Shown piece after piece: positions 1 through 64,000 of a stretch of DNA of 64,000 nt. Position 1 is the first letter of the stretch. Each line of letters begins with the position of its first letter. The DNA lies in contig JACEUQ010000001.1 in assembly GCA_024998815.1 (NCBI GenBank), positions 682,001-746,000 on the forward strand, read 5' to 3'. Made by a program: the position numbers and the translations under genes. Origin of the DNA: Opitutus sp. GTDB taxonomy: Bacteria > Verrucomicrobiota > Verrucomicrobiia > Opitutales > Opitutaceae. The notes under the pieces were generated by a model. The model was not told the DNA's origin. It saw nothing but the letters and a program-made list of their open reading frames with translations, and made no database searches.

Positions 1-52
1 AGGCGGTGCGGCCTACCTGCGCGATCTCGGCGTCCTCTACGACCGCGTTTGA
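1..52 (+). CDS. 3' end of an unidentified protein gene (partial)
   Basis: A reading frame enters from the left edge at base 2 and encodes GGAAYLRDLGVLYDRV before a TGA at 50-52. Codon use fits the other genes here. The remaining 16 residues are too few to assign a family, so no function is proposed. The 112 bases before the sigma-factor gene hold an imperfect inverted repeat (arms near 66-73 and 107-114) that may terminate this gene. Confidence 0.45.
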   Translation, partial: GGAAYLRDLGVLYDRV

Positions 53-65
53 CAACGGGATAAAC

Positions 66-114
66 CACCCAGGAGCTCACCCAGCGGCCTAGCCACAACC
101 GGCTGCCCTGGGTG
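66..114 (+). terminator. Possible intergenic hairpin upstream of the sigma factor gene
   Basis: Arms CACCCAGG (66-73) and CCTGGGTG (107-114) are perfect reverse complements around an interior that is itself partly self-complementary. There is no T-tract, so this is at best a weak or Rho-assisted terminator of the preceding gene, or part of the leader of the sigma-factor gene. Confidence 0.3.
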
Positions 115-164
115 AATTCCCGTAGATCGCCAAACTCCCCAGCCCAATAACCCGAGGAAAAAAA

Positions 165-812
165 TTGGGAACAATTCAAGATTACGCGCGTCAGACGAGC
201 TCCGAACTTATGTCCACCAAAGCTCAGGAGGTCGCCTTGGATCGTCTGTTGGTTGATCGCTTTAAAAGCGGTGACGATGCCGCGTTTAATGAAATGGTGA
301 GCCGCCACTGGGACCGCATCTATGGAATGGTCCATCAGCTCCTGCGAAACCAGCAGGATGCCGAGGAGGTCACCCAAGACGCGTTTATCCGGGCACATCG
401 CGGGCTGGGGAACTTTCGCGGTGAGGCCGCGTTTTCGACTTGGCTGTACCAAATCGCCACCAACCTGGCGCGCAACCGCTACTGGTATTGGTGGCGGCGT
501 CGGCGCGATCAGACGGTCTCGTTTGATCAACCGGTGAGCGACAGCAACAGCACGCCGCTTTCGGAGGTTTTCTCGACCGACATGGCCACCCCGGGTGACA
601 TCACGGTGAACCAGGAACTCGTCGATCACATCGCTTTGGGGATGGAGAAAATTGGTGCCAAGCACCGTGAGGTTTTGATTCTCAGAAACGTCAAAAACCT
701 ATCCTACGAGGAAATCGCCGCGGTTCTCGGCATTTCGGTGGGTACGGTTAAAAGCCGGATCGCCCGCGCCCGCGAAAGCCTGCGCGCGGCTATCGGAAAG
801 GACTTCAAATGA
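165..812 (+). CDS. ECF-type RNA polymerase sigma-70 family sigma factor
   Basis: This 215-residue protein has the two-domain layout of extracytoplasmic-function sigma factors. Region 2 (about residues 33-118) includes DAEEVTQDAFIRAHRGL and the FSTWLYQIATNLARN stretch. Region 4 (about 160-210) carries a helix-turn-helix, YEEIAAVLGISVGTVKSR. It would direct RNA polymerase to a specific promoter set when released by its anti-sigma factor. The start is TTG at 165, preceded by GAGG at 154-157; an in-frame ATG at 210 is an alternative and would still leave both domains intact. The next gene overlaps its stop by 4 bases (ATGA), the usual arrangement for a sigma/anti-sigma pair. The regulon cannot be predicted. 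Confidence 0.93.
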   Translation: MGTIQDYARQTSSELMSTKAQEVALDRLLVDRFKSGDDAAFNEMVSRHWDRIYGMVHQLLRNQQDAEEVTQDAFIRAHRGLGNFRGEAAFSTWLYQIATNLARNRYWYWWRRRRDQTVSFDQPVSDSNSTPLSEVFSTDMATPGDITVNQELVDHIALGMEKIGAKHREVLILRNVKNLSYEEIAAVLGISVGTVKSRIARARESLRAAIGKDFK

Positions 813-1519
813 ACGACCGCCGCTTTACCGAATTGCTCAACCTCTACCTTGATCATCAGATCACTGCAGCGGAGGCCGCTGAGCTCGAAGCCGCCGTGCA
901 CAGTAGCCCCGCCCGGCGCCGGACCTACGAAGAATACTGCGCGCTTCAACGCGCTTGCAGTCAACTTGGCAGCAACGCCCGCGCCTGCGCCCCGATTGCG
1001 CCCCGCTTTGCCCGTTCAGTACAGGACGTGGAGCGCAAGATCACGGCCCCGCGCCGCGCTCACCGCTGGTATCCGCTTCAACTCGGCGGCCTTGCCACCT
1101 TGGCCATGGCGGCGGGTTTCGCGCTGGTCATCATCCTCAACCAAGCGCCCCAATCGGATCCGGCATCCGTGGCACGGAACCCAGCGCTGGCCGCAGTCCA
1201 ATCGGCACCGGTTTTGGTGGCTGCGGGTTCGCCTAGGCAGCCTGAAGTGGTGGTGGTAACGCCCTTCACTGTTCACCCTTCGCTCGTCGCAATTGGTTTA
1301 GCGGCAGCACAGAACGCGGACGATTCTCAAGTCGCCGGGCCTGACCGTGAGGCCCTTGAGTGGATGCAACGGGTTGACCAGCTTCCCCGCAGCACGCTCG
1401 TTCTCGACGAACAGGCCTTCACGGCACGCACCATGGTCCCGGTGGATACGCACGTGTTTAAGCGCCCCCATTCTCTGCAAAATTCCGCTGAGTTCACCGG
1501 GTTCCAGTTGTCGCGGTGA
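809..1519 (+). CDS. Putative membrane anti-sigma factor
   Basis: A 236-residue protein translationally coupled to the ECF sigma gene. Residues 1-60 resemble the helical anti-sigma N-terminus (LNLYLDHQITAAEAAELEAAV and a following Arg/Tyr-rich helix) but I do not see the HxxxCxxC zinc motif. A single transmembrane helix lies near residues 92-112 (GLATLAMAAGFALVIIL). The remaining ~120 residues are Ala/Pro/Val-rich, presumably periplasmic and without a recognisable domain. The expected role is to sequester the adjacent sigma factor at the membrane until an envelope signal is sensed. Function rests on gene position and topology more than on sequence motifs. Confidence 0.75.
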   Translation: MNDRRFTELLNLYLDHQITAAEAAELEAAVHSSPARRRTYEEYCALQRACSQLGSNARACAPIAPRFARSVQDVERKITAPRRAHRWYPLQLGGLATLAMAAGFALVIILNQAPQSDPASVARNPALAAVQSAPVLVAAGSPRQPEVVVVTPFTVHPSLVAIGLAAAQNADDSQVAGPDREALEWMQRVDQLPRSTLVLDEQAFTARTMVPVDTHVFKRPHSLQNSAEFTGFQLSR

Positions 1520-1537
1520 GGCGAGCCACTCGGGTCG

Positions 1538-1566
1538 TCGGACGCCGTGTACTAAGCGGCGTCCGG
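1538..1566 (+). terminator. Hairpin after the anti-sigma gene
   Basis: GGACGCCG (1540-1547) and CGGCGTCC (1557-1564) form a perfect 8-bp stem with a 9-base loop, extendable by one or two pairs, about 20 bases after the stop codon. Only ATTT follows, so intrinsic termination would be weak. Confidence 0.45.
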
Positions 1567-1666
1567 ATTTACCGGCTGAAATTTAGCCGTTATACCCAAT
1601 CGCGTTCCCGACAGCTTAACGATGAAACCGGTTCTTTTTGGGGAGAGGAAAACCTCGACGTAAACT

Positions 1667-1736
1667 CCTTGAGCTCACGCTCAAGGCCACACCCTGCGCG
1701 AACACACTGCTCGTGGCCTTGAGCGTGAGCTCAAGG
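1667..1736. repeat. Cruciform-type inverted repeat, copy 1 (CCTTGAGC family)
   Basis: Two 24-bp arms (1667-1690 and 1713-1736) are exact reverse complements around a 22-base spacer. Each arm starts or ends with CCTTGAGCTCACGCTCAAGG or its complement, which is itself a small hairpin (CCTTGAGC/GCTCAAGG around 4 bases). The element sits between the converging anti-sigma and yqeY genes. A second copy at 16060-16188 has the same 20-bp arms but a different interior. Function is unknown; a bidirectional terminator or nucleoid-binding site is possible. Confidence 0.85.
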
Positions 1737-1770
1737 ATGCCCGAAACCTAAATTTGAACGCTGATGAGCA

Positions 1771-2220
1771 TCAGGGCAGTTTGGCCTGGATCAGCTTGCT
1801 GACGGCACCGAAATCGATGAGGCCTGCGTCGGGGTGCTGCTTGAGCGCGCCGATCACTTTGCCCATCTCCTTTTTGCTTAACGCACCGGTTGCGGCAATG
1901 GCCTCGGCGACGAGTGACTCCAGTTTGCCGGCGTCGAATCCCTTGGGCAGGTACTTTTCGACCAGGGCGATCTCCTTGAGGTTGGCCTCAATCAGGTCGT
2001 TGCGACCGCCTTTGGCGAACTCGATGTTGGCAGCCACGAGGTTTTTCACGGCTTTGCGCAAGGTCACCAAGACCAGCTCATCGTCGATGGGCTTATTGAG
2101 GTCCATCGCCGCACGCTGAATGGCGCCGTCGTTGGTGCGTAGGATCGTGGCAAGGGCGCTGTCGCGCGCTTTGACTGCGATGATGATGTCGGCTCGGAGG
2201 GTTTCGTAAATCGTGGCCAT
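1771..2220 (-). CDS. yqeY: GatB/YqeY domain protein
   Basis: The 149-residue product matches the YqeY family along its whole length: an N-terminal helical part (TIYETLRADIIIAVKARDSALATILR) and a C-terminal part with LVEKYLPKGFDAGKLESLV and KKEMGKVIGALK. YqeY shares the tRNA-interacting tail domain of GatB, the amidotransferase subunit, but its own role is not well established. The gene follows the oleB-like gene on the same strand after about 57 bases and could be its operon tail. The convergent side carries the CCTTGAGC inverted repeat. Confidence 0.9.
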   Translation of the reverse strand: MATIYETLRADIIIAVKARDSALATILRTNDGAIQRAAMDLNKPIDDELVLVTLRKAVKNLVAANIEFAKGGRNDLIEANLKEIALVEKYLPKGFDAGKLESLVAEAIAATGALSKKEMGKVIGALKQHPDAGLIDFGAVSKLIQAKLP

Positions 2221-2277
2221 GGTTTGAAGGCGCAGCGTGAACGCCCGCGAGCCCCTGTCGAGCCGACTGATACCGGT

Positions 2278-3156
2278 TTAACGAAGGAACTGCGTGATGC
2301 GCGGGATCGCCTCGGTATTGGCGTCCGCCAGCACATAGTGGCCGGCATCCTCTAGGTAGTAGCTTTGCGCCTGGGGCAGGCGCTTGCCCCACTCCTCGTA
2401 AAAATAGTCGTTAAAGCAGAAATCCCTTCCGCCCCACATGATGAGGGCGGGGTTGTTTTTAAAGTTCTTCAGGCCTGCCGCCGTATCGGTGAGCGTGCGC
2501 CAGGTCGGATGCGACGGCAGCATGGGAATATCCTTAACGAAGGCGTCCACCGCGACCCGGTTTGCCCACGAATTATAGGGGAGCAAAAACCCGCGTTTCT
2601 CGGCGGCGCTCAGTTTGCGGCGGTGCATCGACATCCACACGGCGGGGGCCGCGAAACCGTTGAGCCCACGCACCAGTGCGGAGCCGGGGAAACGGGTTTT
2701 GCACAGGGCGATGCGACTGGGGATGTGCGGCGAGGGAAACGCCCCGGTGTTGAGCACGACGAGTTTGCCGATGCGTTGGGGATAACGCGCCGCATAGCCA
2801 AAACCGATCGCCCCACCCCAATCATGCACAACTAAATGAATACGCTTAACCCCAAGGTGGGTGAGGAGCGCATCCACGTCCCCTATACGCGATTCCAGCG
2901 TGTACGGGTAGTCCTGGGGCTTTTCGGATAATCCCATGCCGATGTGGTCAGGCACAATGCAGCGCATGTTCGGCGCGACCGCCCTCACCAACTCCCGGTA
3001 ATAAAACGACCAGGTCGGATTACCGTGCAGCATGAGCACGGCCTCATCGCCGTCGCCACCCTCATCGAGGTAGCTCATGCGCGCGCCGCGCGGGGTCGCG
3101 AACGAGCGCGGCGTGAAAGGATAAAGGGGCTTAAGCCAGTCGGGTAGTGTTACCAT
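2278..3156 (-). CDS. oleB: Alpha/beta hydrolase, OleB-like (beta-lactone decarboxylase family)
   Basis: About 292 residues with the haloalkane-dehalogenase-type alpha/beta fold. The oxyanion motif HGNPTWSFYYR (from residue 44), the nucleophile elbow HDWGG (Asp112) and the C-terminal DAGHYVLAD with the catalytic His are all present. The LHGNP.WSFYYR and PDHIGMGLSEKP strings are typical of OleB, which decarboxylates cis-beta-lactones to cis-olefins in long-chain hydrocarbon synthesis. The gene overlaps the OleA-like gene, which supports this assignment over a true dehalogenase. ATG at 3156 is chosen; a TTG at 3177 would extend it into oleA by 28 bases. No oleC or oleD follows. Confidence 0.8.
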   Translation of the reverse strand: MVTLPDWLKPLYPFTPRSFATPRGARMSYLDEGGDGDEAVLMLHGNPTWSFYYRELVRAVAPNMRCIVPDHIGMGLSEKPQDYPYTLESRIGDVDALLTHLGVKRIHLVVHDWGGAIGFGYAARYPQRIGKLVVLNTGAFPSPHIPSRIALCKTRFPGSALVRGLNGFAAPAVWMSMHRRKLSAAEKRGFLLPYNSWANRVAVDAFVKDIPMLPSHPTWRTLTDTAAGLKNFKNNPALIMWGGRDFCFNDYFYEEWGKRLPQAQSYYLEDAGHYVLADANTEAIPRITQFLR

Positions 3157-4190
3157 TCGAGTGCGAGCATCAGACAATTTAGACCGCTGCCGATTCCGAG
3201 CAGCGCAACCTTGGTTCCGTCGGTCACCGCGCCTGCTTCAACCGCCTTGGCGAGCGTGGAGGGCAGCGCAACTGAACCGGTGTTACCCAGGGTTTCAAAC
3301 GTGGAAAAATCTTTGGCGAGATCCAGACCCAGCGCCTCATAAAGTTTGCGCCGATGCGTACTGCCAACCTGGTGACAGATAAACCGGTCCGCCGTGTTCG
3401 CATCGTAACCGGTTTCGGCGGTGAACGCATCCCAGGTGTCCTTCGCCAGCGCCAGACCCGCGGTGAGCAGAGCCTCGCTGTCGGTTTGCATGGCCAGCGC
3501 CTCGGCGCCGTGGTTGTCACCTTGGCAAAGCTCGCTGTGCACGGTAGCCGCGCGGGCGATACCACCCAGCAGGCGATGCGGGCTTGAGTCGCGAGGCAAA
3601 ACCGATTCGTGGCACACAACCGCACCCACCGCTCCCGAGCCAATGGTGAGATTGGCGAAAAACGGCTTGATGCCGTTTCGATCCAGCGGCGACTCCAGCA
3701 GCGTTTTGAGTGTCTGCTGGACAAGCGGGCCGCCGTTTTCGCCGGAGACGATTAGGGCGCATTTGATTTGTCCGCTCTCAATCAGACCCGCGGCGATGGT
3801 GAGCGAGTTGAGAAAACCCAGGCAGGCGTTCGACACATCGAAAATCTGGGCGCTGGCAGGCAGGCCGATCTTGCGGTGGGCAAAGGACGCGGTGGCCGGT
3901 TCCATCATATCGCGGCACACCGCACTGTGTATAAACAGCTCGACCTGCTCAGCACGCAGGCCGGACTTGGCCAGGGCCGCTTTGCCGGCAGCTGCGCTGG
4001 CGTCGGATGGACGCGTGCCAGCTGGCCAGACCCGGCGCTCACGAATGCCGGTCATCAACTCGAGGCGGCCAAAGGGCAGCTTCAGACGCTCGTAGAGCGG
4101 ACGCAGGCGCTCCTCGATGTCGGTCGTGGTCAGGACCTCGTCGGGCAAGGCGACGGCGAGGGATTCGATGCAGGTGTGGTTGAAACGCAT
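3150..4190 (-). CDS. oleA: OleA-like thiolase-fold acyl-CoA/ACP condensing enzyme
   Basis: 346 residues of the KAS III/thiolase fold. The catalytic Cys123 (SNACLGF), His273 (CHQVGSTHRR) and Asn303 (LGNTGS) form the usual triad. Glu97 in MMEPATAS aligns with the glutamate that OleA uses for head-to-head Claisen condensation, and the C-terminal LLGIGSGLNC is an OleA hallmark. The family joins two fatty acyl thioesters into a beta-keto acid. FabH is less likely because of these features and the OleB-like neighbour. It overlaps fabI by 1 base upstream (TGATG) and oleB by 7 bases downstream, so the genes are translationally coupled. OleC and OleD partners are absent from this window. Confidence 0.85.
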   Translation of the reverse strand: MRFNHTCIESLAVALPDEVLTTTDIEERLRPLYERLKLPFGRLELMTGIRERRVWPAGTRPSDASAAAGKAALAKSGLRAEQVELFIHSAVCRDMMEPATASFAHRKIGLPASAQIFDVSNACLGFLNSLTIAAGLIESGQIKCALIVSGENGGPLVQQTLKTLLESPLDRNGIKPFFANLTIGSGAVGAVVCHESVLPRDSSPHRLLGGIARAATVHSELCQGDNHGAEALAMQTDSEALLTAGLALAKDTWDAFTAETGYDANTADRFICHQVGSTHRRKLYEALGLDLAKDFSTFETLGNTGSVALPSTLAKAVEAGAVTDGTKVALLGIGSGLNCLMLALEW

Positions 4191-5008
4191 CAGGCTTTGG
4201 ACTCCATGCGCATGGCCAACCGCACGACCTCTTTGTCGAAGTAGTTACTGCCGAGACCGGCGTCGACGACGAGAGTGGTGCCATTGACGCCACTGCTACG
4301 CTCGCTGAGCAGGAAAACCGTGGTGTTGGCCACTTCCTGCGTACTCAGATTACGCTTACGGAAGGTGAGTTTTTCGGCGTAAAGATAACTTTCCAAATAG
4401 CCGGGGATGCCGGCCGAGGCGCTGGTTTTAAGCGGGCCGGAACCGACGACGTTGAAGCGCACCTCGCTGTGATCGCTGAATGATTTGGCTAAAAACCGGG
4501 AAGCTGACTCGAGGGCGGCCTTAATCGGGCCCATGTAGCCGTAGTTGTCGGGCGTCACCTGCAACGAGGAGATGCCGATGGTCACCACGGAGGCGTTTTT
4601 GACCAGCAGGGGCTTGAACGCGTTGGCCACCTCAACAAGCGAAAACGCCGAGATGGCGGTCGCCTGAAGGAAGTCCGCGCGCTTGGTTTCGTGAAACGGT
4701 TTAAACCCCTCGCTGTAGTTGGCGAAGGCGATCGAGTGGACGATGCCGTGGATCGCGTTAAACCCAGCGGCGGCGACGTCAGCGGCGAGGCGGGCGGCTG
4801 CGCCCTCCTGCTCCACGTCGCACACGAAAACCGGCTTGCCCGCCAAGGTGGTTTCCAAGGACGCCTTTCGGGCGGGACTGCGCACGCTGTAAAGCACGAC
4901 TGCGCCCTGCTCCTCCAGAGTTTTGGCGGTGAACCAGGCAACGCTCTTTTTGTTGGCGACACCCAGGACCACGAAGGTCTTGCCGGTGAGATTTAAGAAA
5001 TCACTCAT
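4190..5008 (-). CDS. fabI: Enoyl-ACP reductase, FabI type (divergent)
   Basis: 272 residues of the short-chain dehydrogenase fold, with the FabI-specific nucleotide-binding start VVLGVANKKSVAW and the Y-x6-K catalytic pair at Tyr156 and Lys163 (NYGYMGPIKAALE). VVGSGPLKTSASAGIPGY and the C-terminal TLVVDAGLG also fit. It would reduce trans-2-enoyl-ACP with NAD(P)H. The position equivalent to the usually conserved Tyr146 is Ile, so this may be a specialised paralogue. The start is ATG 5008, sharing one base with the fabZ stop; a GTG at 5011 adds one residue. It lies between fabZ and oleA in one operon. Confidence 0.87.
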   Translation of the reverse strand: MSDFLNLTGKTFVVLGVANKKSVAWFTAKTLEEQGAVVLYSVRSPARKASLETTLAGKPVFVCDVEQEGAAARLAADVAAAGFNAIHGIVHSIAFANYSEGFKPFHETKRADFLQATAISAFSLVEVANAFKPLLVKNASVVTIGISSLQVTPDNYGYMGPIKAALESASRFLAKSFSDHSEVRFNVVGSGPLKTSASAGIPGYLESYLYAEKLTFRKRNLSTQEVANTTVFLLSERSSGVNGTTLVVDAGLGSNYFDKEVVRLAMRMESKA

Positions 5009-5490
5009 CACTGCTGTTGCTGCTGCTGCTGTTGAGCTGCGGCGGCGCCACCCTCGGGCGTTTTCCAGGCCACGGCGAATTCCACTGTCAGCACCCGGGT
5101 GCCATCGGCCTTTTTGATCGCACCGGTCATCATGGTGAAGGCGCCGACCACTTCCTTTTTCTTCACCTCGATGAGAATCGTGTCACCGGGGTAAATGGGG
5201 CTGCGGAAGCGCACATCGGCTATCTTGGCCAAAAGCGGCACGCCTTCGCCGGGTTTGGCACCCGCGGCCAGCGCCTGCTTGGCCATGAACAAGGCGCCGG
5301 TTTGAAACACCGATTCGCACAGCAGAACGCCGGGCGTGATGGGTGCCGAGGGGTAGTGGCCCTTGTAGAAATCTTCCTCGGCGCGCCAGGTGCGGCGGGC
5401 GGTGAGGCTGTCGGCGGTTTCGGCGACGATATCGTCGACAAAAAGAAAGGGTGGCCGGTGCGGGATGAGGTCGGTGACGGCGGTGGACAT
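5008..5490 (-). CDS. fabZ: 3-hydroxyacyl-ACP dehydratase, FabZ-like, with a polyglutamine tail
   Basis: 160 residues with the hot-dog fold of FabZ. The N-terminal LIPHRPPFLFVDDIV and the active-site segment FYKGHYPSAPITPGVLLCES contain catalytic His45 and Glu59. It would dehydrate 3-hydroxyacyl-ACP, the step before FabI. The start ATG 5490 is chosen because the family begins here and the longer frame to 5640 runs into the GT61 gene. The last residues are AAAA followed by eight Gln, written mostly as CAG repeats, which is unusual for FabZ. It heads the fabZ-fabI-oleA-oleB operon. Confidence 0.87.
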   Translation of the reverse strand: MSTAVTDLIPHRPPFLFVDDIVAETADSLTARRTWRAEEDFYKGHYPSAPITPGVLLCESVFQTGALFMAKQALAAGAKPGEGVPLLAKIADVRFRSPIYPGDTILIEVKKKEVVGAFTMMTGAIKKADGTRVLTVEFAVAWKTPEGGAAAAQQQQQQQQ

Positions 5491-5554
5491 GGAAAGGCTG
5501 AAACCACACCGAGACTCCCCTTGCCCTGCAAGGTCGGAAATGCCCGATTCGGCG

Positions 5555-6577
5555 CTAGTTTTTTCGTAGCGCGGCGAGGATGGCCGGCACATCGGCCTGC
5601 AGGTCGAGGCGGTTCCCACGGGGTTCATGGCGAATCGCATCCGGTCCAGGGGGTATCACGGCGTGGTAATCGAGGGTTTTCAGTTCCGCCAGGCGGCCGA
5701 AGCAGGGGTTAACATACGCGCGGTGGAAAAACTCCACCACCCGCGTGCCCGCTGGACTGAAAACCAAGTTGGCCAGCCCCGCTCCATGCGGCGCCACCAC
5801 TTCGCGGGCATGGGCGAAGGCGTTGATCTGGTCCAGCCAGGAGAGCTCCTCGAGCCGCAATTTCGTGAACCCGCGCGCCTCCAATTGCGGCCACAGCTCG
5901 GCTTCGTTGAGCACGCGCCTGCGTTCGGCGTTTTCGCGACTCACGTAAATTTTATCGCCAAAAACAGGCGCAGTCCCCCGCCAGGGTGCGGTGAACTCAT
6001 ACACGCGCTTGACCCCAAGTGGGCTCGGGTTCCCTGCCCTGTCCGTGAGCGGTGGAATCAAAAGCTGTTCGCACTCAAAATGCGTATGGCGCCCAACCGC
6101 CAAAATCGGGCCTGAAAAACGGCCCAAATCAAAGGCTTCTCGAATAAACGGCGCGCGCTGACTGACAATAATGCCCGTTCCCGCCGCTCGCTCCAGCGCC
6201 AGCAGCCGTGGCAACTCTTCGAGCAACCAGTGGCAATAGCGGGTGCCGAGATTGACCGCGACCACCGCCGTCGCACCGGCAATTCGCACCGGTCGCCGGA
6301 TCTGGGGGTAACCGAGTAGCCAATGTGAATCGGCCGGCCCGCCGAAATCGGTGGATACATCAATAGCCACGGAGCTTCCATCGGGGGCGAGCACGGTGCC
6401 GGAGCCAAAAACCCGGCCGCCTGGCAACTGCGCAACCCAGCTGGCTGCGGACGTTGCGCCTGACTCAGTCTCTACGTTTTTCGAATCAAGATAACTCCCG
6501 CCAAAACGCGCGAGCAGGGCGTCCAGCCGCTCGCAGGCGACGGGCGGCGGCAGGTAGCTGGAGGTGCTCGTCTTCAA
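5555..6577 (-). CDS. Glycosyltransferase family 61 (DUF563) protein
   Basis: 340 residues. The central region NLGTRYCHWLLEELPRLLAL and the C-terminal KIYVSRENAERRRVLNE and VVAPHGAGLANLVFSPAGTRVVEFF are the signature blocks of the GT61/DUF563 family, which transfers sugars to glycans. The acceptor and donor cannot be told. There is no signal peptide or membrane segment, so it is likely cytoplasmic. The frame opens with TTG at 6577 and has no obvious ribosome-binding site. It precedes fabZ by 64 bases on the same strand, but a functional link is not evident. It is far from the polysaccharide locus at 29-56 kb. Confidence 0.8.
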   Translation of the reverse strand: MKTSTSSYLPPPVACERLDALLARFGGSYLDSKNVETESGATSAASWVAQLPGGRVFGSGTVLAPDGSSVAIDVSTDFGGPADSHWLLGYPQIRRPVRIAGATAVVAVNLGTRYCHWLLEELPRLLALERAAGTGIIVSQRAPFIREAFDLGRFSGPILAVGRHTHFECEQLLIPPLTDRAGNPSPLGVKRVYEFTAPWRGTAPVFGDKIYVSRENAERRRVLNEAELWPQLEARGFTKLRLEELSWLDQINAFAHAREVVAPHGAGLANLVFSPAGTRVVEFFHRAYVNPCFGRLAELKTLDYHAVIPPGPDAIRHEPRGNRLDLQADVPAILAALRKN

Positions 6578-6654
6578 GGGATTTTAATGCGGGTGAAACC
6601 GTCCGCAGGCAGCGACTCCAGCATAGGCTCCATCTTAGGCTCCCGCCTGACGCT

Positions 6655-7998
6655 TTAGCGGCGGCGCGGCTGCAAACGCGGCGACCACGAGAAATACTCC
6701 TTGGGCTCCTCGGCCATCGGCGCAGCGGCCGATTTTCCGGCACTTGGAGGCGGCGTGGTCGGGGGCAAGCCCGCGGCCTCGCGCAGTTTATCCTTTTTGC
6801 TTTTGCGCTTACCCTTAACGCCTCCCGTGCCCGGCGCAGTCGGCACGATGACGTCGGTGGGCTCCAGCCCTTCGAGTTGTTCTCGCACAATCGACAGCCG
6901 GTTCCGCTTCTCAATGAGGCGGAAATGCGCGTCGGTTTCCGCGCTGATAAAACTCACCGCGACCCCGCTTTCGCCGGCGCGCCCGGTGCGGCCGATGCGG
7001 TGAACGTAATCGGCCGGTGAGCGCGGCAGGTCGTAGTTCACCACCACAGGCAGGCTGGCAATGTCGATGCCCCGCGAGGCGACATCGGTGGCGATGAGAA
7101 CGCGCACCTGGCTCGCCTTGAAATCCGCCAGCGCCTGCGTGCGCGCGCCTTGGCTGAGTTCGCCGTGAAGCGCGGCCGCGTCGATTCCGGCGCGTCGCAG
7201 TTTTTCGGCGACGTGCTCGGTGGTGTACTTTGTGGCGACAAAAACCAGCACGCGAGTCCAGCCATTGAGCTCGATGAGATTGCGCAGGAGTTGGGTGCGC
7301 AGCGGCGCGTCGACCTCGAAGGCGCGTTGCTGAATGTCGGGCGTGTCGGTGGGCGCCGCGGGCATTTGGATGCGCGTGGGATTAAGCAAAAGATTCTCGG
7401 CGAGTTTCCACACCGCCGGAGGAAAGGTGGCGGAAAATAGCAGGTTCTGGCGGCGTGCAGGGAGCAGGGCGATAACGCGCGCGAGTTCATCAGCAAAACC
7501 CAGCGAGAAGAGCCGGTCGGCCTCGTCGAGCACCAGTGTGGTCACTGCGGACAGCGACACGGCGTTGTGATCAACCAGATCGAGTAGCCGCCCGGGTGTG
7601 GCCACGATGATGTCGGCGCCGCCGCTGAGCGCCATCATCTGCGGATTGATGGAAACGCCACCGGTGACGACCATGGTTTTAAACGACTCGGTGCCGGGCA
7701 AATGGCGCCCATAGGCCAAAAGGGCTTCGCCGATTTGCGCGGCGAGCTCGCGCGTGGGAACCAGAATCAGCGCCCGCACAAACCGGCCGCGACCGCGCGG
7801 GGTGGCGGCGAGGGTTTGCAGCAGCGGAAAGGTGAAGGCGGCGGTTTTACCGGAACCGGTTTGTGCGGAGGCCCAGACATCGCCCCCGCGCAGGATCGCA
7901 GGAATGGCGGCGGATTGAATCGGCGTGGGCGTGAGGTAATTGCGCTCGGCGAGGGCTTGGAGCAGTGGCGCGGACAGGCCGAGAGAAGAAAAAGACAT
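6655..7998 (-). CDS. DEAD-box ATP-dependent RNA helicase, RhlE-like
   Basis: 447 residues with the full helicase motif set: Q motif region (LSAPLLQALAERNYLTPTPIQ), Walker A AQTGSGKT, PTRELA, TPGRLLD, DEAD in VLDEADRLFSLGF, SAT in LLFSATF, and the C-terminal VLIATDVASRGIDI and HRIGRTGRAG. The core ends near residue 370; a basic, Lys- and Pro-rich tail follows (KGKRKSKKDK and on), as in RhlE proteins. It would unwind RNA duplexes in ribosome assembly or mRNA turnover. The gene lies alone between the Aas-like and GT61 genes on the same strand. Confidence 0.93.
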   Translation of the reverse strand: MSFSSLGLSAPLLQALAERNYLTPTPIQSAAIPAILRGGDVWASAQTGSGKTAAFTFPLLQTLAATPRGRGRFVRALILVPTRELAAQIGEALLAYGRHLPGTESFKTMVVTGGVSINPQMMALSGGADIIVATPGRLLDLVDHNAVSLSAVTTLVLDEADRLFSLGFADELARVIALLPARRQNLLFSATFPPAVWKLAENLLLNPTRIQMPAAPTDTPDIQQRAFEVDAPLRTQLLRNLIELNGWTRVLVFVATKYTTEHVAEKLRRAGIDAAALHGELSQGARTQALADFKASQVRVLIATDVASRGIDIASLPVVVNYDLPRSPADYVHRIGRTGRAGESGVAVSFISAETDAHFRLIEKRNRLSIVREQLEGLEPTDVIVPTAPGTGGVKGKRKSKKDKLREAAGLPPTTPPPSAGKSAAAPMAEEPKEYFSWSPRLQPRRR

Positions 7999-8070
7999 GG
8001 CCTAGCGATGAGCGCAGGTCGGGCGGGTGGGAATGCTAAAGATTCGCCCCGCCCTTTCGTCCGTTTCCGG

Positions 8071-10326
8071 CTACCCGCCCGAAGGCGCACCGAGAGTGTT
8101 TTTTTGCGCGAGATCCTTACAGCCCTTGAGGTCGAGTTTGCCTGTGCCCAAGACAGGGATCTGGTCGACGCGCACCACCACCTTCGGCACCCACAGATTC
8201 GGCAAACCGGCGGCGGCGAGCGTTACCCTCACCCGCTCCACCGTGAGCTCGTCGCTGGTGGTAAGGATCACGAGTTGTTCTCCCTTGTTCGCGTCGGCCA
8301 CCCCGATGACAACCAGCGCATAACCCTCGTCCTGGTTGAGCGCGAAGCCCTCGATCAGGGCCTGCTCAACGTTGCCATGTGGCACCATCTCGCCGGCAAT
8401 TTTAGAAAAACGCGAAAGGCGCCCCTCGATAAAAAGAAAACCGTCTTCATCGAAGCGCCCGAGGTCACCGGTCAGGTACCAGCCGTCGTGAAACACCTCA
8501 GCGGTTTTCTTCGGGTTATCGAGGTAGCCGCGAAACAGGTTTGCCCCGCGGAACGCCACCACACCGGTCGCGCCCAGAGGCAATTGCTCCAGCGTCTCGG
8601 GGTTAAACACTCGGGCGGTCATGCCGGCCATCATGCGCCCGACCGAGCCAAAGCGCTTGCCCTGCTGCGCGGCTGCGGTGTCGGTCGGCAACAGGGGGTC
8701 AGGCTGGTTCACATTGGTTGCCGGCGAGGCCTCCGTCATCCCATAGCCTTGGAGAACGCTGAGGTGAAACTTACCCAGAAATCCCTCGTACAGGTCGATC
8801 GGTAAGCGCTCGGCGCCGGAAACAAGAATCTCCAGCGAACGAAGGTCGGCGGGCACCGCTTTTTTTAAGATGGGGCGCATAAACGTGGGGGCGCCCACCA
8901 TCACGCTGACCGCTTCCTCGCGAATGGCATCGATGATCTTTTGGGTTTCCAGCGGACTGGGAACCGACACCGAGCGGCAACCGCGCAGCAGCGGGTACCA
9001 CATGTTCACCGTGAAGCCGAAACTGTGGAAAACCGGCAGGCAGCTCAACATCACGGCGGAGGGCGGAAACAGGGAGAGCGTGGAAAATTGCCAGCAGTTG
9101 GCCAAAATGTTGCGATGGCTCAGCACCACACCCTTGGGCTCGCCCGAGGTGCCGCTGGTAAAGAGCAGGCCCGCCTCTTCGGTGTCGCCGCGATCCGGCA
9201 AACGCAGGAGCCAAGGCAGACATTGGTTGGGCAATATCATGGCGGCCAAATACCAGGGCAACAGCGCGCGCTTGCCGCCGATCTGTTGAAACACCGAGGT
9301 TAAATCCAGCGTGGATTCGGGCCACGGAAAGCCGGTGATTTTCGCCCGCATCGCGTCGGCGGAGACGATCGTTTTTAGGCCCGCCATACGCAGGCTCGCC
9401 TCGATGGCGGCGCGTCCGGCTGTGAAATTGAGGTTCACCGGAATCTTGCCCGCACAGAGCACCGCAAGGTTGGCGATGGTCGCTCCAGCCCCCGGCGGCA
9501 GCACGATGCCCACGCGTCGTTCCGGCACGTTCCGGCGCAAATGAACAGACAGGGCAGCCGCGGCAGCAAAGAGCTGGGCCGCGGTCAACTCACGACGAGC
9601 CGCCGTGCGATCAACCATGACCACCGAACGCGGGTTACGGCCCAGGCGGCGAACGATCTCGTTACCCAGATTGCGTTTCAATTGCGGCCGCTCGTCATAG
9701 GCCGCGCAGCCCAGGTCCAATAGCGCATGGCGCACTTCACCCGCCTGCGCGCGCTCGGCGGGAATCGGCTCGCCCCAGGCCACACAGACGGCAGAACGCA
9801 TGAGCCGCGGTGATTTAAAAAGATACTTGTTATCTGAAAACGAAAACACCGAGCCCCAGAGGCCATCGTGCGCCACGGGAATGACGGGCACCCCGGCTTT
9901 ACGAGCCATTAACTCAAAGCCCCGTTCCAACTTCATGAGTTGCCCTGTGCGCGAAATGCCGCCCTCAGGGAAAACCAGGACCAATTCTCCTGCTTGGAGC
10001 GCCAAGGTGACGCGGCGAACCGTTTCGAGCGCACTGGTCGGGGAGACCGGGATGGTTCCGGTGAGCTGAAAAACCAAACGGAAAAACCAGCTTTGTTTTA
10101 GGAATGTCTCATGCCCCACGTAGCGAATGGGCCGCGGGCAGGCCACCTGCAGCACGATGACGTCCATGTAGGACAGGTGGTTGGCGACGATGAGCGCCCC
10201 ACCCGCCTGCGGCACGCGCTCGGCGTTGAGCACGCGGATGCGGTAAAGGAACCGGCAGGCTACGGCTACCGGCCATGCCAACCAGCGGCTCACATGCGCT
10301 GGGGGAAACAAAGCGGTTTCATCCAT
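8071..10326 (-). CDS. Fused PlsC-type acyltransferase / AMP-dependent acyl ligase (Aas-like)
   Basis: 751 residues in two domains. Residues ~1-210 form a PlsC acyltransferase with the HX4D motif (NHLSYMD) and FPEGGISRTG. Residues ~240-750 form an ANL adenylating enzyme with LLFTSGTSGEPKGVVLSHRN, GYGMTEASP, YLTGDLGRFDEDGF and the C-terminal lysine in GTGKLDLK. This order matches Aas, which re-acylates lysophospholipids with ACP-bound acyl chains. I chose ATG 10326 over the longer TTG frame at 10350. Substrate is uncertain. It is near, but not in, the ole operon; the PlsC fusion makes an OleC role unlikely. Confidence 0.85.
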   Translation of the reverse strand: MDETALFPPAHVSRWLAWPVAVACRFLYRIRVLNAERVPQAGGALIVANHLSYMDVIVLQVACPRPIRYVGHETFLKQSWFFRLVFQLTGTIPVSPTSALETVRRVTLALQAGELVLVFPEGGISRTGQLMKLERGFELMARKAGVPVIPVAHDGLWGSVFSFSDNKYLFKSPRLMRSAVCVAWGEPIPAERAQAGEVRHALLDLGCAAYDERPQLKRNLGNEIVRRLGRNPRSVVMVDRTAARRELTAAQLFAAAAALSVHLRRNVPERRVGIVLPPGAGATIANLAVLCAGKIPVNLNFTAGRAAIEASLRMAGLKTIVSADAMRAKITGFPWPESTLDLTSVFQQIGGKRALLPWYLAAMILPNQCLPWLLRLPDRGDTEEAGLLFTSGTSGEPKGVVLSHRNILANCWQFSTLSLFPPSAVMLSCLPVFHSFGFTVNMWYPLLRGCRSVSVPSPLETQKIIDAIREEAVSVMVGAPTFMRPILKKAVPADLRSLEILVSGAERLPIDLYEGFLGKFHLSVLQGYGMTEASPATNVNQPDPLLPTDTAAAQQGKRFGSVGRMMAGMTARVFNPETLEQLPLGATGVVAFRGANLFRGYLDNPKKTAEVFHDGWYLTGDLGRFDEDGFLFIEGRLSRFSKIAGEMVPHGNVEQALIEGFALNQDEGYALVVIGVADANKGEQLVILTTSDELTVERVRVTLAAAGLPNLWVPKVVVRVDQIPVLGTGKLDLKGCKDLAQKNTLGAPSGG

Positions 10327-10434
10327 GTGATTAAAGGGGGGGGTAAACAAAACCGGTGCGACGCGGGGACTGGAGTTAAATCAGGCTGAGGATCGGCGGT
10401 GTGTTAAGTGGTGGCGGATCAGGATGCGAAGCGT

Positions 10435-11232
10435 TTAAGCCTTCAGCAGCGCGCGCAACGTGGTGCAAGCGGCGGTATTGCCGGCGACGAACTGGATGCG
10501 ATCCATTTTGAGGTTAAACACCTTCATCGGGAATTGTTCGCCATTGAGGAACTGGACCTGCCCGCCACCCGCCCAAACCAGCGGGACGGCAGCGGCGATA
10601 TCCCAAATCCGCACATTGTGGTCGACGGTGGCATCAAGCAGGCCGACCGCCACATAGCCGAGGTGCAAGGTGCTGCTGCCCAGGCCGCGCAGTTTGAAGT
10701 TTTCCACCAAGGCGGTGGCGTGATGCGAGAAGGCTTTGTCACAAGGACTGTGGAATCCGAGCATGCTATGGCTGTCGGGCGGCGTGGTTTTAACCGTTGC
10801 CTCCAGCTCGCCATCCCACAGCCCAAACGTCGGTCCGCCATGCATCAGAACGCGGCGCGCCATATCGTAAATGATGCCGTAAACTGGGATTCCGTTCTCC
10901 AGGAGGGCGAGCGAGATGGCACAGTAGGGAATGCCGGTTGCGTAGTTGTTGGTGCCATCAATCGGGTCGAGTACCCAGGCAAAGCGCTGCGTCAGCGCTG
11001 TGGGCTCGTCGGTCTCGGCAAGCTCCTCACTAAAAAAATGGTCGACGGGAAAAAGCGCCCCGAGGTCCTTGAAGATGCCCGCCGAGATGGCCAGATCAGC
11101 GGCGGTGACCCGGGTGCCATCGTATTTCCACTCGCTCTTCACCTTGCCGAATTCGCGGTGCATGAATTCGGTTTGGGCGAGCACGGCGGTTTTACCGGCA
11201 GCAATACGGGCGAGCAGTTCAGGGGAATGCAT
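10435..11232 (-). CDS. Inositol monophosphatase family phosphatase
   Basis: 265 residues with the metal-binding signatures of the IMPase superfamily: Glu69/Glu70 (FFSEEL), DPIDGT at residues 89-94, and the C-terminal WDIAAAVPLVWAGGG. Members hydrolyse inositol phosphate, histidinol phosphate, fructose-1,6-bisphosphate or PAP using Mg2+. The sequence alone does not separate these, and there are no his or inositol genes nearby. The ATG at 11232 gives the usual family length. It is transcribed divergently from prfC, with a 203-base gap that should hold both promoters. Confidence 0.88.
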   Translation of the reverse strand: MHSPELLARIAAGKTAVLAQTEFMHREFGKVKSEWKYDGTRVTAADLAISAGIFKDLGALFPVDHFFSEELAETDEPTALTQRFAWVLDPIDGTNNYATGIPYCAISLALLENGIPVYGIIYDMARRVLMHGGPTFGLWDGELEATVKTTPPDSHSMLGFHSPCDKAFSHHATALVENFKLRGLGSSTLHLGYVAVGLLDATVDHNVRIWDIAAAVPLVWAGGGQVQFLNGEQFPMKVFNLKMDRIQFVAGNTAACTTLRALLKA

Positions 11233-11435
11233 ACGTTAAGGTCATTCCACGGAAGCCCGGCGAAGGAAAGTCGCGAACGTAAAATTTATCGGCGGCAGGC
11301 TTCGTTTTTCAGGCATTGTGAAAGTCACGCCGGTTACTGGGTGCGTGCGAAACCCCGCAGGCCCCGCGCGCGACACCGGCCGCCAAATAAGGCTTCCCCT
11401 CCCCGCCCGCCACCTGTTGCGTTGGGGGTTTCTTC

Positions 11436-13079
11436 ATGACGCCCGCCCAGGAAATCGCCCGCCGCCGCACCTTTGCGATCATCTCGCACCCCGATGCCGG
11501 CAAAACCACGCTGACCGAGAAATTCCTTCTCTACGGCAACGCCATTCATTTGGCCGGCGCCGTCACTGCGCGTAAAAGCCAGCGCGCCACCACCTCCGAC
11601 TGGATGGAGCTTGAGAAACAGCGCGGCATCTCCATCTCGTCGACGGTCCTGCAATTCGACTACCAGGGCTACGCGGTGAACCTGCTCGACACCCCCGGTC
11701 ACAAGGACTTCTCCGAGGACACCTACCGCGTGCTCACCGCCGTGGACGCCGCCCTCATGGTGATCGATGCCGCCAAAGGCATCGAGCCGCAGACCCGCAA
11801 ACTTTTTGAAGTCTGCAAACGCCGAGGCGTGCCCGTGTTCACCTTCATGAACAAGTGCGACCGCCCCACGCTCAACCCGATCGACCTGTTGGATGAACTG
11901 GAGCGTGTACTCGGCCTCACCCCATGCGCCGTCACTTGGCCCCTGGGTAACGGCCCCGGTTTCCGCGGGGTTTTTGATCGCCGTTCCAAGGAGGTCCACC
12001 TCTTCGAGCGCACGCCTCACGGTGCTTACCGCGCTCCGGTTGACGTCACCGGATTGAACGACCCGCTCGTGCGCGACCGCCTCGACGACTACACCTTCAA
12101 TCAAGTCTCCGAGCAAATCGAGATCCTCGATGGTGCCAGCGCCCCGTTCGACCTCGCCGCCATCCAAGCCGGGCAGCAGACGCCCGTTTTCTTCGGTTCG
12201 GCGGTGAATAATTTCGGCGTGCAGCTCCTGCTTGAAGGGTTTTTGAAAAACTCCATTCCGCCGACCACACGCTCCTCGGTGAGTATGAGTGTGCCCGGCG
12301 CACCGGCGCCCTCCTCCGCTCGCGAGATCCTCGTCACCCACGAAAAATTCTCGGCTTTCGTCTTCAAGATTCAGGCTAACATGGACCCCAAGCACCGCGA
12401 CCGTATCGCCTTTGTGCGGGTGTGCTCGGGTAAATTCACCCGCGACATGAGTGTCGTTCACCAACGCACCGGCCGCACCGTGCGCCTCTCCTCGTCGCAC
12501 CGCCTTTTTGGCCAGGAGCGCGAGACCGTTGACGAGGCCTGGCCGGGCGACGTCATCGGCTTGGTGGGCCACGACGCCTTCTGCATCGGCGACACCCTTA
12601 CTGAGGATCGTACCATCGCTTACGATGAAATCCCGCGCTTCCCGTCGGAGGTTTTCACCTACATCTCGAATCCCAACTCCGGCGATTCCAAAAAGTACCG
12701 TGCCGGCCTCGAACAGTTGCTGCAAGAAGGCGTGGTTCAGTCGTTCCAGCCCCGCAACGCGCCGCCTGGCTCAACGCTGCTGGCTGCGGTGGGTAACCTC
12801 CAGTTCGAGGTCGTGCAGTATCGCCTCAAGTCGGAGTACAACGCGGAGTCCCGCCTCGAGCCCACGCCCTGGACGCTGCTGCGTTGGCTGGAGCCGCATC
12901 CCGCGCTCAAGGACACTAGCACGCTGATCGTGGCGAGCGGAGTGAGCTTCGGCGTAGACAAGTTCGACCAACCCATCGTCCTGTTCCCCAACGACTGGAC
13001 GATGCGCTACTTCACCGACAAAAACCCCGAGCTTAAACTCCACGAACAGCCCATCGAGCTGACGCGAAAAAACGGGTAA
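11436..13079 (+). CDS. prfC: Peptide chain release factor 3 (RF3)
   Basis: 547 residues, the normal RF3 length. The GTPase domain carries G1 SHPDAGKTT, G2 region RGISISSTVLQFD, G3 DTPGHKDF and G4 FMNKCDRP, followed by EF-G-like domains II and III. RF3 is the GTPase that recycles RF1/RF2 from the ribosome after termination. The SDWMELEKQRGISI stretch separates RF3 from EF-G. A GC-rich hairpin follows 15 bases after the stop, and the larE gene starts about 220 bases downstream. Confidence 0.97.
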   Translation: MTPAQEIARRRTFAIISHPDAGKTTLTEKFLLYGNAIHLAGAVTARKSQRATTSDWMELEKQRGISISSTVLQFDYQGYAVNLLDTPGHKDFSEDTYRVLTAVDAALMVIDAAKGIEPQTRKLFEVCKRRGVPVFTFMNKCDRPTLNPIDLLDELERVLGLTPCAVTWPLGNGPGFRGVFDRRSKEVHLFERTPHGAYRAPVDVTGLNDPLVRDRLDDYTFNQVSEQIEILDGASAPFDLAAIQAGQQTPVFFGSAVNNFGVQLLLEGFLKNSIPPTTRSSVSMSVPGAPAPSSAREILVTHEKFSAFVFKIQANMDPKHRDRIAFVRVCSGKFTRDMSVVHQRTGRTVRLSSSHRLFGQERETVDEAWPGDVIGLVGHDAFCIGDTLTEDRTIAYDEIPRFPSEVFTYISNPNSGDSKKYRAGLEQLLQEGVVQSFQPRNAPPGSTLLAAVGNLQFEVVQYRLKSEYNAESRLEPTPWTLLRWLEPHPALKDTSTLIVASGVSFGVDKFDQPIVLFPNDWTMRYFTDKNPELKLHEQPIELTRKNG

Positions 13080-13093
13080 GTGTTTTGGTTATT

Positions 13094-13111
13094 GGGCCGC
13101 GTCAGCGGCCC
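13094..13111 (+). terminator. GC-rich hairpin after prfC
   Basis: GGGCCGC and GCGGCCC form a perfect 7-bp stem with a GTCA loop, 15 bases after the prfC stop. No T-tract follows, so it is only a candidate terminator or mRNA-stabilising hairpin separating prfC from the lar genes. Confidence 0.45.
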
Positions 13112-13298
13112 ACCGCGGAGGGGCGCAGGCGTAACAGAACGTGATGCGTCTCCTTCCCAGCGATCGGGCAATGTGGCCGACGTCTCCACAAGCGGCGCCG
13201 GCACCAGCCCACGGCAAGCGGCGAATGTTCTCACACGGGGAACTTGCGCTGCCGTGCGCCCGATTTCAGCTTTTGCGATCTTTAAGCATCCACCCCCG

Positions 13299-14126
13299 AT
13301 GACCCCCAAACTGACCACCCCTGAACGCCGAGCGCACGTCGTGGAGTTAATTCGTGCCTGTGGCAGCGTGCTGGTTGCCTGCTCCGGTGGCGTCGACAGC
13401 GTGCTGCTAGCGGCCGTCGCCGCCCAAACCCTGGGCGACAAGGCCGTCGCCGCCACCGCCGTTTCCCCAAGTCTGGCCACTGGCGAACTCGAAGATGCCC
13501 GCGCCGCTGCCCTTGCCGCAGGCATTCGCCACTTGGAGGTCCCCACTAACGAAATCGACAACCCCGCCTACGCCGCCAACGCCCCCGACCGTTGTTTTCA
13601 TTGCAAGGATACCGCCTACAGCACCTTCGCCGACCTCGCGCTACGCGAGGGCATCGCGGTGGTGATCGACGGCACCAACGCCGACGACACCGGTGACTTC
13701 CGTCCCGGTCGCCGCGCCGCCCGCGAGCGCGGCGTACGCAGTCCGCTGGCCGAGGCCGGCATGACCAAACAGGAAATCCGCGACTGGGCCCGCGAACTCG
13801 GCCTAGCGGTGTGGGACAAGCCTGCCGCCGCCTGCCTATCTTCGCGCGTCCCTTACGGCTCGCCGGTCACGGTGGAAAAACTCACGCGCATCGACCGCGC
13901 TGAGTCCGCCCTCAAACTCCTGGGCTTTCGCCAATGCCGGGTGCGCGACCACGGCACGGTGGCCCGACTGGAAATTGAGCCAGCGCAACTGGACGCCGTG
14001 CTCGCGCAACGCACTGCGGTAGTCGCTGCGATTAAAAACGCCGGCTTCGGTTACGTCTCCCTCGATCTTGAAGGCTTCCGTTCCGGCAGCATGAACGAGG
14101 TCATCGCCGTAAAACCCCAAACTTAA
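13299..14126 (+). CDS. larE: ATP-dependent sacrificial sulfur transferase LarE
   Basis: 275 residues. The PP-loop SGGVDS (29-34) binds ATP, and VIDGTNADD, the arginine-rich region and WDKPAAACLSSRVPYG (Cys179) match LarE. LarE donates sulfur to the pyridinium biscarboxylate intermediate of the nickel-pincer nucleotide (NPN) cofactor; Cys179 is at the likely position of the sacrificial or cluster-binding cysteine. Two more cysteines occur at 99 and 102 (CFHC). The open frame extends upstream to 13080, but family alignment starts at ATG 13299. It is followed after 17 bases by larB. Confidence 0.93.
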   Translation: MTPKLTTPERRAHVVELIRACGSVLVACSGGVDSVLLAAVAAQTLGDKAVAATAVSPSLATGELEDARAAALAAGIRHLEVPTNEIDNPAYAANAPDRCFHCKDTAYSTFADLALREGIAVVIDGTNADDTGDFRPGRRAARERGVRSPLAEAGMTKQEIRDWARELGLAVWDKPAAACLSSRVPYGSPVTVEKLTRIDRAESALKLLGFRQCRVRDHGTVARLEIEPAQLDAVLAQRTAVVAAIKNAGFGYVSLDLEGFRSGSMNEVIAVKPQT

Positions 14127-14143
14127 AAAGGACCCCGCCGCGC

Positions 14144-14809
14144 ATGTCCGCCGAACCCCACAGCACCCTCGATCCCGACCGCCTAGCCCGCCAGGGCTTT
14201 CCTGAGATTGTCTATTGCCAGGGCAAGACCGCCCGCCAGATCAGCGACAACCTGCGTGCGTTGGCGCTGGCTCACGGCAACGCGTTCGGCACCCGCTTGC
14301 CCGCCGAGCGCGCGCCTGAGGTGCTCGCCGCTTTACCCGAGGCGAACTACGACCCGCTCAGCCGGACGATTTCGCTCGGCCTGCTCCCAGCGGCGGCTGG
14401 CCGTGGTGTCGCCGTGATGTGCGCCGGCACCTCCGATCTGCCGGTCGCCGGTGAGGCGGCGGCTACACTCGCTTTTCTAGGCCACCGCGTCACCCGTTTC
14501 CACGACATCGGCGTGGCCGGCATCCACCGCCTGCACGCCCGTATCGACGAAATCCGCACGTCCGGGGTGGTGATCGTTGTCGCCGGCATGGAGGGTGCCT
14601 TGCCCAGCGTGGTCGGCGGCTTGGTCGCCGCTCCGGTCATCGCGGTGCCGACCAGCGTTGGTTACGGCGCGGCCTTCGAGGGCCTGGCCGCCCTACTCGG
14701 CATGCTCAATTCCTGCGCATCCGGACTGACGGTGGTAAACATCGACAACGGCTTCGGCGCCGCCCTCGCCGCCCACCGCATTTTAAAACCCGCTGCTTCC
14801 CACTCATGA
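14144..14809 (+). CDS. larB: Nickel-pincer cofactor biosynthesis protein LarB
   Basis: 221 residues. The N-terminal part (IVYCQGKTARQI and on) and the C-terminal PurE/AIR-carboxylase-like domain are those of LarB. LarB carboxylates nicotinic acid adenine dinucleotide at C5 and hydrolyses it, the first NPN step. MLNSCASGLTVVNIDNGFGA holds the cysteine thought to attack the pyridine ring. AAAAAGGA about ten bases before ATG 14144 is the ribosome-binding site. The stop overlaps larC by 4 bases (ATGA), so the two are coupled. Confidence 0.95.
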   Translation: MSAEPHSTLDPDRLARQGFPEIVYCQGKTARQISDNLRALALAHGNAFGTRLPAERAPEVLAALPEANYDPLSRTISLGLLPAAAGRGVAVMCAGTSDLPVAGEAAATLAFLGHRVTRFHDIGVAGIHRLHARIDEIRTSGVVIVVAGMEGALPSVVGGLVAAPVIAVPTSVGYGAAFEGLAALLGMLNSCASGLTVVNIDNGFGAALAAHRILKPAASHS

Positions 14810-15990
14810 AAATCGCCTACTTCGACTGCATCGGTGGAGCCAGTGGCGACATGCTGCTCGGTGCCTTGGTCGATGCCGGCCTGCCTGCCGCCACCCTCGA
14901 AGCGGAGCTGGCCAAACTCAACCTGGCCGACTTCCACCTGCACGTTTCAAAGGTTTCCAAAAACGGCTTCGGCGCCACCAAGGTCGACGTGCACGCCCAC
15001 GACAACGCCCCCGAGCGCCACCTGCGTGACATCCGCGCCATCGTGGAAAAATCCGGTGTATCCGAAAAGGTGAAGGAGCGCGCCCTGCGGGTGTTTACCC
15101 GGATTTGCGAAGTCGAGGCCGACATACACGGCCAGTCGGTCGACACGGTTCATTTGCACGAAGTCGGCGGGGTGGATGCGATTATTGATGTGGTCGGCGT
15201 GCTCGCGGGCGTCGAGTGCCTCGGGCTGGAACGCATCGTGGTGTCCGCACTGCCGATGGGGCGCGGTTTCATCAAAGGCGCGCACGGCCAGATCCCGTTG
15301 CCCGCGCCGGCAACGCTCGGTCTGCTCAAAGGCGTGCCGGTCTACGGCTCGCCCATTGAAAAGGAGTTGGTCACGCCGACCGGTGCCGCGCTGTTGGTGG
15401 AGTTGGCCGATGCCTGGGGCACGCTGCCAGCGATGACATTAACAAGCGTCGGCTACGGTGCCGGCACCCGCGATTTGGTCATACCCAACGTAGTCCGGCT
15501 GATGGTCGGCGAGACCAGCTCCACGGGCCCGTGGTTGAGCGAAACGATCACCGTGCTGGAAACCCACCTCGACAACGACCGCGGCGAAACCCTCGGCCAC
15601 ACCGTCGAACGCCTAATGGCGGCAGGCGCGCTCGACGTTGTCACCCAGCCCGCGCAGATGAAGAAAAACCGGCCGGCCCACGTCTTCACGGTGCTGACAC
15701 GGGTCGAGGACGCCGACCGTATGGCGGGGATTATCTTTAAGGAAACGTCCACCTTGGGTATCCGCCGAACGGATACCCGCCGCGACGCGCTGCATCGGCA
15801 CATGGAAACGGTGAACACCGCCTACGGTCCGATCAACGTGAAGGTGGCCCAACTGCCCGACGGCGGCGTGCGGGCGACCCCGGAGTACGAGGACTGCCGC
15901 AAAGCGGCCGAGGCCCACGGGGTAAGCCTGCGGGTGGTTACCCAAGAAGCCGAACACGTCGCAGCCCACCGGTTTGGCATCCCGCATTGA
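14806..15990 (+). CDS. larC: Nickel insertion protein LarC
   Basis: 394 residues, starting with the family hallmark KIAYFDCIGGASGDMLLGALVDAG and continuing with VHLHEVGGVDAIIDVVG and the C-terminal TLGIRR and RRDALHR blocks. LarC inserts nickel into the pincer ligand in a CTP-dependent reaction. The protein is one continuous chain; in Lactobacillus plantarum it is made as two reading frames joined by frameshifting. larE-larB-larC form an operon. No larA-type racemase is present here, so the enzyme using the cofactor must be encoded elsewhere. Confidence 0.95.
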   Translation: MKIAYFDCIGGASGDMLLGALVDAGLPAATLEAELAKLNLADFHLHVSKVSKNGFGATKVDVHAHDNAPERHLRDIRAIVEKSGVSEKVKERALRVFTRICEVEADIHGQSVDTVHLHEVGGVDAIIDVVGVLAGVECLGLERIVVSALPMGRGFIKGAHGQIPLPAPATLGLLKGVPVYGSPIEKELVTPTGAALLVELADAWGTLPAMTLTSVGYGAGTRDLVIPNVVRLMVGETSSTGPWLSETITVLETHLDNDRGETLGHTVERLMAAGALDVVTQPAQMKKNRPAHVFTVLTRVEDADRMAGIIFKETSTLGIRRTDTRRDALHRHMETVNTAYGPINVKVAQLPDGGVRATPEYEDCRKAAEAHGVSLRVVTQEAEHVAAHRFGIPH

Positions 15991-16059
15991 GGCGATTCCA
16001 CGAAGTCGTGCAGGCAAATTAACCCGATTCATGGGGGAGCGACTACCAGAGGGGATACA

Positions 16060-16188
16060 CCTTGAGCTCACGCTCAAGGCCACGACGAGCTTGCACACGA
16101 GGAGCGTGTACACGAGGAGTGCGCACATGAGGAGTGCCACACGAGGAGCGTGTACACCAAGGGTGTGACCTTGAGCGTGAGCTCAAGG
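16060..16188. repeat. Cruciform-type inverted repeat, copy 2 (CCTTGAGC family) with internal short repeats
   Basis: Arms CCTTGAGCTCACGCTCAAGG (16060-16079) and its exact reverse complement (16169-16188) match copy 1 at 1667-1736. The 89-base interior differs and is built of four degenerate 14-15-base units close to GAGGAGCGTGTACAC (about 16101-16158). As at copy 1, the element lies between converging genes, and a GAACGCTGATKAGC string follows both copies about 20 bases out. Confidence 0.85.
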
Positions 16189-16200
16189 ATACCGTAAGGC

Positions 16201-17670
16201 TTAACTGGAACGCTGATTAGCCCCCAGACCGGCTGCGGCCTGCTTCAAGGCGAAGAGGTACTTGTCGATCTTGTTCGAGGTGATCACCCCGTAGTTAATC
16301 GTGCCCAGCCAGCCCGACATGATGATGCCCACGCTGCCGGCATGGAAAAGGCCGGGCAATTTATCCGATAAGTTCATCGAAACAGGCAGGCCTTCAAATT
16401 TGGTGCCGAAGGACGTACCCAACGTATGCGTGGTGTAACGCTCGATGGTCCGCGGGGTGGCGGCCTCCTTCCAGTCGATCTTGGCGCGTACATCGGGGAT
16501 GTATTTCTCCAACGCCACGATGCTTTCCTCGATCATGCGCGCCTTGTTCTTTTCGTAATCCTCCTCCGACAGGTTGTTCCAGTCGGGGTAGCGCCCGTTG
16601 AGCGATGCCACCACCGTGTAGCGGTCGGTGCCAGGACGGGTTTCGGGGTAATACACCGAAAACGTGCGGCTGGTGGTGTTCAAATCGGTGAGCTCCTCGT
16701 TGCTGTACGTGGGGGCTTCTGAGGTGAAAACCAGGTCGCCAATGTTGGGGATCGTCTCGCCTTTGCGAATGCCCAGATACACTTGGCACGAGCTGGTGTT
16801 GATGCGCACGGCCTTGGCCTGCTCGACAAAGTCGGCGGGGAAGTTCTCCGCCCCGGCCAGGCGGAAAATCGTATTGTGGATATTGGCGTTGGACAGGACT
16901 GCCTTGGCGCGGATCACGCGGCCGTTTTTGGCGACGATGCCACAGGCGACTTTTTTGCCGCCACGCTCTTCGACCAGGATCTTTTCAACCAGAACTTTTT
17001 TGCGCAACTCGACGCCGTTTTTACGCAGCTCGACCGCCATTTTCTCGATGAGCACGTCGGAGCCGCCTTGAAAGGTGAATACGCCCGAACCCATGAAGTT
17101 GGAAAACACGATGCCGAAGGTGATCGCGGGGTCGTCAAAATTGGAGCCGTTGGCGTAGGAAATCGGCTCCATCAACAAGCGATGCACATCGGGGCGGCCG
17201 GGGAAAAACCGGTTGAACATTTCACCCGTGGTCTCGGGATTGTTGTCGTAATAGTTCATCGCCCGCAGGTGGTCGTAGAACGCCTCGACCGCAGACGGAG
17301 CCAGCTTGAACTGCTCGACCAAAACCCGCGTGTAATCTTCGCGCGTAAACGTGGTCCACACATCCATCTGCGGATTGACGAAACGCACGTCCTTTAACTG
17401 GTGAATCGAGTCGGCGATCTCCTTTGTCCAGTATCGCTTGCAGCTCTTGATCATGCCGCTCGGAAAGCCGTGCAACGAGATGTCGAAAATGTGTCCGCCC
17501 TTGCGGGTGAACCAGGTGGCGAGACCGCCGAACTGGTAGTGGTGCTCGAGCAAGAGAACCTTGTGGCCAGCCTTGGCCAGCACGTTAGCGCCGGTCATGC
17601 CGCCAAGGCCTGAGCCAATGACGATCACGTCGTATTCATCTGCAACACCTTTGAGCCAGTCGTAAGCCAT
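16201..17670 (-). CDS. FAD-dependent oxidoreductase of the phytoene desaturase / carotene isomerase family
   Basis: 489 residues. The N-terminal Rossmann fold is clear ([20 protein letters not shown], residues ~14-33, then [11 protein letters not shown]), as is a C-terminal [21 protein letters not shown] that closes the FAD site. This is the CrtI/CrtH/retinol-saturase superfamily, which desaturates, isomerises or saturates isoprenoid chains. No other carotenoid gene is adjacent, so the substrate is unknown. The stop is 12 bases from the CCTTGAGC inverted repeat. The start ATG 17670 is followed upstream by about 290 non-coding bases. Confidence 0.85.
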
Positions 17671-17962
17671 GAGAAAGGTGCGAGTGAAGGCGCGAAGGGC
17701 GCGGGCGCAAGGGACTTTTCGCGAGATTCAGGCGGAGGGCGTACCTCGGTTTTGAGCAAAGGCCATTCATCGGCTTTCTTAAACGCGCCGACGCCACGAG
17801 AAATCAGCAGTACAGAGGAAAGCCGTGCATCAGGATGGTCGCGTTCGCTCGACTTGAGGGGAGCCGCGAAACCGGTAAGTCTTCAAAAAACACCACCTCC
17901 ACCCACGCCGACCGAGGGTTGACCGGTGCGGCGGGTTAACGTTAGTACCCCACCCTCATCCT
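17671..17962. other. Divergent intergenic region
   Basis: About 290 bases between divergent genes, with no convincing open frame. It should hold promoters for both the oxidoreductase gene (leftward) and the hypothetical gene (rightward). I could not define promoter boxes with confidence. Confidence 0.4.
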
Positions 17963-18511
17963 ATGAGTCTTCCGCTGCCACACTGCCCGCACCTCCCGCC
18001 GCCCCGCAGCCAAATGGATTGGCGGGTGCTGTCCGCCCACGGCGACCTACGCGACGCCGGGTTTTATCTGAGCGCGTTGGAGTACGGCCACTACCTTTGG
18101 CAAGGAGGCTTCGCCGCGAGGGCGATTCTGTGCCTGGACCGAGCAATGGGGGCGGATCTGACGGCGGATGATGTTACCGCGAAAACCTGGCCCATCCCCT
18201 ACGCGGCGATGGCTTGGTTTCTCACCCACACCCCCGAGGACGTTTTTATCGGTAACCCGCGCGTGCACTTCCAGCACTACGCCGATCGACTGAAGGGCCC
18301 GCGCCGCGATCAACGCCGCTGGCGGGCGTGGGCCTGCTGGGCACTCACCCGCCGCTTGCACCCCTACCTCCCCAACGACCCTCGCCACCTCGTGACCGAG
18401 CCCAGCGAAAACGACATCGCCACCGGCCTCACTGAGCATGGCCACCCCGAAGAGTCTGCCTACTGGTACGAGGTTTTAAGCACCTGCACACCGGTTCGCC
18501 CGCGGGCTTAA
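17963..18511 (+). CDS. Hypothetical protein
   Basis: 182 residues with no family I recognise. It is rich in Trp, Tyr and His and has no signal peptide or membrane helix. Features include AGFYLSALEYGHYLWQGG, a helical segment AARAILCLDRAMGAD, and GHPEESAYWYEVL near the end. The spacing of aromatic and small residues could reflect one or two TPR-like helix pairs, but this is a guess. Codon use matches neighbouring genes and ATG 17963 is the first start. The tRNA-Asp gene follows. Confidence 0.7.
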   Translation: MSLPLPHCPHLPPPRSQMDWRVLSAHGDLRDAGFYLSALEYGHYLWQGGFAARAILCLDRAMGADLTADDVTAKTWPIPYAAMAWFLTHTPEDVFIGNPRVHFQHYADRLKGPRRDQRRWRAWACWALTRRLHPYLPNDPRHLVTEPSENDIATGLTEHGHPEESAYWYEVLSTCTPVRPRA

Positions 18512-18587
18512 AAAGAATCCAAAAAAAATCGACTGGACTCTTGACAGAAGCAAATCGGGCCCTACGGTCTGCCCTCTTTCCTCATCC

Positions 18588-18664
18588 GGGGTGATAGCTC
18601 AGCTGGTTAGAGCGTCTGCCTGTCACGCAGAAGGTCGCGGGTTCGAGTCCCGTTCATCCCGCCA
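18588..18664 (+). tRNA. tRNA-Asp (anticodon GTC)
   Basis: A 77-base cloverleaf. The acceptor stem GGGGTGA pairs with TCATCCC with one G-T wobble; the D-arm is GCTCAGCTGGTTAGAGC, the anticodon arm CTGCCTGTCACGCAG (anticodon 18622-18624), and the T-arm GCGGGTTCGAGTCCCGT. Discriminator G is followed by an encoded CCA. The anticodon and T-arm closely match bacterial tRNA-Asp. A strong intrinsic terminator follows. Confidence 0.98.
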
Positions 18665-18669
18665 GTTTT

Positions 18670-19849
<1,180 letters not shown>

Positions 19850-19851
19850 TG

Positions 19852-19879
19852 CTCGCTACTCGCTACTCACTACTCGCTA
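19852..19879 (+). repeat. Heptanucleotide tandem repeat between hemF and hemE
   Basis: Four consecutive 7-base units, CTCGCTA, CTCGCTA, CTCACTA and CTCGCTA, fill most of the hemF-hemE gap. Seven is not a multiple of three, so copy changes would shift the frame of any translation initiated at the upstream ATG 19842. Confidence 0.8.
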
Positions 19880-19889
19880 CTTCGATCCA

Positions 19890-20921
19890 ATGACTTCCCG
19901 CCAACGCTTTCTCGCCGCCCTGGCCTGCCAACCTCTCGATCGACCGCCGCTCTGGGTCATGCGCCAAGCCGGCCGTTACTTGCCCGAATACCGTGCGCTC
20001 AAGGCTCAATCCTCCTTCGTGCACATGGTGCAGACTCCCGCGCTGGCAGCCGAAGTCACGCTGCAACCCCTGCGCCGCTTCCCAGGGCTCGACGCCGCGA
20101 TTTTGTTCTCGGACATCCTCGTGATTCCTGAGGCCCTCGGCCAACCCTACTCCTTCCGCGATGGCGGCGGTATTGAGATGGCACGCCGCATCTCCACCCG
20201 CGCCGACATCGAAGCACTCGCGCCCGTCACCGCAGTTCCCGAACGCCTGGCCTACGTCGCCGACACCCTGTCGCTGCTGAAAAAGGAACTCGCCGGTGAG
20301 AAAATGCTGCTCGGTTTCGGCGGTTCGCCGTGGACACTCGCCACCTACATGGTGGAGGGCGGCAGCTCGGATGATTTTGAGCGCATCAAGCTGCTGTTTT
20401 ACACCGACCGCGGGACCTTCGACGCGCTGCTGGAAAAACTCACCGAGTCACTGATCGCCTATTTCCGCATGCAGATCGCGGCGGGGGCCGACGCGATCCA
20501 GATTTTTGATTCGTGGGGCGGGCTGGTTGCCGGCCAAGACTACGAGGCCGCCTCGTTAAAGTGGATACGCCGCATTGTCGCCGCTTTGCCCGCCGATTTC
20601 CCAGTGATTTTGTACGCCAAGGGCACGGCGCCCCACCTCGTTGATCAAGCGTTCACCGGGGTGCGTGCGATCAGCGTCGACTGGACCAACGACCTTTCGA
20701 TCGTCCGCCGCACCCTGCCTGCCAACGTCGCCGTTCAGGGCAACTTGGACCCGGTGCTCATGCAAACGACGCCCGAAATCGTCGCGCGCGAGGCCGCCCG
20801 CCTGCTGGAGTCAATGCGCGGCACCGCCGGCCATGTGTTCAACCTCGGCCACGGCATCACCCCGCAGGCCAAAATCGAGTGCATGCAGGCGCTGATCGAT
20901 ACCGTGAACAACTGGAAGTAA
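19890..20921 (+). CDS. hemE: Uroporphyrinogen decarboxylase
   Basis: 343 residues. [16 protein letters not shown] is the N-terminal signature of HemE, and IFDSWGG and [10 protein letters not shown] are further conserved blocks. It decarboxylates uroporphyrinogen III to coproporphyrinogen III, the substrate of HemF encoded just upstream. ATG 19890 aligns with the family start; an in-frame ATG at 19842 overlapping the end of hemF would add 16 residues encoded by a heptanucleotide repeat and is less likely. Confidence 0.96.
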
Positions 20922-20935
20922 AGCACCGCCCCTTC

Positions 20936-22732
20936 ATGAACAAAACCGCGATCGCCGACGTGCTCACGCACATCGCCACCCTGCTCGAGCTCACCGGCGA
21001 AAACCCCTTTAAAATCCGCGCCTACATTTCGGGCGCGCGCCAACTCCAGTCCCTCGAACAAAGCGAGCTGGAGACCCTGCTGCGTGAAGAGCGCCTGCAG
21101 TCGGTTAAAGGAATCGGCGCGGCCCTTGCCCAGCAGATCGGTGAGCTGCACGCCACGGGACGCTCGGCGCTGTTGGAACAACTGCAGGCCTCCATCGCGC
21201 CCGGCTTGGTCGAGATGCTGGAGGTGCCCGGCCTCGGACCGAAGAAGGTCAAAGCCATCCACGACCAACTCGGCATCACCACCCTCGCCGAGCTCACCAC
21301 CGCCTGCAACGAAGGGCGTGTCGCCGAATTGGCCGGCTTCGGCGCCAAAACTCAGGAGAAAATCCTGGCCGGCATCCGCAACCGCGAGGCCTATGGGAAA
21401 CGCCACTTGTGGTGGGCGGCGCAACAGGTGGCCGAGCCCATCATCGCCGGGCTGCGAGCACTGCCGCAGGTCTCCCAGGCCGAAGCCGCAGGCAGTCTGC
21501 GCCGTTGCATGGAGACGGTGGGCGACCTCGATTTCATCGTCGCCGCCACGGATGTTGCCCCCGTGGTCGAATGGTTCGTGACCCAACCCGGGGTCCAGGA
21601 AATCACCGCCCGAGGTGACACCAAGGCGAGCGTGCGCTTTGACACCGGCTTGCAGGCCGACCTGCGCCTCGTGCCGCCCGAGCAGTTCGCCTTCGCACTG
21701 CATCACTTTACCGGCTCAAAGGATCACAACGTGCAGATGCGCCAGCGCGCCCTGTCGATCGGTCTTTCGCTCTCCGAGTGGGGCTTGGTGCTTTCAACCG
21801 GCGAGGGCACAACCAAAGAAAAGGCCGCAGCCGAATCACTGCCGGCCGCCTCCGAGTCGGCGCTGTTCACCGCCTTGGGTCTCGCGTACATCCCGCCCGA
21901 ATTGCGCGAAGGACGCGGCGAGATTGAGGCGGCCGAAGCCGATGCGTTGCCGCATTTGATCGAACTGGACGACCTTCGCGGGGCGTTTCACAACCACACC
22001 ACGGCCTCCGATGGTAACAATACCCTGGAGGAGATGACCGCCGCCGCCGATGCACTGGGTTGGTCGTATCTCGGTATCGCCGACCACTCGCCGTCGAGCG
22101 TTCAGGCCCGTGGGTTGAGCGAGGCGCGCCTTGCCGAACAGGTGGCGCAGATCCACGCGCTCAACTCCACCGGGCGCTACCGCACCCATGTGCTGACGGG
22201 AACGGAGTGCGACATCCTGCCCGACGGGCGGCTCGACTTCGACGACGGCGTGCTCGCCACCCTGGATTACGTGGTCGTGTCAGTGCACAGCGCGTTCACC
22301 CAATCGCAGGACGACATGACGGCGCGAATCATCCGCGCGATCGAGCACCCGCGCACCACCATGCTCGGCCACCTCACCGGACGGCTATTGCTGCGGCGGG
22401 AATCCTACGCCCTCGACGTGGAAAAAATCATCGACGCGGCGATCGCCAACCACGTGGTCATCGAGCTCAACGCCAACCCGTGGCGCCTCGACATGGACTG
22501 GCGCCACTGGCGCAAAGCCTCGGCGCGCGGGCTGCTCTGCGCGATCAACCCCGATGCCCACGACACGGCAGGCTTGGAGTTCGTGGCGGCGGGTGTTAAC
22601 GCCGCGCGCAAAGGTTGGCTGACGAAAAACGCGGTGCTCAACACCCGCCCGCTGGCAGCGGTGCAATCTTGGCTGGCGCACCGCCGCTCCGGAGGCCACG
22701 GCCACGTCGCGCCTGCTCACGTTCACGCCTGA
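20936..22732 (+). CDS. polX: DNA polymerase/3'-5' exonuclease PolX
   Basis: 598 residues. Helix-hairpin-helix regions ([24 protein letters not shown]) precede a Pol beta-type nucleotidyltransferase core with [22 protein letters not shown]-terminal PHP exonuclease domain starts at [19 protein letters not shown] and includes [15 protein letters not shown] and INPDAHDT. PolX fills small gaps in base-excision repair. ATG 20936, 14 bases after hemE, matches the family start and gives probable co-transcription with the hem genes. The stop adjoins a class II intergenic repeat. Confidence 0.95.
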
Positions 22733-22880
22733 TAGACAGTAACATTCAAGATGTAGCATTCTGCCGGCCCTGAAAAAACAGAAACCACTTCGATCCTTTT
22801 AGCCGCGAAAGAACGCAGAGAACGCATAGAAATACAGGGCTTGTTCTTTGCGCTCCTTGCGTTCTTTTGCGGCTAAACTG
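22731..22880. repeat. Intergenic inverted-repeat element, GCCGCGAAAGAACGC class
   Basis: The left flank has the end motif ACAGTAACATTCAAGATGT shared with other copies. The inner arms run from TTTTAGCCGCGAAAGAACGC (about 22797) and return as GCGTTCTTTTGCGGCTAAA (to about 22877). The arms would fold into a long hairpin. Related copies occur near 32515, 42121, 52111 and 57731. It lies directly after polX. Confidence 0.85.
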
Positions 22881-22891
22881 CTGCGGTTTTA

Positions 22892-23533
22892 TTATTTCCG
22901 CACGGTTTCCATCAACTCACGTGCACGCCGGGTCGCCGCTTCGATTTGGGCTCGCGAAACGTCCTTCTCCAGTGACTCGCGCCACGCCCGCGCAGGTTCA
23001 GAGCCGAACGCACTGGCGACATTGAGCCACGCAAAGGCTTCAACGGGGTCCTTGAGCGCGCCCTCGCCCAGCCAATACGCAATGCCCAGGCAATACTGGG
23101 CGCTGGCAACCCCCTGGTCGGCGGCTTTGCGGTACCAACTCACGGCCTCCGATGAATCCTTGATGACGCCAACGCCCGCCCCGTACGCGCAGCCCAGGTT
23201 AAACTGCGCCTTGGCGAACCCCTGTTCCGCGGCTTTGCGATACCAGTAAACCGCGTTCACGGGATCCTTGATGACACCTGCGCCAAACCAGTACGCGATG
23301 CCGAGGTTAAACTGCGCCTCGGCATTGCCCTGTTCCGCTGACCGGCGGAACCATTTCACGGCCTCGATAGGGTTTTTGTCCACGCCTTGGCCAACATAAT
23401 AAACCCGCCCCAGGTTGCACTGAGCTTTGGCGTCCCCGCGCTCTGCCAACTTGCGCAAGGCGTCGGGTCGATCCCCAGCCTCCGCGGCCGAAATCAGTGT
23501 TAGGAACACCACTAAAAAGCGGATCGTTCTCAT
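22892..23533 (-). CDS. Secreted Sel1-repeat (TPR-like) protein
   Basis: 213 residues. An N-terminal signal peptide (MRTIRFLVVFLTLISAAEAG) is followed by about four Sel1 repeats of 36 residues, each with the pattern A-x-YxLGxxYxxGxGVxKDxxxAvxWYRKAAxQG. Sel1 proteins are protein-interaction scaffolds; no enzyme activity is expected. The start ATG 23533 is chosen because it places the signal peptide at the N-terminus; the longer frame to 23692 would bury it. The partner is unknown. It is divergent from the exosortase gene. Confidence 0.88.
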   Translation of the reverse strand: MRTIRFLVVFLTLISAAEAGDRPDALRKLAERGDAKAQCNLGRVYYVGQGVDKNPIEAVKWFRRSAEQGNAEAQFNLGIAYWFGAGVIKDPVNAVYWYRKAAEQGFAKAQFNLGCAYGAGVGVIKDSSEAVSWYRKAADQGVASAQYCLGIAYWLGEGALKDPVEAFAWLNVASAFGSEPARAWRESLEKDVSRAQIEAATRRARELMETVRK

Positions 23534-23684
23534 GCCGCCGATTAAGGCGAAAAGGGGGCCTCGGCGCAAGCCCCCATCCACTGTACCCAAACGCCCGTGA
23601 CGCCCCTGAAACATTCTCAGCTCCGATGCTGACAGACGGCCAAAATCCAGCCATTTCCTAGGCGCTCCGCCCCCTACCCTGCAC

Positions 23685-25295
23685 GTGAACAACTCAGCTC
23701 AAACCCCAATCGCCGCCCTTGGCTGGGTTGCAGTGACGTTGGCCGCAATCCTCACGCTCGCGCTCTGCTTGCACCTGGCGCCGGAGTGGCTGCACAACCC
23801 CGACCTATCGCACGGGTTGCTCGCCCCAATCTTGTTTTTTCTGCTCATCCGCGAAGGCCGTCTGAGCAATCACGCGGGCTGGCACCCCGCCGAAACCGTG
23901 GCGTTAAAAGTGCTCCGCGCCGGCACGCTTGCCGCGGGATTGGCGCTGGTGGGGATGGCCGGTCTTTATGCCGCCACCACCGACTGGACGCACCCGCTGG
24001 TCGGCTTCTGCCTGGCGGTGGCGTTGTCGGCCTTGCTGCTCGGCGCGCTGCTGTGGTGCGCGACGCCCCGCGTGCGTGTCCTGCCGCTGAATTGGAGCAC
24101 CCTCGTCGCAGTGGGCTTCTGGCCGCTGTGCGCGCCGATTCCCCCCGGCACTTATGCGCGGATCACCCTTCAGCTTCAGTTGTGGATAACGCAGCTGGTA
24201 CTCGAGTCGCTGCACGTGCTGGGCATTGCCGCATCGAAAGCGGGTAACATCATCCTGCTCGCCCACACGCAGGTCGGAGTGGAGGAAGCCTGCAGCGGGG
24301 TGCGCAGCCTGTTATCGTGTGTCGTGGCGGCGCTGGTTTTCTCGGCCACGCTGGTCACCCGGCCCTGGCGTCGGGTGCTCTTGCTGCTGCTGGCGCCACC
24401 GCTGGCCTTCGTGCTTAACTTTGCGCGTTCGCTCGCCCTCACATTGCTGGCCCACAAGGGCGTCGACATCACCGGCCACTGGCACGATCTGACGGGTTTC
24501 GCGGTACTGGGCGCCACGGCGCTCATCCTCGGGGCGCTAGCCTTCGCACTCGCCAGCCCTCCCTCCCCACCCGCCCCGACTACGTCCCCGTCCACCGCGT
24601 CCCGCGTCACTCTCACCGGAGCCGGAAAACCCTGGGATGTGTTAACCGCCTACGTATTCGCTTTACTCCTACTCACCGGCTTCGTGGTGAACACCCACCG
24701 CGCAACCGCCCTTGATCCCGCCCCACCCAACCTGGAAGCGATGCTACCGACCACCGCCGCAACTTGGGACTGGGTTCAAACGGAGAACTTGCAGCCCTTC
24801 GCCCCGGTCCTGAAAACCGATCACCTCGTCCAGCGCACGTATGTGCGGCGCCAAGACACCCACCCCGAGGCCGAGCCGGTGCAACTCACCGTTTACCTGG
24901 CCTATTGGGCGCCCGCCCAAGTCAGCGTGAGCGCCGTGGCCCTGCACACCCCCGAAGCCTGCTGGCCGGGCAACGGCTGGACAGCGGACCGAGTCGAGTC
25001 GAACGCCCCGGTGCGGCTGCCGCAACGCGAGCTCCCGCCGCCGCAGTACCGTAGCTTCACCCAGGCGGGTAATCGCCAGCATGTCTGGTACTGGTACCTC
25101 TACGCGGGGCATTCGATCACGCAGACCAACCCGTATTCGGCGGTGGAACTGCTCCGCTTCGCGTGGCGTTACGGCTTCCGCACCGAAGGCGCGCAGGTAT
25201 TTGTACGGATCTCCAGCAACCGCCCGTGGTCAGAGATAGCCAATGATCCGCTGCTCGCCGGAATCCTCGGCCGGCTGCAACCGTACGGATTGTAA
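23685..25295 (+). CDS. Exosortase fused to an EpsI (DUF3485) domain
   Basis: 536 residues starting at GTG 23685. Residues ~1-285 are a multi-pass membrane exosortase with Cys203 in VGVEEACSGVRSLLS, Arg248 in LNFARSLAL and His265/267 in GHWHDLTGF, the three catalytic positions. Another helix near residue 320 leads into an EpsI-type periplasmic domain with CWPGNGW and WYWYLYAG (to the end). Exosortases cleave C-terminal PEP-CTERM-like sorting signals on envelope proteins. No protein in this window has an evident PEP-CTERM tail. The polysaccharide locus 4 kb downstream fits the usual association of exosortases with exopolysaccharide genes. Confidence 0.9.
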   Translation: MNNSAQTPIAALGWVAVTLAAILTLALCLHLAPEWLHNPDLSHGLLAPILFFLLIREGRLSNHAGWHPAETVALKVLRAGTLAAGLALVGMAGLYAATTDWTHPLVGFCLAVALSALLLGALLWCATPRVRVLPLNWSTLVAVGFWPLCAPIPPGTYARITLQLQLWITQLVLESLHVLGIAASKAGNIILLAHTQVGVEEACSGVRSLLSCVVAALVFSATLVTRPWRRVLLLLLAPPLAFVLNFARSLALTLLAHKGVDITGHWHDLTGFAVLGATALILGALAFALASPPSPPAPTTSPSTASRVTLTGAGKPWDVLTAYVFALLLLTGFVVNTHRATALDPAPPNLEAMLPTTAATWDWVQTENLQPFAPVLKTDHLVQRTYVRRQDTHPEAEPVQLTVYLAYWAPAQVSVSAVALHTPEACWPGNGWTADRVESNAPVRLPQRELPPPQYRSFTQAGNRQHVWYWYLYAGHSITQTNPYSAVELLRFAWRYGFRTEGAQVFVRISSNRPWSEIANDPLLAGILGRLQPYGL

Positions 25296-25300
25296 CTCGC

Positions 25301-25393
25301 ATGCTCTTTCGACTCACCGCCAGAGAACGTTACGCCCTGTCAATTGTCGCCTTGCTCATCGCCCTAGGCGTACTCGGCTTGGCAGTACTCTGA
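25301..25393 (+). CDS. Possible 30-residue membrane peptide
   Basis: An ATG frame five bases after the exosortase stop encodes MLFRLTARERYALS followed by a single hydrophobic helix (IVALLIALGVLGLAVL) and TGA. The charged N-terminus and hydrophobic end give a clear membrane topology. It could be a genuine small protein, or the relic N-terminus of a longer membrane protein; I know of no family. Position right behind the exosortase suggests co-transcription. Confidence 0.45.
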   Translation: MLFRLTARERYALSIVALLIALGVLGLAVL

Positions 25394-25502
25394 TTCCTCC
25401 CCAGGCCCACCCGCAGCTACCGGCCAGGGCCGCTCCTGCGCTAAGCCCCCGCGCCTGTTTTTTCGTTGCCGCGCCCTCGCCGGCCGCAAACATCCCCCGA
25501 CC

Positions 25503-26348
25503 GTGCTTCCAGACGCCGACTACCGCATCAAGCTTCCGGCCTTTGAGGGGCCCCTCGATCTCCTGCTTTTTCTGATCAAGAAAAACGAGATCGATATCTA
25601 CGACATTCCCATCGTCTCGGTCACCCGCCAGTACATCGACGTCCTGCATTCCCTGCGCGATCTCGACTTGGATATCGCCGGCGAGTTTTTCGTCATGGCC
25701 GCCACCTTGATGGAAATCAAAAGCCGCATGCTCCTGCCGCGCGGGCTGGCGGCGGTCGACCCCAACGCCACCGATGAGGAAGTGGACCCGCGCTGGGAAC
25801 TCGTCCACCAGCTGCTTCAGTACAAAAAGTTTAAGGAAGCCGCCGTTAAACTCGACGAGTTGGCCATATTCCAACGCGATTTGCTCGCCCGCCACGTCTC
25901 CGAACTGGCCGTGAGCGACTCGGATCGCCCGCTCAAATCCGTCGATCGCATCGAACTGTGGAATGCCTTCAACATCGTGCTGCGCCGCCTCGCCGAAAAA
26001 CTGGTGGTCGGTCAGATTCAGGACGAACAGATCACCGTCTCCGACAAAATGGAGGAGATTCTTGAGTACATTCGTACCCACAGGAGCTTCGTTTTCACCG
26101 ACCTTTTTGGCAACGAGCCGGTGACCGTGCGCCTTCTGGTGGCCACCTTCATCGCCGTGCTTGAACTCACCCGACTCGGTAAACTCCGCGTACGCCAAAA
26201 CGAGGCCTACACCGACATCGAATGCTTCGCGCGTGAGGAAACCGACATCCCGATTTTGCTCGTCCAAGACGAACCGGCGCCGGTGCGCGTGCCCGATTTG
26301 CAAAACCCGCTTGAAACACAGGTGGAAGCCCCCACCGTTATTGCGTGA
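25503..26348 (+). CDS. scpA: Segregation and condensation protein A
   Basis: 281 residues starting at GTG 25503. FEGPLDLLLFLIKKNEIDIYDIPI is the ScpA N-terminal signature that binds the SMC neck, and FVMAATLMEIKSRMLLPR and the C-terminal winged-helix region TVRLLVATFIAVLELTRLGKLRV also match. ScpA is the kleisin of the SMC-ScpAB condensin that organises and segregates chromosomes. scpB is not next to it, unlike in many genomes; the following frame is an unrelated 88-residue gene overlapping by four bases. Confidence 0.95.
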   Translation: MLPDADYRIKLPAFEGPLDLLLFLIKKNEIDIYDIPIVSVTRQYIDVLHSLRDLDLDIAGEFFVMAATLMEIKSRMLLPRGLAAVDPNATDEEVDPRWELVHQLLQYKKFKEAAVKLDELAIFQRDLLARHVSELAVSDSDRPLKSVDRIELWNAFNIVLRRLAEKLVVGQIQDEQITVSDKMEEILEYIRTHRSFVFTDLFGNEPVTVRLLVATFIAVLELTRLGKLRVRQNEAYTDIECFAREETDIPILLVQDEPAPVRVPDLQNPLETQVEAPTVIA

Positions 26349-26611
26349 GCAAGAAACCCACCCCAACCACCCGCAAAAAACCGGCCCAAACCGCCGGCCT
26401 GCTTGGTCTGGGCCTCGACAACTCAGATGGCCACAAACGCATCACCCAGGGGGATCAATTCGTTCTGGTGGGTGGCTCCGAAGAAACCCACGGTCGCATG
26501 ACCGAAACCACGCTGAAAACCTTCGAGGAACTCAAACGTCGCGACAAACGACTGGAAACGGTCGACCCGCGTGAGCTCGCAGAGATTGTCCACAAATCCA
26601 CCCCCCGTTAA
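26345..26611 (+). CDS. Small hypothetical protein
   Basis: 88 residues from a GTG overlapping the scpA stop by four bases (GTGA), so translation is coupled. The sequence is charged and hydrophilic: a Lys/Pro/Thr-rich start, a Gly-rich LLGLGLDNSDGHKRI, then FVLVGGSEETHGRMTETTLKTFEELKRRDKRL. The C-terminal half is probably a helix. It is not ScpB. Coupling to scpA suggests a housekeeping role, but function is unknown. Confidence 0.7.
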   Translation: MSKKPTPTTRKKPAQTAGLLGLGLDNSDGHKRITQGDQFVLVGGSEETHGRMTETTLKTFEELKRRDKRLETVDPRELAEIVHKSTPR

Positions 26612-26623
26612 AACCTGCGTCCC

Positions 26624-26824
26624 GTGGAACCAGCCTTGAACGAAACAACCCCGCTGCCCATTCGGGCGTCCACCCTGAAACTTCCGGAACGCCGCCGGTT
26701 TGTTTCACCCATGCCCAAGGCCAAAGCCCACACGGACTCCATTCCAACCGTGCTAACCGTGGTCGCCGGCTGCGCGGCCCTTGTCTCACTCACTTTCGCT
26801 ATCCTCATCTACCTGAAACACTAA
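26624..26824 (+). CDS. Small single-pass membrane protein
   Basis: 66 residues from GTG 26624, 12 bases after the preceding gene. The N-terminal half is hydrophilic and basic; the C-terminal half is one transmembrane helix ([20 protein letters not shown]) ending KH. No family recognised. It sits in the scpA-to-trxA gene string with short gaps, which supports its being real. Confidence 0.6.
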
Positions 26825-26834
26825 AACCCAGACT

Positions 26835-27158
26835 ATGTCCGACAAAATTGCCAATCTGACCGAACAAACATTTAAAGCCGCCGTTGCCGTTGCCGGTCCC
26901 GTCCTTGTGGACTTCTGGGCTCCTTGGTGCGGGCCGTGCAAAGCCATTGCTCCTATTCTCGATGAACTCGCCACCGAACTCGACGGCAAGGTGACCATTG
27001 CCAAGGTCAATGTGGACGACTGCGGCAGCATTTCATCCGAATTCGGCGTTCGCGCCATTCCCACCATGCTGCTCTTCAAGGACGGCAAAGTGGTGGAAAC
27101 CCTGGTCGGCATGATGCCCAAGGCCACGCTCAAGGAAAAGCTCCTCGCCAAGGTCTAA
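26835..27158 (+). CDS. trxA: Thioredoxin
   Basis: 107 residues with the active site [10 protein letters not shown], the cis-proline in [13 protein letters not shown] and the normal TrxA length. It reduces protein disulfides in the cytoplasm. The stop codon coincides with the left end of a repeat element, and a strong bidirectional terminator lies 170 bases further on. Confidence 0.98.
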
Positions 27159-27293
27159 TACCAACAGCTGAATGCGTTTAGACTCAAATCCCACGGGCGA
27201 GACGCCCGTGCCACGTCGGGCGGTTCCGAGCGTGGCTTGGGCGTCTCGCCCATGTCGGGGAAAAGTATAAAACAATCCTATCGTTGGTATAAG
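27156..27293. repeat. MITE-like repeat element with GGGCGAGACGCCC core, one-unit copy
   Basis: Ends TAATACCAAC (27156) and GTTGGTATAA (about 27283-27292) are near-perfect inverted repeats. Inside are AGCTGAATGCGTTTAGACTC, a GGGCGAGACGCCC palindrome, one 39-base unit (GTCGGGCGGTTCCGAGCGTG and on) and GGGGAAAAGTATAAAACAAT. A longer copy at 28788-29076 has five of the 39-base units and the same ends and orientation. Confidence 0.85.
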
Positions 27294-27327
27294 CTGCTTC
27301 AGGCCGGAACCCTGTGTTTCCAGCCAC

Positions 27328-27363
27328 AAAAAAAACCGCCGCATGATATGCGGCGGTTTTTTT
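27328..27363. terminator. Bidirectional intrinsic terminator
   Basis: An A-rich run, then ACCGCCGCAT, a short loop, ATGCGGCGGT and a run of seven or more T residues. It can terminate trxA transcription rightward and the small-gene island (27405-28509) leftward. Confidence 0.92.
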
Positions 27364-27404
27364 ATGCCCGTTAGACAGACAAAGGAATAGAAAGGCTAAC
27401 GCCG

Positions 27405-27689
27405 TCACGGCGGTTTAACGGCGGTTGGGGGTGAGTGCACAAACAACTTGCGCATCAAGTCCTTACTTAGATTCCCGTTCCACACGGCGGTTATATTGGC
27501 TGCGGTGATACGCGCTGTTTGGCCCGCGTAGGCACGCTGCACGGCACTTGCCTCATGGTTCTGGTAAGCGCGAGGCACGAGGATCGTTTCGACGAGACGG
27601 ACTCCAGTCGTCTCGTCGAAATCGTTGCCATCAGCGGATAGGCCATATTCAGCCTGCTGGGTGTCGGCGGTAAAGGGTTCTATATGCAT
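27405..27689 (-). CDS. Unknown small protein, tandem paralogue A
   Basis: 94 residues, no recognised family and no signal peptide. It shares with the adjacent gene a start of the form M-x-I...A-x-x-Q-x-AE, then SxDGN, ETTGxR, and a conserved helix-like block YAxQTARxxAANxxAxWxGxLSxDxxRxLxV. It has about 15 extra residues (AYQNHEASAVQRA region) in the middle. It overlaps the end of paralogue B by ten bases. The gene is last of three on the minus strand and ends just before a bidirectional terminator. Confidence 0.65.
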   Translation of the reverse strand: MHIEPFTADTQQAEYGLSADGNDFDETTGVRLVETILVPRAYQNHEASAVQRAYAGQTARITAANITAVWNGNLSKDLMRKLFVHSPPTAVKPP

Positions 27690-27973
27690 AAGGATAAAGA
27701 GGATCGGGTGCGAAGGTGGGCGGGCGGGGCCGCGTTGGCGCGGGGTCTAGGCGCCGGCACAACGAGCGTCCGCAGAAAGTCGTTACTCAGACTGCCACTC
27801 CAAGCGGCGTCCTTGTTGGCAGCCGAAAGTCGCGCGGTTTGCTCCGCGTAGGCGCTGTAACTAGCAGTCGCCGTAGCGGGACGGTCTCCAGTCGTCTCGC
27901 TACGGCGATTTCCATCAACCGATACTACCTGTTCAGCCCGCTGGTTTGCAGCGGGAAGGTGGGTGATATTCAT
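27680..27973 (-). CDS. Unknown small protein, tandem paralogue B
   Basis: 97 residues, homologous to the next gene: SVDGNRRSETTGDR, then YAEQTARLSAANKDAAWSGS and LSNDFLRTLVV match the equivalent positions of paralogue A. The C-terminal 25 residues are Pro/Ala/Arg-rich and not shared. No domain or signal peptide is recognised. It starts 35 bases after the secreted S26-like gene, so all three genes are probably one transcript. The duplication and conservation of two separated blocks argue for real coding. Confidence 0.65.
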   Translation of the reverse strand: MNITHLPAANQRAEQVVSVDGNRRSETTGDRPATATASYSAYAEQTARLSAANKDAAWSGSLSNDFLRTLVVPAPRPRANAAPPAHLRTRSSLSLCI

Positions 27974-28008
27974 AGGGGAGAGTAATTGTCCGTAGTTTGT
28001 CTGCCTGT

Positions 28009-28509
28009 TCAGCGTGCAGGGGCCGCCAGCGCGACCGGAGTGGCGGTTGTGAGGGCGGAAAGCAGGTGGGGCGCAGTCGGCGACGCATCCGAGTGGAAAG
28101 TCGCGTAAACCACGCCGACGAGGTTTTTGGCGGTCACCGGCGTAGTGTCCGCCGAGGGGTTGTTAAAACCACCCGCAGTCCAACCGGCGGGGGTGGATTC
28201 GATCAATCCGTGAGCCACGGTTTCGTTGAAGCGGTTGGTGTAGACGGCCACCATGCCCGCCCGAAGCTTTTCGGCGCTCATGTGTTTAACCACCAGCACT
28301 GCGCCCGGCCCGAAAAACGGCAGCATCGAGTCGCCCTCGACCCGCAGCACGCGCATATCAGGGCGATTGGCGACCAGCGAGTGGGCGTCGCGCAGGGCGG
28401 TATCCAAAGAAACCCCGGTGACTGGATTACGAAAACCAGCCGCTTCGCCCGAATAAATAAACGCGGAGAAAGTGAGCACCAATCCAGCGAGTGTGTGGGC
28501 CTTTCTCAT
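28009..28509 (-). CDS. Secreted signal-peptidase-fold (S24/S26-like) protein
   Basis: 166 residues. A signal peptide (about residues 1-24, ending GEAAG) precedes an S26-type domain: RVEGDSMLPFFGPGAVLVV with Ser61, AGMVAVY, VAHGLI with His100, GGFNNPSADTTPV with Asp121, and LVGVVYATF. There is no lysine at the bacterial/LexA position; the Ser-to-His spacing of 39 matches the Sec11/archaeal Ser-His-Asp type. GDNN is changed to GGFNN. It may be a protease of envelope proteins or an inactive derivative. It is the first gene of a three-gene minus-strand unit. Confidence 0.72.
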   Translation of the reverse strand: MRKAHTLAGLVLTFSAFIYSGEAAGFRNPVTGVSLDTALRDAHSLVANRPDMRVLRVEGDSMLPFFGPGAVLVVKHMSAEKLRAGMVAVYTNRFNETVAHGLIESTPAGWTAGGFNNPSADTTPVTAKNLVGVVYATFHSDASPTAPHLLSALTTATPVALAAPAR

Positions 28510-28657
28510 GGCTACACTCTAGTCCGATCAGGGCTTTCCCGCTATCGAGCCAACCCCTCAACTGGCCCCAGTACATGCCCTCATTTTGCATTAAGTACAC
28601 CCCCTGGTCGGAGTCGGATTCACCCGGGCCCCCGACAGGGTGGAATCCCTAGTCCGC

Positions 28658-28677
28658 CTAGGGGTTATACCCGTGGC
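28658..28677. promoter_or_regulatory. Candidate operator, TAGGGGTTATACCC
   Basis: A partly palindromic site about 150 bases upstream of the S26-like gene. Its core resembles the sites at 29287-29306 and 56225-56244 (TAGGG, central TTA, CC). It may bind a NarL/FixJ-type response regulator, but this copy is the weakest of the three. Confidence 0.3.
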
Positions 28678-28787
28678 TCACGACTGAAAACCCAATTAAA
28701 CCCGAACCGCCAACACCGGGCGCATCCCGGCTTTTGAGCAAAGGCCGTGCAGCGGCATTTTTACCGCAAAGACACCAAGAAGTAAGG

Positions 28788-29076
28788 CCAGCAGCTGAAT
28801 GCGTTTAGACTCAAATCCCACGGGCGAGACGCCCGTGCCACGTCGGGCTGTTCCGAGCGTGGCTTGGGCGTCTCGCCCATGTCGGGCTGTTCCGAGCGTG
28901 GCTTGGGCGTCTCGCCCACGTCGGACTGTTCCGAGCGTGGCTTGGGCGTCTCGCCCATGTCGGGCTGTTCCGAGCATGGCTTGGGCGTCTCGCCCATGTC
29001 GGACTGTTCCGAGCGTGGCTTGGGCGTCTCGCCCATGTCGGGGAAAAGTCTAAAACAATTCGGTCATTGGTGTAAG
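28788..29076. repeat. MITE-like repeat element, five-unit copy (39-bp tandem array)
   Basis: The same ends and core as the element at 27156-27293. Five consecutive 39-base units occupy 28842-29036, each GTCGGRCTGTTCCGAGCRTG followed by GCTTGGGCGTCTCGCCCAY. The total exceeds the one-unit copy by 156 bases, exactly four units. Because 39 is divisible by 3, all frames stay open and yield repetitive spurious ORFs on both strands. Confidence 0.92.
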
Positions 29077-29400
29077 ATCCCGATCGCAACGCATACCGGC
29101 CTTAACGTTGCGGCCTTCGACTACCTCCTCTTGGCAGCTTGTTAAAACCTCCGCTTCGCCGCCGCCGTACCCAGCAGCAACTCCGATGGGGCCCCACGTT
29201 GTCCAGACAATGGGACGTCCCACCTGCCACCCTGCGTAAATACGGGCATTGCTTGACTAGGTCGGTTCATTTTACTGGGCTTTTACCATAGGGTGTTAGC
29301 CCTATGCGATGTTCGGTCAGGTCCCCACGCCCCACCCCCGCCCACGTTCGGTTACCTCCTTGGGAAGTGACGGGGCGAAGCTGGGTTAACACTCCACCCC
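29077..29400. other. Leader region upstream of asnB
   Basis: 324 bases without a credible gene. It contains the inverted repeat at 29287-29306 and should hold the promoter for the polysaccharide locus. TTGACT at 29253-29258 could be a -35 box, but I see no good -10 at standard spacing. Confidence 0.4.
29287..29306. promoter_or_regulatory. Candidate operator CATAGGGTGTTAGCCCTATG
   Basis: A perfect 7-bp inverted repeat (CATAGGG/CCCTATG) around six bases, 95 bases before the asnB start. It matches AATAGGGTTTTAGCCGTATG at 56225-56244 at 17 of 20 positions. The same motif at two promoters suggests a shared regulator of envelope genes. Confidence 0.45.
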
Positions 29401-31293
29401 ATGTGCGGCATAGCCGGTTATCTTAGTCCAAGCCACTCGCCCGAAATCCGGGCCGGGGCCGTGGCGCGCATGAACGCGGCAATGGTTCACCGTGGCCCCG
29501 ACGACACCGGTGTCACCACCTTCGGCGAAGCCACCTTGGGGATGCAGCGACTGGCGATTTTCGACCCCGCCAACGGCCACCAGCCGATGAGCACCCCGGA
29601 CGGGCGCTGGCACCTGGTGTTTAACGGGGCGATCTACAACTTCCGCGCCCTGCGCGCCGAACTGGTCGCTACGCACGACTTCAAAACCGAGTGCGACACC
29701 GAAGTACTGCTCGCCGCCCTCGCCCGCTGGGGCCGCGACGCCCTGCCCCGCCTGCGCGGCATGTTTGCCTTCGCCTTGTGGGACGCCCGGGAACGCACGC
29801 TGCTGCTCGCCCGCGACCCGTTCGGGATCAAACCCCTTTACCTCCACAGCACGGCTGACGGGAGCCTGCTGTTCGCCTCGGAACTCAACGCCCTGCTCGC
29901 CTCCGCTTGCGTGCCCGCCGCGATCGACCCGCAAGCGGTGAGCGACTACCTCGCGTGGCTCGCGGTGCCGGCCCCGCGCACCATTTATCGCGGGGTGCGC
30001 AGCCTCTGCGCGGGGGAATGCGCAACCTGGCGCGACGGCCGACTCACGATCAGCCCCTACGATAACGCGCGGGATTTGATCACCCCGGCTGCCGGAGCTA
30101 AACCCGCCCGTAACCGCGCCGAGTTTACCGCCGGCCTACGTGCCCAACTGGAGGATACCGTCCGCGCCCACGCGGTCGCCGACGTGCCGGTGGGAGCATT
30201 TCTCTCGGGCGGACTCGATTCGACCGCCCTGGTCGCACTGATGGGGAAAATCAGCGGCACCCGCATTAAAACCTTTTCGATTGGCTTTGACGACGCCGGC
30301 TATTCTGAAGCCGCCGAAGCCGCCGCCAACGCCCGCCACCTCGGCACCGATCATCACGCCACGGTGCTCACCGGCGAACGCGTCGCCGCCGACCTTGGCG
30401 CCCTGATCGCCGCACTCGACCACCCCACCGGCGACGGCATCAACACCTACTACGCCAGCCAAGCCGCCCGCGCCGGCGGGGTCACCGTGGCGCTCTCCGG
30501 ACTGGGCGCCGACGAACTTTTTGGCGGTTACCCGTCGTTCAAAAACACCGCGCTCATCCAGCGCTGGCTTCCGGCGTGGCGAGCCCTGCCGACATCACTA
30601 CAGAAAAGTTTGCTCAACCGCTGGAGTCACGGCGACACCCGCTCCCGCAAGCTGGCCGACGCTCTCAACCACGCCACCAGTCCCGCCTCACTCGCTCTCC
30701 TGCAACGGCGCGTGTTTTGCGAAACCACCCGCCGCTCGCTGCTGGCCCCCGAGTTCGCCTGCGCCTACGCGCCGCACCCGGCAGAAGCCGCCCTCGCCGC
30801 CCAACTTGGCGGAGCCGACCTGTTCATGACCACCAGCCTGGCTGAGATGCGCGGTTATATGACCGACGTGCTCCTGCGCGACAGCGATGTGATGAGCATG
30901 CGCCACTCGCTGGAGCTGCGCGTGCCCTTTGTCGATCGTCCGCTGGTGCGCTGGCTGGCGGGTCAGCCCACCGCGTTTAAATACACGCCCAAACACCCCA
31001 AATCGGCACTCGCCGCCGCTGTATCCGATTTGGTCCCACCGGAACTTCTGGGACGCAAAAAACGGGGTTTCACCCTGCCTTATGCGGTGTGGATGCGCGG
31101 GCCCCTCAAGTCGTTTCTCGAGGACACGTTTTCGGCGGCTAGCGTGGGACGCAGCGGGTTGTTCGATCCCGCCGCCGTTCAAGCCTACTGGCGGCACTTT
31201 TTGGCTGGCCATGACGCGATTGAATGGTCGCGGGTGTGGTCGCTGGGAATTCTCATCGCCTTCATCAACCGCTCGCGCCCTTTTACCCCATGA
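29401..31293 (+). CDS. asnB: Asparagine synthase-type glutamine amidotransferase
   Basis: 630 residues. MCGIAGY exposes the nucleophilic Cys2 of a class II glutaminase domain (RGPDD, FNGAIYN, FGIKPLY). The synthetase half has SGGLDS near residue 268 and LSGLGADELFGGY. It transfers glutamine-derived ammonia to an acyl-adenylate. As the first gene of a polysaccharide locus it resembles the exosortase/exopolysaccharide-associated amidotransferases, which may amidate a sugar acid, rather than a housekeeping asparagine synthetase; the sequence does not prove which. Its stop overlaps the next gene by four bases. Confidence 0.93.
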   Translation: MCGIAGYLSPSHSPEIRAGAVARMNAAMVHRGPDDTGVTTFGEATLGMQRLAIFDPANGHQPMSTPDGRWHLVFNGAIYNFRALRAELVATHDFKTECDTEVLLAALARWGRDALPRLRGMFAFALWDARERTLLLARDPFGIKPLYLHSTADGSLLFASELNALLASACVPAAIDPQAVSDYLAWLAVPAPRTIYRGVRSLCAGECATWRDGRLTISPYDNARDLITPAAGAKPARNRAEFTAGLRAQLEDTVRAHAVADVPVGAFLSGGLDSTALVALMGKISGTRIKTFSIGFDDAGYSEAAEAAANARHLGTDHHATVLTGERVAADLGALIAALDHPTGDGINTYYASQAARAGGVTVALSGLGADELFGGYPSFKNTALIQRWLPAWRALPTSLQKSLLNRWSHGDTRSRKLADALNHATSPASLALLQRRVFCETTRRSLLAPEFACAYAPHPAEAALAAQLGGADLFMTTSLAEMRGYMTDVLLRDSDVMSMRHSLELRVPFVDRPLVRWLAGQPTAFKYTPKHPKSALAAAVSDLVPPELLGRKKRGFTLPYAVWMRGPLKSFLEDTFSAASVGRSGLFDPAAVQAYWRHFLAGHDAIEWSRVWSLGILIAFINRSRPFTP

Positions 31294-32450
31294 ACACGCT
31301 GCTGCTCGCCCCCGAGCTGTTTACCACCGACAGCGGCATCCCCCGCATCCTGCGCCTTTACCTCAAGGCGCTGTGCGAACTGGCGGGGGAAAAGCAGCGG
31401 GTGCGCTTCGTTACGCTCAACGACGTCGAGGTCGATTCCAGAGATCTGCGGCCCTGCACCGACCCGCGCGTGCTCACGCAATGGGCGGCATGTGGCCGCG
31501 ACAAACGCCGCTTTGTCGCCGCGACCCTGCGACTGAGCGGGAGCACCCGGCTGATCATTTGCGGACACGTCGCCCAATTACCCGTGGCGTGGCTGGCGAG
31601 TTGGCGGAGGCCGGGTCTGCGCTACGCACTGGTGGCGCACGGCATCGAGGTGTGGCGACCGTTCACTTGGGTCGAACGCCGGGCGCTGCGCGGGGCATGG
31701 AAGATTTTTTGCGTAAGCGAGTTCACTCGAGGGGAAATTCTCAAACAAATCGACCTGAGCCCGGAGCGCCTGGTGGTATTACCCAATGCCCGCGATCCCG
31801 GACTGGATAACGCCGGCCCACTGGCGAACGCGGGGGCGACGCCGGTGCCGACGGCCACAGCCGCAGCGATGCCCGACCCAGCGGCGGCAATATCGCCCGA
31901 ACCGTCAGCTACGCGCCCGGTGATTCTCACCGTTGCGCGGCTGACCTCGTTTGACCGCTATAAGGGCATCGAACACCTGATCGACGCCATGCCCGCGATC
32001 CTTGCCCAACAACCGAGCGTCAAACTCCGCATCGTCGGGCGCGGCGATGACCGCCCGCGTCTCGAACAACGCGCCCGCGACCTGCGCCTCGGCGATGCCA
32101 TTGAGTTCACCGGCTACGTTGAAGACGCCCGGCTCAAGGCCGAGTTTGCTGGCTGCAACCTGTTTGCCCTACCCAGCAAAAATGAAGGGTTTGGGTTGGT
32201 GTTTGCCGAGGCGATGGCCTGCGGCCGGCCCTGTTTGGGCGCGCGCGAAGGGGGTATCCCCGAAGTCATTACCCCGGAAAGTGGCGTCCTGGTTAACTAC
32301 GGCGATGTGCCCGCGCTGGCCACGGCCTGCCTGCACGCACTCGATAAAAACTGGGACAGGGACGCGATTCGCGCGCGCGCCGAGGAGTTTAGTTACACCC
32401 GCTTTCGCAGCCGCTTAAAAGAACATCTTTGCGGATCCTCGACGATTTAG
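31290..32450 (+). CDS. Glycosyltransferase family 4
   Basis: 386 residues, GT-B fold. The C-terminal domain has the retaining GT4 motif EGFGLVFAEAMACGRP (E-x7-E). The ATG at 31290 overlaps the asnB stop and is preferred over the upstream frame. A low-complexity Ala/Pro/Thr stretch (about residues 175-210) links the two domains and is unusual. Donor and acceptor are unknown. The gene is followed by about 475 bases of nested repeats, which separate it from the ABC exporter genes. Confidence 0.9.
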   Translation: MNTLLLAPELFTTDSGIPRILRLYLKALCELAGEKQRVRFVTLNDVEVDSRDLRPCTDPRVLTQWAACGRDKRRFVAATLRLSGSTRLIICGHVAQLPVAWLASWRRPGLRYALVAHGIEVWRPFTWVERRALRGAWKIFCVSEFTRGEILKQIDLSPERLVVLPNARDPGLDNAGPLANAGATPVPTATAAAMPDPAAAISPEPSATRPVILTVARLTSFDRYKGIEHLIDAMPAILAQQPSVKLRIVGRGDDRPRLEQRARDLRLGDAIEFTGYVEDARLKAEFAGCNLFALPSKNEGFGLVFAEAMACGRPCLGAREGGIPEVITPESGVLVNYGDVPALATACLHALDKNWDRDAIRARAEEFSYTRFRSRLKEHLCGSSTI

Positions 32451-32695
32451 AGCCTGTCATGCACTTGAGCCAAAATATGGCATGGTCTCTAGCAGTAACA
32501 TTCGAGCAGGAAATCCATTTAGCCGCGAAGGAACGCAAGGATCACAAAGAACAATCCTCCCGTTTTTCTATGCGTTCTCTGCGTTCTTTCGCGGCTAAAT
32601 GGATTTGGCTGAAATCATAAGATTGGTTTCAGCAAAATCTTAAGTTTTGTCGCCTGCCTTCTTCGCTCCCCCAACCAAGTAGTTCATGACAGGCT
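32451..32695. repeat. Nested inverted-repeat element
   Basis: The outer ends AGCCTGTCATG (32451) and CATGACAGGCT (32685-32695) are an exact 11-bp inverted repeat. Within them lies a GCCGCGAAAGAACGC-class element: AGCAGTAACATTCGAG end motif near 32490, arm ATTTAGCCGCGAAGGAACGC from 32518 and return arm GCGTTCTTTCGCGGCTAAAT to about 32600. This looks like one element inserted in another. Confidence 0.75.
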
Positions 32696-32737
32696 TTATG
32701 TGGGTTGTCTGAGAGGCGCACACCAAACATCAAGCCG

Positions 32738-32864
32738 GTTAACCACTGATTAGCTCTGATCGCCACTGAAAAAGCCCAACCAGAGGCAACTGCCAGTCAG
32801 TTGAGTAAGATATCTTGGTCTCTGCGGATTGATCAGTGGTTATAAGTGTTCATAAGTGGTTAAC
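32738..32864. repeat. Inverted-repeat element, AACCACTRATKAGC class
   Basis: The left arm TTAACCACTGATTAGCTCTG and right arm CATAAGTGGTTAAC with an inner GATCAGTGGTTA form an imperfect palindrome upstream of wzm. A related element lies at 56079-56170. No gene is seen in this gap. Confidence 0.65.
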
Positions 32865-32926
32865 GTTTTGAATCCGAACCCGCTCTCTTTTACCCACGCC
32901 AACGTCAAGGCACCGAACCTCTCTGC

Positions 32927-33766
32927 ATGAGCGCCAAACCATCAACCCCGCCGACCGAACTCGTGATCGAGGCCGGCCGCACCGAACGCCACTACTGGGC
33001 CGACCTGTGGCGCTACCGCGAACTGCTCGGCTTCCTCGCCTGGCGCGACATCAAGGTACGCTACCAACAAACGATCCTCGGCGCAGCCTGGGCCCTGGTT
33101 CAGCCCCTGGCTTCGGTGGTGATTTTCACGTTCGTGTTCGGGCGACTGGCCAAGATGCCCTCGGGTAATGAACCTTATTTCATTGTGGTGATGGCCGGGC
33201 AGCTCGCCTGGCAATTGTTTGCGAACACCCTCGGCAACACCAGCGGCAGCCTGGTCGGCAATGCCCACCTCATCTCCAAAATCTACTTCCCCCGCCTCAC
33301 CGTGCCCTTGTCCACCGTCGGGGTGGCGCTGGTGGATTTCGCCATCCTGTTGGGGCTTTTTGCCGCCTCGCTGGCATGGACGGGATTGATCCCCACCTAC
33401 CGCGTGGTGTTTCTGCCGGTATTTGTCCTTCTGACGCTCTTACTCGCGCTCGGCGCAGGTCTGTGGCTGGCGGCGCTCACCGTGCGATTCCGCGATTTCC
33501 GCATCGTCGTCCCCTTCCTTTTGCAGATCGGCGTCTTCGCCACCCCGGTCGGTTATCGCACGGATTTCCTACCCAATTGGCAGAGCCTGCTCGCGCTTAA
33601 TCCGATGACCGGGGTGATCGACGCCTACCGCTGGTGCTTGTTGAGTGAAGGCACCGTCTTTTACTGGCAAAGCCTGCTGTTCACCTTGGCCTGGACGGCG
33701 ATTTTACTGGCCACGGGAATCTGGTATTTCCGTCACACCGAAAAGTCGTTTGCCGACATCATCTAA
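32927..33766 (+). CDS. wzm: Polysaccharide ABC exporter, permease (Wzm/ABC-2 type)
   Basis: 279 residues with about six transmembrane helices. The cytoplasmic N-terminus ELLGFLAWRDIKVRYQQTILG and following WALVQPL are characteristic of ABC-2 polysaccharide permeases such as Wzm, TagG and RfbD. It would form the membrane channel that moves lipid-linked glycan to the periplasm, together with the ATPase encoded three bases downstream. Its presence implies ABC-transporter-dependent export; no Wzx flippase is seen in the locus. Confidence 0.94.
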   Translation: MSAKPSTPPTELVIEAGRTERHYWADLWRYRELLGFLAWRDIKVRYQQTILGAAWALVQPLASVVIFTFVFGRLAKMPSGNEPYFIVVMAGQLAWQLFANTLGNTSGSLVGNAHLISKIYFPRLTVPLSTVGVALVDFAILLGLFAASLAWTGLIPTYRVVFLPVFVLLTLLLALGAGLWLAALTVRFRDFRIVVPFLLQIGVFATPVGYRTDFLPNWQSLLALNPMTGVIDAYRWCLLSEGTVFYWQSLLFTLAWTAILLATGIWYFRHTEKSFADII

Positions 33767-33769
33767 ACC

Positions 33770-35035
33770 ATGAGCAACGACATCGTCATCCGCGCCGAAG
33801 CCATCTCCAAGCGCTACCGCATCAGCCACCAGGCGAGGCAAACCACCCTATGCGAGACCCTGCCTCACTTGGCCCGGCAGGCGTGGCAACGCTTACGCGG
33901 CGCGGCGTCCCCCACCTGCGAGGACTTCTGGGCCCTGCGAGACATTAACTTCGAGATCAAACGCGGCGAAGTGGTGGGCATCATCGGGCGCAACGGCGCG
34001 GGCAAATCCACCCTGCTGAAAATCCTCTCCCGCATCACCGATCCCACCAGCGGTCGAATCACGCTGAAGGGCCGCGTTGCCAGCCTGCTGGAGGTGGGCA
34101 CCGGCTTTCATCCTGAGCTGACCGGCCGGGATAACATTTACCTCAACGGGGCCATTCTTGGGATGAGTCGGGCCGAGATCCGCCAGAAATTCGACGAAAT
34201 CGTGGCCTTTGCTGAGGTGGAGCGGTTTGTGGATACGCCGGTCAAGCGTTATAGCAGCGGCATGTACGTGCGCTTGGCCTTCTCGGTCGCCGCCCACCTC
34301 GAGCCGGAAATTCTCATCGTGGACGAAGTGCTCGCAGTGGGGGATTCCACTTTCCAAGCCAAATGCTTGGGTAAACTTCGGGATGTCACCCTGAATCACG
34401 GACGAACCGTGCTGCTGGTGAGCCACAACCTGGCCGTGGTAAAAAGCGTCTGCGACACGGCCATTTACCTTAAAACTGGCTGCATGGCCATGAAGGGGGA
34501 CACCACCGCGACGGTGGATGCCTACATGCGCGCAGCCACGGCCGGTGCCGTTGAGTTCTCGCCAGTGATTGGCGATGAAGTCACACTCACCGACCTTCGG
34601 CTGTGCACCCCAGGCAGCTGTGAAGCCATACAGCGGATCACATTTGATTGCCCGTGCGAACTTCGAGTCACCCTGTCAGGTAATGACGCCTCCCTACGCA
34701 TCTCGCCGGTAATAAAGCTGCACGATGCCTACGGAACGTTGGTCTCCAGCATCTGCGGTGCCGAGGAAGGACTAGATTTTACATCCGTGGAGCAAGCTCG
34801 CACCTACATCTGCGAGATATCGCGTTTGCCGCTCATGCCCGGCCACTATTTTATCTCAGTCGCGGCCTACAGCCTCGCCAGCAAAGCCCACTTGAACGCG
34901 GAGCAAATTCTCTCATTCGAAGTCGCGCCCTCCATGCTGCCCGGCGCCAACCGATCCTACCGGCAGGACCACGGCCTGGTCCGCGTGATCAGCCACCTGC
35001 GGATGGAGCAGGGCGAATCAAGTCGGCATCTTTGA
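33770..35035 (+). CDS. wzt: Polysaccharide ABC exporter, ATPase with C-terminal glycan-binding domain (Wzt)
   Basis: 421 residues. The ATPase half has Walker A GRNGAGKST (73-81), signature YSSGMYVRLAFSVA and Walker B ILIVDEVLAVGD. The long C-terminal part (about 260-400, with SPVIGDEVTLTDLRL and SISVAAYSLASK-like beta strands) matches the Wzt_C beta-sandwich that recognises a terminal modification on the O-chain. Its length therefore suggests a capped polymer, and methyltransferases encoded downstream could make that cap. It is coupled to wzm. Confidence 0.94.
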   Translation: MSNDIVIRAEAISKRYRISHQARQTTLCETLPHLARQAWQRLRGAASPTCEDFWALRDINFEIKRGEVVGIIGRNGAGKSTLLKILSRITDPTSGRITLKGRVASLLEVGTGFHPELTGRDNIYLNGAILGMSRAEIRQKFDEIVAFAEVERFVDTPVKRYSSGMYVRLAFSVAAHLEPEILIVDEVLAVGDSTFQAKCLGKLRDVTLNHGRTVLLVSHNLAVVKSVCDTAIYLKTGCMAMKGDTTATVDAYMRAATAGAVEFSPVIGDEVTLTDLRLCTPGSCEAIQRITFDCPCELRVTLSGNDASLRISPVIKLHDAYGTLVSSICGAEEGLDFTSVEQARTYICEISRLPLMPGHYFISVAAYSLASKAHLNAEQILSFEVAPSMLPGANRSYRQDHGLVRVISHLRMEQGESSRHL

Positions 35036-35039
35036 GCGT

Positions 35040-36380
35040 ATGAAGCTGTTGTTTATAATTCCGGAATACCCGCCCGGCTTCGGCGGAGGCATCGCCACGT
35101 TCTACGCCACCCTTCTTCCTGCGTTAGTAAAACAAGGACTAAGCGTCACCGCAGTGGTCGGCTCGGCTCTCGCCGCCGGGCCGATCGCCTACACCGATCA
35201 AGGCGTGGAGGTCATCCCGCTCGATCAAACGCGAGTCACCCGACTGACCGGACGCTTCACCTCGTTTGCCCTCGCCCCTGATTTCAGCTGCCACCTTGCG
35301 GCAGCTTGGACGGCCTGGGAGCAAACCAATGGAGGACGAGGTTTTGATTGCGTGGAATGCTGCGATTGGGGGCTTTCATTCGTCCCTTGGCTAACCCAAA
35401 GCGGTGCCCCGCCCACCCGCGTCCGCCTGCATGCCAGTGCCGGTCAGATCGCCCTCTGGGAGCCCCAACCTGGATTTGCGCTCACCGAAAGCCTCTTCCA
35501 GCTCGCCGAAACCTTGCTGCTGCCCTACGCCGCAGAATTAGTGACCTTCGGCCAGGGCAACCAGCAGTGGTGGCGCTCGCGGCTGAACACCACGGTTGCT
35601 CACCTCAACCCGGCGTTCACTCCGCCGGCCCCGACCGAGCGCAGGCCCCAAACTCCAAACGCTCTGGTGGTCGGCCGCATCCAATCATGGAAAGGGCCAG
35701 ACACCTTGTGCCGCGCCCTCACAGAACTTGGCTCGGCCGCACCCCAATGCGATTGGATCGGACGCTCCACGGTTGGCCCCGACGGGCGCGACACTACGGC
35801 CCGGTTGACTGAACAATTTCCCGAAATCTGGGGCCACCGAGTCAGGCCGCTCGACCCCTTACCCCCGATAGAAATTCGCCAGCGGCAGGCATCCGCCAGT
35901 TTCGTAATCGTACCGTCGGACTGGGATGTTTTCAATTTCACCGCCGTCGAAGCGATGAGCGCACATGCGCTGGTCATCTGTTCAAGCGGGGCCGGGGCAT
36001 CCAGTCTGATCCAACACGGGGTCAACGGCTTTGCCTTCCCCTCCGGAGACCATGGCGCGCTGGCCGAAGCCATCCGGACGATTCACCGACTCTCCCCCGA
36101 AGAGCGCCAGCGCATCGGCCAAGCAGCGCACGACACAGTGACAGACGCCCTGTTGCCCGAAAAAATCGCCCACCTAGAAATAGCCCACCTGCAGTCGATC
36201 GTGACCGGTCCCCGCCGAGCCAACCAAGGCGCTGAACTCAACTCGATCTTCGCGCCGGTCGAACTGAAAAAGGAAATCCCCGGCCAGTTGGCCTGCTCTG
36301 GACTCTCCCGCATTCCGCTCGCAGCTCTCTGTCGCCATGTCGTGAGCCGGATAAGCCAGCGTTTGCTGGGCAAGCCATGA
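35040..36380 (+). CDS. Glycosyltransferase family 4
   Basis: 446 residues. LFIIPEYPPGFGGGIATFYATLLPALVKQG is a typical GT4 N-terminus (split here only by family-conserved glycines), and VVGRIQSWKGPDTLCRAL and the C-terminal FNFTAVEAMSAHALVICS match the donor-binding domain, with Asp in place of the first Glu of E-x7-E. A tail of about 60 residues beyond the GT fold is unassigned. It lies five bases after wzt and overlaps the next gene by four bases. Confidence 0.88.
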   Translation: MKLLFIIPEYPPGFGGGIATFYATLLPALVKQGLSVTAVVGSALAAGPIAYTDQGVEVIPLDQTRVTRLTGRFTSFALAPDFSCHLAAAWTAWEQTNGGRGFDCVECCDWGLSFVPWLTQSGAPPTRVRLHASAGQIALWEPQPGFALTESLFQLAETLLLPYAAELVTFGQGNQQWWRSRLNTTVAHLNPAFTPPAPTERRPQTPNALVVGRIQSWKGPDTLCRALTELGSAAPQCDWIGRSTVGPDGRDTTARLTEQFPEIWGHRVRPLDPLPPIEIRQRQASASFVIVPSDWDVFNFTAVEAMSAHALVICSSGAGASSLIQHGVNGFAFPSGDHGALAEAIRTIHRLSPEERQRIGQAAHDTVTDALLPEKIAHLEIAHLQSIVTGPRRANQGAELNSIFAPVELKKEIPGQLACSGLSRIPLAALCRHVVSRISQRLLGKP

Positions 36381-37303
36381 GACCCCAAACGCTCGCCCTG
36401 TGTATCCCCGCTTACAATGCGGCGGAATTTCTTCCGCGTTTGCTACAATCGGCGGCCAAACAAACCTCCCGCTTTGACGAAATCCTCGTTTACGACGACG
36501 CCAGCCCGGACCACACGGCGGCGGTGGCAAGCCAATGGGGCGCGCAGGTGATTCATGGGGCGGAAAATCGCGGCTGTTCGGAAGGTAAAAACCTCCTCGC
36601 CGCCGCCACCGCCTGCGACTGGATTCACTTCCATGACGCCGACGACGACATGGCCCCCGACTTTGTGGAGCGGGCGCGCCGCCGAATGGCCAACCCGACC
36701 TGTCCGGACATCGTATTGTTCGACTACGAATACCGGGACATCGCCAGCGGCGAGCTCATCGCGATCCGGCACTTTGACCCCCAGGCGCTGGCCACCGATC
36801 CCCTGCGCTACGCGATCACCGAGCAGATCAACCCATTCTGCGGACTTTACCGCAAAGCGGCATTTCTCCGGGCGGGCGGCTACGACACCGACCCAGCGGT
36901 GCTCTACAACGAGGACTGTGCGTTTCACCTGCGGATGGCCGTGGCCGGCCTGAGTTTTGGCGCGGAAGACGGGGCCTCGATTATCAATCTACGCCGGCCC
37001 GGCTCGATGTCATCGGCCAACCAAGCCAAATGCGTCCTGGCCCGATTGGCGCTTCTGCGAAAAACCGCCCACCGACTCGCCCCGACCCACCACTTGGCGC
37101 TGGCTGATGAGCTCTGGCGCACAGCTCGGCACCTCGCCCACCATCAACGCCCCGAACTCACCCATGCCATCGCGCTCGCCCGTCGCCTAGGTCGGCGCTC
37201 GCCTCAGACCGAGCCCCGCTGGGTGCGCGCCCTCAGTTTTTTTTTACCCGTCACGACCTTTCGGTTTAGGGCCGGCTATATTCGTCGGCGCGATCACGCA
37301 TGA
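36377..37303 (+). CDS. Glycosyltransferase family 2
   Basis: 308 residues, GT-A fold. LALCIPAYNAAEFLPRLLQS, ILVYDDASPDHT and the DxD-type IHFHDADDD are the nucleotide-sugar and metal-binding motifs of GT2 enzymes. The C-terminus is basic and helical. ATGA overlaps on both sides couple it to the flanking glycosyltransferases. Sugar specificity cannot be predicted. Confidence 0.92.
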   Translation: MRPQTLALCIPAYNAAEFLPRLLQSAAKQTSRFDEILVYDDASPDHTAAVASQWGAQVIHGAENRGCSEGKNLLAAATACDWIHFHDADDDMAPDFVERARRRMANPTCPDIVLFDYEYRDIASGELIAIRHFDPQALATDPLRYAITEQINPFCGLYRKAAFLRAGGYDTDPAVLYNEDCAFHLRMAVAGLSFGAEDGASIINLRRPGSMSSANQAKCVLARLALLRKTAHRLAPTHHLALADELWRTARHLAHHQRPELTHAIALARRLGRRSPQTEPRWVRALSFFLPVTTFRFRAGYIRRRDHA

Positions 37304-38259
37304 GCCCGCTGGTCAGCATCATCATCCCTGCCTACCGCGCCGCCCCGTGGCTGGCCGCAACGCTCGATTCGGCCCTCGCGCAAACCCACCCGCGTTGCGA
37401 AATCATCGTTGTCGATGACGGCTCGCCGGACGACACCCTGCGGATCGCTAGCTCCTACGCGGACCGCCACCCTGGACGTCTGCGCGTTTTCACCCAACCC
37501 AACGCCGGAGCCTCCTCCGCCCGCAACCACGGCCTGCGCCTCGCCCAAGGCGATTTCATCCAATATCTCGACGCCGACGATCTGCTCGCCCCGGATAAGA
37601 TCGCCCGCCAGCTCGCCCGTCTGGCCACCGCCCCCACCATTTCCATCGCATCCGGCCCCTGGGGCCGCTTCACCCGTTCGCCCGCCGACACCGTATTCAG
37701 CCCCGAAGAAAATTGGCGCGATTCTCACCCACTCGACTGGCTTCGCTTAAACTTTTCCGGCCGCGGCATGATGCCCCCCTCCGCGTGGCTTCTACCGCGT
37801 ACGCTCACCAACCGCGTTGGCCCTTGGAATGAAACCCTCTCCCTCAATGATGACGGCGAATACTTCTGCCGCGCCCTCCTCGCCGCCTCGAACGTCTACT
37901 TCATTCCCGACGCCTACTCTTACTACCGCAGCGGCATCCTCGACAGCCTTAGCCATTCACGGTCCCGCCGTGCATGGAATTCCGCTTGGCATTCCCACGA
38001 GGCTTGCGCTTGCCACCTGCTCGCAGCCGACGACACACCCGCATCGCGTCGCGCCTGTGCGGACCTCTTTATTCGCCTCGCCTTCGCCATGTATCCTGAC
38101 GCCCCCGATCTCGTCGGAGCCTGCGAGCGCCGCGCCGCTGATCTAGGCGGTTCCTCGCTCCGCCCCGCCGGCGGCCGCGCATTCCGCATCGCCTCCACCC
38201 TGCTCGGCTGGCGCGCCGCTCGCAGACTCCAAATTCTTTCCGGAAAACGCCCCGCATGA
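37300..38259 (+). CDS. Glycosyltransferase family 2
   Basis: 319 residues. VSIIIPAYRAAPWLAATLDSA, IIVVDDGSPDDT and the catalytic IQYLDADDLLAP define a GT2 enzyme. It is only distantly similar to the GT2 encoded just upstream, so this is not a recent duplication. It overlaps its neighbours by four bases on each side. Confidence 0.93.
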   Translation: MSPLVSIIIPAYRAAPWLAATLDSALAQTHPRCEIIVVDDGSPDDTLRIASSYADRHPGRLRVFTQPNAGASSARNHGLRLAQGDFIQYLDADDLLAPDKIARQLARLATAPTISIASGPWGRFTRSPADTVFSPEENWRDSHPLDWLRLNFSGRGMMPPSAWLLPRTLTNRVGPWNETLSLNDDGEYFCRALLAASNVYFIPDAYSYYRSGILDSLSHSRSRRAWNSAWHSHEACACHLLAADDTPASRRACADLFIRLAFAMYPDAPDLVGACERRAADLGGSSLRPAGGRAFRIASTLLGWRAARRLQILSGKRPA

Positions 38260-39017
38260 GAGCCAGCCTACTTTATAACCCCGCCATCATCCTAGAACGG
38301 CTTGCCCTTTCCCTGCGCCGCCACAACCGACGCCGTCCTCTTCAGGGCACTCCCGCCGCCGCCCTTTCCCTCGGCCATCTCGATTCACTTGAACTGCTCC
38401 AACTTCTTTCCAGCCATCCGCCGGCCATCGTCCACGACATCGGAGCTAACGCCGGCACCTGGACCTGCCTGCTAAAAAGCCTCTACCCGGCCGCCCGCGT
38501 AGAGGCTTTTGAACCCCTTGATCGCTTCGCCGCTGACTTCGCGCGCTGGACCTGCACTTGGCCCGGCGACATCCGCCTACACCGCCTCGCACTCGGTGAC
38601 TGCCTCGGGCAAGCAACTCTCCACGTTACCGACTTCGCAGACGCCTCCAGCCTCCTTACGCTATCCGATGCCGGCCGCGCCGAGTTCAAGGTCGTCCCCA
38701 CCTCCACCGTCACCGTGCCCGTCGCCCGCCTAGACGATCTCCTCGCCTCCGGGGCCGTCGCCCCACCCGACCTCATCAAACTCGACGTGCAAGGCTTTGA
38801 GCTCGCCGTCCTGCGCGGTGGCGAAACTGCACTAGCCTCCGCCCGTGCAGTCCTCTGCGAAGTCAGCACTCGCGCCTTCTATGACGGCCAGGCCCTTTTC
38901 GGGGATGTCCTCTCCCACCTCGAGGCACGCGGCTTTCGCCTCCACGCACTCGGCGCCAACCTCGAGCCCGGAGCTCCCTTCGCCCAAGCCGACGCACTTT
39001 TTCTACGCAGCGCATGA
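38256..39017 (+). CDS. FkbM family methyltransferase
   Basis: 253 residues. The SAM-binding motif IVHDIGANAGTWTCLLKS is followed by VEAFEPLDRFAADF and, near the end, LIKLDVQGFELAVLRGG, the FkbM fold signature. FkbM-type enzymes O-methylate sugars or other hydroxyls. In this locus it probably methylates the polysaccharide. A second FkbM gene is at 41286, with little close identity. Overlaps of four bases on both sides. Confidence 0.9.
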   Translation: MRASLLYNPAIILERLALSLRRHNRRRPLQGTPAAALSLGHLDSLELLQLLSSHPPAIVHDIGANAGTWTCLLKSLYPAARVEAFEPLDRFAADFARWTCTWPGDIRLHRLALGDCLGQATLHVTDFADASSLLTLSDAGRAEFKVVPTSTVTVPVARLDDLLASGAVAPPDLIKLDVQGFELAVLRGGETALASARAVLCEVSTRAFYDGQALFGDVLSHLEARGFRLHALGANLEPGAPFAQADALFLRSA

Positions 39018-40189
39018 GTCGGCCCCTCCGCATCTGCCTGGTCTCCCAGCAAGACCTCGGTGGCCCGCCCCACCCCGTGCCCGCGTACCGTTTCTGGCGG
39101 CGGTATTTCGCCGCTGCTCTCAGTGAAGTGGGCCATGAACTCCTTGAAGCCCCCGGCTGCGACTGGGCCGCCAGTCTTCTGCCCCTCCCTCCGAGCGAAC
39201 TCGCCGAATGGCGTGAGGCGACTTGGTCACGCGCCCTCAATTGGCTTCGCGCCGAACATAACCGCCGGCCCATCGACCTGTTCTTATCCTATCTCTACCC
39301 TGGACAAATCCACCCCGGATCGCTGGCGGATATCCGCCGCCTCGGAATACCTCGGGTTAACTTATTCTGCGACAACGTCCGAGAATTCCGCCGCATCCCC
39401 CGAGAGTTCACCCACTTCGACCTGCACTGGGTCCCCGAGTTCACGGCCCTCCCACTCTACCGCCGCGCCGGCCTCCCGTTCATCCACGCCCCCATGCCCT
39501 GCTGGATCGAACCCTCACTTCACTCTCCGCTAGTGCTTGAACACCGCCCCGCCTCCTTCATCGGCACCCGCGACCACACCCGAGCGGCACTCTTTGCTGA
39601 AGCCTTTTCGATCGGACTCAAAGCGACCGTCTTTGGTCCCGGCTGGAAGGATCCCGCCCCCGCGATGATTCCGTCACCCGCCCTGCCGGGAACCTTTTTT
39701 GCCAACCAGCTGGCCTTTTTCCGCCAGCACGGCGTGTCCGCACTCCTGCGCAAAGTAGAGTCCCGACTTCGCCCAGAGCCGCCAATCAACTTCGATTTCG
39801 CGCCCTTCGCGGGTCCGCTGCTTTCCGACGATGATTACTGGTCGGTCACGCGAGGCGCAGCCGTGTGCCTCGGGGTCAACCGATACCCAAGCCCCCGCCA
39901 CCCACTCTCCAAGCCGGACACTTATTCCCGCTTGCGGGATATCGAAGCCCCGATGGCCGGTGCCTGTTACCTCACCGAGTGGACCGAAGGAATCGAGCAA
40001 CTCTACGAACCCGGCACCGAAATCGAAACCTACCGCGACGCCTCTGAACTAGTGGAAAAAACCCGCGCCTTGGCATCCGATCCAGCCCGGTGCGCCCGTC
40101 TGCGCGCCGCCGGCCAGCGCCGCGCACTCGCCGAACACACTATCCCCTGCACGCTGGATCGCCTGGTTCGTCAACTCGGCATCTTATGA
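39014..40189 (+). CDS. CgeB-like glycosyltransferase
   Basis: 391 residues. The C-terminal block EAPMAGACYLTEWTEGIEQL followed by YEPGTEIETYRDASELVEK is characteristic of CgeB/Glyco_trans_1_2 proteins, and NLFCDNVREF and LHWVPEF fit the N-terminal half. It likely adds a sugar to the growing glycan; the substrate is unknown. It overlaps both flanking genes by four bases. Confidence 0.82.
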   Translation: MSRPLRICLVSQQDLGGPPHPVPAYRFWRRYFAAALSEVGHELLEAPGCDWAASLLPLPPSELAEWREATWSRALNWLRAEHNRRPIDLFLSYLYPGQIHPGSLADIRRLGIPRVNLFCDNVREFRRIPREFTHFDLHWVPEFTALPLYRRAGLPFIHAPMPCWIEPSLHSPLVLEHRPASFIGTRDHTRAALFAEAFSIGLKATVFGPGWKDPAPAMIPSPALPGTFFANQLAFFRQHGVSALLRKVESRLRPEPPINFDFAPFAGPLLSDDDYWSVTRGAAVCLGVNRYPSPRHPLSKPDTYSRLRDIEAPMAGACYLTEWTEGIEQLYEPGTEIETYRDASELVEKTRALASDPARCARLRAAGQRRALAEHTIPCTLDRLVRQLGIL

Positions 40190-41280
40190 GCGACGCCGCA
40201 CCGTCCACCGCCATCCTCGTGCCGCAGGCCCGCCGCTCTGGGATGATTGACCTCTGGCGCGCCATCGCGTGCCTCGCCGTCGTGCTCTACCACGGATCTG
40301 AAACTCCAAATCTACCCACGGACTCCCCGCTGGTTACGGTCATGTCATCCCTCGGTCACCATGGATGGTTGGGTGTGCCCATGTTTTTTGTGATTTCCGG
40401 CTTCTGCCTCGCACAGGCGGTGCAAATCCGCGCGGCCCAAACCTGTGGGGTGATCGCATTCTGGAAAGACCGGCTCCTGCGCATCTATCCGGTCTATTGG
40501 GCCGCACTTCTGCTCGCACTGCTACTCGCCCTGATCGCTACGCCGTTTAACGGCCTGCCTCCGTCCTCCGCATTCCCCTCATCAACCTCCGCCTTACTAT
40601 CGAACCTCACCTTGGTCACCAACTGGACCGGTCACCAACCGCAACTGATGGTCAGTTGGAGCCTCGACTACGAAATTGGTTTCTACGTGCTGGTTGGGGC
40701 CGCTTTATTTGCACCACTGCGAAGGACCTCGCACCGCCTCTGGCTTTACATGGCGATCACCACCCTCGCCCACATGGATTCGCCAGTCGCTTGGTTCCCC
40801 TTGCTGGGCTCCTGGCCCGCCTTCGCCTGCGGGCTCGCCGTTCACTCAGCCCTGCAAACCAAGCTCTCAAGCCCAGTCAGGTTTCTCGCGCTTCTGTATC
40901 CCCTCGCTCTCGCGGCGCTCGCCTTATTAACCGAGGTTTCTCTCTCGGCCGCCTTCGCGCCGGCTTTTGCTCTATGCCTGCTCGCCTCGCTAGCGTGGGA
41001 GCCTCGCCTACCGCCACCGCCCCGCGCCCTCTGCGCCATTGGACTCGCCTCATATTCAATCTATCTGGTCCATATCCCTTTTATGAGCCCGATGCTAAAC
41101 CTCTTCCATCGTTTGCTCGCGCCGGATAGCGCCGCTTACACGTGGGTCTGGATCGGCCACCTCATCGTCGGGGTTACCAGTGGGCTGCTGTTTTATCATC
41201 TCATCGAGCGTCGTTGCGAAACCCTACGCACCCGTCTCTCTTCCCACTCCAGCAGTCCCTATTCCGTCGCCACCGCGTGA
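40186..41280 (+). CDS. Acyltransferase family 3 (OafA/YrhL-like) membrane protein
   Basis: 364 residues, about ten hydrophobic helices. The N-terminal RSGMIDLWRAIACLAVVLYHG has the conserved Arg and His of the family, and GVPMFFVISGFCLA is another hallmark. These enzymes acetylate or otherwise acylate surface sugars from the membrane. The ATG at 40186 overlaps the preceding stop and is preferred to the longer frame. An O-acyl group on the exported polymer is the likely product. Confidence 0.92.
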   Translation: MSDAAPSTAILVPQARRSGMIDLWRAIACLAVVLYHGSETPNLPTDSPLVTVMSSLGHHGWLGVPMFFVISGFCLAQAVQIRAAQTCGVIAFWKDRLLRIYPVYWAALLLALLLALIATPFNGLPPSSAFPSSTSALLSNLTLVTNWTGHQPQLMVSWSLDYEIGFYVLVGAALFAPLRRTSHRLWLYMAITTLAHMDSPVAWFPLLGSWPAFACGLAVHSALQTKLSSPVRFLALLYPLALAALALLTEVSLSAAFAPAFALCLLASLAWEPRLPPPPRALCAIGLASYSIYLVHIPFMSPMLNLFHRLLAPDSAAYTWVWIGHLIVGVTSGLLFYHLIERRCETLRTRLSSHSSSPYSVATA

Positions 41281-41285
41281 TTCAA

Positions 41286-42035
41286 ATGATTTTTTCCCGC
41301 ATTCGAAAAACCCGCCCCTACGCCTTACTACGCGAAGCACGCTACCTTTGGCGACATCGCGCCCGTCGCGCATTCTACGCTGCGTTCGTGAAGCCCGGTT
41401 CGCTGGTATTCGACGTGGGGGCAAACGTCGGCAACTACACGCTGATTTTCCGCAGCCTGGGCGCCCGTGTGGTCGCAATTGAGCCCCAATCCAAGCTTGC
41501 CGCCGACCTGGCCCGACGATTTCCGCCCGGACGCAAGGGAGTGCACCTGGAACGGAGTGCAATGGGTGCCGCCCCCGGCCAGGCCGTGCTGCACAAGACC
41601 GCCGATTTGAGCGAAGTCGCATCCCTGCGATCCGACATCGGCCAAACCAGCCGTTTCGCCGCCGAACATCCCTACGTTGCCACCGAAACCGTGCCCGTGC
41701 GAACCCTCGCCGAACTGATCGCGGTCCATGGCAAACCCGACTTTTGCAAAATCGACGTCGAAGGCTTCGAACATCAGGTATTGGCGGGTCTTGATACTCC
41801 GATTCGCTGGCTGTCCTTCGAATTCAACCGCGAATATCTAGACGTTGCCGAAACCTGCCTCGCTCGCCTGCAAAAACTTGGCCCCTACGAGTTCAATTAT
41901 ACTTTGGGTGAAGACAACCACTTCACCAGCTGCCAATGGCTCGACGCCACCGCCCTGCTTCGGATTCTACAAACCTCCCGAGACCCCCTTCTCTGGGGCG
42001 ATATCCATGCCCGACTGCCTGCTTCCGCACGATGA
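41286..42035 (+). CDS. FkbM family methyltransferase
   Basis: 249 residues. LVFDVGANVGNYTLIFRSLGA binds SAM; VVAIEPQ and FCKIDVEGFEHQVLAGL complete the FkbM signature. It probably O-methylates a sugar of the polymer. A GTG at 41277, overlapping the acyltransferase stop by four bases, is an equally possible start, adding three residues. A class II repeat element begins about 85 bases after the stop, ending this coupled gene block. Confidence 0.9.
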   Translation: MIFSRIRKTRPYALLREARYLWRHRARRAFYAAFVKPGSLVFDVGANVGNYTLIFRSLGARVVAIEPQSKLAADLARRFPPGRKGVHLERSAMGAAPGQAVLHKTADLSEVASLRSDIGQTSRFAAEHPYVATETVPVRTLAELIAVHGKPDFCKIDVEGFEHQVLAGLDTPIRWLSFEFNREYLDVAETCLARLQKLGPYEFNYTLGEDNHFTSCQWLDATALLRILQTSRDPLLWGDIHARLPASAR

Positions 42036-42120
42036 AGCCGAGCATGATTCCCCGAACGCGCCACCCAGCAGGTTGTGCGAAATGTTTTCGGAGCCGCTCA
42101 CAAAGGGCAGACTTCGAGCC

Positions 42121-42243
42121 TTTTAGCCGCGAAAGATCGCAGAGAACGCATAGAACTACAGGGTTTGTTCTTTGCGCTCCTTGAGTTCTTTCGCGGCCAA
42201 ACTGCCTTGGTTTGATCCGACTCTTTGAATGTTACAGCCTACC
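42121..42243. repeat. Intergenic inverted-repeat element, GCCGCGAAAGAACGC class
   Basis: Arms TTTTAGCCGCGAAAGATCGC (42121) and GTTCTTTCGCGGCCAAACTG (to about 42205), followed by the end motif GATCCGACTCTTTGAATGTT ACAGCCTAC. Only the right-hand end motif is intact here. It ends six bases before the next glycosyltransferase gene, so it forms that gene's leader. Confidence 0.85.
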
Positions 42244-42249
42244 CGTTAA

Positions 42250-43521
42250 ATGAAATCGCGTTCGATTCTGATTCTCGGGTCAGGCCAACTCTGCCGTAAC
42301 CCCCGCGTTCTCAAGGAAGCGATCACCCTGAGCGATGCGGGCTACACGGTCACGGTCATGAACGTGGCCAACAGCGAGCGCTTCGAAGCGCATGACCGGG
42401 ACATCATGCGCGGGTGCCGCTTCCGCAAAATCAGCCTCGATCAGCTCAGCTCCACTTGGTCGGGCCGTTTGGCCAAAAACTCCGCGCGGCTGCGCAGTTA
42501 TTTAGCCCGCAGGATTGGACTGCGACTCGGCTTCGAATCGCCCAATGCGCTCGGGCCGGTTTCAGCCCTGGCCCAACTCGCGTTGCGGTACCCGGCCGAT
42601 CTCACGATTGTGCACACGGAGATGGCCTTTTGTATTGGCGCGGAGCTGATTGCCCGCGGCCGCAACGTGGCGGCCGATTTTGAAGACTGGCATTCTCAGG
42701 ATTTACTTCCTGAAGCCAGGTCGGAACGCCCGCTCAAACTGCTCGCCCGAGTGGAGCAGCAACTCCTGCAGCACGCGATTTACAGCACCACGACTTCGAA
42801 GGCGCTGGCTCAGGCGCTGCAGGTGACGTATGGCGGCCACCGTCCTACGGTGCTGACCAATTCCTTTCCGCTGCAAACCGCACCCGCATTCACGGCCAAC
42901 ACGCCACCGGTGTTTATTTGGTTTTCCCAAACGATTGGCCCGGGCCGCGGGCTGGAGGCGTTCATCGATGCGTGGAGCCTGATGGATTCGCCCAGCTGCC
43001 TCCGGCTTTTGGGTGATAGCTGTGAAACCTACCGCACCGCGCTCCAAGCCCGCGTCCCCGCCGGGCGCCGCCAGCAACTCGAATTTAGAACCCTCGTCAC
43101 TCCAGCGGAACTGCCGGGGATTTTAGCCCATCAGGATATCGGTTTGGCGCTGGAACCGGATTCACCTGTTAGCCGGAGTCTCACCATCACAAATAAAATT
43201 CTTCAGTACCTGAACGCCGGCCTCGCGGTACTCGCCACCGCCACAGCCGGCCAGCGCGAGGTGCTCGAACAAGCCCCTGGAGCCGGGGAACTGATCAACC
43301 TCACCGATGCGCCGACCCTCGCGCGGCACCTCGATGAATTACTCCGCTCGCCGGGCCGCCTGATGACGATGCGCCGGGCCGCTCGCCGGGCCGCCGAGAC
43401 AACCTTTTGCTGGGAACAGGAAGCTCCTCGGCTCCTCTCGCTGGTGGAATCCGCGCTCGCGCTCCCCGCTCAATCAGCCGTTCCCCGGGGCAGCACTGAG
43501 ACGCAAAAGCGGCAGGCATGA
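42250..43521 (+). CDS. Glycosyltransferase (GT4-like)
   Basis: 423 residues, GT-B fold. ILILGSGQLCRNPRVLKEA is an N-terminus common to GT4-like proteins of exopolysaccharide loci, and NKILQYLNAGLAVLATATAGQ is the matching C-terminal acceptor/donor segment. The classic E-x7-E is not obvious, so subfamily assignment is tentative. The start ATG lies a few bases after the repeat element; the stop overlaps the next frame. Confidence 0.82.
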   Translation: MKSRSILILGSGQLCRNPRVLKEAITLSDAGYTVTVMNVANSERFEAHDRDIMRGCRFRKISLDQLSSTWSGRLAKNSARLRSYLARRIGLRLGFESPNALGPVSALAQLALRYPADLTIVHTEMAFCIGAELIARGRNVAADFEDWHSQDLLPEARSERPLKLLARVEQQLLQHAIYSTTTSKALAQALQVTYGGHRPTVLTNSFPLQTAPAFTANTPPVFIWFSQTIGPGRGLEAFIDAWSLMDSPSCLRLLGDSCETYRTALQARVPAGRRQQLEFRTLVTPAELPGILAHQDIGLALEPDSPVSRSLTITNKILQYLNAGLAVLATATAGQREVLEQAPGAGELINLTDAPTLARHLDELLRSPGRLMTMRRAARRAAETTFCWEQEAPRLLSLVESALALPAQSAVPRGSTETQKRQA

Positions 43522-43577
43522 GCGGCTGCCACTCAAATATTCCCGGCAGCCCTACCGCGGTCTCAACCCCTGCATCC

Positions 43578-44615
43578 ATGCGCATCCTTCTTGTTGCCGA
43601 TCCGATGATTCCCGTGCCGCCGGTGGGCTACGGCGGGATTGAGCGGATCGTGGATTCCTTGGTGGGTGAACTACGCGCCAAGGGCCATGTCGTCGCGCTC
43701 ACCGCCAAGGCCGGCTCCACCTGTCAGGCGGATGCGTTCTTCCCCTGGCCTGGCGAACGCGTCGGCAGCACCCTCGACACGTTGCGCAACGCCGCCGCAC
43801 TCCAGCGGGCCGTGCGTAAGTTCCGCCCCGACGTGGTCCACAGTTTTGGCCGCCTCGCCTACCTGTTCGCGCTGCTGCCCACTCGTCTGCCCAAAATCAT
43901 GTCCTACCAGCGGCATGTCACGCCCCGCCCCATTCGCATCGCGCAATGGCTGGCCCGGCCAGGCACCCTACGATTTACCGGGTGCAGTGAGTTTATCTGC
44001 CGCCAAGGCCGCAATGGCGGCGGCGACTGGACCGCGATCCCCAATTTCGTGGATCTCACCAAGATTGATTTTGTGCCCAGCGTGCCGGCGGATGCCCCAC
44101 TCTTGTTTCTTAGCCGGGTGGAGTCGATCAAAGGGCCGGACCTAGCCATCGAGATCGCCCGTCGCTCAGGACGGCGGCTGCTCATCGCAGGTAACGCCCC
44201 CACCGCCGGCCAAGAAAAGGATTTCTTCGACCAAAAAGTGGCTCCGCATTTGGGGCGCGACGGCATCGAATGGATTGGCGAAGTCGGCGACGTCAAAAAA
44301 AACGAGTTGCTCGGCCGCTCGGCCGCCCTCTTGGTGCCCATCCAGTGGGATGAGCCGTTTGGGATCGTTTTCGCGGAAGCCCTGGCCGCGGGCACGCCGG
44401 TAATCACGTGTAATCGCGGTGCGTTACCGGAAATCATCCGCCAAGGAGTGACCGGTATCACCATTCAAAGTGTGGAAGACGGCGTGGCTGCGGTGAAACG
44501 CTTACCCCAGCTGGATCGAGCCGCTTGCCGGAAGTCAGCGGAAAATCATTTTAGCACCCAAGTCGTGGCGGCCCGTTACGAATCGCTCTACGGGGTGCAG
44601 GTGTGGGTAAAATAA
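43578..44615 (+). CDS. Glycosyltransferase family 4
   Basis: 345 residues. PPVGYGGIERIVDSLVGEL is the GT4 glycine-rich N-terminal motif, and DEPFGIVFAEALAAGTPVI carries E-x7-E. ATG 43578 is preferred because it aligns with the family start; an upstream ATG at 43518 overlaps the previous gene by four bases and would add 20 residues without family similarity. Confidence 0.91.
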   Translation: MRILLVADPMIPVPPVGYGGIERIVDSLVGELRAKGHVVALTAKAGSTCQADAFFPWPGERVGSTLDTLRNAAALQRAVRKFRPDVVHSFGRLAYLFALLPTRLPKIMSYQRHVTPRPIRIAQWLARPGTLRFTGCSEFICRQGRNGGGDWTAIPNFVDLTKIDFVPSVPADAPLLFLSRVESIKGPDLAIEIARRSGRRLLIAGNAPTAGQEKDFFDQKVAPHLGRDGIEWIGEVGDVKKNELLGRSAALLVPIQWDEPFGIVFAEALAAGTPVITCNRGALPEIIRQGVTGITIQSVEDGVAAVKRLPQLDRAACRKSAENHFSTQVVAARYESLYGVQVWVK

Positions 44616-44624
44616 CTCAGTGCC

Positions 44625-45377
44625 ATGCCCCACTTCCGTCTACTGTTGCTCCGCTTGCTTCGCCTGATCCTGAGTTGGCGCGCCCGGCCCCTGCTCCTGC
44701 CCCCGGGGCCGCTCCTGATTATCGCGCCCCATCCCGACGATGAAACGCTCGGTTGCGGCGGCCTGATCATGCGTGAACGCAAGGCCGGCCGACAGGTTCA
44801 CATCGCATTTTTAACCGACGGCAGCCAATCGCACCGCGGCCATCCCTCGCTCACACCGACGGCACTCGCCAAACTACGACAGGCCGAGGCGATCGCGGCG
44901 ACGGCTTGTCTGGGGGTGCCAGCCGACGAGCTCACCTTCATCGATCTGCCCGACGGTGAACTGCCCCGACTTGCGCCAGGCGAACGCGAACGAGCGGTGA
45001 ACGCTCTTAGCTCGCTCCTTTGCCGGCTACAGCCGGCAACCAAGTTGGTCGCGTACCGGCGAGACGGCAGCTCTGAACATGAGGCCGCCTTCCCGCTGGT
45101 CACAGCAGCCCTAAACCATGCCCAGGTTCGCCCCCTACTCATCGAATACCTTGTCTGGGCGGCCTATAGCCCACGCCTGTTTCTGCGCGTCTTGTTTTTG
45201 GCGGGACAGGTTCACTGCCTGAGCTTTCACGGAAAGGGTGCCACCAAAACCAAGGCGCTCGCCTGCTACCGCTCCCAGTTCCAGCCAACTCCGCCGTGGA
45301 CCCAAGCGGTGGTGCCGCCCCAGTTCGCCAACGCCTTCTCGCCCGAGGAGGAATTTTTCCTAAAACTTCGCTCATGA
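44625..45377 (+). CDS. PIG-L family deacetylase
   Basis: 250 residues. The zinc-binding motif APHPDDETLGCGG and later SSEHEAAFPLV define the PIG-L/LmbE family, which removes acetyl groups from N-acetylglucosamine-type residues. The N-terminus is hydrophobic and arginine-rich (about residues 4-30) and may associate with the membrane. In this locus it may de-N-acetylate a sugar of the polymer or its lipid-linked precursor. It overlaps the next gene by four bases. Confidence 0.9.
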   Translation: MPHFRLLLLRLLRLILSWRARPLLLPPGPLLIIAPHPDDETLGCGGLIMRERKAGRQVHIAFLTDGSQSHRGHPSLTPTALAKLRQAEAIAATACLGVPADELTFIDLPDGELPRLAPGERERAVNALSSLLCRLQPATKLVAYRRDGSSEHEAAFPLVTAALNHAQVRPLLIEYLVWAAYSPRLFLRVLFLAGQVHCLSFHGKGATKTKALACYRSQFQPTPPWTQAVVPPQFANAFSPEEEFFLKLRS

Positions 45378-46021
45378 ACTCCGTCCCCTCCCGCCCCTCC
45401 TTGTGGGCCCGTATTCGCCACCAGATTAGTTTTCGCCTGTACGGTCGCCGCTTGGGCCTCGGGCAACCCATCCACGCCGCCGCGCTCGACCACGAATACG
45501 CCTCCGGTGCCTGGGACCACTTTTTCGGGCCCGATGAACTTGCCCGCAACGAACGCCTCGCCGCCTGCATCCACGCAGCCAGGCCTCGCCCCCGCTTGCT
45601 GGACCTAGGCTGCGGTTCCGGAAGGCTGGTCAGTTTGCTCAATCCGGCCGCACTCGACGGTTATCTCGGAGTGGACCTGTCAGCCGAAGGAATCCGTTTA
45701 GCCAAAGCGCTCGGCCGTCCTGCCCCGCTCGACCAATTTCAACTCCACGACTTCGAAACGTGGACCCCGCAGCCGGGAAGTTACGATGTGATCACGTTCA
45801 ATGAATGCCTCGGTTACGCGCCCGATCCCCTGCGCACCGCGCTACGTTTCGCCGCCACCCTACCCGCCGACGGCGTCCTCTTGGTCTCGCATTTTCAGTC
45901 GGGCAATCACGTCGAATTCTGGCAGCGACTCGCCCGCAATTTCGATTTTTCCGATTCTCAGGTGATCACGAACACCAAGGGTCAGATCTGGGACATTCGA
46001 TCGTTGCGTCTGCGCGCGTAG
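45374..46021 (+). CDS. SAM-dependent methyltransferase (class I)
   Basis: 215 residues. LLDLGCGSGRLVSLL is motif I, YLGVDLS motif II, and YDVITFNECLGY the motif IV region. It is a small Rossmann methyltransferase of the type often found next to sugar-modifying genes. The ATG overlaps the PIG-L stop, so the two are coupled and may act on the same sugar. It is a third methyltransferase of the locus. Confidence 0.88.
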   Translation: MNSVPSRPSLWARIRHQISFRLYGRRLGLGQPIHAAALDHEYASGAWDHFFGPDELARNERLAACIHAARPRPRLLDLGCGSGRLVSLLNPAALDGYLGVDLSAEGIRLAKALGRPAPLDQFQLHDFETWTPQPGSYDVITFNECLGYAPDPLRTALRFAATLPADGVLLVSHFQSGNHVEFWQRLARNFDFSDSQVITNTKGQIWDIRSLRLRA

Positions 46022-46032
46022 AATCACCTCCC

Positions 46033-47334
46033 ATGCGCCGCGTCCTCATCATCAGTCCGCATTTCGCGCCCACCAACGCGCCGGACATGCAGCGCGCCCG
46101 CTTGGCGATCCCCTACTTGAAGGCGTTGGGCTGGGAGCCGGTGGTGCTGGCCATTGCACCCGAATTCATCGAGGGCGGTGTGCTTGATCCCCTGATGGAG
46201 TCCACCTATCCGGCCGACACGCGGATTGTGCGGGTGCGTGGAATCTCGCCCAAATTCACCCGCTGGGCTGGCATTGGCAGCCTGTGGCTGCGCTGCGGGC
46301 GGGCGTTTCGCGCTGCCGGTGATCACTTATTGCGAACGGAGAAATTCGACCTGGTTTTTTTCACCACCACTCAGTTCGACGCCTTCACGCTCGGCCCGCG
46401 CTGGAAGCGCCGCTTTGGCGTACCTTACGTACTCGATTACCAAGACCCCTGGGTGAACGACTACTACGCGCGCACCCGCACCCGGCCACCCGGCGGAGCC
46501 TTGAAATTCGGCTTTTCGCAATGGTGTGCCAAACGTCAGGAACCAGAGGTGTTGCGACAGGCCTCCGGCGTCATCGCCGTGTCCGATGCCTATGCTAAAA
46601 CCCTGGCGGCAGCCTATCCGTGGTTTCACACCGCGCGCGTGAAACTGATCCCCTTCGGCGCTGCCGCCCAGGACATCGAAATAGCCCGTCGGCATCGCCC
46701 CGCTAACCCGCTGGTCGATTTTTCGGATGGTCTCTTTCACCATATCTACGCCGGCCGATGTGGTCCGGACATGACCATTTCGCTCACCTCGATTTTTCGC
46801 GCTTTTAAAGTATTCCTCGCGACCCACCCCGCAGAGGCCAAACGCATCCGCTTCCACTTCATCGGCACCGACTACGCACCACCGCCGCTGGGCCGAGAGT
46901 GGGCCCTGCCCATCGCGAAAGCCGAAGGGGTGGCTGAATTCGTTAGCGAACAGTGCTACCGGGTCCCCTATTTCGACGCGCTCTATTACCTTGTTAACGC
47001 CGACGCCCTGCTCGCTGTGGGCTCCAATGATCCGACCTACAGCGCGTCCAAGATCTTCCCCTACATTCTGGCCGAACGACCCATGGTGGTAATCTTCAAC
47101 CAACAAAGCCCGATCCTCGCCATTGCACGTCAGGCCGAGTGCGGACAACGCTTCAGTTTCAAAACCTACGACGACATCGACACCCTTGCTGAGCAAATAA
47201 ACCTCGCGTGGTTTCAAGGTGGCGGGATGCGCAAAGTCAGTCCGGTTAATCCCGTCGCCTTTGCACCCTTCACTGCCGCCAGCATGACGCAACAGTTGGC
47301 TGACTGCTTTGAGTCAGCCGTACGGTCCGGATAA
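46033..47334 (+). CDS. Glycosyltransferase (GT4-like)
   Basis: 433 residues. VLIISPHFAPTNAPDMQRARL and a central VLDYQDPWVNDYY match the N-terminal domain of GT4-like proteins, and ASKIFPYILAERPMVVIF the C-terminal donor site. E-x7-E is not seen. It starts at ATG 46033 soon after the methyltransferase; an extended frame from 45805 overlaps that gene and is rejected. Confidence 0.85.
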   Translation: MRRVLIISPHFAPTNAPDMQRARLAIPYLKALGWEPVVLAIAPEFIEGGVLDPLMESTYPADTRIVRVRGISPKFTRWAGIGSLWLRCGRAFRAAGDHLLRTEKFDLVFFTTTQFDAFTLGPRWKRRFGVPYVLDYQDPWVNDYYARTRTRPPGGALKFGFSQWCAKRQEPEVLRQASGVIAVSDAYAKTLAAAYPWFHTARVKLIPFGAAAQDIEIARRHRPANPLVDFSDGLFHHIYAGRCGPDMTISLTSIFRAFKVFLATHPAEAKRIRFHFIGTDYAPPPLGREWALPIAKAEGVAEFVSEQCYRVPYFDALYYLVNADALLAVGSNDPTYSASKIFPYILAERPMVVIFNQQSPILAIARQAECGQRFSFKTYDDIDTLAEQINLAWFQGGGMRKVSPVNPVAFAPFTAASMTQQLADCFESAVRSG

Positions 47335-47348
47335 TCCCGCCAAGCCCG

Positions 47349-48890
47349 ATGAAAGCGCGCCTGCAAGTCCTCGATCGTTACACCCAAATCAGCGAATTGG
47401 GCGGGGTGGTGCGCGGGGTGATCCAGCGAGGGGTAATTCCCTTGATCCTGGCCGCCGTGCTGGTGCCGGCGTACTTTTTTTTCAAAAACGATTCCAGTTG
47501 GCTCGCCCTCGCTGCGATGGGGTTCAGCACCGTACTGGCGCTGGGCATCTGGCAGAGTAAGGCGGTTGGGTTACCGCTACTGCCAATGATGGCCGCGCAG
47601 CACCTGGCGGCCTATGGCATACCGCTGTTATCCCGAAATGAAACGCTGGAGCGGTATTCGAGCGCGTCCATTACCCAGGCGGGGGTCGAGGTGGGCGTAT
47701 TCATTGTCACCCTGGCGCTCGCTTGGCGGTTCGGCATGGAGCTTTTTCGCCCGCGTCCAACCCAATGCTACGCACTCAGTGCTTTTGCCAAAAACGAAGA
47801 CCGAACCCGCAGGGTCGGCGGCATCGTTTTAATCCTGATTGCGACCGGCTACAATGTGCTCAGCAGCCTGCAACTCATCGATTTTATCCTCGGGCTATTA
47901 CCCGACGGCACTTACTCCATTTTTACCGCCAGCATCAAGTCGGTCACCATGGCGGGTTATTTTGTAGTCGCGATGAGTCTGGGCTCGGGCGAGGGAAAAA
48001 CAGGCATCCGGCTGTTGTTTTGGGGCACGCTCATCCTCAACGCCGTGATCATGGCGTCAGGCATTCTCCTCTCGACGGTGACCAACCTGTTTGCCGCAGT
48101 GGTGCTCGGGTTGTTTTGGAGCTCAGGCCGCCCCCCTTGGCGCTTTTTGATATTGGCAACCCTGCCCTTGGCGCTGCTTCACCTCGGCAAATTTGAAATG
48201 CGCGAACGCTACTGGGGCGAACGGGCCCAAGAAACCTTCAACCCCACGCTCCAAAACCTGCCGAAATACTACGGTGAATGGCTCGATTCGAGCCTTAGCA
48301 ACCTTTCCGGATCTGGAGCCAATCAATCCGGCTTCGTGCAGGAAAAAAAGAGCCCGAGCTCGCTCCTGGCCCGCGTGGACAACCTGCAAAATCTGCTCTT
48401 CGCCATCGAAGCCATCGAAGGCCAATCGCTGCCCACACTCGGCGGGGCCACCTACCGTTTGATCCCCCCGTTGCTGATCCCGCGGATTTTATGGCCCGAC
48501 AAACCGCGCACCCATGAAGGTCAGATCATGCTCAACGTTCACTTCGGACGCCAGGGGATCGCCGACACGTTTAACACGTATATTGCCTGGGGGCTTCTGC
48601 CGGAAGCCTATGGCAATTTCGGGTCGATCTGGGGCGGGGTTATTCTCGGTTTAGGCTTGGGACTTTTTTTCGCTTGGGCGGAAGTCATCACCGCCACCAA
48701 ACCGCTGCTCTCGCTGGAAGGCCTGATCACGTTCGCCCTGTTCATGGAGTTAACTGTCTCATTCGAGAATGTGGCCAGCGTGCTGATCACCGCGCTGTTT
48801 CAATCCGGCGTGATTATCGCCCTGGCCTGCATCCCGTTTGTTTACCGGACGTGGGTCATTCGCCCGGAATCGGAGGCGGTGGAATCGTGA
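47349..48890 (+). CDS. Polytopic membrane protein, putative Wzy-like polysaccharide polymerase
   Basis: 513 residues with roughly ten to twelve transmembrane helices and a large loop (about residues 290-385), the topology of O-antigen polymerases. IPRILWPDKPRTHEGQ and AYGNFGSIWGGVILG resemble blocks in oligosaccharide repeat-unit polymerases of exopolysaccharide loci. No catalytic motif is well conserved in such proteins, so assignment rests on topology and context. It overlaps the next gene by a base or so. Confidence 0.75.
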   Translation: MKARLQVLDRYTQISELGGVVRGVIQRGVIPLILAAVLVPAYFFFKNDSSWLALAAMGFSTVLALGIWQSKAVGLPLLPMMAAQHLAAYGIPLLSRNETLERYSSASITQAGVEVGVFIVTLALAWRFGMELFRPRPTQCYALSAFAKNEDRTRRVGGIVLILIATGYNVLSSLQLIDFILGLLPDGTYSIFTASIKSVTMAGYFVVAMSLGSGEGKTGIRLLFWGTLILNAVIMASGILLSTVTNLFAAVVLGLFWSSGRPPWRFLILATLPLALLHLGKFEMRERYWGERAQETFNPTLQNLPKYYGEWLDSSLSNLSGSGANQSGFVQEKKSPSSLLARVDNLQNLLFAIEAIEGQSLPTLGGATYRLIPPLLIPRILWPDKPRTHEGQIMLNVHFGRQGIADTFNTYIAWGLLPEAYGNFGSIWGGVILGLGLGLFFAWAEVITATKPLLSLEGLITFALFMELTVSFENVASVLITALFQSGVIIALACIPFVYRTWVIRPESEAVES

Positions 48891-50071
48891 TGCAGGCTCC
48901 GCCCCAGCGACTCGCGGTGGTCGTTTCCCACCCGATCCAATACTATGCCCCGTGGTTCCGGTGGATGACCGCCCGTGGCTGGACGTTGCGGGTATTTTAC
49001 CTGTGGGACGCCGGTGTCGCCGAGCACAGGGACCGCGAGTTTGGGCGCACCATTGTCTGGGACGTGGACCTGCTCTCCGGTTATGAAGCGGAATTTGTGC
49101 CCAACATTGCCCGCGAGCCCGGCACGCACCACCTGCGTGGCCTGAACAACCCCGAACTCGGCGCCCGCCTGCGCGCGTGGCAACCCGACGCCATCCTGCT
49201 GTTCGGCTACAAATACCTAACCCACCTGCGCCTGCTGCTGGCCCCGCCGGCCCCCGTGATTTTCCGGGGCGACTCCCACCTGCTCGGTGCCCCCGCGCCC
49301 CGTTGCCTCAAACGCTGGGCACTCCGGCTCGTCTATGGTCGCTGCGCGGCGATCACCTACGTTGGCCAGGCCAATCGCGATTACTTCCGCGCCTTCGGCG
49401 TGAAACCCGAGAAACTGTTTCACGGGCCCCATTGTGTCGATGCAGACCATTTCACACCCACATCTGAAACCCGTGCGACCGCCGAAACCCTGCGGGCTTC
49501 GCTCGGATTGAATGGCAAACGCATCGTGCTGTTTGCAGGAAAACTCATTCCGAAAAAACGCCCCCTCGAACTTCTTCAAGCGTTTCTTGAACTGGCAGAC
49601 GCGAACGCCGCCTTGGTGATCGTCGGCGAAGGCAGCGAACGGTCCGCCTTGCAACAACTGGCGGCATCTCGCCCGGAGAGTTGCGTGCGCTTTCTACCTT
49701 TTGCCAACCAAAGCGAAATGCCCTCCCGCTACCTGCTGTCCGATGTGTTCGTTCTACCCTCGGGTGGTCCCGAAGAAACCTGGGGGCTCGTGGTCAATGA
49801 AGCCATGCACGCCGGCGTGCCCTGCCTGGTCAGCGACCGGGTCGGTTGTCAGCGCGACTTGGTCACCGAGGGTGAAACCGGCTGGGTCTTTCCTGCGGAC
49901 GCGCCCCTCGGCCTGGAGTCGACGCTGCGGCGGGCGTTGCTCGCAACGGCGCGGGACGCCGAGGGCTTTCGCCAGCGCGTAATCAAGCGCATCGCCGGCT
50001 ACACCTACGCCACCGCCACCGCCGGGCTGGCCCAAGCCGTGCACTCAGTGGGAAACCGCCGGGTGGTTTAA
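48890..50071 (+). CDS. Glycosyltransferase family 4
   Basis: 393 residues. VVVSHPIQYYAPWFRWM is typical of a GT4 subgroup, KLIPKKRPLELLQAF marks the start of the donor domain and EETWGLVVNEAMHAGVPCL carries E-x7-E. ATG 48890 shares its first base with the end of the polymerase gene. The substrate is unknown. Confidence 0.92.
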   Translation: MQAPPQRLAVVVSHPIQYYAPWFRWMTARGWTLRVFYLWDAGVAEHRDREFGRTIVWDVDLLSGYEAEFVPNIAREPGTHHLRGLNNPELGARLRAWQPDAILLFGYKYLTHLRLLLAPPAPVIFRGDSHLLGAPAPRCLKRWALRLVYGRCAAITYVGQANRDYFRAFGVKPEKLFHGPHCVDADHFTPTSETRATAETLRASLGLNGKRIVLFAGKLIPKKRPLELLQAFLELADANAALVIVGEGSERSALQQLAASRPESCVRFLPFANQSEMPSRYLLSDVFVLPSGGPEETWGLVVNEAMHAGVPCLVSDRVGCQRDLVTEGETGWVFPADAPLGLESTLRRALLATARDAEGFRQRVIKRIAGYTYATATAGLAQAVHSVGNRRVV

Positions 50072-50103
50072 CGATTGCCCTGCTCCGAGCCCCTCAAAAA
50101 ACT

Positions 50104-50679
50104 TTGCGCGTGGCCCCTCCCCCATCCACCCCCTATCTCGGCGAAGGCAACGTCTGCCCCAACCCCCGCCGCGAAATCGCGCGACGCTACCTGTGGGCCG
50201 CCGTGCAACACTCCCTATTCCGCTGGAGTCCGCGCGGGCTGCACTGCTTCCGCATCGCGCTCCTGCGCCTGTTCGGCGCCACCATTCCCGCCAACGGCCA
50301 GGTGCGCATTTACCCGACGGCCCAGGTGATTTATCCGTGGAAACTCACCTGCCAGGCCCGCGTGATGATCGGCCCCCATGTTAACCTTTATAATCTCGCG
50401 CCCGTGACGCTCGGCTACGGCGTGCAACTGAGCCAGTCGGTCCACCTCTGCGCCGGCACCCACGACTACCTGCGCTGGGCCATGCCTCTGGTGGCGCAAC
50501 CGATCAAAATCGAGGCCAACGCCTGGCTCGGGGCCGAGGTTTTTGTGGGACCGGGAGTGACCATCGGCGAACTCGCCGTCATCGGGGCGCGCTCCGTGGT
50601 CGTCAAAGACCAGCCCGCCCGCATGGTGTGCGCCGGCAACCCCTGCCGCCCACTCAAGCCCCGCCCCGAGCCGCAATGA
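50104..50679 (+). CDS. Left-handed beta-helix acyltransferase (WcaF-like)
   Basis: 191 residues. The N-terminal helical region (ARRYLWAAVQHSLFRWSPRG) is followed by hexapeptide repeats such as VMIGPHVNLYNLAPVTLG and AWLGAEVFVGPGVTIGE, ending VVVKDQPARMVCAGNPCRP. This matches putative colanic-acid O-acetyltransferases. It would acetylate a sugar in the cytoplasm. The start is either TTG 50104 or GTG 50110; no ATG fits. Confidence 0.88.
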   Translation: MRVAPPPSTPYLGEGNVCPNPRREIARRYLWAAVQHSLFRWSPRGLHCFRIALLRLFGATIPANGQVRIYPTAQVIYPWKLTCQARVMIGPHVNLYNLAPVTLGYGVQLSQSVHLCAGTHDYLRWAMPLVAQPIKIEANAWLGAEVFVGPGVTIGELAVIGARSVVVKDQPARMVCAGNPCRPLKPRPEPQ

Positions 50680-50983
50680 AGAGGTTCTTCGACACTTTTA
50701 GCGGGTGGATTGGCAGCGAAAGCGGCAGCCTGAATGGTATCACAGAGCCAAGCCGGAGCCCTGAAACAGAGGCCACGGAGTCAAACCGTTCAAAATCGGC
50801 AACAACCTCACGATTAAGGAACGAGTTTACAGGCCAGGCTGAGTCCGAGCAGTTCGGCGATTTTGAGCCAACGAAGTCGTTAAGGCCTCCCTGTCTGCGC
50901 TCTGTGAGCTGGGCTCCGTGGACTCCGTGTAACCTGCTGATGTTTTTTCATCCTGGCAACCCACCGAAATCGTCGAGTAGCCC
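50680..50983. repeat. Intergenic region with an inverted-repeat element, CACGGAGTC class
   Basis: About 300 bases. CACAGAGCCAAGC and GCCACGGAGTC (50741-50783) return as GCTCTGTGAGCTGGG and CCGTGGACTCCGTG (about 50899-50930), with an inner CAAAATCG/CGATTTTG pair. This folds as a long imperfect hairpin. A 103-codon frame from ATG 50676 runs through the repeat and is not considered a gene. Confidence 0.6.
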
Positions 50984-52111
50984 ATGAAGATCGCGCAAGT
51001 CGTCCCCAGTCTGCTCGCGCGCCATGGCGGCCCGTCCCGCTCCGTCCGTGGCCTCGCCTGCGGACTGGCCCAGATCGGCCATTCGGTCGACCTGCTCACC
51101 ACCGGCCCCCTCGAGACAGGCACCCACGCCGTCACCAGCCCGGCGCTCGACACTTTAAAAAACCACGCCTTCGCCCGCGATTTCCCCCAACTGCTGGCGC
51201 GTTCCAGCGCGCTGGACCGCCACCTCGCCGCGAACGCCTACACCGTGATTCACAACCACGGTCTCTGGCTGCGGCCCCTGCATTACGCCAACCTCACCGC
51301 GCGCAAATCGGCCGTCCCCTTGGTCATTTCACCGCGCGGCATGATGAGTCCGTGGGCCTGGCAACACCGGCGCTGGAAAAAGCGCCTCGCCTCCTGGCTC
51401 ATCCATCCCGGTGCGTTCGCGGGCGCCGCCGGCTGGCACGCCACCTGTGAGGCCGAGGCCGACGACATCCGCCGCCTCGGCTTCCGCCAGCCAATCTGCG
51501 TCGCCCCCAACGGCGTGGTGCCCCCAACGGCTGCGGCCGAGGCTGGCGAGGCTCAACCGTGGCGCGCGCGTCTACCCTCGCTGGCCGGTCGCCGCGTGGC
51601 GCTGTTTTACTCCCGCTTTCACGCGAAAAAGCGCGTGATCGAATTGATCGACCTCTGGTTGGCAAAACCCCGTGGCGACTGGGTGCTGCTCATCGCCGGC
51701 ATTCCCGAAGCCTACTCAGTTGACCAGCTCGACGCCTACGTTCTGCGCCACGGCGGCAGCGGCCGCATTTTGATACGGGACGGTGCCGGGCAACCACCGC
51801 CCTACGCCGCCTGCGATCTGTTTTTACTGCCATCGCATTCGGAAAACTTCGGCTTGGTCGTGGCCGAGGCGTTGGTGCGAGGCGTGCCCGTACTCACCAC
51901 CGATGGAACCCCGTGGCTGGAACTGGAAAAAGTGGGCGCTGGCCACTGCGTTCCCTGGGCTGACTTCGGCTCGGCGCTCGACGCGCTGCTCAACGAGCCA
52001 CGCGAGGCGTTAACCGCTTCCGGCGAACGCGGGCGCCGCTGGGCCTGCAAGACCTTCACCTGGCAAAAAACCGCGCGCACCCTAGCGGACTTTTACGCCT
52101 CACTCACCTAG
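50984..52111 (+). CDS. Glycosyltransferase family 4
   Basis: 375 residues. IAQVVPSLLARHGGPSRSVRGLA is the N-terminal GT4 motif with its glycine-rich loop; HNHGLWLRPLHYAN, SPRGMMSPWAW and the C-terminal SENFGLVVAEALVRGVPVL (E-x7-E) confirm it. The SPRGM block is common in enzymes of the same subgroup acting on lipid-linked glycans. A class II repeat begins at its stop codon. Confidence 0.93.
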   Translation: MKIAQVVPSLLARHGGPSRSVRGLACGLAQIGHSVDLLTTGPLETGTHAVTSPALDTLKNHAFARDFPQLLARSSALDRHLAANAYTVIHNHGLWLRPLHYANLTARKSAVPLVISPRGMMSPWAWQHRRWKKRLASWLIHPGAFAGAAGWHATCEAEADDIRRLGFRQPICVAPNGVVPPTAAAEAGEAQPWRARLPSLAGRRVALFYSRFHAKKRVIELIDLWLAKPRGDWVLLIAGIPEAYSVDQLDAYVLRHGGSGRILIRDGAGQPPPYAACDLFLLPSHSENFGLVVAEALVRGVPVLTTDGTPWLELEKVGAGHCVPWADFGSALDALLNEPREALTASGERGRRWACKTFTWQKTARTLADFYASLT

Positions 52112-52250
52112 TAGACCTTAACATGGATTTCATCGTATTAAACCAATTCAATTTGGCCGCGAAAGAGCGCAAAGAGCGCAAAGAAAAACACCCTGTATTT
52201 CTATGCGATCTCTGCGTTCCTTCGCGGCTAAAAGGATCGAAATATTCCAA
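52111..52250. repeat. Intergenic inverted-repeat element, GCCGCGAAAGAACGC class
   Basis: It begins at the stop codon of the preceding gene with GTAGACCTTAACATGGATTT, a variant of the class II end motif. Arms ATTTGGCCGCGAAAGAGCGC (about 52150) and GCGTTCCTTCGCGGCTAAAA (to about 52233) pair around the centre. Confidence 0.8.
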
Positions 52251-52306
52251 TGATATTGGCGGGGCAGACAGATGCGGAAACTCGAAGGTTACTGGCTACT
52301 AGCTGC

Positions 52307-53731
52307 ATGACGCATTCCCACGAGTCGCATCGGCTATCTTGGCTGGAAAAAACCGTGCTCGTTCATGTCGGCGCGCTGCTCCTGTTTTCGAGCTGGGCGT
52401 TTGGCGGTAACATCTGGTGGGCGCGGCTCACACTGTCGATTTGGGGCAGCCTCGCCCTGCCGCTGTGCATCGCCGCGTTTTTACAGGGCCACGGCCGAGG
52501 TCGGCACGCCCGCCGCAAGCTGGGGTGGTTGATCCCGCCCGCCCTATACGCCGGCCTGGTCTTCGCCAGCACCTACAACCCGAGCTTCGCCTCCACGTTC
52601 ATCGACGGCGGCCTGCTTTTAGCGCATAAGGGGGCCGCCCACCCGCAGTGGCCGAGCACGGTGAGCGCGGCGCAGTCGCTCGATTCGCTCTGGTTCGGGG
52701 CCGGCCTTTACCTCTCGGCTTTCAATCTGGCGGTGGTGATCCGCAGCCGGCGCGCGCTGCACTTTTTATTGATTCTCATCAGCGTAAACGCGGTGGCCCT
52801 CGCGGTGATGGGCACGGTGCAAAAGCTTTCTGCCGCCGGGTTCTACTTTGGCGCGGCCACTTCGCCCAATGCACGGTTCTTTGCCTCCTTCATTTATTAC
52901 AACCACTGGGGCGCTTTTATGGTGCTGTGTTTGGCGACAACCGCCGGACTGCTGTTTAACCAAGCGCGGCACCACCACGGGCGGGATATGTGGCAATCGC
53001 CCTTCAGCGCGGCGCTGGTCGGTTTCCTGTTCATCGCGATCAGCGGTCCGCTGAGCGCATCCCGGGCCGCCACCGTGATGTCGGCGTTCCTTGTGCTGGT
53101 GGCCACCGGGCATGCCCTGCTGCGGTTGGCCGCAGCCCGCCACCGCGCCCACCGCCCGCTCTGGCCCGCCGCCACCACCCTTTTGGCCGTGGTCACCCTG
53201 ACCATCGCCGCGGTCGCCTGGCTGGGTTTTCGTGGCATCAGCGAACGTTACCACCAAACTCAAATCGCCTTGGCACAGAACCAATCGCTGTGGGGTGAGC
53301 GCATGGCCGTCTATGCCGACACGGCCGAATTGGCGCGCCGCCAGCCCGTGTTTGGCTGGGGGCTGAACAGTTACGACATTGCCTTTCAGCTGGTCCGCCC
53401 GCGTCCACTACAAGCCAGCCGACAGTACGAAAATCACTATGCCACCGCCCACAACGACTGGCTGCAATCGCTGGCCGAAACCGGTCTGGTCGGCACCACG
53501 CTGCTAATACTAACGCTTGCCGTGCCCTTAGCGCATTTAACCCGCCGAAAACTCCGCCACCCGCTGGTCGCCTACCCCTTGCTCGGACTGGCCGTCGTCC
53601 TGCTTTATGCGCTGATCGAGTTCCCCTTTTCTTCGGGCGCCTTTCTGATCACCTTCTGGGTTTTGTTTTTCACCGCACTGCGCAAAGCCGAGCTTACCGT
53701 CGATACGCCGCCCCCGCCACAAGCCCCATGA
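52307..53731 (+). CDS. O-antigen ligase/polymerase family membrane protein
   Basis: 474 residues from ATG 52307 with about eleven hydrophobic helices. The periplasmic loop and following segment PVFGWGLNSYDIAFQLVRP and HNDWLQSLAETGLVG are the Wzy_C/O-antigen ligase signature, including the conserved His. It may ligate the polymer to its acceptor or polymerise repeat units. An ATG at 52250 would add 19 residues but lies at the end of the repeat element. It overlaps the next gene by four bases. Confidence 0.88.
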   Translation: MTHSHESHRLSWLEKTVLVHVGALLLFSSWAFGGNIWWARLTLSIWGSLALPLCIAAFLQGHGRGRHARRKLGWLIPPALYAGLVFASTYNPSFASTFIDGGLLLAHKGAAHPQWPSTVSAAQSLDSLWFGAGLYLSAFNLAVVIRSRRALHFLLILISVNAVALAVMGTVQKLSAAGFYFGAATSPNARFFASFIYYNHWGAFMVLCLATTAGLLFNQARHHHGRDMWQSPFSAALVGFLFIAISGPLSASRAATVMSAFLVLVATGHALLRLAAARHRAHRPLWPAATTLLAVVTLTIAAVAWLGFRGISERYHQTQIALAQNQSLWGERMAVYADTAELARRQPVFGWGLNSYDIAFQLVRPRPLQASRQYENHYATAHNDWLQSLAETGLVGTTLLILTLAVPLAHLTRRKLRHPLVAYPLLGLAVVLLYALIEFPFSSGAFLITFWVLFFTALRKAELTVDTPPPPQAP

Positions 53732-54573
53732 GCCATCAGCGGCCTATTTCCATCGTCATCCTGACCCTCAACGAGGAGCAAAATCTCCCGGCCTGCCTCG
53801 CCACCACCGCCGGCTGCGACGACGTGGTGGTGCTCGATTCCGGCTCGACCGACCGCACGGTTGAAATCGCGCGTGCGGCCGGAGCCCGGGTTTTTGTTAA
53901 CCCCTTCAAAAACTTCGCGCAGCAGCGCAACCACGCTCACGACGTGATCGCGTTCCGCCACGAGTGGGTGTTCCACCTCGACGCCGACGAAAAACTCTCG
54001 CCCGAGCTCATCGCCGAGTGCTCCGACTGCGCCACTTCGCCGGCGGCGGCGCAACTCGATGGTTTTTATGCCGCGCCCCGGATGTTTTTCCACGGCCGCT
54101 GGATTCCTCGCTGCACCGATTATCCGGCCTGGCAGGCGCGCTTCGTGAACACCCGCCGATTTCGCTTCATTGAAGTCGGCCACGGCCAGCGCGAAGCCCC
54201 GGGCCTGCGGCTCGGCCGGCTCTCGCACCCCTACGACCACAACCTCTCCTCGCAAAGTGACGCCGAGATCCGCGTCAAACACGCCCGCTACGCCAAGACC
54301 GAGGCCGCCGCGTTTATGGCCACGGCGCGCCCGGCCAACACGCTTTGGCGAGATCTGCGCGCACCCGATGCACTGGCCCGCCGCAGAGCGTTAAAAGAGG
54401 CCAGTTATCACCTGCCGGCCCGCGGTCTCCTGCGTTTTGTCTACCAGTACCTCCTGAGGCGCGGCTTTTTAGACGGTGCCCCCGGCCTAGTTTACTGCCG
54501 CTTACTCGCCGCTTACGAACAGGCGATTTCCGCCGAGCTGCGGGCCCTGCGCTCCGCAGCCCCAAAACGCTGA
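53728..54573 (+). CDS. Glycosyltransferase family 2, WaaE/KdtX-like
   Basis: 281 residues. SIVILTLNEEQNLPACLA, VVVLDSGSTDRT and FHLDADEKLSPEL give the GT2 core, and NFAQQRNHA and the C-terminal KHARYAKTEAAAFM are typical of the WaaE/KdtX subgroup that adds a hexose to the lipopolysaccharide inner core or related acceptors. The acceptor here is unproven. Coupled to the ligase gene upstream by a four-base overlap. Confidence 0.91.
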   Translation: MSHQRPISIVILTLNEEQNLPACLATTAGCDDVVVLDSGSTDRTVEIARAAGARVFVNPFKNFAQQRNHAHDVIAFRHEWVFHLDADEKLSPELIAECSDCATSPAAAQLDGFYAAPRMFFHGRWIPRCTDYPAWQARFVNTRRFRFIEVGHGQREAPGLRLGRLSHPYDHNLSSQSDAEIRVKHARYAKTEAAAFMATARPANTLWRDLRAPDALARRRALKEASYHLPARGLLRFVYQYLLRRGFLDGAPGLVYCRLLAAYEQAISAELRALRSAAPKR

Positions 54574-54621
54574 CCGCCCCCCCCGCAACTGTCCCGCCAC
54601 TCCCCCCTGCCCCCGCCCCGC

Positions 54622-55977
54622 ATGCACAAAAACCGCACCGTCGCCTACCTGCTGCTCTTCCTCGACGTGGGGTTGCTGGTGGCCGCCTTCAACTCCATCG
54701 CCTGGCTGCGCGGCATCTTGGCTAACAACGTCTGGATCTACACCCCGCTGCTCGCTCCCGCCGCGCTGTTAGTCACGACGTTTTTCCTCATCGACGCCTA
54801 CAATTCGAAGACCGACATGATGAGCCTCGACTACACCAGCGAGCACATCATCGCGGTACTTTCGGCCCTCATCTGCACCCTGCTGGTGACCTTCACGATC
54901 CTCCCCCAAGGTTATCCCCTCCAGCAGAGCCGCACCGTGATCGTACTCAGTTTTCTGGCCTGCATTCCCATCTCGCTGGCCTACCGCCGGGTCATTTATT
55001 CGCGCACCCACGCCTCTCGCAAAGGCCGCTCGCTGCTCTTCATCGGTGACGCCGAAAGCGCCGAAACCTTCGCCCAAGAGTGCACCCGCATGGGCTACCA
55101 GCAGCCCGTGATCTACGCCTCGCCCGAGGCTGAAACCGCCAGCGGCCCTGCATCCACGGCCCTTGACGAGGTCCTCGGGCAGATCGAAACCGGTGCCATC
55201 GAAATCGAGGCCATCGTGTTACGCGAAAACAACCGCGACCTGCGCACCCGCCTGTCGCTGCGCTTGGTGGACCTCTATTTCCACGCCGTGCCCACCTATA
55301 CCCTCGAGCTTTTTCATCAGGTGTATTGGCGCAAAATCCCGCTCTACCGCCTCAACCAAACCTGGCTGTTCCAGGAAGGCTTTAAAATCGCCCGTGAACC
55401 GGTGTTTAAGCACCTCAAGCGCTTCTCCGACATCGGCTTTTCGCTCGTTGCCCTGACGCTGGGTGCCCCGCTGTTTCTCGCCATCGCGCTGGCCATCTGG
55501 TGCGGTGACCGCGGGTCGGTCTTGTTTAGCCAGACGCGCATCGGCCAAAACCGCGTGCCCTTTCGCATCTACAAATTCCGCACCATGCGCCCCAACGACG
55601 GCGCCGACGCCTACACGACGGTGGGCGATATGCGCATCACCCGAGTCGGCAAATTCCTGCGCACCTACCGCCTCGATGAACTGCCGCAGATGCTCAACGT
55701 GCTGTTTGGCGACATGAGCCTGATCGGCCCCCGCGCCGAATGGGACAAACTGGTCACGGATTACGAGCAACAGATCCCCTGTTACCACTTCCGCCACCTG
55801 GTAAAACCCGGCATCACCGGCTGGGCCCAAGTTAACTACCCCTACGGCGCCAACATCGACGACACCCTGCGTAAGTTGGAATACGACCTCTACTACATCC
55901 GCCATTTCTCCTTTCAGATCGACGCCTCTATCGTCCTGAAAACCATTCACATCATGCTGTTTGGCAAAGGCCGGTAA
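54622..55977 (+). CDS. Polyprenyl glycosylphosphotransferase (initiating sugar transferase)
   Basis: 451 residues. About four N-terminal transmembrane helices (to ~residue 115), a Rossmann-like central domain, one more hydrophobic segment, and a C-terminal bacterial sugar transferase domain with YKFRTM, RLDELPQMLNVLFGDMSLIGPR and KPGITGWAQVNY. It transfers a sugar-1-phosphate from a nucleotide sugar to undecaprenyl phosphate, the first step of glycan assembly. It ends the polysaccharide locus. Confidence 0.95.
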   Translation: MHKNRTVAYLLLFLDVGLLVAAFNSIAWLRGILANNVWIYTPLLAPAALLVTTFFLIDAYNSKTDMMSLDYTSEHIIAVLSALICTLLVTFTILPQGYPLQQSRTVIVLSFLACIPISLAYRRVIYSRTHASRKGRSLLFIGDAESAETFAQECTRMGYQQPVIYASPEAETASGPASTALDEVLGQIETGAIEIEAIVLRENNRDLRTRLSLRLVDLYFHAVPTYTLELFHQVYWRKIPLYRLNQTWLFQEGFKIAREPVFKHLKRFSDIGFSLVALTLGAPLFLAIALAIWCGDRGSVLFSQTRIGQNRVPFRIYKFRTMRPNDGADAYTTVGDMRITRVGKFLRTYRLDELPQMLNVLFGDMSLIGPRAEWDKLVTDYEQQIPCYHFRHLVKPGITGWAQVNYPYGANIDDTLRKLEYDLYYIRHFSFQIDASIVLKTIHIMLFGKGR

Positions 55978-56078
55978 GCCTGACGCGGTAAGCTCATAAG
56001 CGGCTTAGGTGAATCAAAACAACCTAACACTTCCCCCCTACCTCACCACTCGTAACTTAAAGACATGTAACCCAATTC

Positions 56079-56170
56079 TTTTAACCACTAATGAGCACTA
56101 AAAGGCACTAATAAAACAAGATATACATTTTCCAGATTAGTGCATCTTAGTGTCCATTAGTGGTTGAAAA
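56079..56170. repeat. Inverted-repeat element, AACCACTAATGAGC class
   Basis: Arms TTAACCACTAATGAGCACTA and TAGTGTCCATTAGTGGTTGAA form an imperfect palindrome with an inner GCACTAAT/ATTAGTGC pair. The element at 32738-32864 is related. Confidence 0.75.
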
Positions 56171-56224
56171 TTCAGTGGATTTAAATTCAGCCGGCTTGCC
56201 GTAACTGCTCTATCCAACGCCAAT

Positions 56225-56244
56225 AATAGGGTTTTAGCCGTATG
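56225..56244. promoter_or_regulatory. Candidate operator AATAGGGTTTTAGCCGTATG
   Basis: 17 of 20 bases match the inverted repeat 95 bases upstream of asnB (29287-29306). Here it lies 95 bases before the start of the pyridine nucleotide-disulfide oxidoreductase gene. The symmetry is weaker than at asnB. Confidence 0.4.
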
Positions 56245-56338
56245 AATTCAACGTGGCACCGCCCCATCAATCTTCCCCTAAATTAATCAAGTTATTTAGC
56301 ATAGCATCCTAACTGACTTACTCCCGATCCCTTTCCCC

Positions 56339-57730
56339 ATGCCCAAACCCTACGATCTACTCGTCATCGGCAGCGGCTCGGCCGGCTTCAATGCCGCCCG
56401 CGTCGCCGTCTCGCTCGGCAAACGCGTCGCCATCGTCGACAGCGCCCCGCAACTCGGCGGGTTGTGCATCCTCAAGGGCTGCATGCCGTCCAAAACGCTC
56501 CTCTACTCCACTGAGATCCTCCACCTCGCCCAAAAGGGCAAAACCTTCGGCCTGCGCATCCCCTCCGCCTCCGCGGACATGAAGGCGCTCCACGCCCGCA
56601 AAAAGAAGATCATCGGCGAATTCGCCGGCTACCGCTCCCAAGCCCTCGAATCGGGTAAATACGACGTTTACCGCAGCCACGCCCGCTTCGTCGATCCGCA
56701 CACCATCGCCCTCACCGATGGACGCACGTTAACCGCCGAAAAATTCCTGATCGGCACCGGCTCCAAAGTCAGCGTTCCGTCCGCCATTCCCGGTTTGGCA
56801 ACCACCCCGTTCTGGACCAGCGACGACGTGCTCGACCTCGATTTTGTCCCCGAGAGCGTCATCGTGCTCGGCGGCGGCATCGTCGCCTGCGAACTCGCCC
56901 AGTTCCTCCGGCGCATTGGCTCAAAGGTGATCCAAATTCAGCGCAGTAAAACCATTCTTAAGGACTACTCCCCCGCCGCCAGCGAAGTGGTCCAGCAGGC
57001 CTTCCGCGACGAGGGTATCGCTCTGCACACCGACACCCAAATCGAGAAAATATCGGACGACGAGGCGGGCGTAGCGGTTACGTTCACCTGCGGCGGAAAA
57101 ACCCTCACCCGCCGGGCGCGTCACCTGTTTAACGCGCTGGGCCGCGAGCCCAACACCGACTCGCTGCAACTCGCCGAGGCCGGGGTAAAACTCACGCCGG
57201 CCGGCCGGGTAAAGGTCAACCGCTGGCAGCAAACCACCGCCCCGCACATTTACGCCGGGGGCGATGTCTGCGGGCCCTACGATCTGGTGCACCTCGCGGT
57301 GGCCCAAGGCGAACTGGCCGCCCGCCACGCCTTTGGGGGCAAAGGCCTAAAACCCATCGATCCTAAGCTCCTCCTGAGCGTGGTTTTCACCGAACCTGCC
57401 CTCGCCAGCATCGGTGAACAAGAGCGCGAGCTCACCGCGCGAGGTGAAAAATTCCTCGTCGCAACCTACCCGTTCAACGACCACGGCAAGTCGATCCTGA
57501 TGGAGGCCAATTACGGCTACGTGAAGGTCATCGCCGAGCCCAAACGCGGCCGCATCCTCGGCGCCGAAATCGTCGGACCGCACGCCGGCGAACTGATTCA
57601 CATTTTCAGTGGTCCGCTGGCGATGAAGGCCACGGTTTTCGATCTCCTGCGCGCGCCCTGGTATCACCCGACATTGGCGGAAATTCTCACTTATCCGCTG
57701 GAGGAAATCGCCGAGCAGATTCACCGCTAG
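56339..57730 (+). CDS. Dihydrolipoamide dehydrogenase-like flavoprotein disulfide reductase
   Basis: 463 residues. The FAD motif LLVIGSGSAGFNAARVA, the redox-active CX4C in GGLCILKGCMPSKTLL, an NAD(P) motif VIVLGGGIVACELAQFL, YAGGDVCGP and the C-terminal WYHPTLAEIL dimer-interface motif place it in the pyridine nucleotide-disulfide oxidoreductase family. The disulfide segment CILKGCMPSK departs from the lipoamide dehydrogenase consensus CxxxGCIPSK, and no 2-oxoacid dehydrogenase genes are nearby, so the substrate may be another disulfide or metal ion. An inverted-repeat element begins at its stop. Confidence 0.9.
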   Translation: MPKPYDLLVIGSGSAGFNAARVAVSLGKRVAIVDSAPQLGGLCILKGCMPSKTLLYSTEILHLAQKGKTFGLRIPSASADMKALHARKKKIIGEFAGYRSQALESGKYDVYRSHARFVDPHTIALTDGRTLTAEKFLIGTGSKVSVPSAIPGLATTPFWTSDDVLDLDFVPESVIVLGGGIVACELAQFLRRIGSKVIQIQRSKTILKDYSPAASEVVQQAFRDEGIALHTDTQIEKISDDEAGVAVTFTCGGKTLTRRARHLFNALGREPNTDSLQLAEAGVKLTPAGRVKVNRWQQTTAPHIYAGGDVCGPYDLVHLAVAQGELAARHAFGGKGLKPIDPKLLLSVVFTEPALASIGEQERELTARGEKFLVATYPFNDHGKSILMEANYGYVKVIAEPKRGRILGAEIVGPHAGELIHIFSGPLAMKATVFDLLRAPWYHPTLAEILTYPLEEIAEQIHR

Positions 57731-57963
57731 TAGGCAGTAACATTTAAAGTGTCGCATCCAGAGCCCCCTTAAAATCAACGTAAACATCGATCGTTTTAGC
57801 CGCGAAAGAACGCAGAGAACGCATAGAAATACAGGGATCTCGGCGGATTGAGTTCTGAGGTAGTGCGGTGCTTTAGCCCGCAGCTTTGATCTTCGCACAA
57901 TCGCCAATGCGGGCTGAAGCACCGCACTACTTTCGATCCGACACTTTAAATGTTACAGCCTAC
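57731..57963. repeat. Chimeric inverted-repeat element
   Basis: Outer ends TAGGCAGTAACATTTAAAGT (57731) and ACTTTAAATGTTACAGCCTA (to 57962) are near-perfect inverted repeats of about 29 bases. The left interior is a class II arm (TTTTAGCCGCGAAAGAACGC from 57797) with no partner. The right interior is a complete class III palindrome, GTGCGGTGCTTTAGCCCGCA and TGCGGGCTGAAGCACCGCAC. It thus joins halves of two families inside one pair of ends. Confidence 0.85.
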
Positions 57964-58141
57964 CAGTGGACAGTGGGATTGGGGCGGGTTGTTTTTGTGG
58001 CATTTCGTGTTTTTTGTGGCCAATGGGTTGGGTCCACCCAGTCGGCGCGTTCGCAGCCGCGGGGTTTGTCGGACAGACACCGACAGAGGAATCGGAGATG
58101 CTCCGACATTAGTGGGGATTCAAACCCGCTAAGGTTGAGCG

Positions 58142-61100
58142 ATGAATCCCTTCATACGTCTCCCGAGGTGGCTGACACTGGCCGCCTCCCTTGTCCTCGC
58201 CGCCGGTTTCGCCTCCAGCGCTTCCGCCCAGCCCACCGTTAACGTGGTCGCCACCGGCGCCTCAGCCGTCATCGGCACCACCGACTACGCGACACTCGCC
58301 TTCTCCCGCACCGGTTCGACCGCTGCGGCATTAACCGTCAACTACACCCTCGGCGGCACCGCCGTTAAATGGAACGACTACTGCCGCATCCAGGGCGACA
58401 TGCCCGTCGCGGTGACCATCCCCGCCGGCGCCGCCTCCACAGTCATGACCATCATGGCCCGGGCCAACTCCACCGGGGCCAACCCGGAAACGGCGATCTT
58501 CACCCTGTCGGCCAACTCCGCCTACATCCTCGGCACCCAAAAAACCGCCACGATCACCCTCCTGGCAACCAGTGCGCCACCTCCGCCGACTCCAACCTTG
58601 CCGGTAGTCACGGTCAGCGCGACGGACGCCTCGGCCACCATCGGCACCACCGACACCGGCTCGCTGCTGTTCACTCGCACCGGCGCCACCACGGCGTCCT
58701 TGACGGTTAACTACACCCTCGGCGGCACCGCTGTCCCCTTAACCGACTACCGCCTGCCCACGGGCACCATGCCGGTCACCGTAACGATCCCCGCCGGCGC
58801 CAGTTCCACCGCTCTGACGATCCAAGCGCTCGCCAACAGCACCAACGCCAATCCGGAAACCGCAAAGTTCACCCTTGCGGCGAGTACGACCTACACCCTC
58901 GGCACCCCGAGCGTTGCCACGATCACGATCGCTGCGGCAGTCGTGCCGGCCCCCACCCCCACGCCCACCGGCCTGCCGAGCGTCACCGTGACGGCCACCG
59001 ACGCCACCGCAGTCATCGCCACCACTGATTACGCCGTGCTGACCTTCGCCCGCACCGGCGCCACCACCGCAGCCCTGACGGTTAACTACACCCTCGGCGG
59101 CACCGCCGTTAAATGGAACGACTACTGCCGTATCCAGGGCGACATGCCGGTCGCCGTGACCATCCCCGCCGGAGCCGCCTCGACCACCATGACGATCATG
59201 GCCCGGGCCAACTCCACCGGTGCCAACCCGGAAACGGCGATCTTCACCCTGTCGGCCAACTCCGCCTACAGCCTCGGCACCCCGAGTACGGCCACGATCA
59301 CCCTGCTGGCCACCGCGCCCACACCGCCCCCAACGCCGACGCCAACGCCGACGCCGACGCCGACGCCGACGCTCCCCGTGGTCACCGTGACCGCGACGGA
59401 CGCCTCGGCCGCCATCGGCACCACCGACACCGCCACGCTGACGTTCAACCGCACCGGTGACACCGCCGCGACGTTGACCGTCAACTACACCCTCGGCGGC
59501 ACCGCGGTCGCGCTCACCGACTACCGGCTCGCCAACGGCACCACGATGCCCGTCTCGGTAACGATTCCGGCCGGCTCCGCCTCGACCGCGCTGACGCTGC
59601 AGGCCCTCGCCAACAGCACCAACGCCAACCCGGAGACGATCATCCTCACCCTGGCGAGCAACGCCGCCTACACCTTGGGCAGCACCACCTCCGCCACCGT
59701 GACGATCGCCCAGGTTATCGTTACCCCGCCGCCGCCCCCAACGCCGACGTTGCCCGTGGTCACCGTGACCGCGACGGACGCCTCGGCCGCCATCGGCACC
59801 ACCGACACCGCCACGCTGAGCTTCACCCGCACCGGTGACACCACCGCGTCGTTGACCGTCAACTACACCCTCGGCGGCACCGCCGTGGCGCTCACCGACT
59901 ACCGGCTCGCCAACGGCACCACCATGCCCGTTTCGGTCACTATTCCGGCCGGCTCCGCCTCGACCACGCTGACGCTGCAGGCCCTCGCCAACAGCACCAG
60001 CGCTAACCCGGAGACGATCATCCTCACCCTGGCGAACAACGCCGCCTACACCCTGGGCAGCGCCACCTCCGCCACCGTGACCATCGCCCAGGTCGTGACC
60101 CCGCCGCCGCCCACGCCGACGCCCAACCCGGTGCCGACGCCGGTTGTGCTCAACGAGCTGGATTACACCGGGCTGATCATGCCCAAAGTGGGCGAGCAGG
60201 CCCTGCGCGTGCTTTCGCCGACCTACCTGGAGCTGCGCAAGCTCACCACCAAGGCCCCGGACCCCGCCACGGTCACGACCTGGAACTTCGTAAACTCCTC
60301 CGGCGTGCTCTCCGCCCCGGCGAGCAGCCAGTTCGCCGTGACCGTCAACGGCCAAGCGGTTTCAGTCCTCTCGGTGGGCTTCAAACGCCGCGCCTTCTCC
60401 GCCGACCTCGATGTGCGCGACCTGCGTATCGACAACGCGATCTACCTCCAGTTGGCCTCCCCGATCGCCGAGGGCCAAGCGGTCGTCGTGACCAACCCGA
60501 GCGCCCAGCTCTGGCCGGCCACCGAGAAGTACGCGGTGACGACCGATCCGCTGCGCTACAGCCCGGCGATCCACGTCAACCAGGAGGGTTATGTGCCCAC
60601 CTTCCCCAAGAAGGCCATGGTAGGTTACTACCTGGGCAACCTCGGTGAGCTACCGGCCGCAGGGCTGACCAGCTTCACCATCAAAAACGCCGCCACCGGG
60701 GCGACCGCCTACCAGGGCACGCTGACCGCGCGCCGGGATGTCGGTTACACCTATGCGCCGCTGCCTTACCAGAACGTGCTCCAGGCCGACTTCAGTGCCC
60801 TGACCACGCCCGGCGAATACTACCTATTGGTCCCCGGCCTGGGCGCTTCGCTCCCGTTCCTGATCAATGACGGCATCGCCATGAACTGGGCGCGCACCTA
60901 CGCACTCGGCCTCTATCATCAACGCTGCGGCAAATCCAAAGCCCTTCCCTTCACCCGCTTCACCCACGACGCCTGTCACGTGGCTAAAGCCGAAGTGCCC
61001 TCGCCGCAGTCCTCCTACGCCTTCACCTGGACGACCATCGCCTCCAAGAGCGCGCCCAGTGCCCACCAAACCGCGCCCCAGTTGGCCTCGGAAGCCTCCC

Positions 61101-63181
61101 AGCTCTATCCGTTCGTCAACAAGGGCACGATCGACGTCTCCGGCGGTCACCATGACGCTGGCGATTACAGCAAGTACACCACCGACGTCGCGTCTTTGGT
61201 TCACCTCCTGATGTTCACCGCCGACAACATGCCTTCGGGCAACCTCGACAACCTCGGCATCCCCGAGAGCGGCGACGGCGTCAGCGACATCCTTCAGGAG
61301 GCCAAACAGGAGGCCGACTTCGTGGCTAAACTCCAGGACGCCGACGGCGGTTTCTACTTCATCGTCTATCCCAAGACCCGTGAATACGAAGGTGGCCTCT
61401 CCGGCACCGCCCCCGGTGACACCCAGGTCGTGTGGCCCAAAAACACCTCGGCCACCGCCGCCTGCGTAGCCGCCCTGGCTCAGTGCGCTTCGTCGCCCAA
61501 GTTCAAGCAGGCCTACCCGGCGACCGCCGCGCTCTACCTGCAAAAGGCCCAGCTCGGGTGGACCTTCCTGATGAACGCGATCGCCAAGTACGGACTGGCC
61601 GGCTCCTACCAGAAGATCACCTTCTACGGAGACGAGTTCGCCCACATGGACGAGTTGTCCTGGGCCGCCGCCGAAATGTATCTGGCCACCGGTGACGTGA
61701 AATACCAGCAGCAGCTCTTCACCTGGTTCCCGAACCCCAACGACTACGCGACCTACCGCTGGAGCTGGATCCGCATGGCCGAGTCCTACGGCAACGCCAT
61801 CCGCAGCTACGCCTTCGCCGCCCGCTCGGGCCGCCTGGCCGCCAGCCAGCTCGACGCCGCCTACCTGACCAAGTGCAACACCGAGATCATCGGCGCCGCC
61901 GACAAAGAGCTCCTGTCCTCGACCCAAAGCTCCTACGGCTCCGCCTTCGCCGCCGAGAACAAATCCTACCGCAATGCCGGCTGGTATTTCTCGATGGACC
62001 AGGCCGCCGACATGGCCGTGGCCTACCAGATCGACCCCAAGCCGGAATACCTCGACGCCATCGTGGGCAACTTGAACTACGAAGCCGGCACCAACCCGGT
62101 GAACGCATCCTGCGTGACCGGCCTCGGCCTCAAGCGTCAACACACGGTGGTTAACCAGTTTGCCCGCGGCGACGCCCGCCAACTGGCCCCCACCGGCATC
62201 CCGATCGGCAACATCCAGGGCGGTTTTGATTACCTCGCCCTCTATGCCAACGAACTGGGCACGCTCACCTACCCCACGGACGGCGCCACCACCGCGCCCT
62301 ACCCGTTCTATGACCGCTGGTCCGACACTTGGAACACCACCACCGAGTTCATCACCGTGAACCAGGCCCGCAGCCTGCTGACGGCCAGCGCGCTAGTCGG
62401 TCAAACCAGCGCCAAGTCCACCCCATGGACCTCCGGCACGGCCGTGATCACCGTGCCCACCGGCGTAGTGGCGCTCAATGCCGTGACCACCCTGAGCGTG
62501 TCCGCGCCCGGGATGGACCTGAGCAACGCCCGCATCGTCTGGGAAGGCCGCGACCAGCAGCCCGCCTTCGGCCCCACCTACGCCTTCGTTCCCAAGAACA
62601 ACGGCACCCAGTGGGTCGAGGTGGAGATCTGCTGGCCGGACGGCCGCCGCGTCTTCGGTGCGGCCAGTTTCACCGCCAACAGTGCGGTGGTGAACTGGAT
62701 CAATGGGGCCCTGCCCACGGGGGCGGTGGCCAGTGCCGACGGCGGCGACGCCTGGACCTGGGTGACTAGCAACCCGACGCCCTACTCCGCCCCGGCGGTG
62801 CACCAGAGCAACGTGGCCGCCGGCATCCACGGCCACGGGTTTGATTCGGCGACAGCCACGTTGGTGGTCGGCACCACCGACAAGCTGTTTGCCTACGTTT
62901 ACCTCGATCCGACCAATCCGCCCACGGAGGTCATGCTGATGTGGACGGACAGCACGGGAAACAGCGCACACCGCGCCTATTGGGGTGCCAACCAGATCGC
63001 CTGGGGCACCAACGGCACCGCCAGCCAATTCCCGGTTGGGGCGCTGCCCACGCTCGGCCAGTGGGTGAGATTGGAAGTGCCGGCCAGCTCCGTCGGTCTG
63101 GGCGGGGCGACGATCCAAGGTATGCGCTTCACCCTCTACGGAGGCCGCGCCAGCTGGGACATTGCCGGCAAGTCGAACTAA
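58142..63181 (+). CDS. Secreted glycoside hydrolase family 9 enzyme with five Calx-beta repeats
   Basis: 1679 residues. Signal peptide (1-29). Five Calx-beta domains (about 31-142, 151-263, 278-390, 410-523, 537-650) with Pro/Thr linkers; each has a VNYTLGGTAV core. A linker domain (~668-806) leads to a CelD_N Ig-like domain (~807-910, IHVNQEGYVP). The GH9 catalytic domain (~913-1420) has GGHHDAGDYSKY with the base Asp near 1004 and NTTTEFITVNQARS with the acid Glu near 1402. An Ig-like segment and a C-terminal ~170-residue beta-rich module, possibly carbohydrate-binding, follow. GH9 enzymes hydrolyse beta-1,4-glucans and related polymers. No PEP-CTERM or other anchor is evident. The gene stands alone. 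Confidence 0.93.
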   Translation: MNPFIRLPRWLTLAASLVLAAGFASSASAQPTVNVVATGASAVIGTTDYATLAFSRTGSTAAALTVNYTLGGTAVKWNDYCRIQGDMPVAVTIPAGAASTVMTIMARANSTGANPETAIFTLSANSAYILGTQKTATITLLATSAPPPPTPTLPVVTVSATDASATIGTTDTGSLLFTRTGATTASLTVNYTLGGTAVPLTDYRLPTGTMPVTVTIPAGASSTALTIQALANSTNANPETAKFTLAASTTYTLGTPSVATITIAAAVVPAPTPTPTGLPSVTVTATDATAVIATTDYAVLTFARTGATTAALTVNYTLGGTAVKWNDYCRIQGDMPVAVTIPAGAASTTMTIMARANSTGANPETAIFTLSANSAYSLGTPSTATITLLATAPTPPPTPTPTPTPTPTPTLPVVTVTATDASAAIGTTDTATLTFNRTGDTAATLTVNYTLGGTAVALTDYRLANGTTMPVSVTIPAGSASTALTLQALANSTNANPETIILTLASNAAYTLGSTTSATVTIAQVIVTPPPPPTPTLPVVTVTATDASAAIGTTDTATLSFTRTGDTTASLTVNYTLGGTAVALTDYRLANGTTMPVSVTIPAGSASTTLTLQALANSTSANPETIILTLANNAAYTLGSATSATVTIAQVVTPPPPTPTPNPVPTPVVLNELDYTGLIMPKVGEQALRVLSPTYLELRKLTTKAPDPATVTTWNFVNSSGVLSAPASSQFAVTVNGQAVSVLSVGFKRRAFSADLDVRDLRIDNAIYLQLASPIAEGQAVVVTNPSAQLWPATEKYAVTTDPLRYSPAIHVNQEGYVPTFPKKAMVGYYLGNLGELPAAGLTSFTIKNAATGATAYQGTLTARRDVGYTYAPLPYQNVLQADFSALTTPGEYYLLVPGLGASLPFLINDGIAMNWARTYALGLYHQRCGKSKALPFTRFTHDACHVAKAEVPSPQSSYAFTWTTIASKSAPSAHQTAPQLASEASQLYPFVNKGTIDVSGGHHDAGDYSKYTTDVASLVHLLMFTADNMPSGNLDNLGIPESGDGVSDILQEAKQEADFVAKLQDADGGFYFIVYPKTREYEGGLSGTAPGDTQVVWPKNTSATAACVAALAQCASSPKFKQAYPATAALYLQKAQLGWTFLMNAIAKYGLAGSYQKITFYGDEFAHMDELSWAAAEMYLATGDVKYQQQLFTWFPNPNDYATYRWSWIRMAESYGNAIRSYAFAARSGRLAASQLDAAYLTKCNTEIIGAADKELLSSTQSSYGSAFAAENKSYRNAGWYFSMDQAADMAVAYQIDPKPEYLDAIVGNLNYEAGTNPVNASCVTGLGLKRQHTVVNQFARGDARQLAPTGIPIGNIQGGFDYLALYANELGTLTYPTDGATTAPYPFYDRWSDTWNTTTEFITVNQARSLLTASALVGQTSAKSTPWTSGTAVITVPTGVVALNAVTTLSVSAPGMDLSNARIVWEGRDQQPAFGPTYAFVPKNNGTQWVEVEICWPDGRRVFGAASFTANSAVVNWINGALPTGAVASADGGDAWTWVTSNPTPYSAPAVHQSNVAAGIHGHGFDSATATLVVGTTDKLFAYVYLDPTNPPTEVMLMWTDSTGNSAHRAYWGANQIAWGTNGTASQFPVGALPTLGQWVRLEVPASSVGLGGATIQGMRFTLYGGRASWDIAGKSN
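58221..60095 (+). repeat. Internal Calx-beta DNA repeats in the GH9 gene
   Basis: Five repeats of roughly 340-380 bases. Repeats 1 and 3 are nearly identical through WNDYCRIQGDMPVAVTIPAG, and repeats 4 and 5 are nearly identical over 378 bases. Repeat 2 is closer to 4 and 5. The order is therefore A-B-A-B-B. A hexanucleotide run (ACGCCG)n at about 59331-59372 encodes a Pro-Thr linker before repeat 4. Confidence 0.85.
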
Positions 63182-63203
63182 GCGAATGAAATAAACTATA
63201 AAC

Positions 63204-63344
63204 CAGTAACATTTAAAGAGTCGGATCGAAAGTAGTACGGTGCTTCAGCCCGCATCGGTAATTGCAGGAGAGAATTCGCTGCAAACCTGCGGGCTAAAGC
63301 ACCGCTACCTCAGAGCTCACTCCGACAACTCAAATGTTATACCC
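63204..63344. repeat. Inverted-repeat element, GTGCTTTAGCCCGCA class
   Basis: End motifs CAGTAACATTTAAAGAGTCG (63204) and CGACAACTCAAATGTTATAC flank arms AGTACGGTGCTTCAGCCCGCA and TGCGGGCTAAAGCACCGCTA. The ends are those of the element at 57731-57963, so the two elements bracket the GH9 gene. Confidence 0.85.
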
Positions 63345-63617
63345 ATTACACAGCTATTCAGGCCTTTTAACGTAAAAACTCTAAGGCGCGAAGTATGAGA
63401 TAAGGTTCGTCTTCGCGGTTAAAAAACCGGCGCCTTGGTTTTGCGTAGAGAATCCACCGATTGCCTTCGGCATCAGCGCCGACACCAGCGTCCATTTAAG
63501 CGAACGGGAAAAAGTGAAACCAGAGGCCCCGGGCTGGTGTCGGGGAATGGGGTGGTTCTCCACCTTGCAATGCGCGCCCAAGGTCTCATTAGTCACGCCA
63601 CTTCGTCCTCCGCGCCC
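63345..63617. other. Intergenic region before the ABC ATPase gene
   Basis: About 270 bases. CTAAGGCGCGAAGTATGAGA and later GGCGCCTTGG may be parts of another degenerate palindrome. No convincing gene is seen; a 71-codon minus-strand frame (63381-63596) has no recognisable features. Confidence 0.4.
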
Positions 63618-64000
63618 ATGCTTTCCGTCACCGATCTTTCCGTCACCTATGGTGCGATTCAGGCCGTCAACGGCATCTCCTTCGAGATTCCGCGCGGCGC
63701 CATCGTCACACTCATCGGTGGCAACGGGGCCGGTAAAACCACGACCCTGCAGGCGATCTCGGGGCTGATCCGCCCGCGCGCTGGCAGCATCCGCTTTAAC
63801 GGTGAGGATATTACGCGCCTTGCCTCACACGAGATTGTAGCCCGCGGGCTTTGCCACGTGCCCGAGGGACGCTTGGTGTTCGCCAACTTGACGGTGGCCG
63901 AAAACCTCGCGCTCGGCGCCTACCTGCAACACGACACGGAACTGATCGAACGGACCCGCGAACACGTTTTCATGCTCTTTCCCCGGCTTAAGGAACGCCT
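63618..64000 (+). CDS. livF: Branched-chain amino acid-type ABC transporter ATPase, LivF-like (partial)
   Basis: 127 residues are visible before the window ends. The start MLSVTDLSVTYGAIQAVNGISF, Walker A GGNGAGKTTTL, the Q-loop region and especially LCHVPEGRLVFANLTVAENLALGAY are LivF-type. LivF energises uptake of branched-chain amino acids or related substrates such as urea or amides. The signature and Walker B motifs lie beyond the window, as would partner livG, livH and livM. Confidence 0.9.
   Translation, partial: MLSVTDLSVTYGAIQAVNGISFEIPRGAIVTLIGGNGAGKTTTLQAISGLIRPRAGSIRFNGEDITRLASHEIVARGLCHVPEGRLVFANLTVAENLALGAYLQHDTELIERTREHVFMLFPRLKER

Follow-up and report, generated by a model that had tools for sequence, protein, structure and literature searches.

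In the OleABCD systems described elsewhere, two fatty acyl thioesters are condensed by OleA, without decarboxylation, to give a 2-alkyl-3-oxo acid, OleD reduces this acid, OleC closes a beta-lactone, and OleB removes CO2, yielding an internal olefin. Between OleA and OleB the pathway thus runs through free acids or a lactone, and the substrates of FabZ and FabI are acyl thioesters. A survey by Sukovich et al. (2010) reportedly covered Verrucomicrobia, and is cited to that effect by other papers. Passages of three papers place ole genes in Verrucomicrobiota (PMC5673642, PMC7158056, PMC10176705), and parts of two others describe pfa genes as a precursor supply for ole elsewhere (PMC6463001, PMC3098273). 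While ole genes are already known from this phylum, what is new here is that the pathway keeps a FabZ-FabI pair alongside. Among the matches listed in a search of the open-access literature, no title or abstract tied such a pair to verrucomicrobial ole genes.

The window, a stretch of 64,000 nucleotides from an Opitutus sp. genome, carries a minus-strand operon at 5490-2278 with the gene order fabZ, fabI, oleA, oleB (Table 1). The fabZ and fabI genes overlap by 1 or 4 nt, depending on the start codon used, fabI and oleA by 1 nt, and oleA and oleB by 7 nt (ATGGTAA), or by 28 nt if the upstream TTG is the start. Pfam domains of the four products are, in order, a FabA-like dehydratase, an enoyl-ACP reductase (adh_short_C2), KAS III C-terminal plus thiolase N, and an alpha/beta hydrolase (Abhydrolase_1), and their catalytic residues are intact. 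The sequence-only reading had described four overlapping genes, and the arrangement is real: of 80 related loci, 74 show the same order, indicating that it is not due to chance. In five of the other six loci the contig ends within the operon; in the single exception, L128, neither fabZ nor fabI occurs in the 2.9 kb upstream of oleA. Loci with the operon include L124 and L127, from records titled Ereboglobus sp. PH5-10 and Cephaloticoccus capnophilus CV41, both cultured relatives. No FabF-type synthase, ketoreductase or ACP was found in the operon, which is therefore not a full elongation module. An Aas-like gene at 8071-10350 was rejected as an operon partner, as it lies near ole in just one of the 80 loci. 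A scan for promoters and terminators gave nothing clearly above shuffled sequences.

Table 1. Genes of the fabZ-fabI-oleA-oleB operon, in window coordinates
Feature	Position	Strand	Remarks
fabZ-like 3-hydroxyacyl-thioester dehydratase	5008..5490	-	ATG at 5490; ORF extendable to 5640
fabI-like enoyl-thioester reductase, distinct subfamily	4190..5011	-	start GTG 5011 or ATG 5008
oleA, thiolase-fold head-to-head condensing enzyme	3150..4190	-	NCBIfam model, PDB match, tree
oleB-like alpha/beta hydrolase, haloalkane dehalogenase type	2278..3177	-	start TTG 3177 or, likelier, ATG 3156

The product of oleA matched NCBIfam model NF006720 with 436.6 bits (cut-off 285), and its best PDB match was 3row (E 2.2e-61), which we take to be X. 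campestris OleA; the best other KAS III gave 1.1e-22. The sequence-only reading singled out Glu97, Cys123, His273 and Asn303; all four were confirmed, and each falls opposite the corresponding Glu, Cys, His or Asn of the X. campestris enzyme (Glu117, Cys143, His285 and Asn315), the Glu being the residue that reaches the partner active site. In an alignment of 114 rows the Cys, His and Asn were invariant and the Glu was found in 113, the lone row without it being a KAS III paralogue (L162). Five KAS III paralogues formed one side of a branch with 100/100 support, with the window OleA and X. campestris OleA on the opposite side, although this tree carries a long-branch warning. The grouping with FabH that had been raised earlier was thus not seen, and misannotation of a FabH was ruled out by the NF006720 score, the best PDB match and the tree. 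As judged from its sequence, the condensing enzyme of the operon is a true OleA, not FabH.

The assignment of the last gene as an OleB-type hydrolase was upheld. It adjoins oleA in 80 of 80 related loci, and in the alignment Asp119 was present in 104/104 rows and Asp252 and His280 in 103/104, the remaining row being a gap; we take these three residues to be catalytic from the haloalkane-dehalogenase-type fold. The NCBIfam matches were to models of dehalogenases and further hydrolases, none of them scoring over its cut-off, with no OleB-specific model among them.

For FabZ, the best NCBIfam model was FabZ NF000582 at 93 bits, under the cut-off of 113, and we therefore call the protein FabZ-like. 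Its catalytic pair, which in the 210-aa ORF is His95 and Glu109, was conserved in 98/98 alignment rows. The best models for the second protein were those of FabI, with scores far under their cut-offs (169.6 bits against 362). Tyr157, Met160 and Lys164 were found in 106/106 rows, so that the Tyr-(x6)-Lys catalytic pair is present. Ten residues before the catalytic Tyr, at a position occupied by an active-site Tyr in solved FabI proteins, 105 of the 106 rows have Ile (Ile147). On account of the low score and of this replacement the protein is named FabI-like, and the alignment and model scores indicate that the operon FabI is a distinct subfamily. It is the second enoyl reductase of this genome, beside a full-length FabV that scores over its cut-off; with this FabV present, the operon FabI is unlikely to be the sole housekeeping enoyl reductase.

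That the operon lacks oleC and oleD, as first described, is correct; the genome does not lack them. A second pair, oleC and oleD, overlapping by 4 nt, was found on another contig, with oleC at G000:C2:592023-594062 (contig C2) and oleAB on contig C1. OleC scored 631 bits against NF006754, over the cut-off of 478; olefin beta-lactone synthetase models came next, and OleC was below the cut-offs of the Xanthomonas-type and Shewanella-type models (900 and 850). It contains an in-frame repeat insert. OleD was best matched by the OleD model NF042422 (389.8 bits, cut-off 580). All four ole genes are thus present in one genome, not as one contiguous cluster, and one option offered by the sequence-only reading, OleC and OleD encoded elsewhere, was borne out. 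As a refuting case it had named neighbouring oleC/oleD, marking an ordinary ole cluster split by rearrangement; no neighbouring oleC or oleD exists, but an ole pathway that is split is essentially what was found. No oleC or oleD was detected in 99 loci searched around oleA, and the sole weak OleC match there (28%, in L049) falls on the Aas-like gene.

The distribution of these genes was followed in a set of 37 genomes, made up of the present genome and 36 relatives, with OleA called at E <= 1e-100. OleA was present in 34, all of which also have OleC and the operon-type FabI; OleD was present in 33, the miss among OleA-bearing genomes being G023, which is 67% complete. Three genomes (G027, G029 and G030) were without OleA, OleC, OleD and operon-type FabI. 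In the 34 genomes oleC was on a different contig from oleA in 29 and at least 25 kb away in five. Absence of OleC and OleD from the pathway is ruled out by the pair on C2 and by their presence across relatives. FabV was found in 34 of the 37 genomes, G027, G029 and G030 included. No FabV match was found in G022, G028 and G035, which have OleA and operon-type FabI, so in these the FabI may serve general synthesis. FabK was over cut-off in none of the 37, three genomes giving weaker matches of 99-130 bits. FabZ of the operon kind occurs without OleA in G027, and G031 has OleA and operon-type FabI without such a FabZ.

In a sample of 145 genomes of the phylum, the FabI subfamily was found in 29/33 genomes with OleA and in 1/112 without (Fisher p 4e-25, kinship ignored). 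Outside the taxonomic order of this genome the figures were 6/10 and 0/111, and in none of these six did the sequence read around oleA contain fabI; the subfamily thus tracks OleA even where the genes are unlinked. The link between FabZ-FabI and ole, flagged earlier as an oddity, therefore stands and reaches beyond the operon. Shared descent could account for much of this co-distribution. A single clade of FabI-bearing OleA genomes was dropped as an interpretation; the tree node joining their three OleA groups is open. G138 keeps fabZ-fabI with no OleA match at E <= 1e-30, indicating that the pair has some use without OleA.

PfaA was over cut-off in just two of the 145 genomes, both of one family, and both have OleA and lack the FabI subfamily. 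G118 and G162 have OleA with neither the FabI subfamily nor a PfaA over cut-off. Large synthases matching PfaA under cut-off accompany OleA and the FabI subfamily in G018, G161 and G115, so the Pfa and FabZ-FabI supplies may not exclude each other. A 2322-aa ORF adjoining oleA in G079 was considered as PfaA and dropped, PfaA being the next frame. In the genome studied here no PfaA was over cut-off, and the matches fell in frames of 272-458 aa.

These results indicate that the OleABCD head-to-head olefin pathway is very probably complete in this genome, its four enzymes being expected to carry out the same condensation, reduction, lactone closure and decarboxylation as their counterparts elsewhere. 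We consider it likely that FabZ-FabI is functionally tied to this pathway. Operon order, co-distribution and chemistry suggest that the tie is probably one of substrate supply. FabZ and FabI would act upstream of OleA, completing elongation cycles on acyl chains destined for it, with FabI as a second, pathway-associated enoyl reductase next to the general FabV, and FabZ as a pathway-associated dehydratase. They are placed before OleA because they work on thioesters. The account we favour, which seems reasonably probable as a whole, is thus a complete olefin pathway split over two loci, one half of it in the window, in which the linked FabZ-FabI shapes the acyl chains for OleA. An alternative explanation appears unlikely: the pair would be ordinary extra copies of fatty acid synthesis enzymes that serve general membrane lipid synthesis, are found beside oleAB for historical reasons and have no special tie to olefins. 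In its favour, their catalytic residues are kept, other elongation enzymes are absent from the operon, three genomes have the operon-type FabI but no FabV match, and G138 has the pair without OleA. Against this stand the co-distribution with OleA of unlinked genes outside the order, the shared absence of OleA and FabI from G027, G029 and G030 while FabV is kept, and a Tyr-to-Ile change specific to the FabI subfamily.

It is doubtful, but conceivable, that FabZ-FabI is a discrete type II counterpart of a Pfa synthase, building special, perhaps polyunsaturated, chains; FabZ would then be a dehydratase/isomerase and FabI the enoyl reductase, and OleA would take chains straight from the carrier protein. 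This fits the phylum sample, in which PfaA exceeded its cut-off in just two genomes, both with OleA and without the FabI subfamily. A polyunsaturated C31 olefin reportedly obtained from an Opitutaceae strain by Sukovich et al. (2010) bears on this possibility alone, which, if true, would mean that long polyunsaturated hydrocarbons can be made without Pfa. Action after OleA is very improbable. FabZ and FabI, with a ketoreductase, would there convert an unhydrolysed 2-alkyl-3-oxoacyl thioester to a saturated alpha-branched acid, both olefins and branched acids being made, which would suit the shared operon and the one active-site position at which this FabI differs from standard FabI; however, OleB in the operon and OleC and OleD in the genome point to olefins, and a passage of PMC6463001 describes the OleA product as a free beta-keto acid. 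Least probable of all is that the operon makes ketones or encodes a shortened Ole pathway lacking OleC and OleD. The sequence-only reading had the dehydratase and enoyl reductase replace OleC and OleD in the operon and offered a ketone or beta-lactone-derived product as one option, and the gene content around oleA agrees with this; neither is supported by the genome-wide counts, in which OleC accompanies OleA in 34/34 genomes and OleD in 33/34, so that FabZ and FabI are not substitutes for OleC and OleD.

If the tie is functional, FabZ and FabI would be enzymes deciding which acyl chains become membrane hydrocarbons without a Pfa synthase, and the FabI subfamily with its Tyr-to-Ile change would gain a testable role. 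Surveys that require oleCD beside oleA could undercount the split arrangement, although two surveys nonetheless include Opitutae or Verrucomicrobia.

Compared with OleABCD of Xanthomonas, Shewanella and Micrococcus, all four enzyme types are encoded here too: OleA has the Cys, His and Asn with the extra Glu, OleC is over the NF006754 cut-off and OleD is best matched by the OleD model. Here, however, oleA-oleB and oleC-oleD lie on separate contigs, oleA is preceded by fabZ and fabI, and OleC carries the repeat insert. The operon FabI and FabZ share families and catalytic residues with the housekeeping enzymes, but both score under their model cut-offs, and the FabI carries Ile147 in place of Tyr and occurs in a genome that also encodes FabV. 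Parts of three papers on the pfa-ole linkage of Shewanella, Photobacterium and Geobacter likewise describe chain-building genes that accompany ole and supply, or perhaps supply, OleA (PMC6463001, PMC3098273, PMC4882568), whereas the partners here are free-standing FASII-type FabZ and FabI in a genome with no PfaA over cut-off.

Gene packing together with Pfam and NCBIfam matches confirmed the four-gene fabZ-fabI-oleA-oleB operon proposed in the sequence-only reading. Of the four closely packed genes on the minus strand, the first two encode a dehydratase of the FabA/FabZ type and an enoyl reductase of the FabI type; the products of the other two are a thiolase-fold condensing enzyme and an alpha/beta hydrolase. 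Successive genes overlap by 1 or 4 nt, 1 nt, and 7 or 28 nt, varying with the start codon.

Coordinates of the operon and of features at related loci
Feature	Coordinates	Remarks
fabZ-fabI-oleA-oleB	window 5490-2278	minus strand
Glutamine run at FabZ C terminus	window 5008-5040	CAA/CAG repeats immediately ahead of fabI start
Aas-like fused acyltransferase/acyl-ACP synthetase	window 8071-10350	upstream of operon, same strand
oleC, Opitutus sp. genome	C2:592035-594032	contig C2
Insert in oleC	L029:9309-9511	in-frame, repeat-rich, separating two conserved parts
ORF near oleD	L029:11544-13637	reverse transcriptase/maturase-like by inspection
Likely second copy of mobile element	L158:13229-14365
ORF adjoining oleA, genome G079	L146:8611-15579	2322 aa
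FabA-domain protein, then FabF/FabB-type ketosynthase, Opitutus sp. genome	L156:9882-12190	FabA-domain protein 321 aa; ketosynthase below NCBIfam cut-offs

A GT61 glycosyltransferase gene and an RhlE-like helicase gene lie between the Aas-like gene and the operon. An Aas-like gene was found near ole in one locus (L049) of the best 80 of 131.

The condensing enzyme scored 436.6 bits against NCBIfam model NF006720 (cut-off 285) and 92-112 bits against the general FabH models, under their cut-offs. Its closest solved relatives are OleA entries (3row, E 2.2e-61; best other KAS III, 1.1e-22). A maximum-likelihood tree was built from 34 sequences, 29 on the OleA side (Xanthomonas campestris OleA included) and five KAS III paralogues from the same genome and three relatives. 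The paralogues split from the OleA side at 100/100 support, with the X. campestris sequence and one paralogue on long branches; one paralogue from the Opitutus sp. genome (L160) exceeds the FabH cut-offs. The model match, the 3row match and the tree therefore bear out the OleA-type identity, and the grouping with FabH that had been set against it was not seen. Alignment to solved OleA likewise upheld the predicted catalytic residues Cys123, Glu97, His273 and Asn303. Cys123, His273 and Asn303 are unchanged in all 114 aligned rows and Glu97 in 113, the exception being a KAS III paralogue (L162) with Met; the rows are partly non-independent, the window and same-genome loci fetched twice being among them. 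Aligned to FabI proteins of known structure, the reductase matches at the catalytic Tyr and Lys but has Ile in place of the Tyr ten residues before. This Ile147 is present in 105 of 106 rows, and the lone Tyr belongs to the generic FabI of genome G118.

An OleC-family search of the Opitutus sp. genome returned one gene above the cut-off, and a reductase ORF follows it directly, overlapping by 4 nt. The oleC ORF matched NF006754 first, above the cut-off, and then two olefin beta-lactone synthetase models, below their own cut-offs. The reductase ORF matched the OleD 2-alkyl-3-oxoalkanoate reductase model, below that model's cut-off. These matches indicate that oleC-oleD is a second unit on another contig, and the idea of a pathway lacking both genes was thus not borne out. 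Among this genome and 36 relatives, 34 have OleA (E <= 1e-100; a tally at 0.001 takes in FabH as well), exactly these genomes have OleC, and OleD was found in 33, the remaining genome (G023) being 67% complete. In 29 genomes oleC and oleA lie on different contigs; the other five (G010, G015, G016, G017 and G035) have them separated by 25 kb or more. Of 33 genomes, 23 have oleC adjoining oleD (gap up to ~620 nt), and in 10 the two are separated or on different contigs. Neither gene was found when looked for directly in 99 loci around oleA (L030-L128); the one weak OleC match, in L049, was the Aas-like gene of that locus. The oleC product of the Opitutus sp. genome is 680 aa long; in many relatives the open frame spans ~540-600 aa, but in G007, G013 and G016 it reaches 658-698 aa. 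Since the start of the ORF opposite the maturase-like ORF recurs at L158, a repeated mobile element is likely.

Gene order across Verrucomicrobiota, a comparison proposed with the sequence-only reading, was surveyed by scanning genome contigs. The fabZ-fabI-oleA-oleB order was kept in 74 of the best 80 of 131 loci, mainly titled Opitutaceae, Opitutus or Verrucomicrobia, and in 52 of these 80 the oleA match overlaps the oleB match. Of the other six, four are cut off by a contig end within fabI or just ahead of it and one by a contig end at oleA; the sixth, L128, has no fabI within 2.9 kb upstream. Locus and genome sets are not independent, some records being shared (L049 and G012, for example). 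PMC5673642 describes an oleABCD operon in Opitutae genomes and names Tous-C4FEB; the locus from that genome (L125) shows the fabZ-fabI-oleA-oleB order, not oleABCD. A record titled Akkermansia muciniphila (L095) carries an Opitutaceae-type operon with OleA 81% identical, and is probably a mislabelled metagenome bin.

FabI, at one match per genome (E <= 1e-15), was found in precisely the 34 OleA-bearing genomes of the 37; G027, G029 and G030 are without OleA and operon-type FabI. FabV was present in 34 of the 37, including these three, with no match in G022, G028 and G035. FabK exceeded its cut-off in none of the 37, with weaker matches (99-130 bits) in G015, G020 and G026. All OleA genomes but G031 (33 of 34) have operon-type FabZ (E <= 1e-24), as does G027, one of the three genomes without OleA; weaker matches in frames of ~430-500 aa are probably LpxC-FabZ fusions. 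In a phylum sample of 145 genomes, each at least 85% complete, OleA (E <= 1e-30) was present in 33 and the FabI subfamily in 30, comprising 29 of the 33 with OleA and one (G138) of the 112 without (Fisher p 4e-25, kinship ignored). The subfamily line (at least 48% identity, E <= 1e-77) was chosen after the gap was visible; eight other matches, with identities of 32-37% and E values from 1e-31 to 1e-40, one of them in the OleA genome G118, were excluded as generic FabI.

Within Opitutales, fabI and oleA adjoin in 21 of 23 OleA genomes of this sample. Outside the order, the subfamily occurs in six of 10 OleA genomes versus none of 111 others. In one of the six, G115, a single contig carries both genes ~1 Mb from each other. 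The remaining five have them on separate contigs, and the upstream sequence read from oleA (1.8-8 kb) contains no fabI. As the co-occurrence holds also where the genes are unlinked, the association is broader than the operon. G073, G081, G138 and G034 keep the fabZ-fabI pair with oleA elsewhere or absent. On the 34-row tree support was obtained for three groups of FabI-bearing genomes. One is the order, the second comprises G144, G115 and G112, and the third G136, G159 and G150 together with G162, itself without this FabI. The tree gives no supported branching order among these groups, so FabI may have been gained once, early, and then been inherited and lost.

In the Ole family, OleA catalyses condensation, OleD reduction, OleC lactone closure and OleB decarboxylation. 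Because intermediates after OleA are not thioesters, FabZ and FabI would be placed ahead of OleA, acting on acyl thioesters. What the analysis shows directly is the genes, their residues and their co-distribution. G138, G118, G162, G027, G031 and the three genomes without a FabV match count against a fully dedicated role for FabZ-FabI. The OleC and OleD tallies in the 37 genomes do not support reading the operon as a shortened pathway, and the data are best read as an Ole pathway that is complete yet split, with FabZ-FabI linked to it as a pair.

No PfaA above the cut-off was found in the Opitutus sp. genome. Among the 145 genomes, with two candidates scored per genome, PfaA exceeded the cut-off in G079 and G156, both of one family. 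These have OleA at 39% identity and are without operon-type FabI, a contrast that amounts to one evolutionary instance. G018, G161 and G115, with OleA and the FabI subfamily, have large synthases under the PfaA cut-off, which count against strict Pfa/FabI exclusion. The ORF adjoining oleA in G079 appears, by our reading of the sequence, to start ketosynthase-like; the PfaA-scoring frame comes next, ~7 kb from oleA and outside L146. Among the literature matches listed (open-access titles and abstracts), none has FabZ-FabI as an ole partner; the homologues in PMC7064751 were chosen by flanking oleCD. Other papers report pfa-ole linkage, with OleA probably drawing chains from the Pfa synthase (PMC6463001), and co-occurrence of secondary lipid synthases with ole genes in 44 of 80 genomes (PMC3098273). 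These papers (PMC6463001, PMC3098273, PMC4882568, PMC2649909, PMC5673642, PMC10176705, PMC5408033, PMC7158056 and PMC7064751) indicate that supply of ole precursors by partner genes is a known principle.
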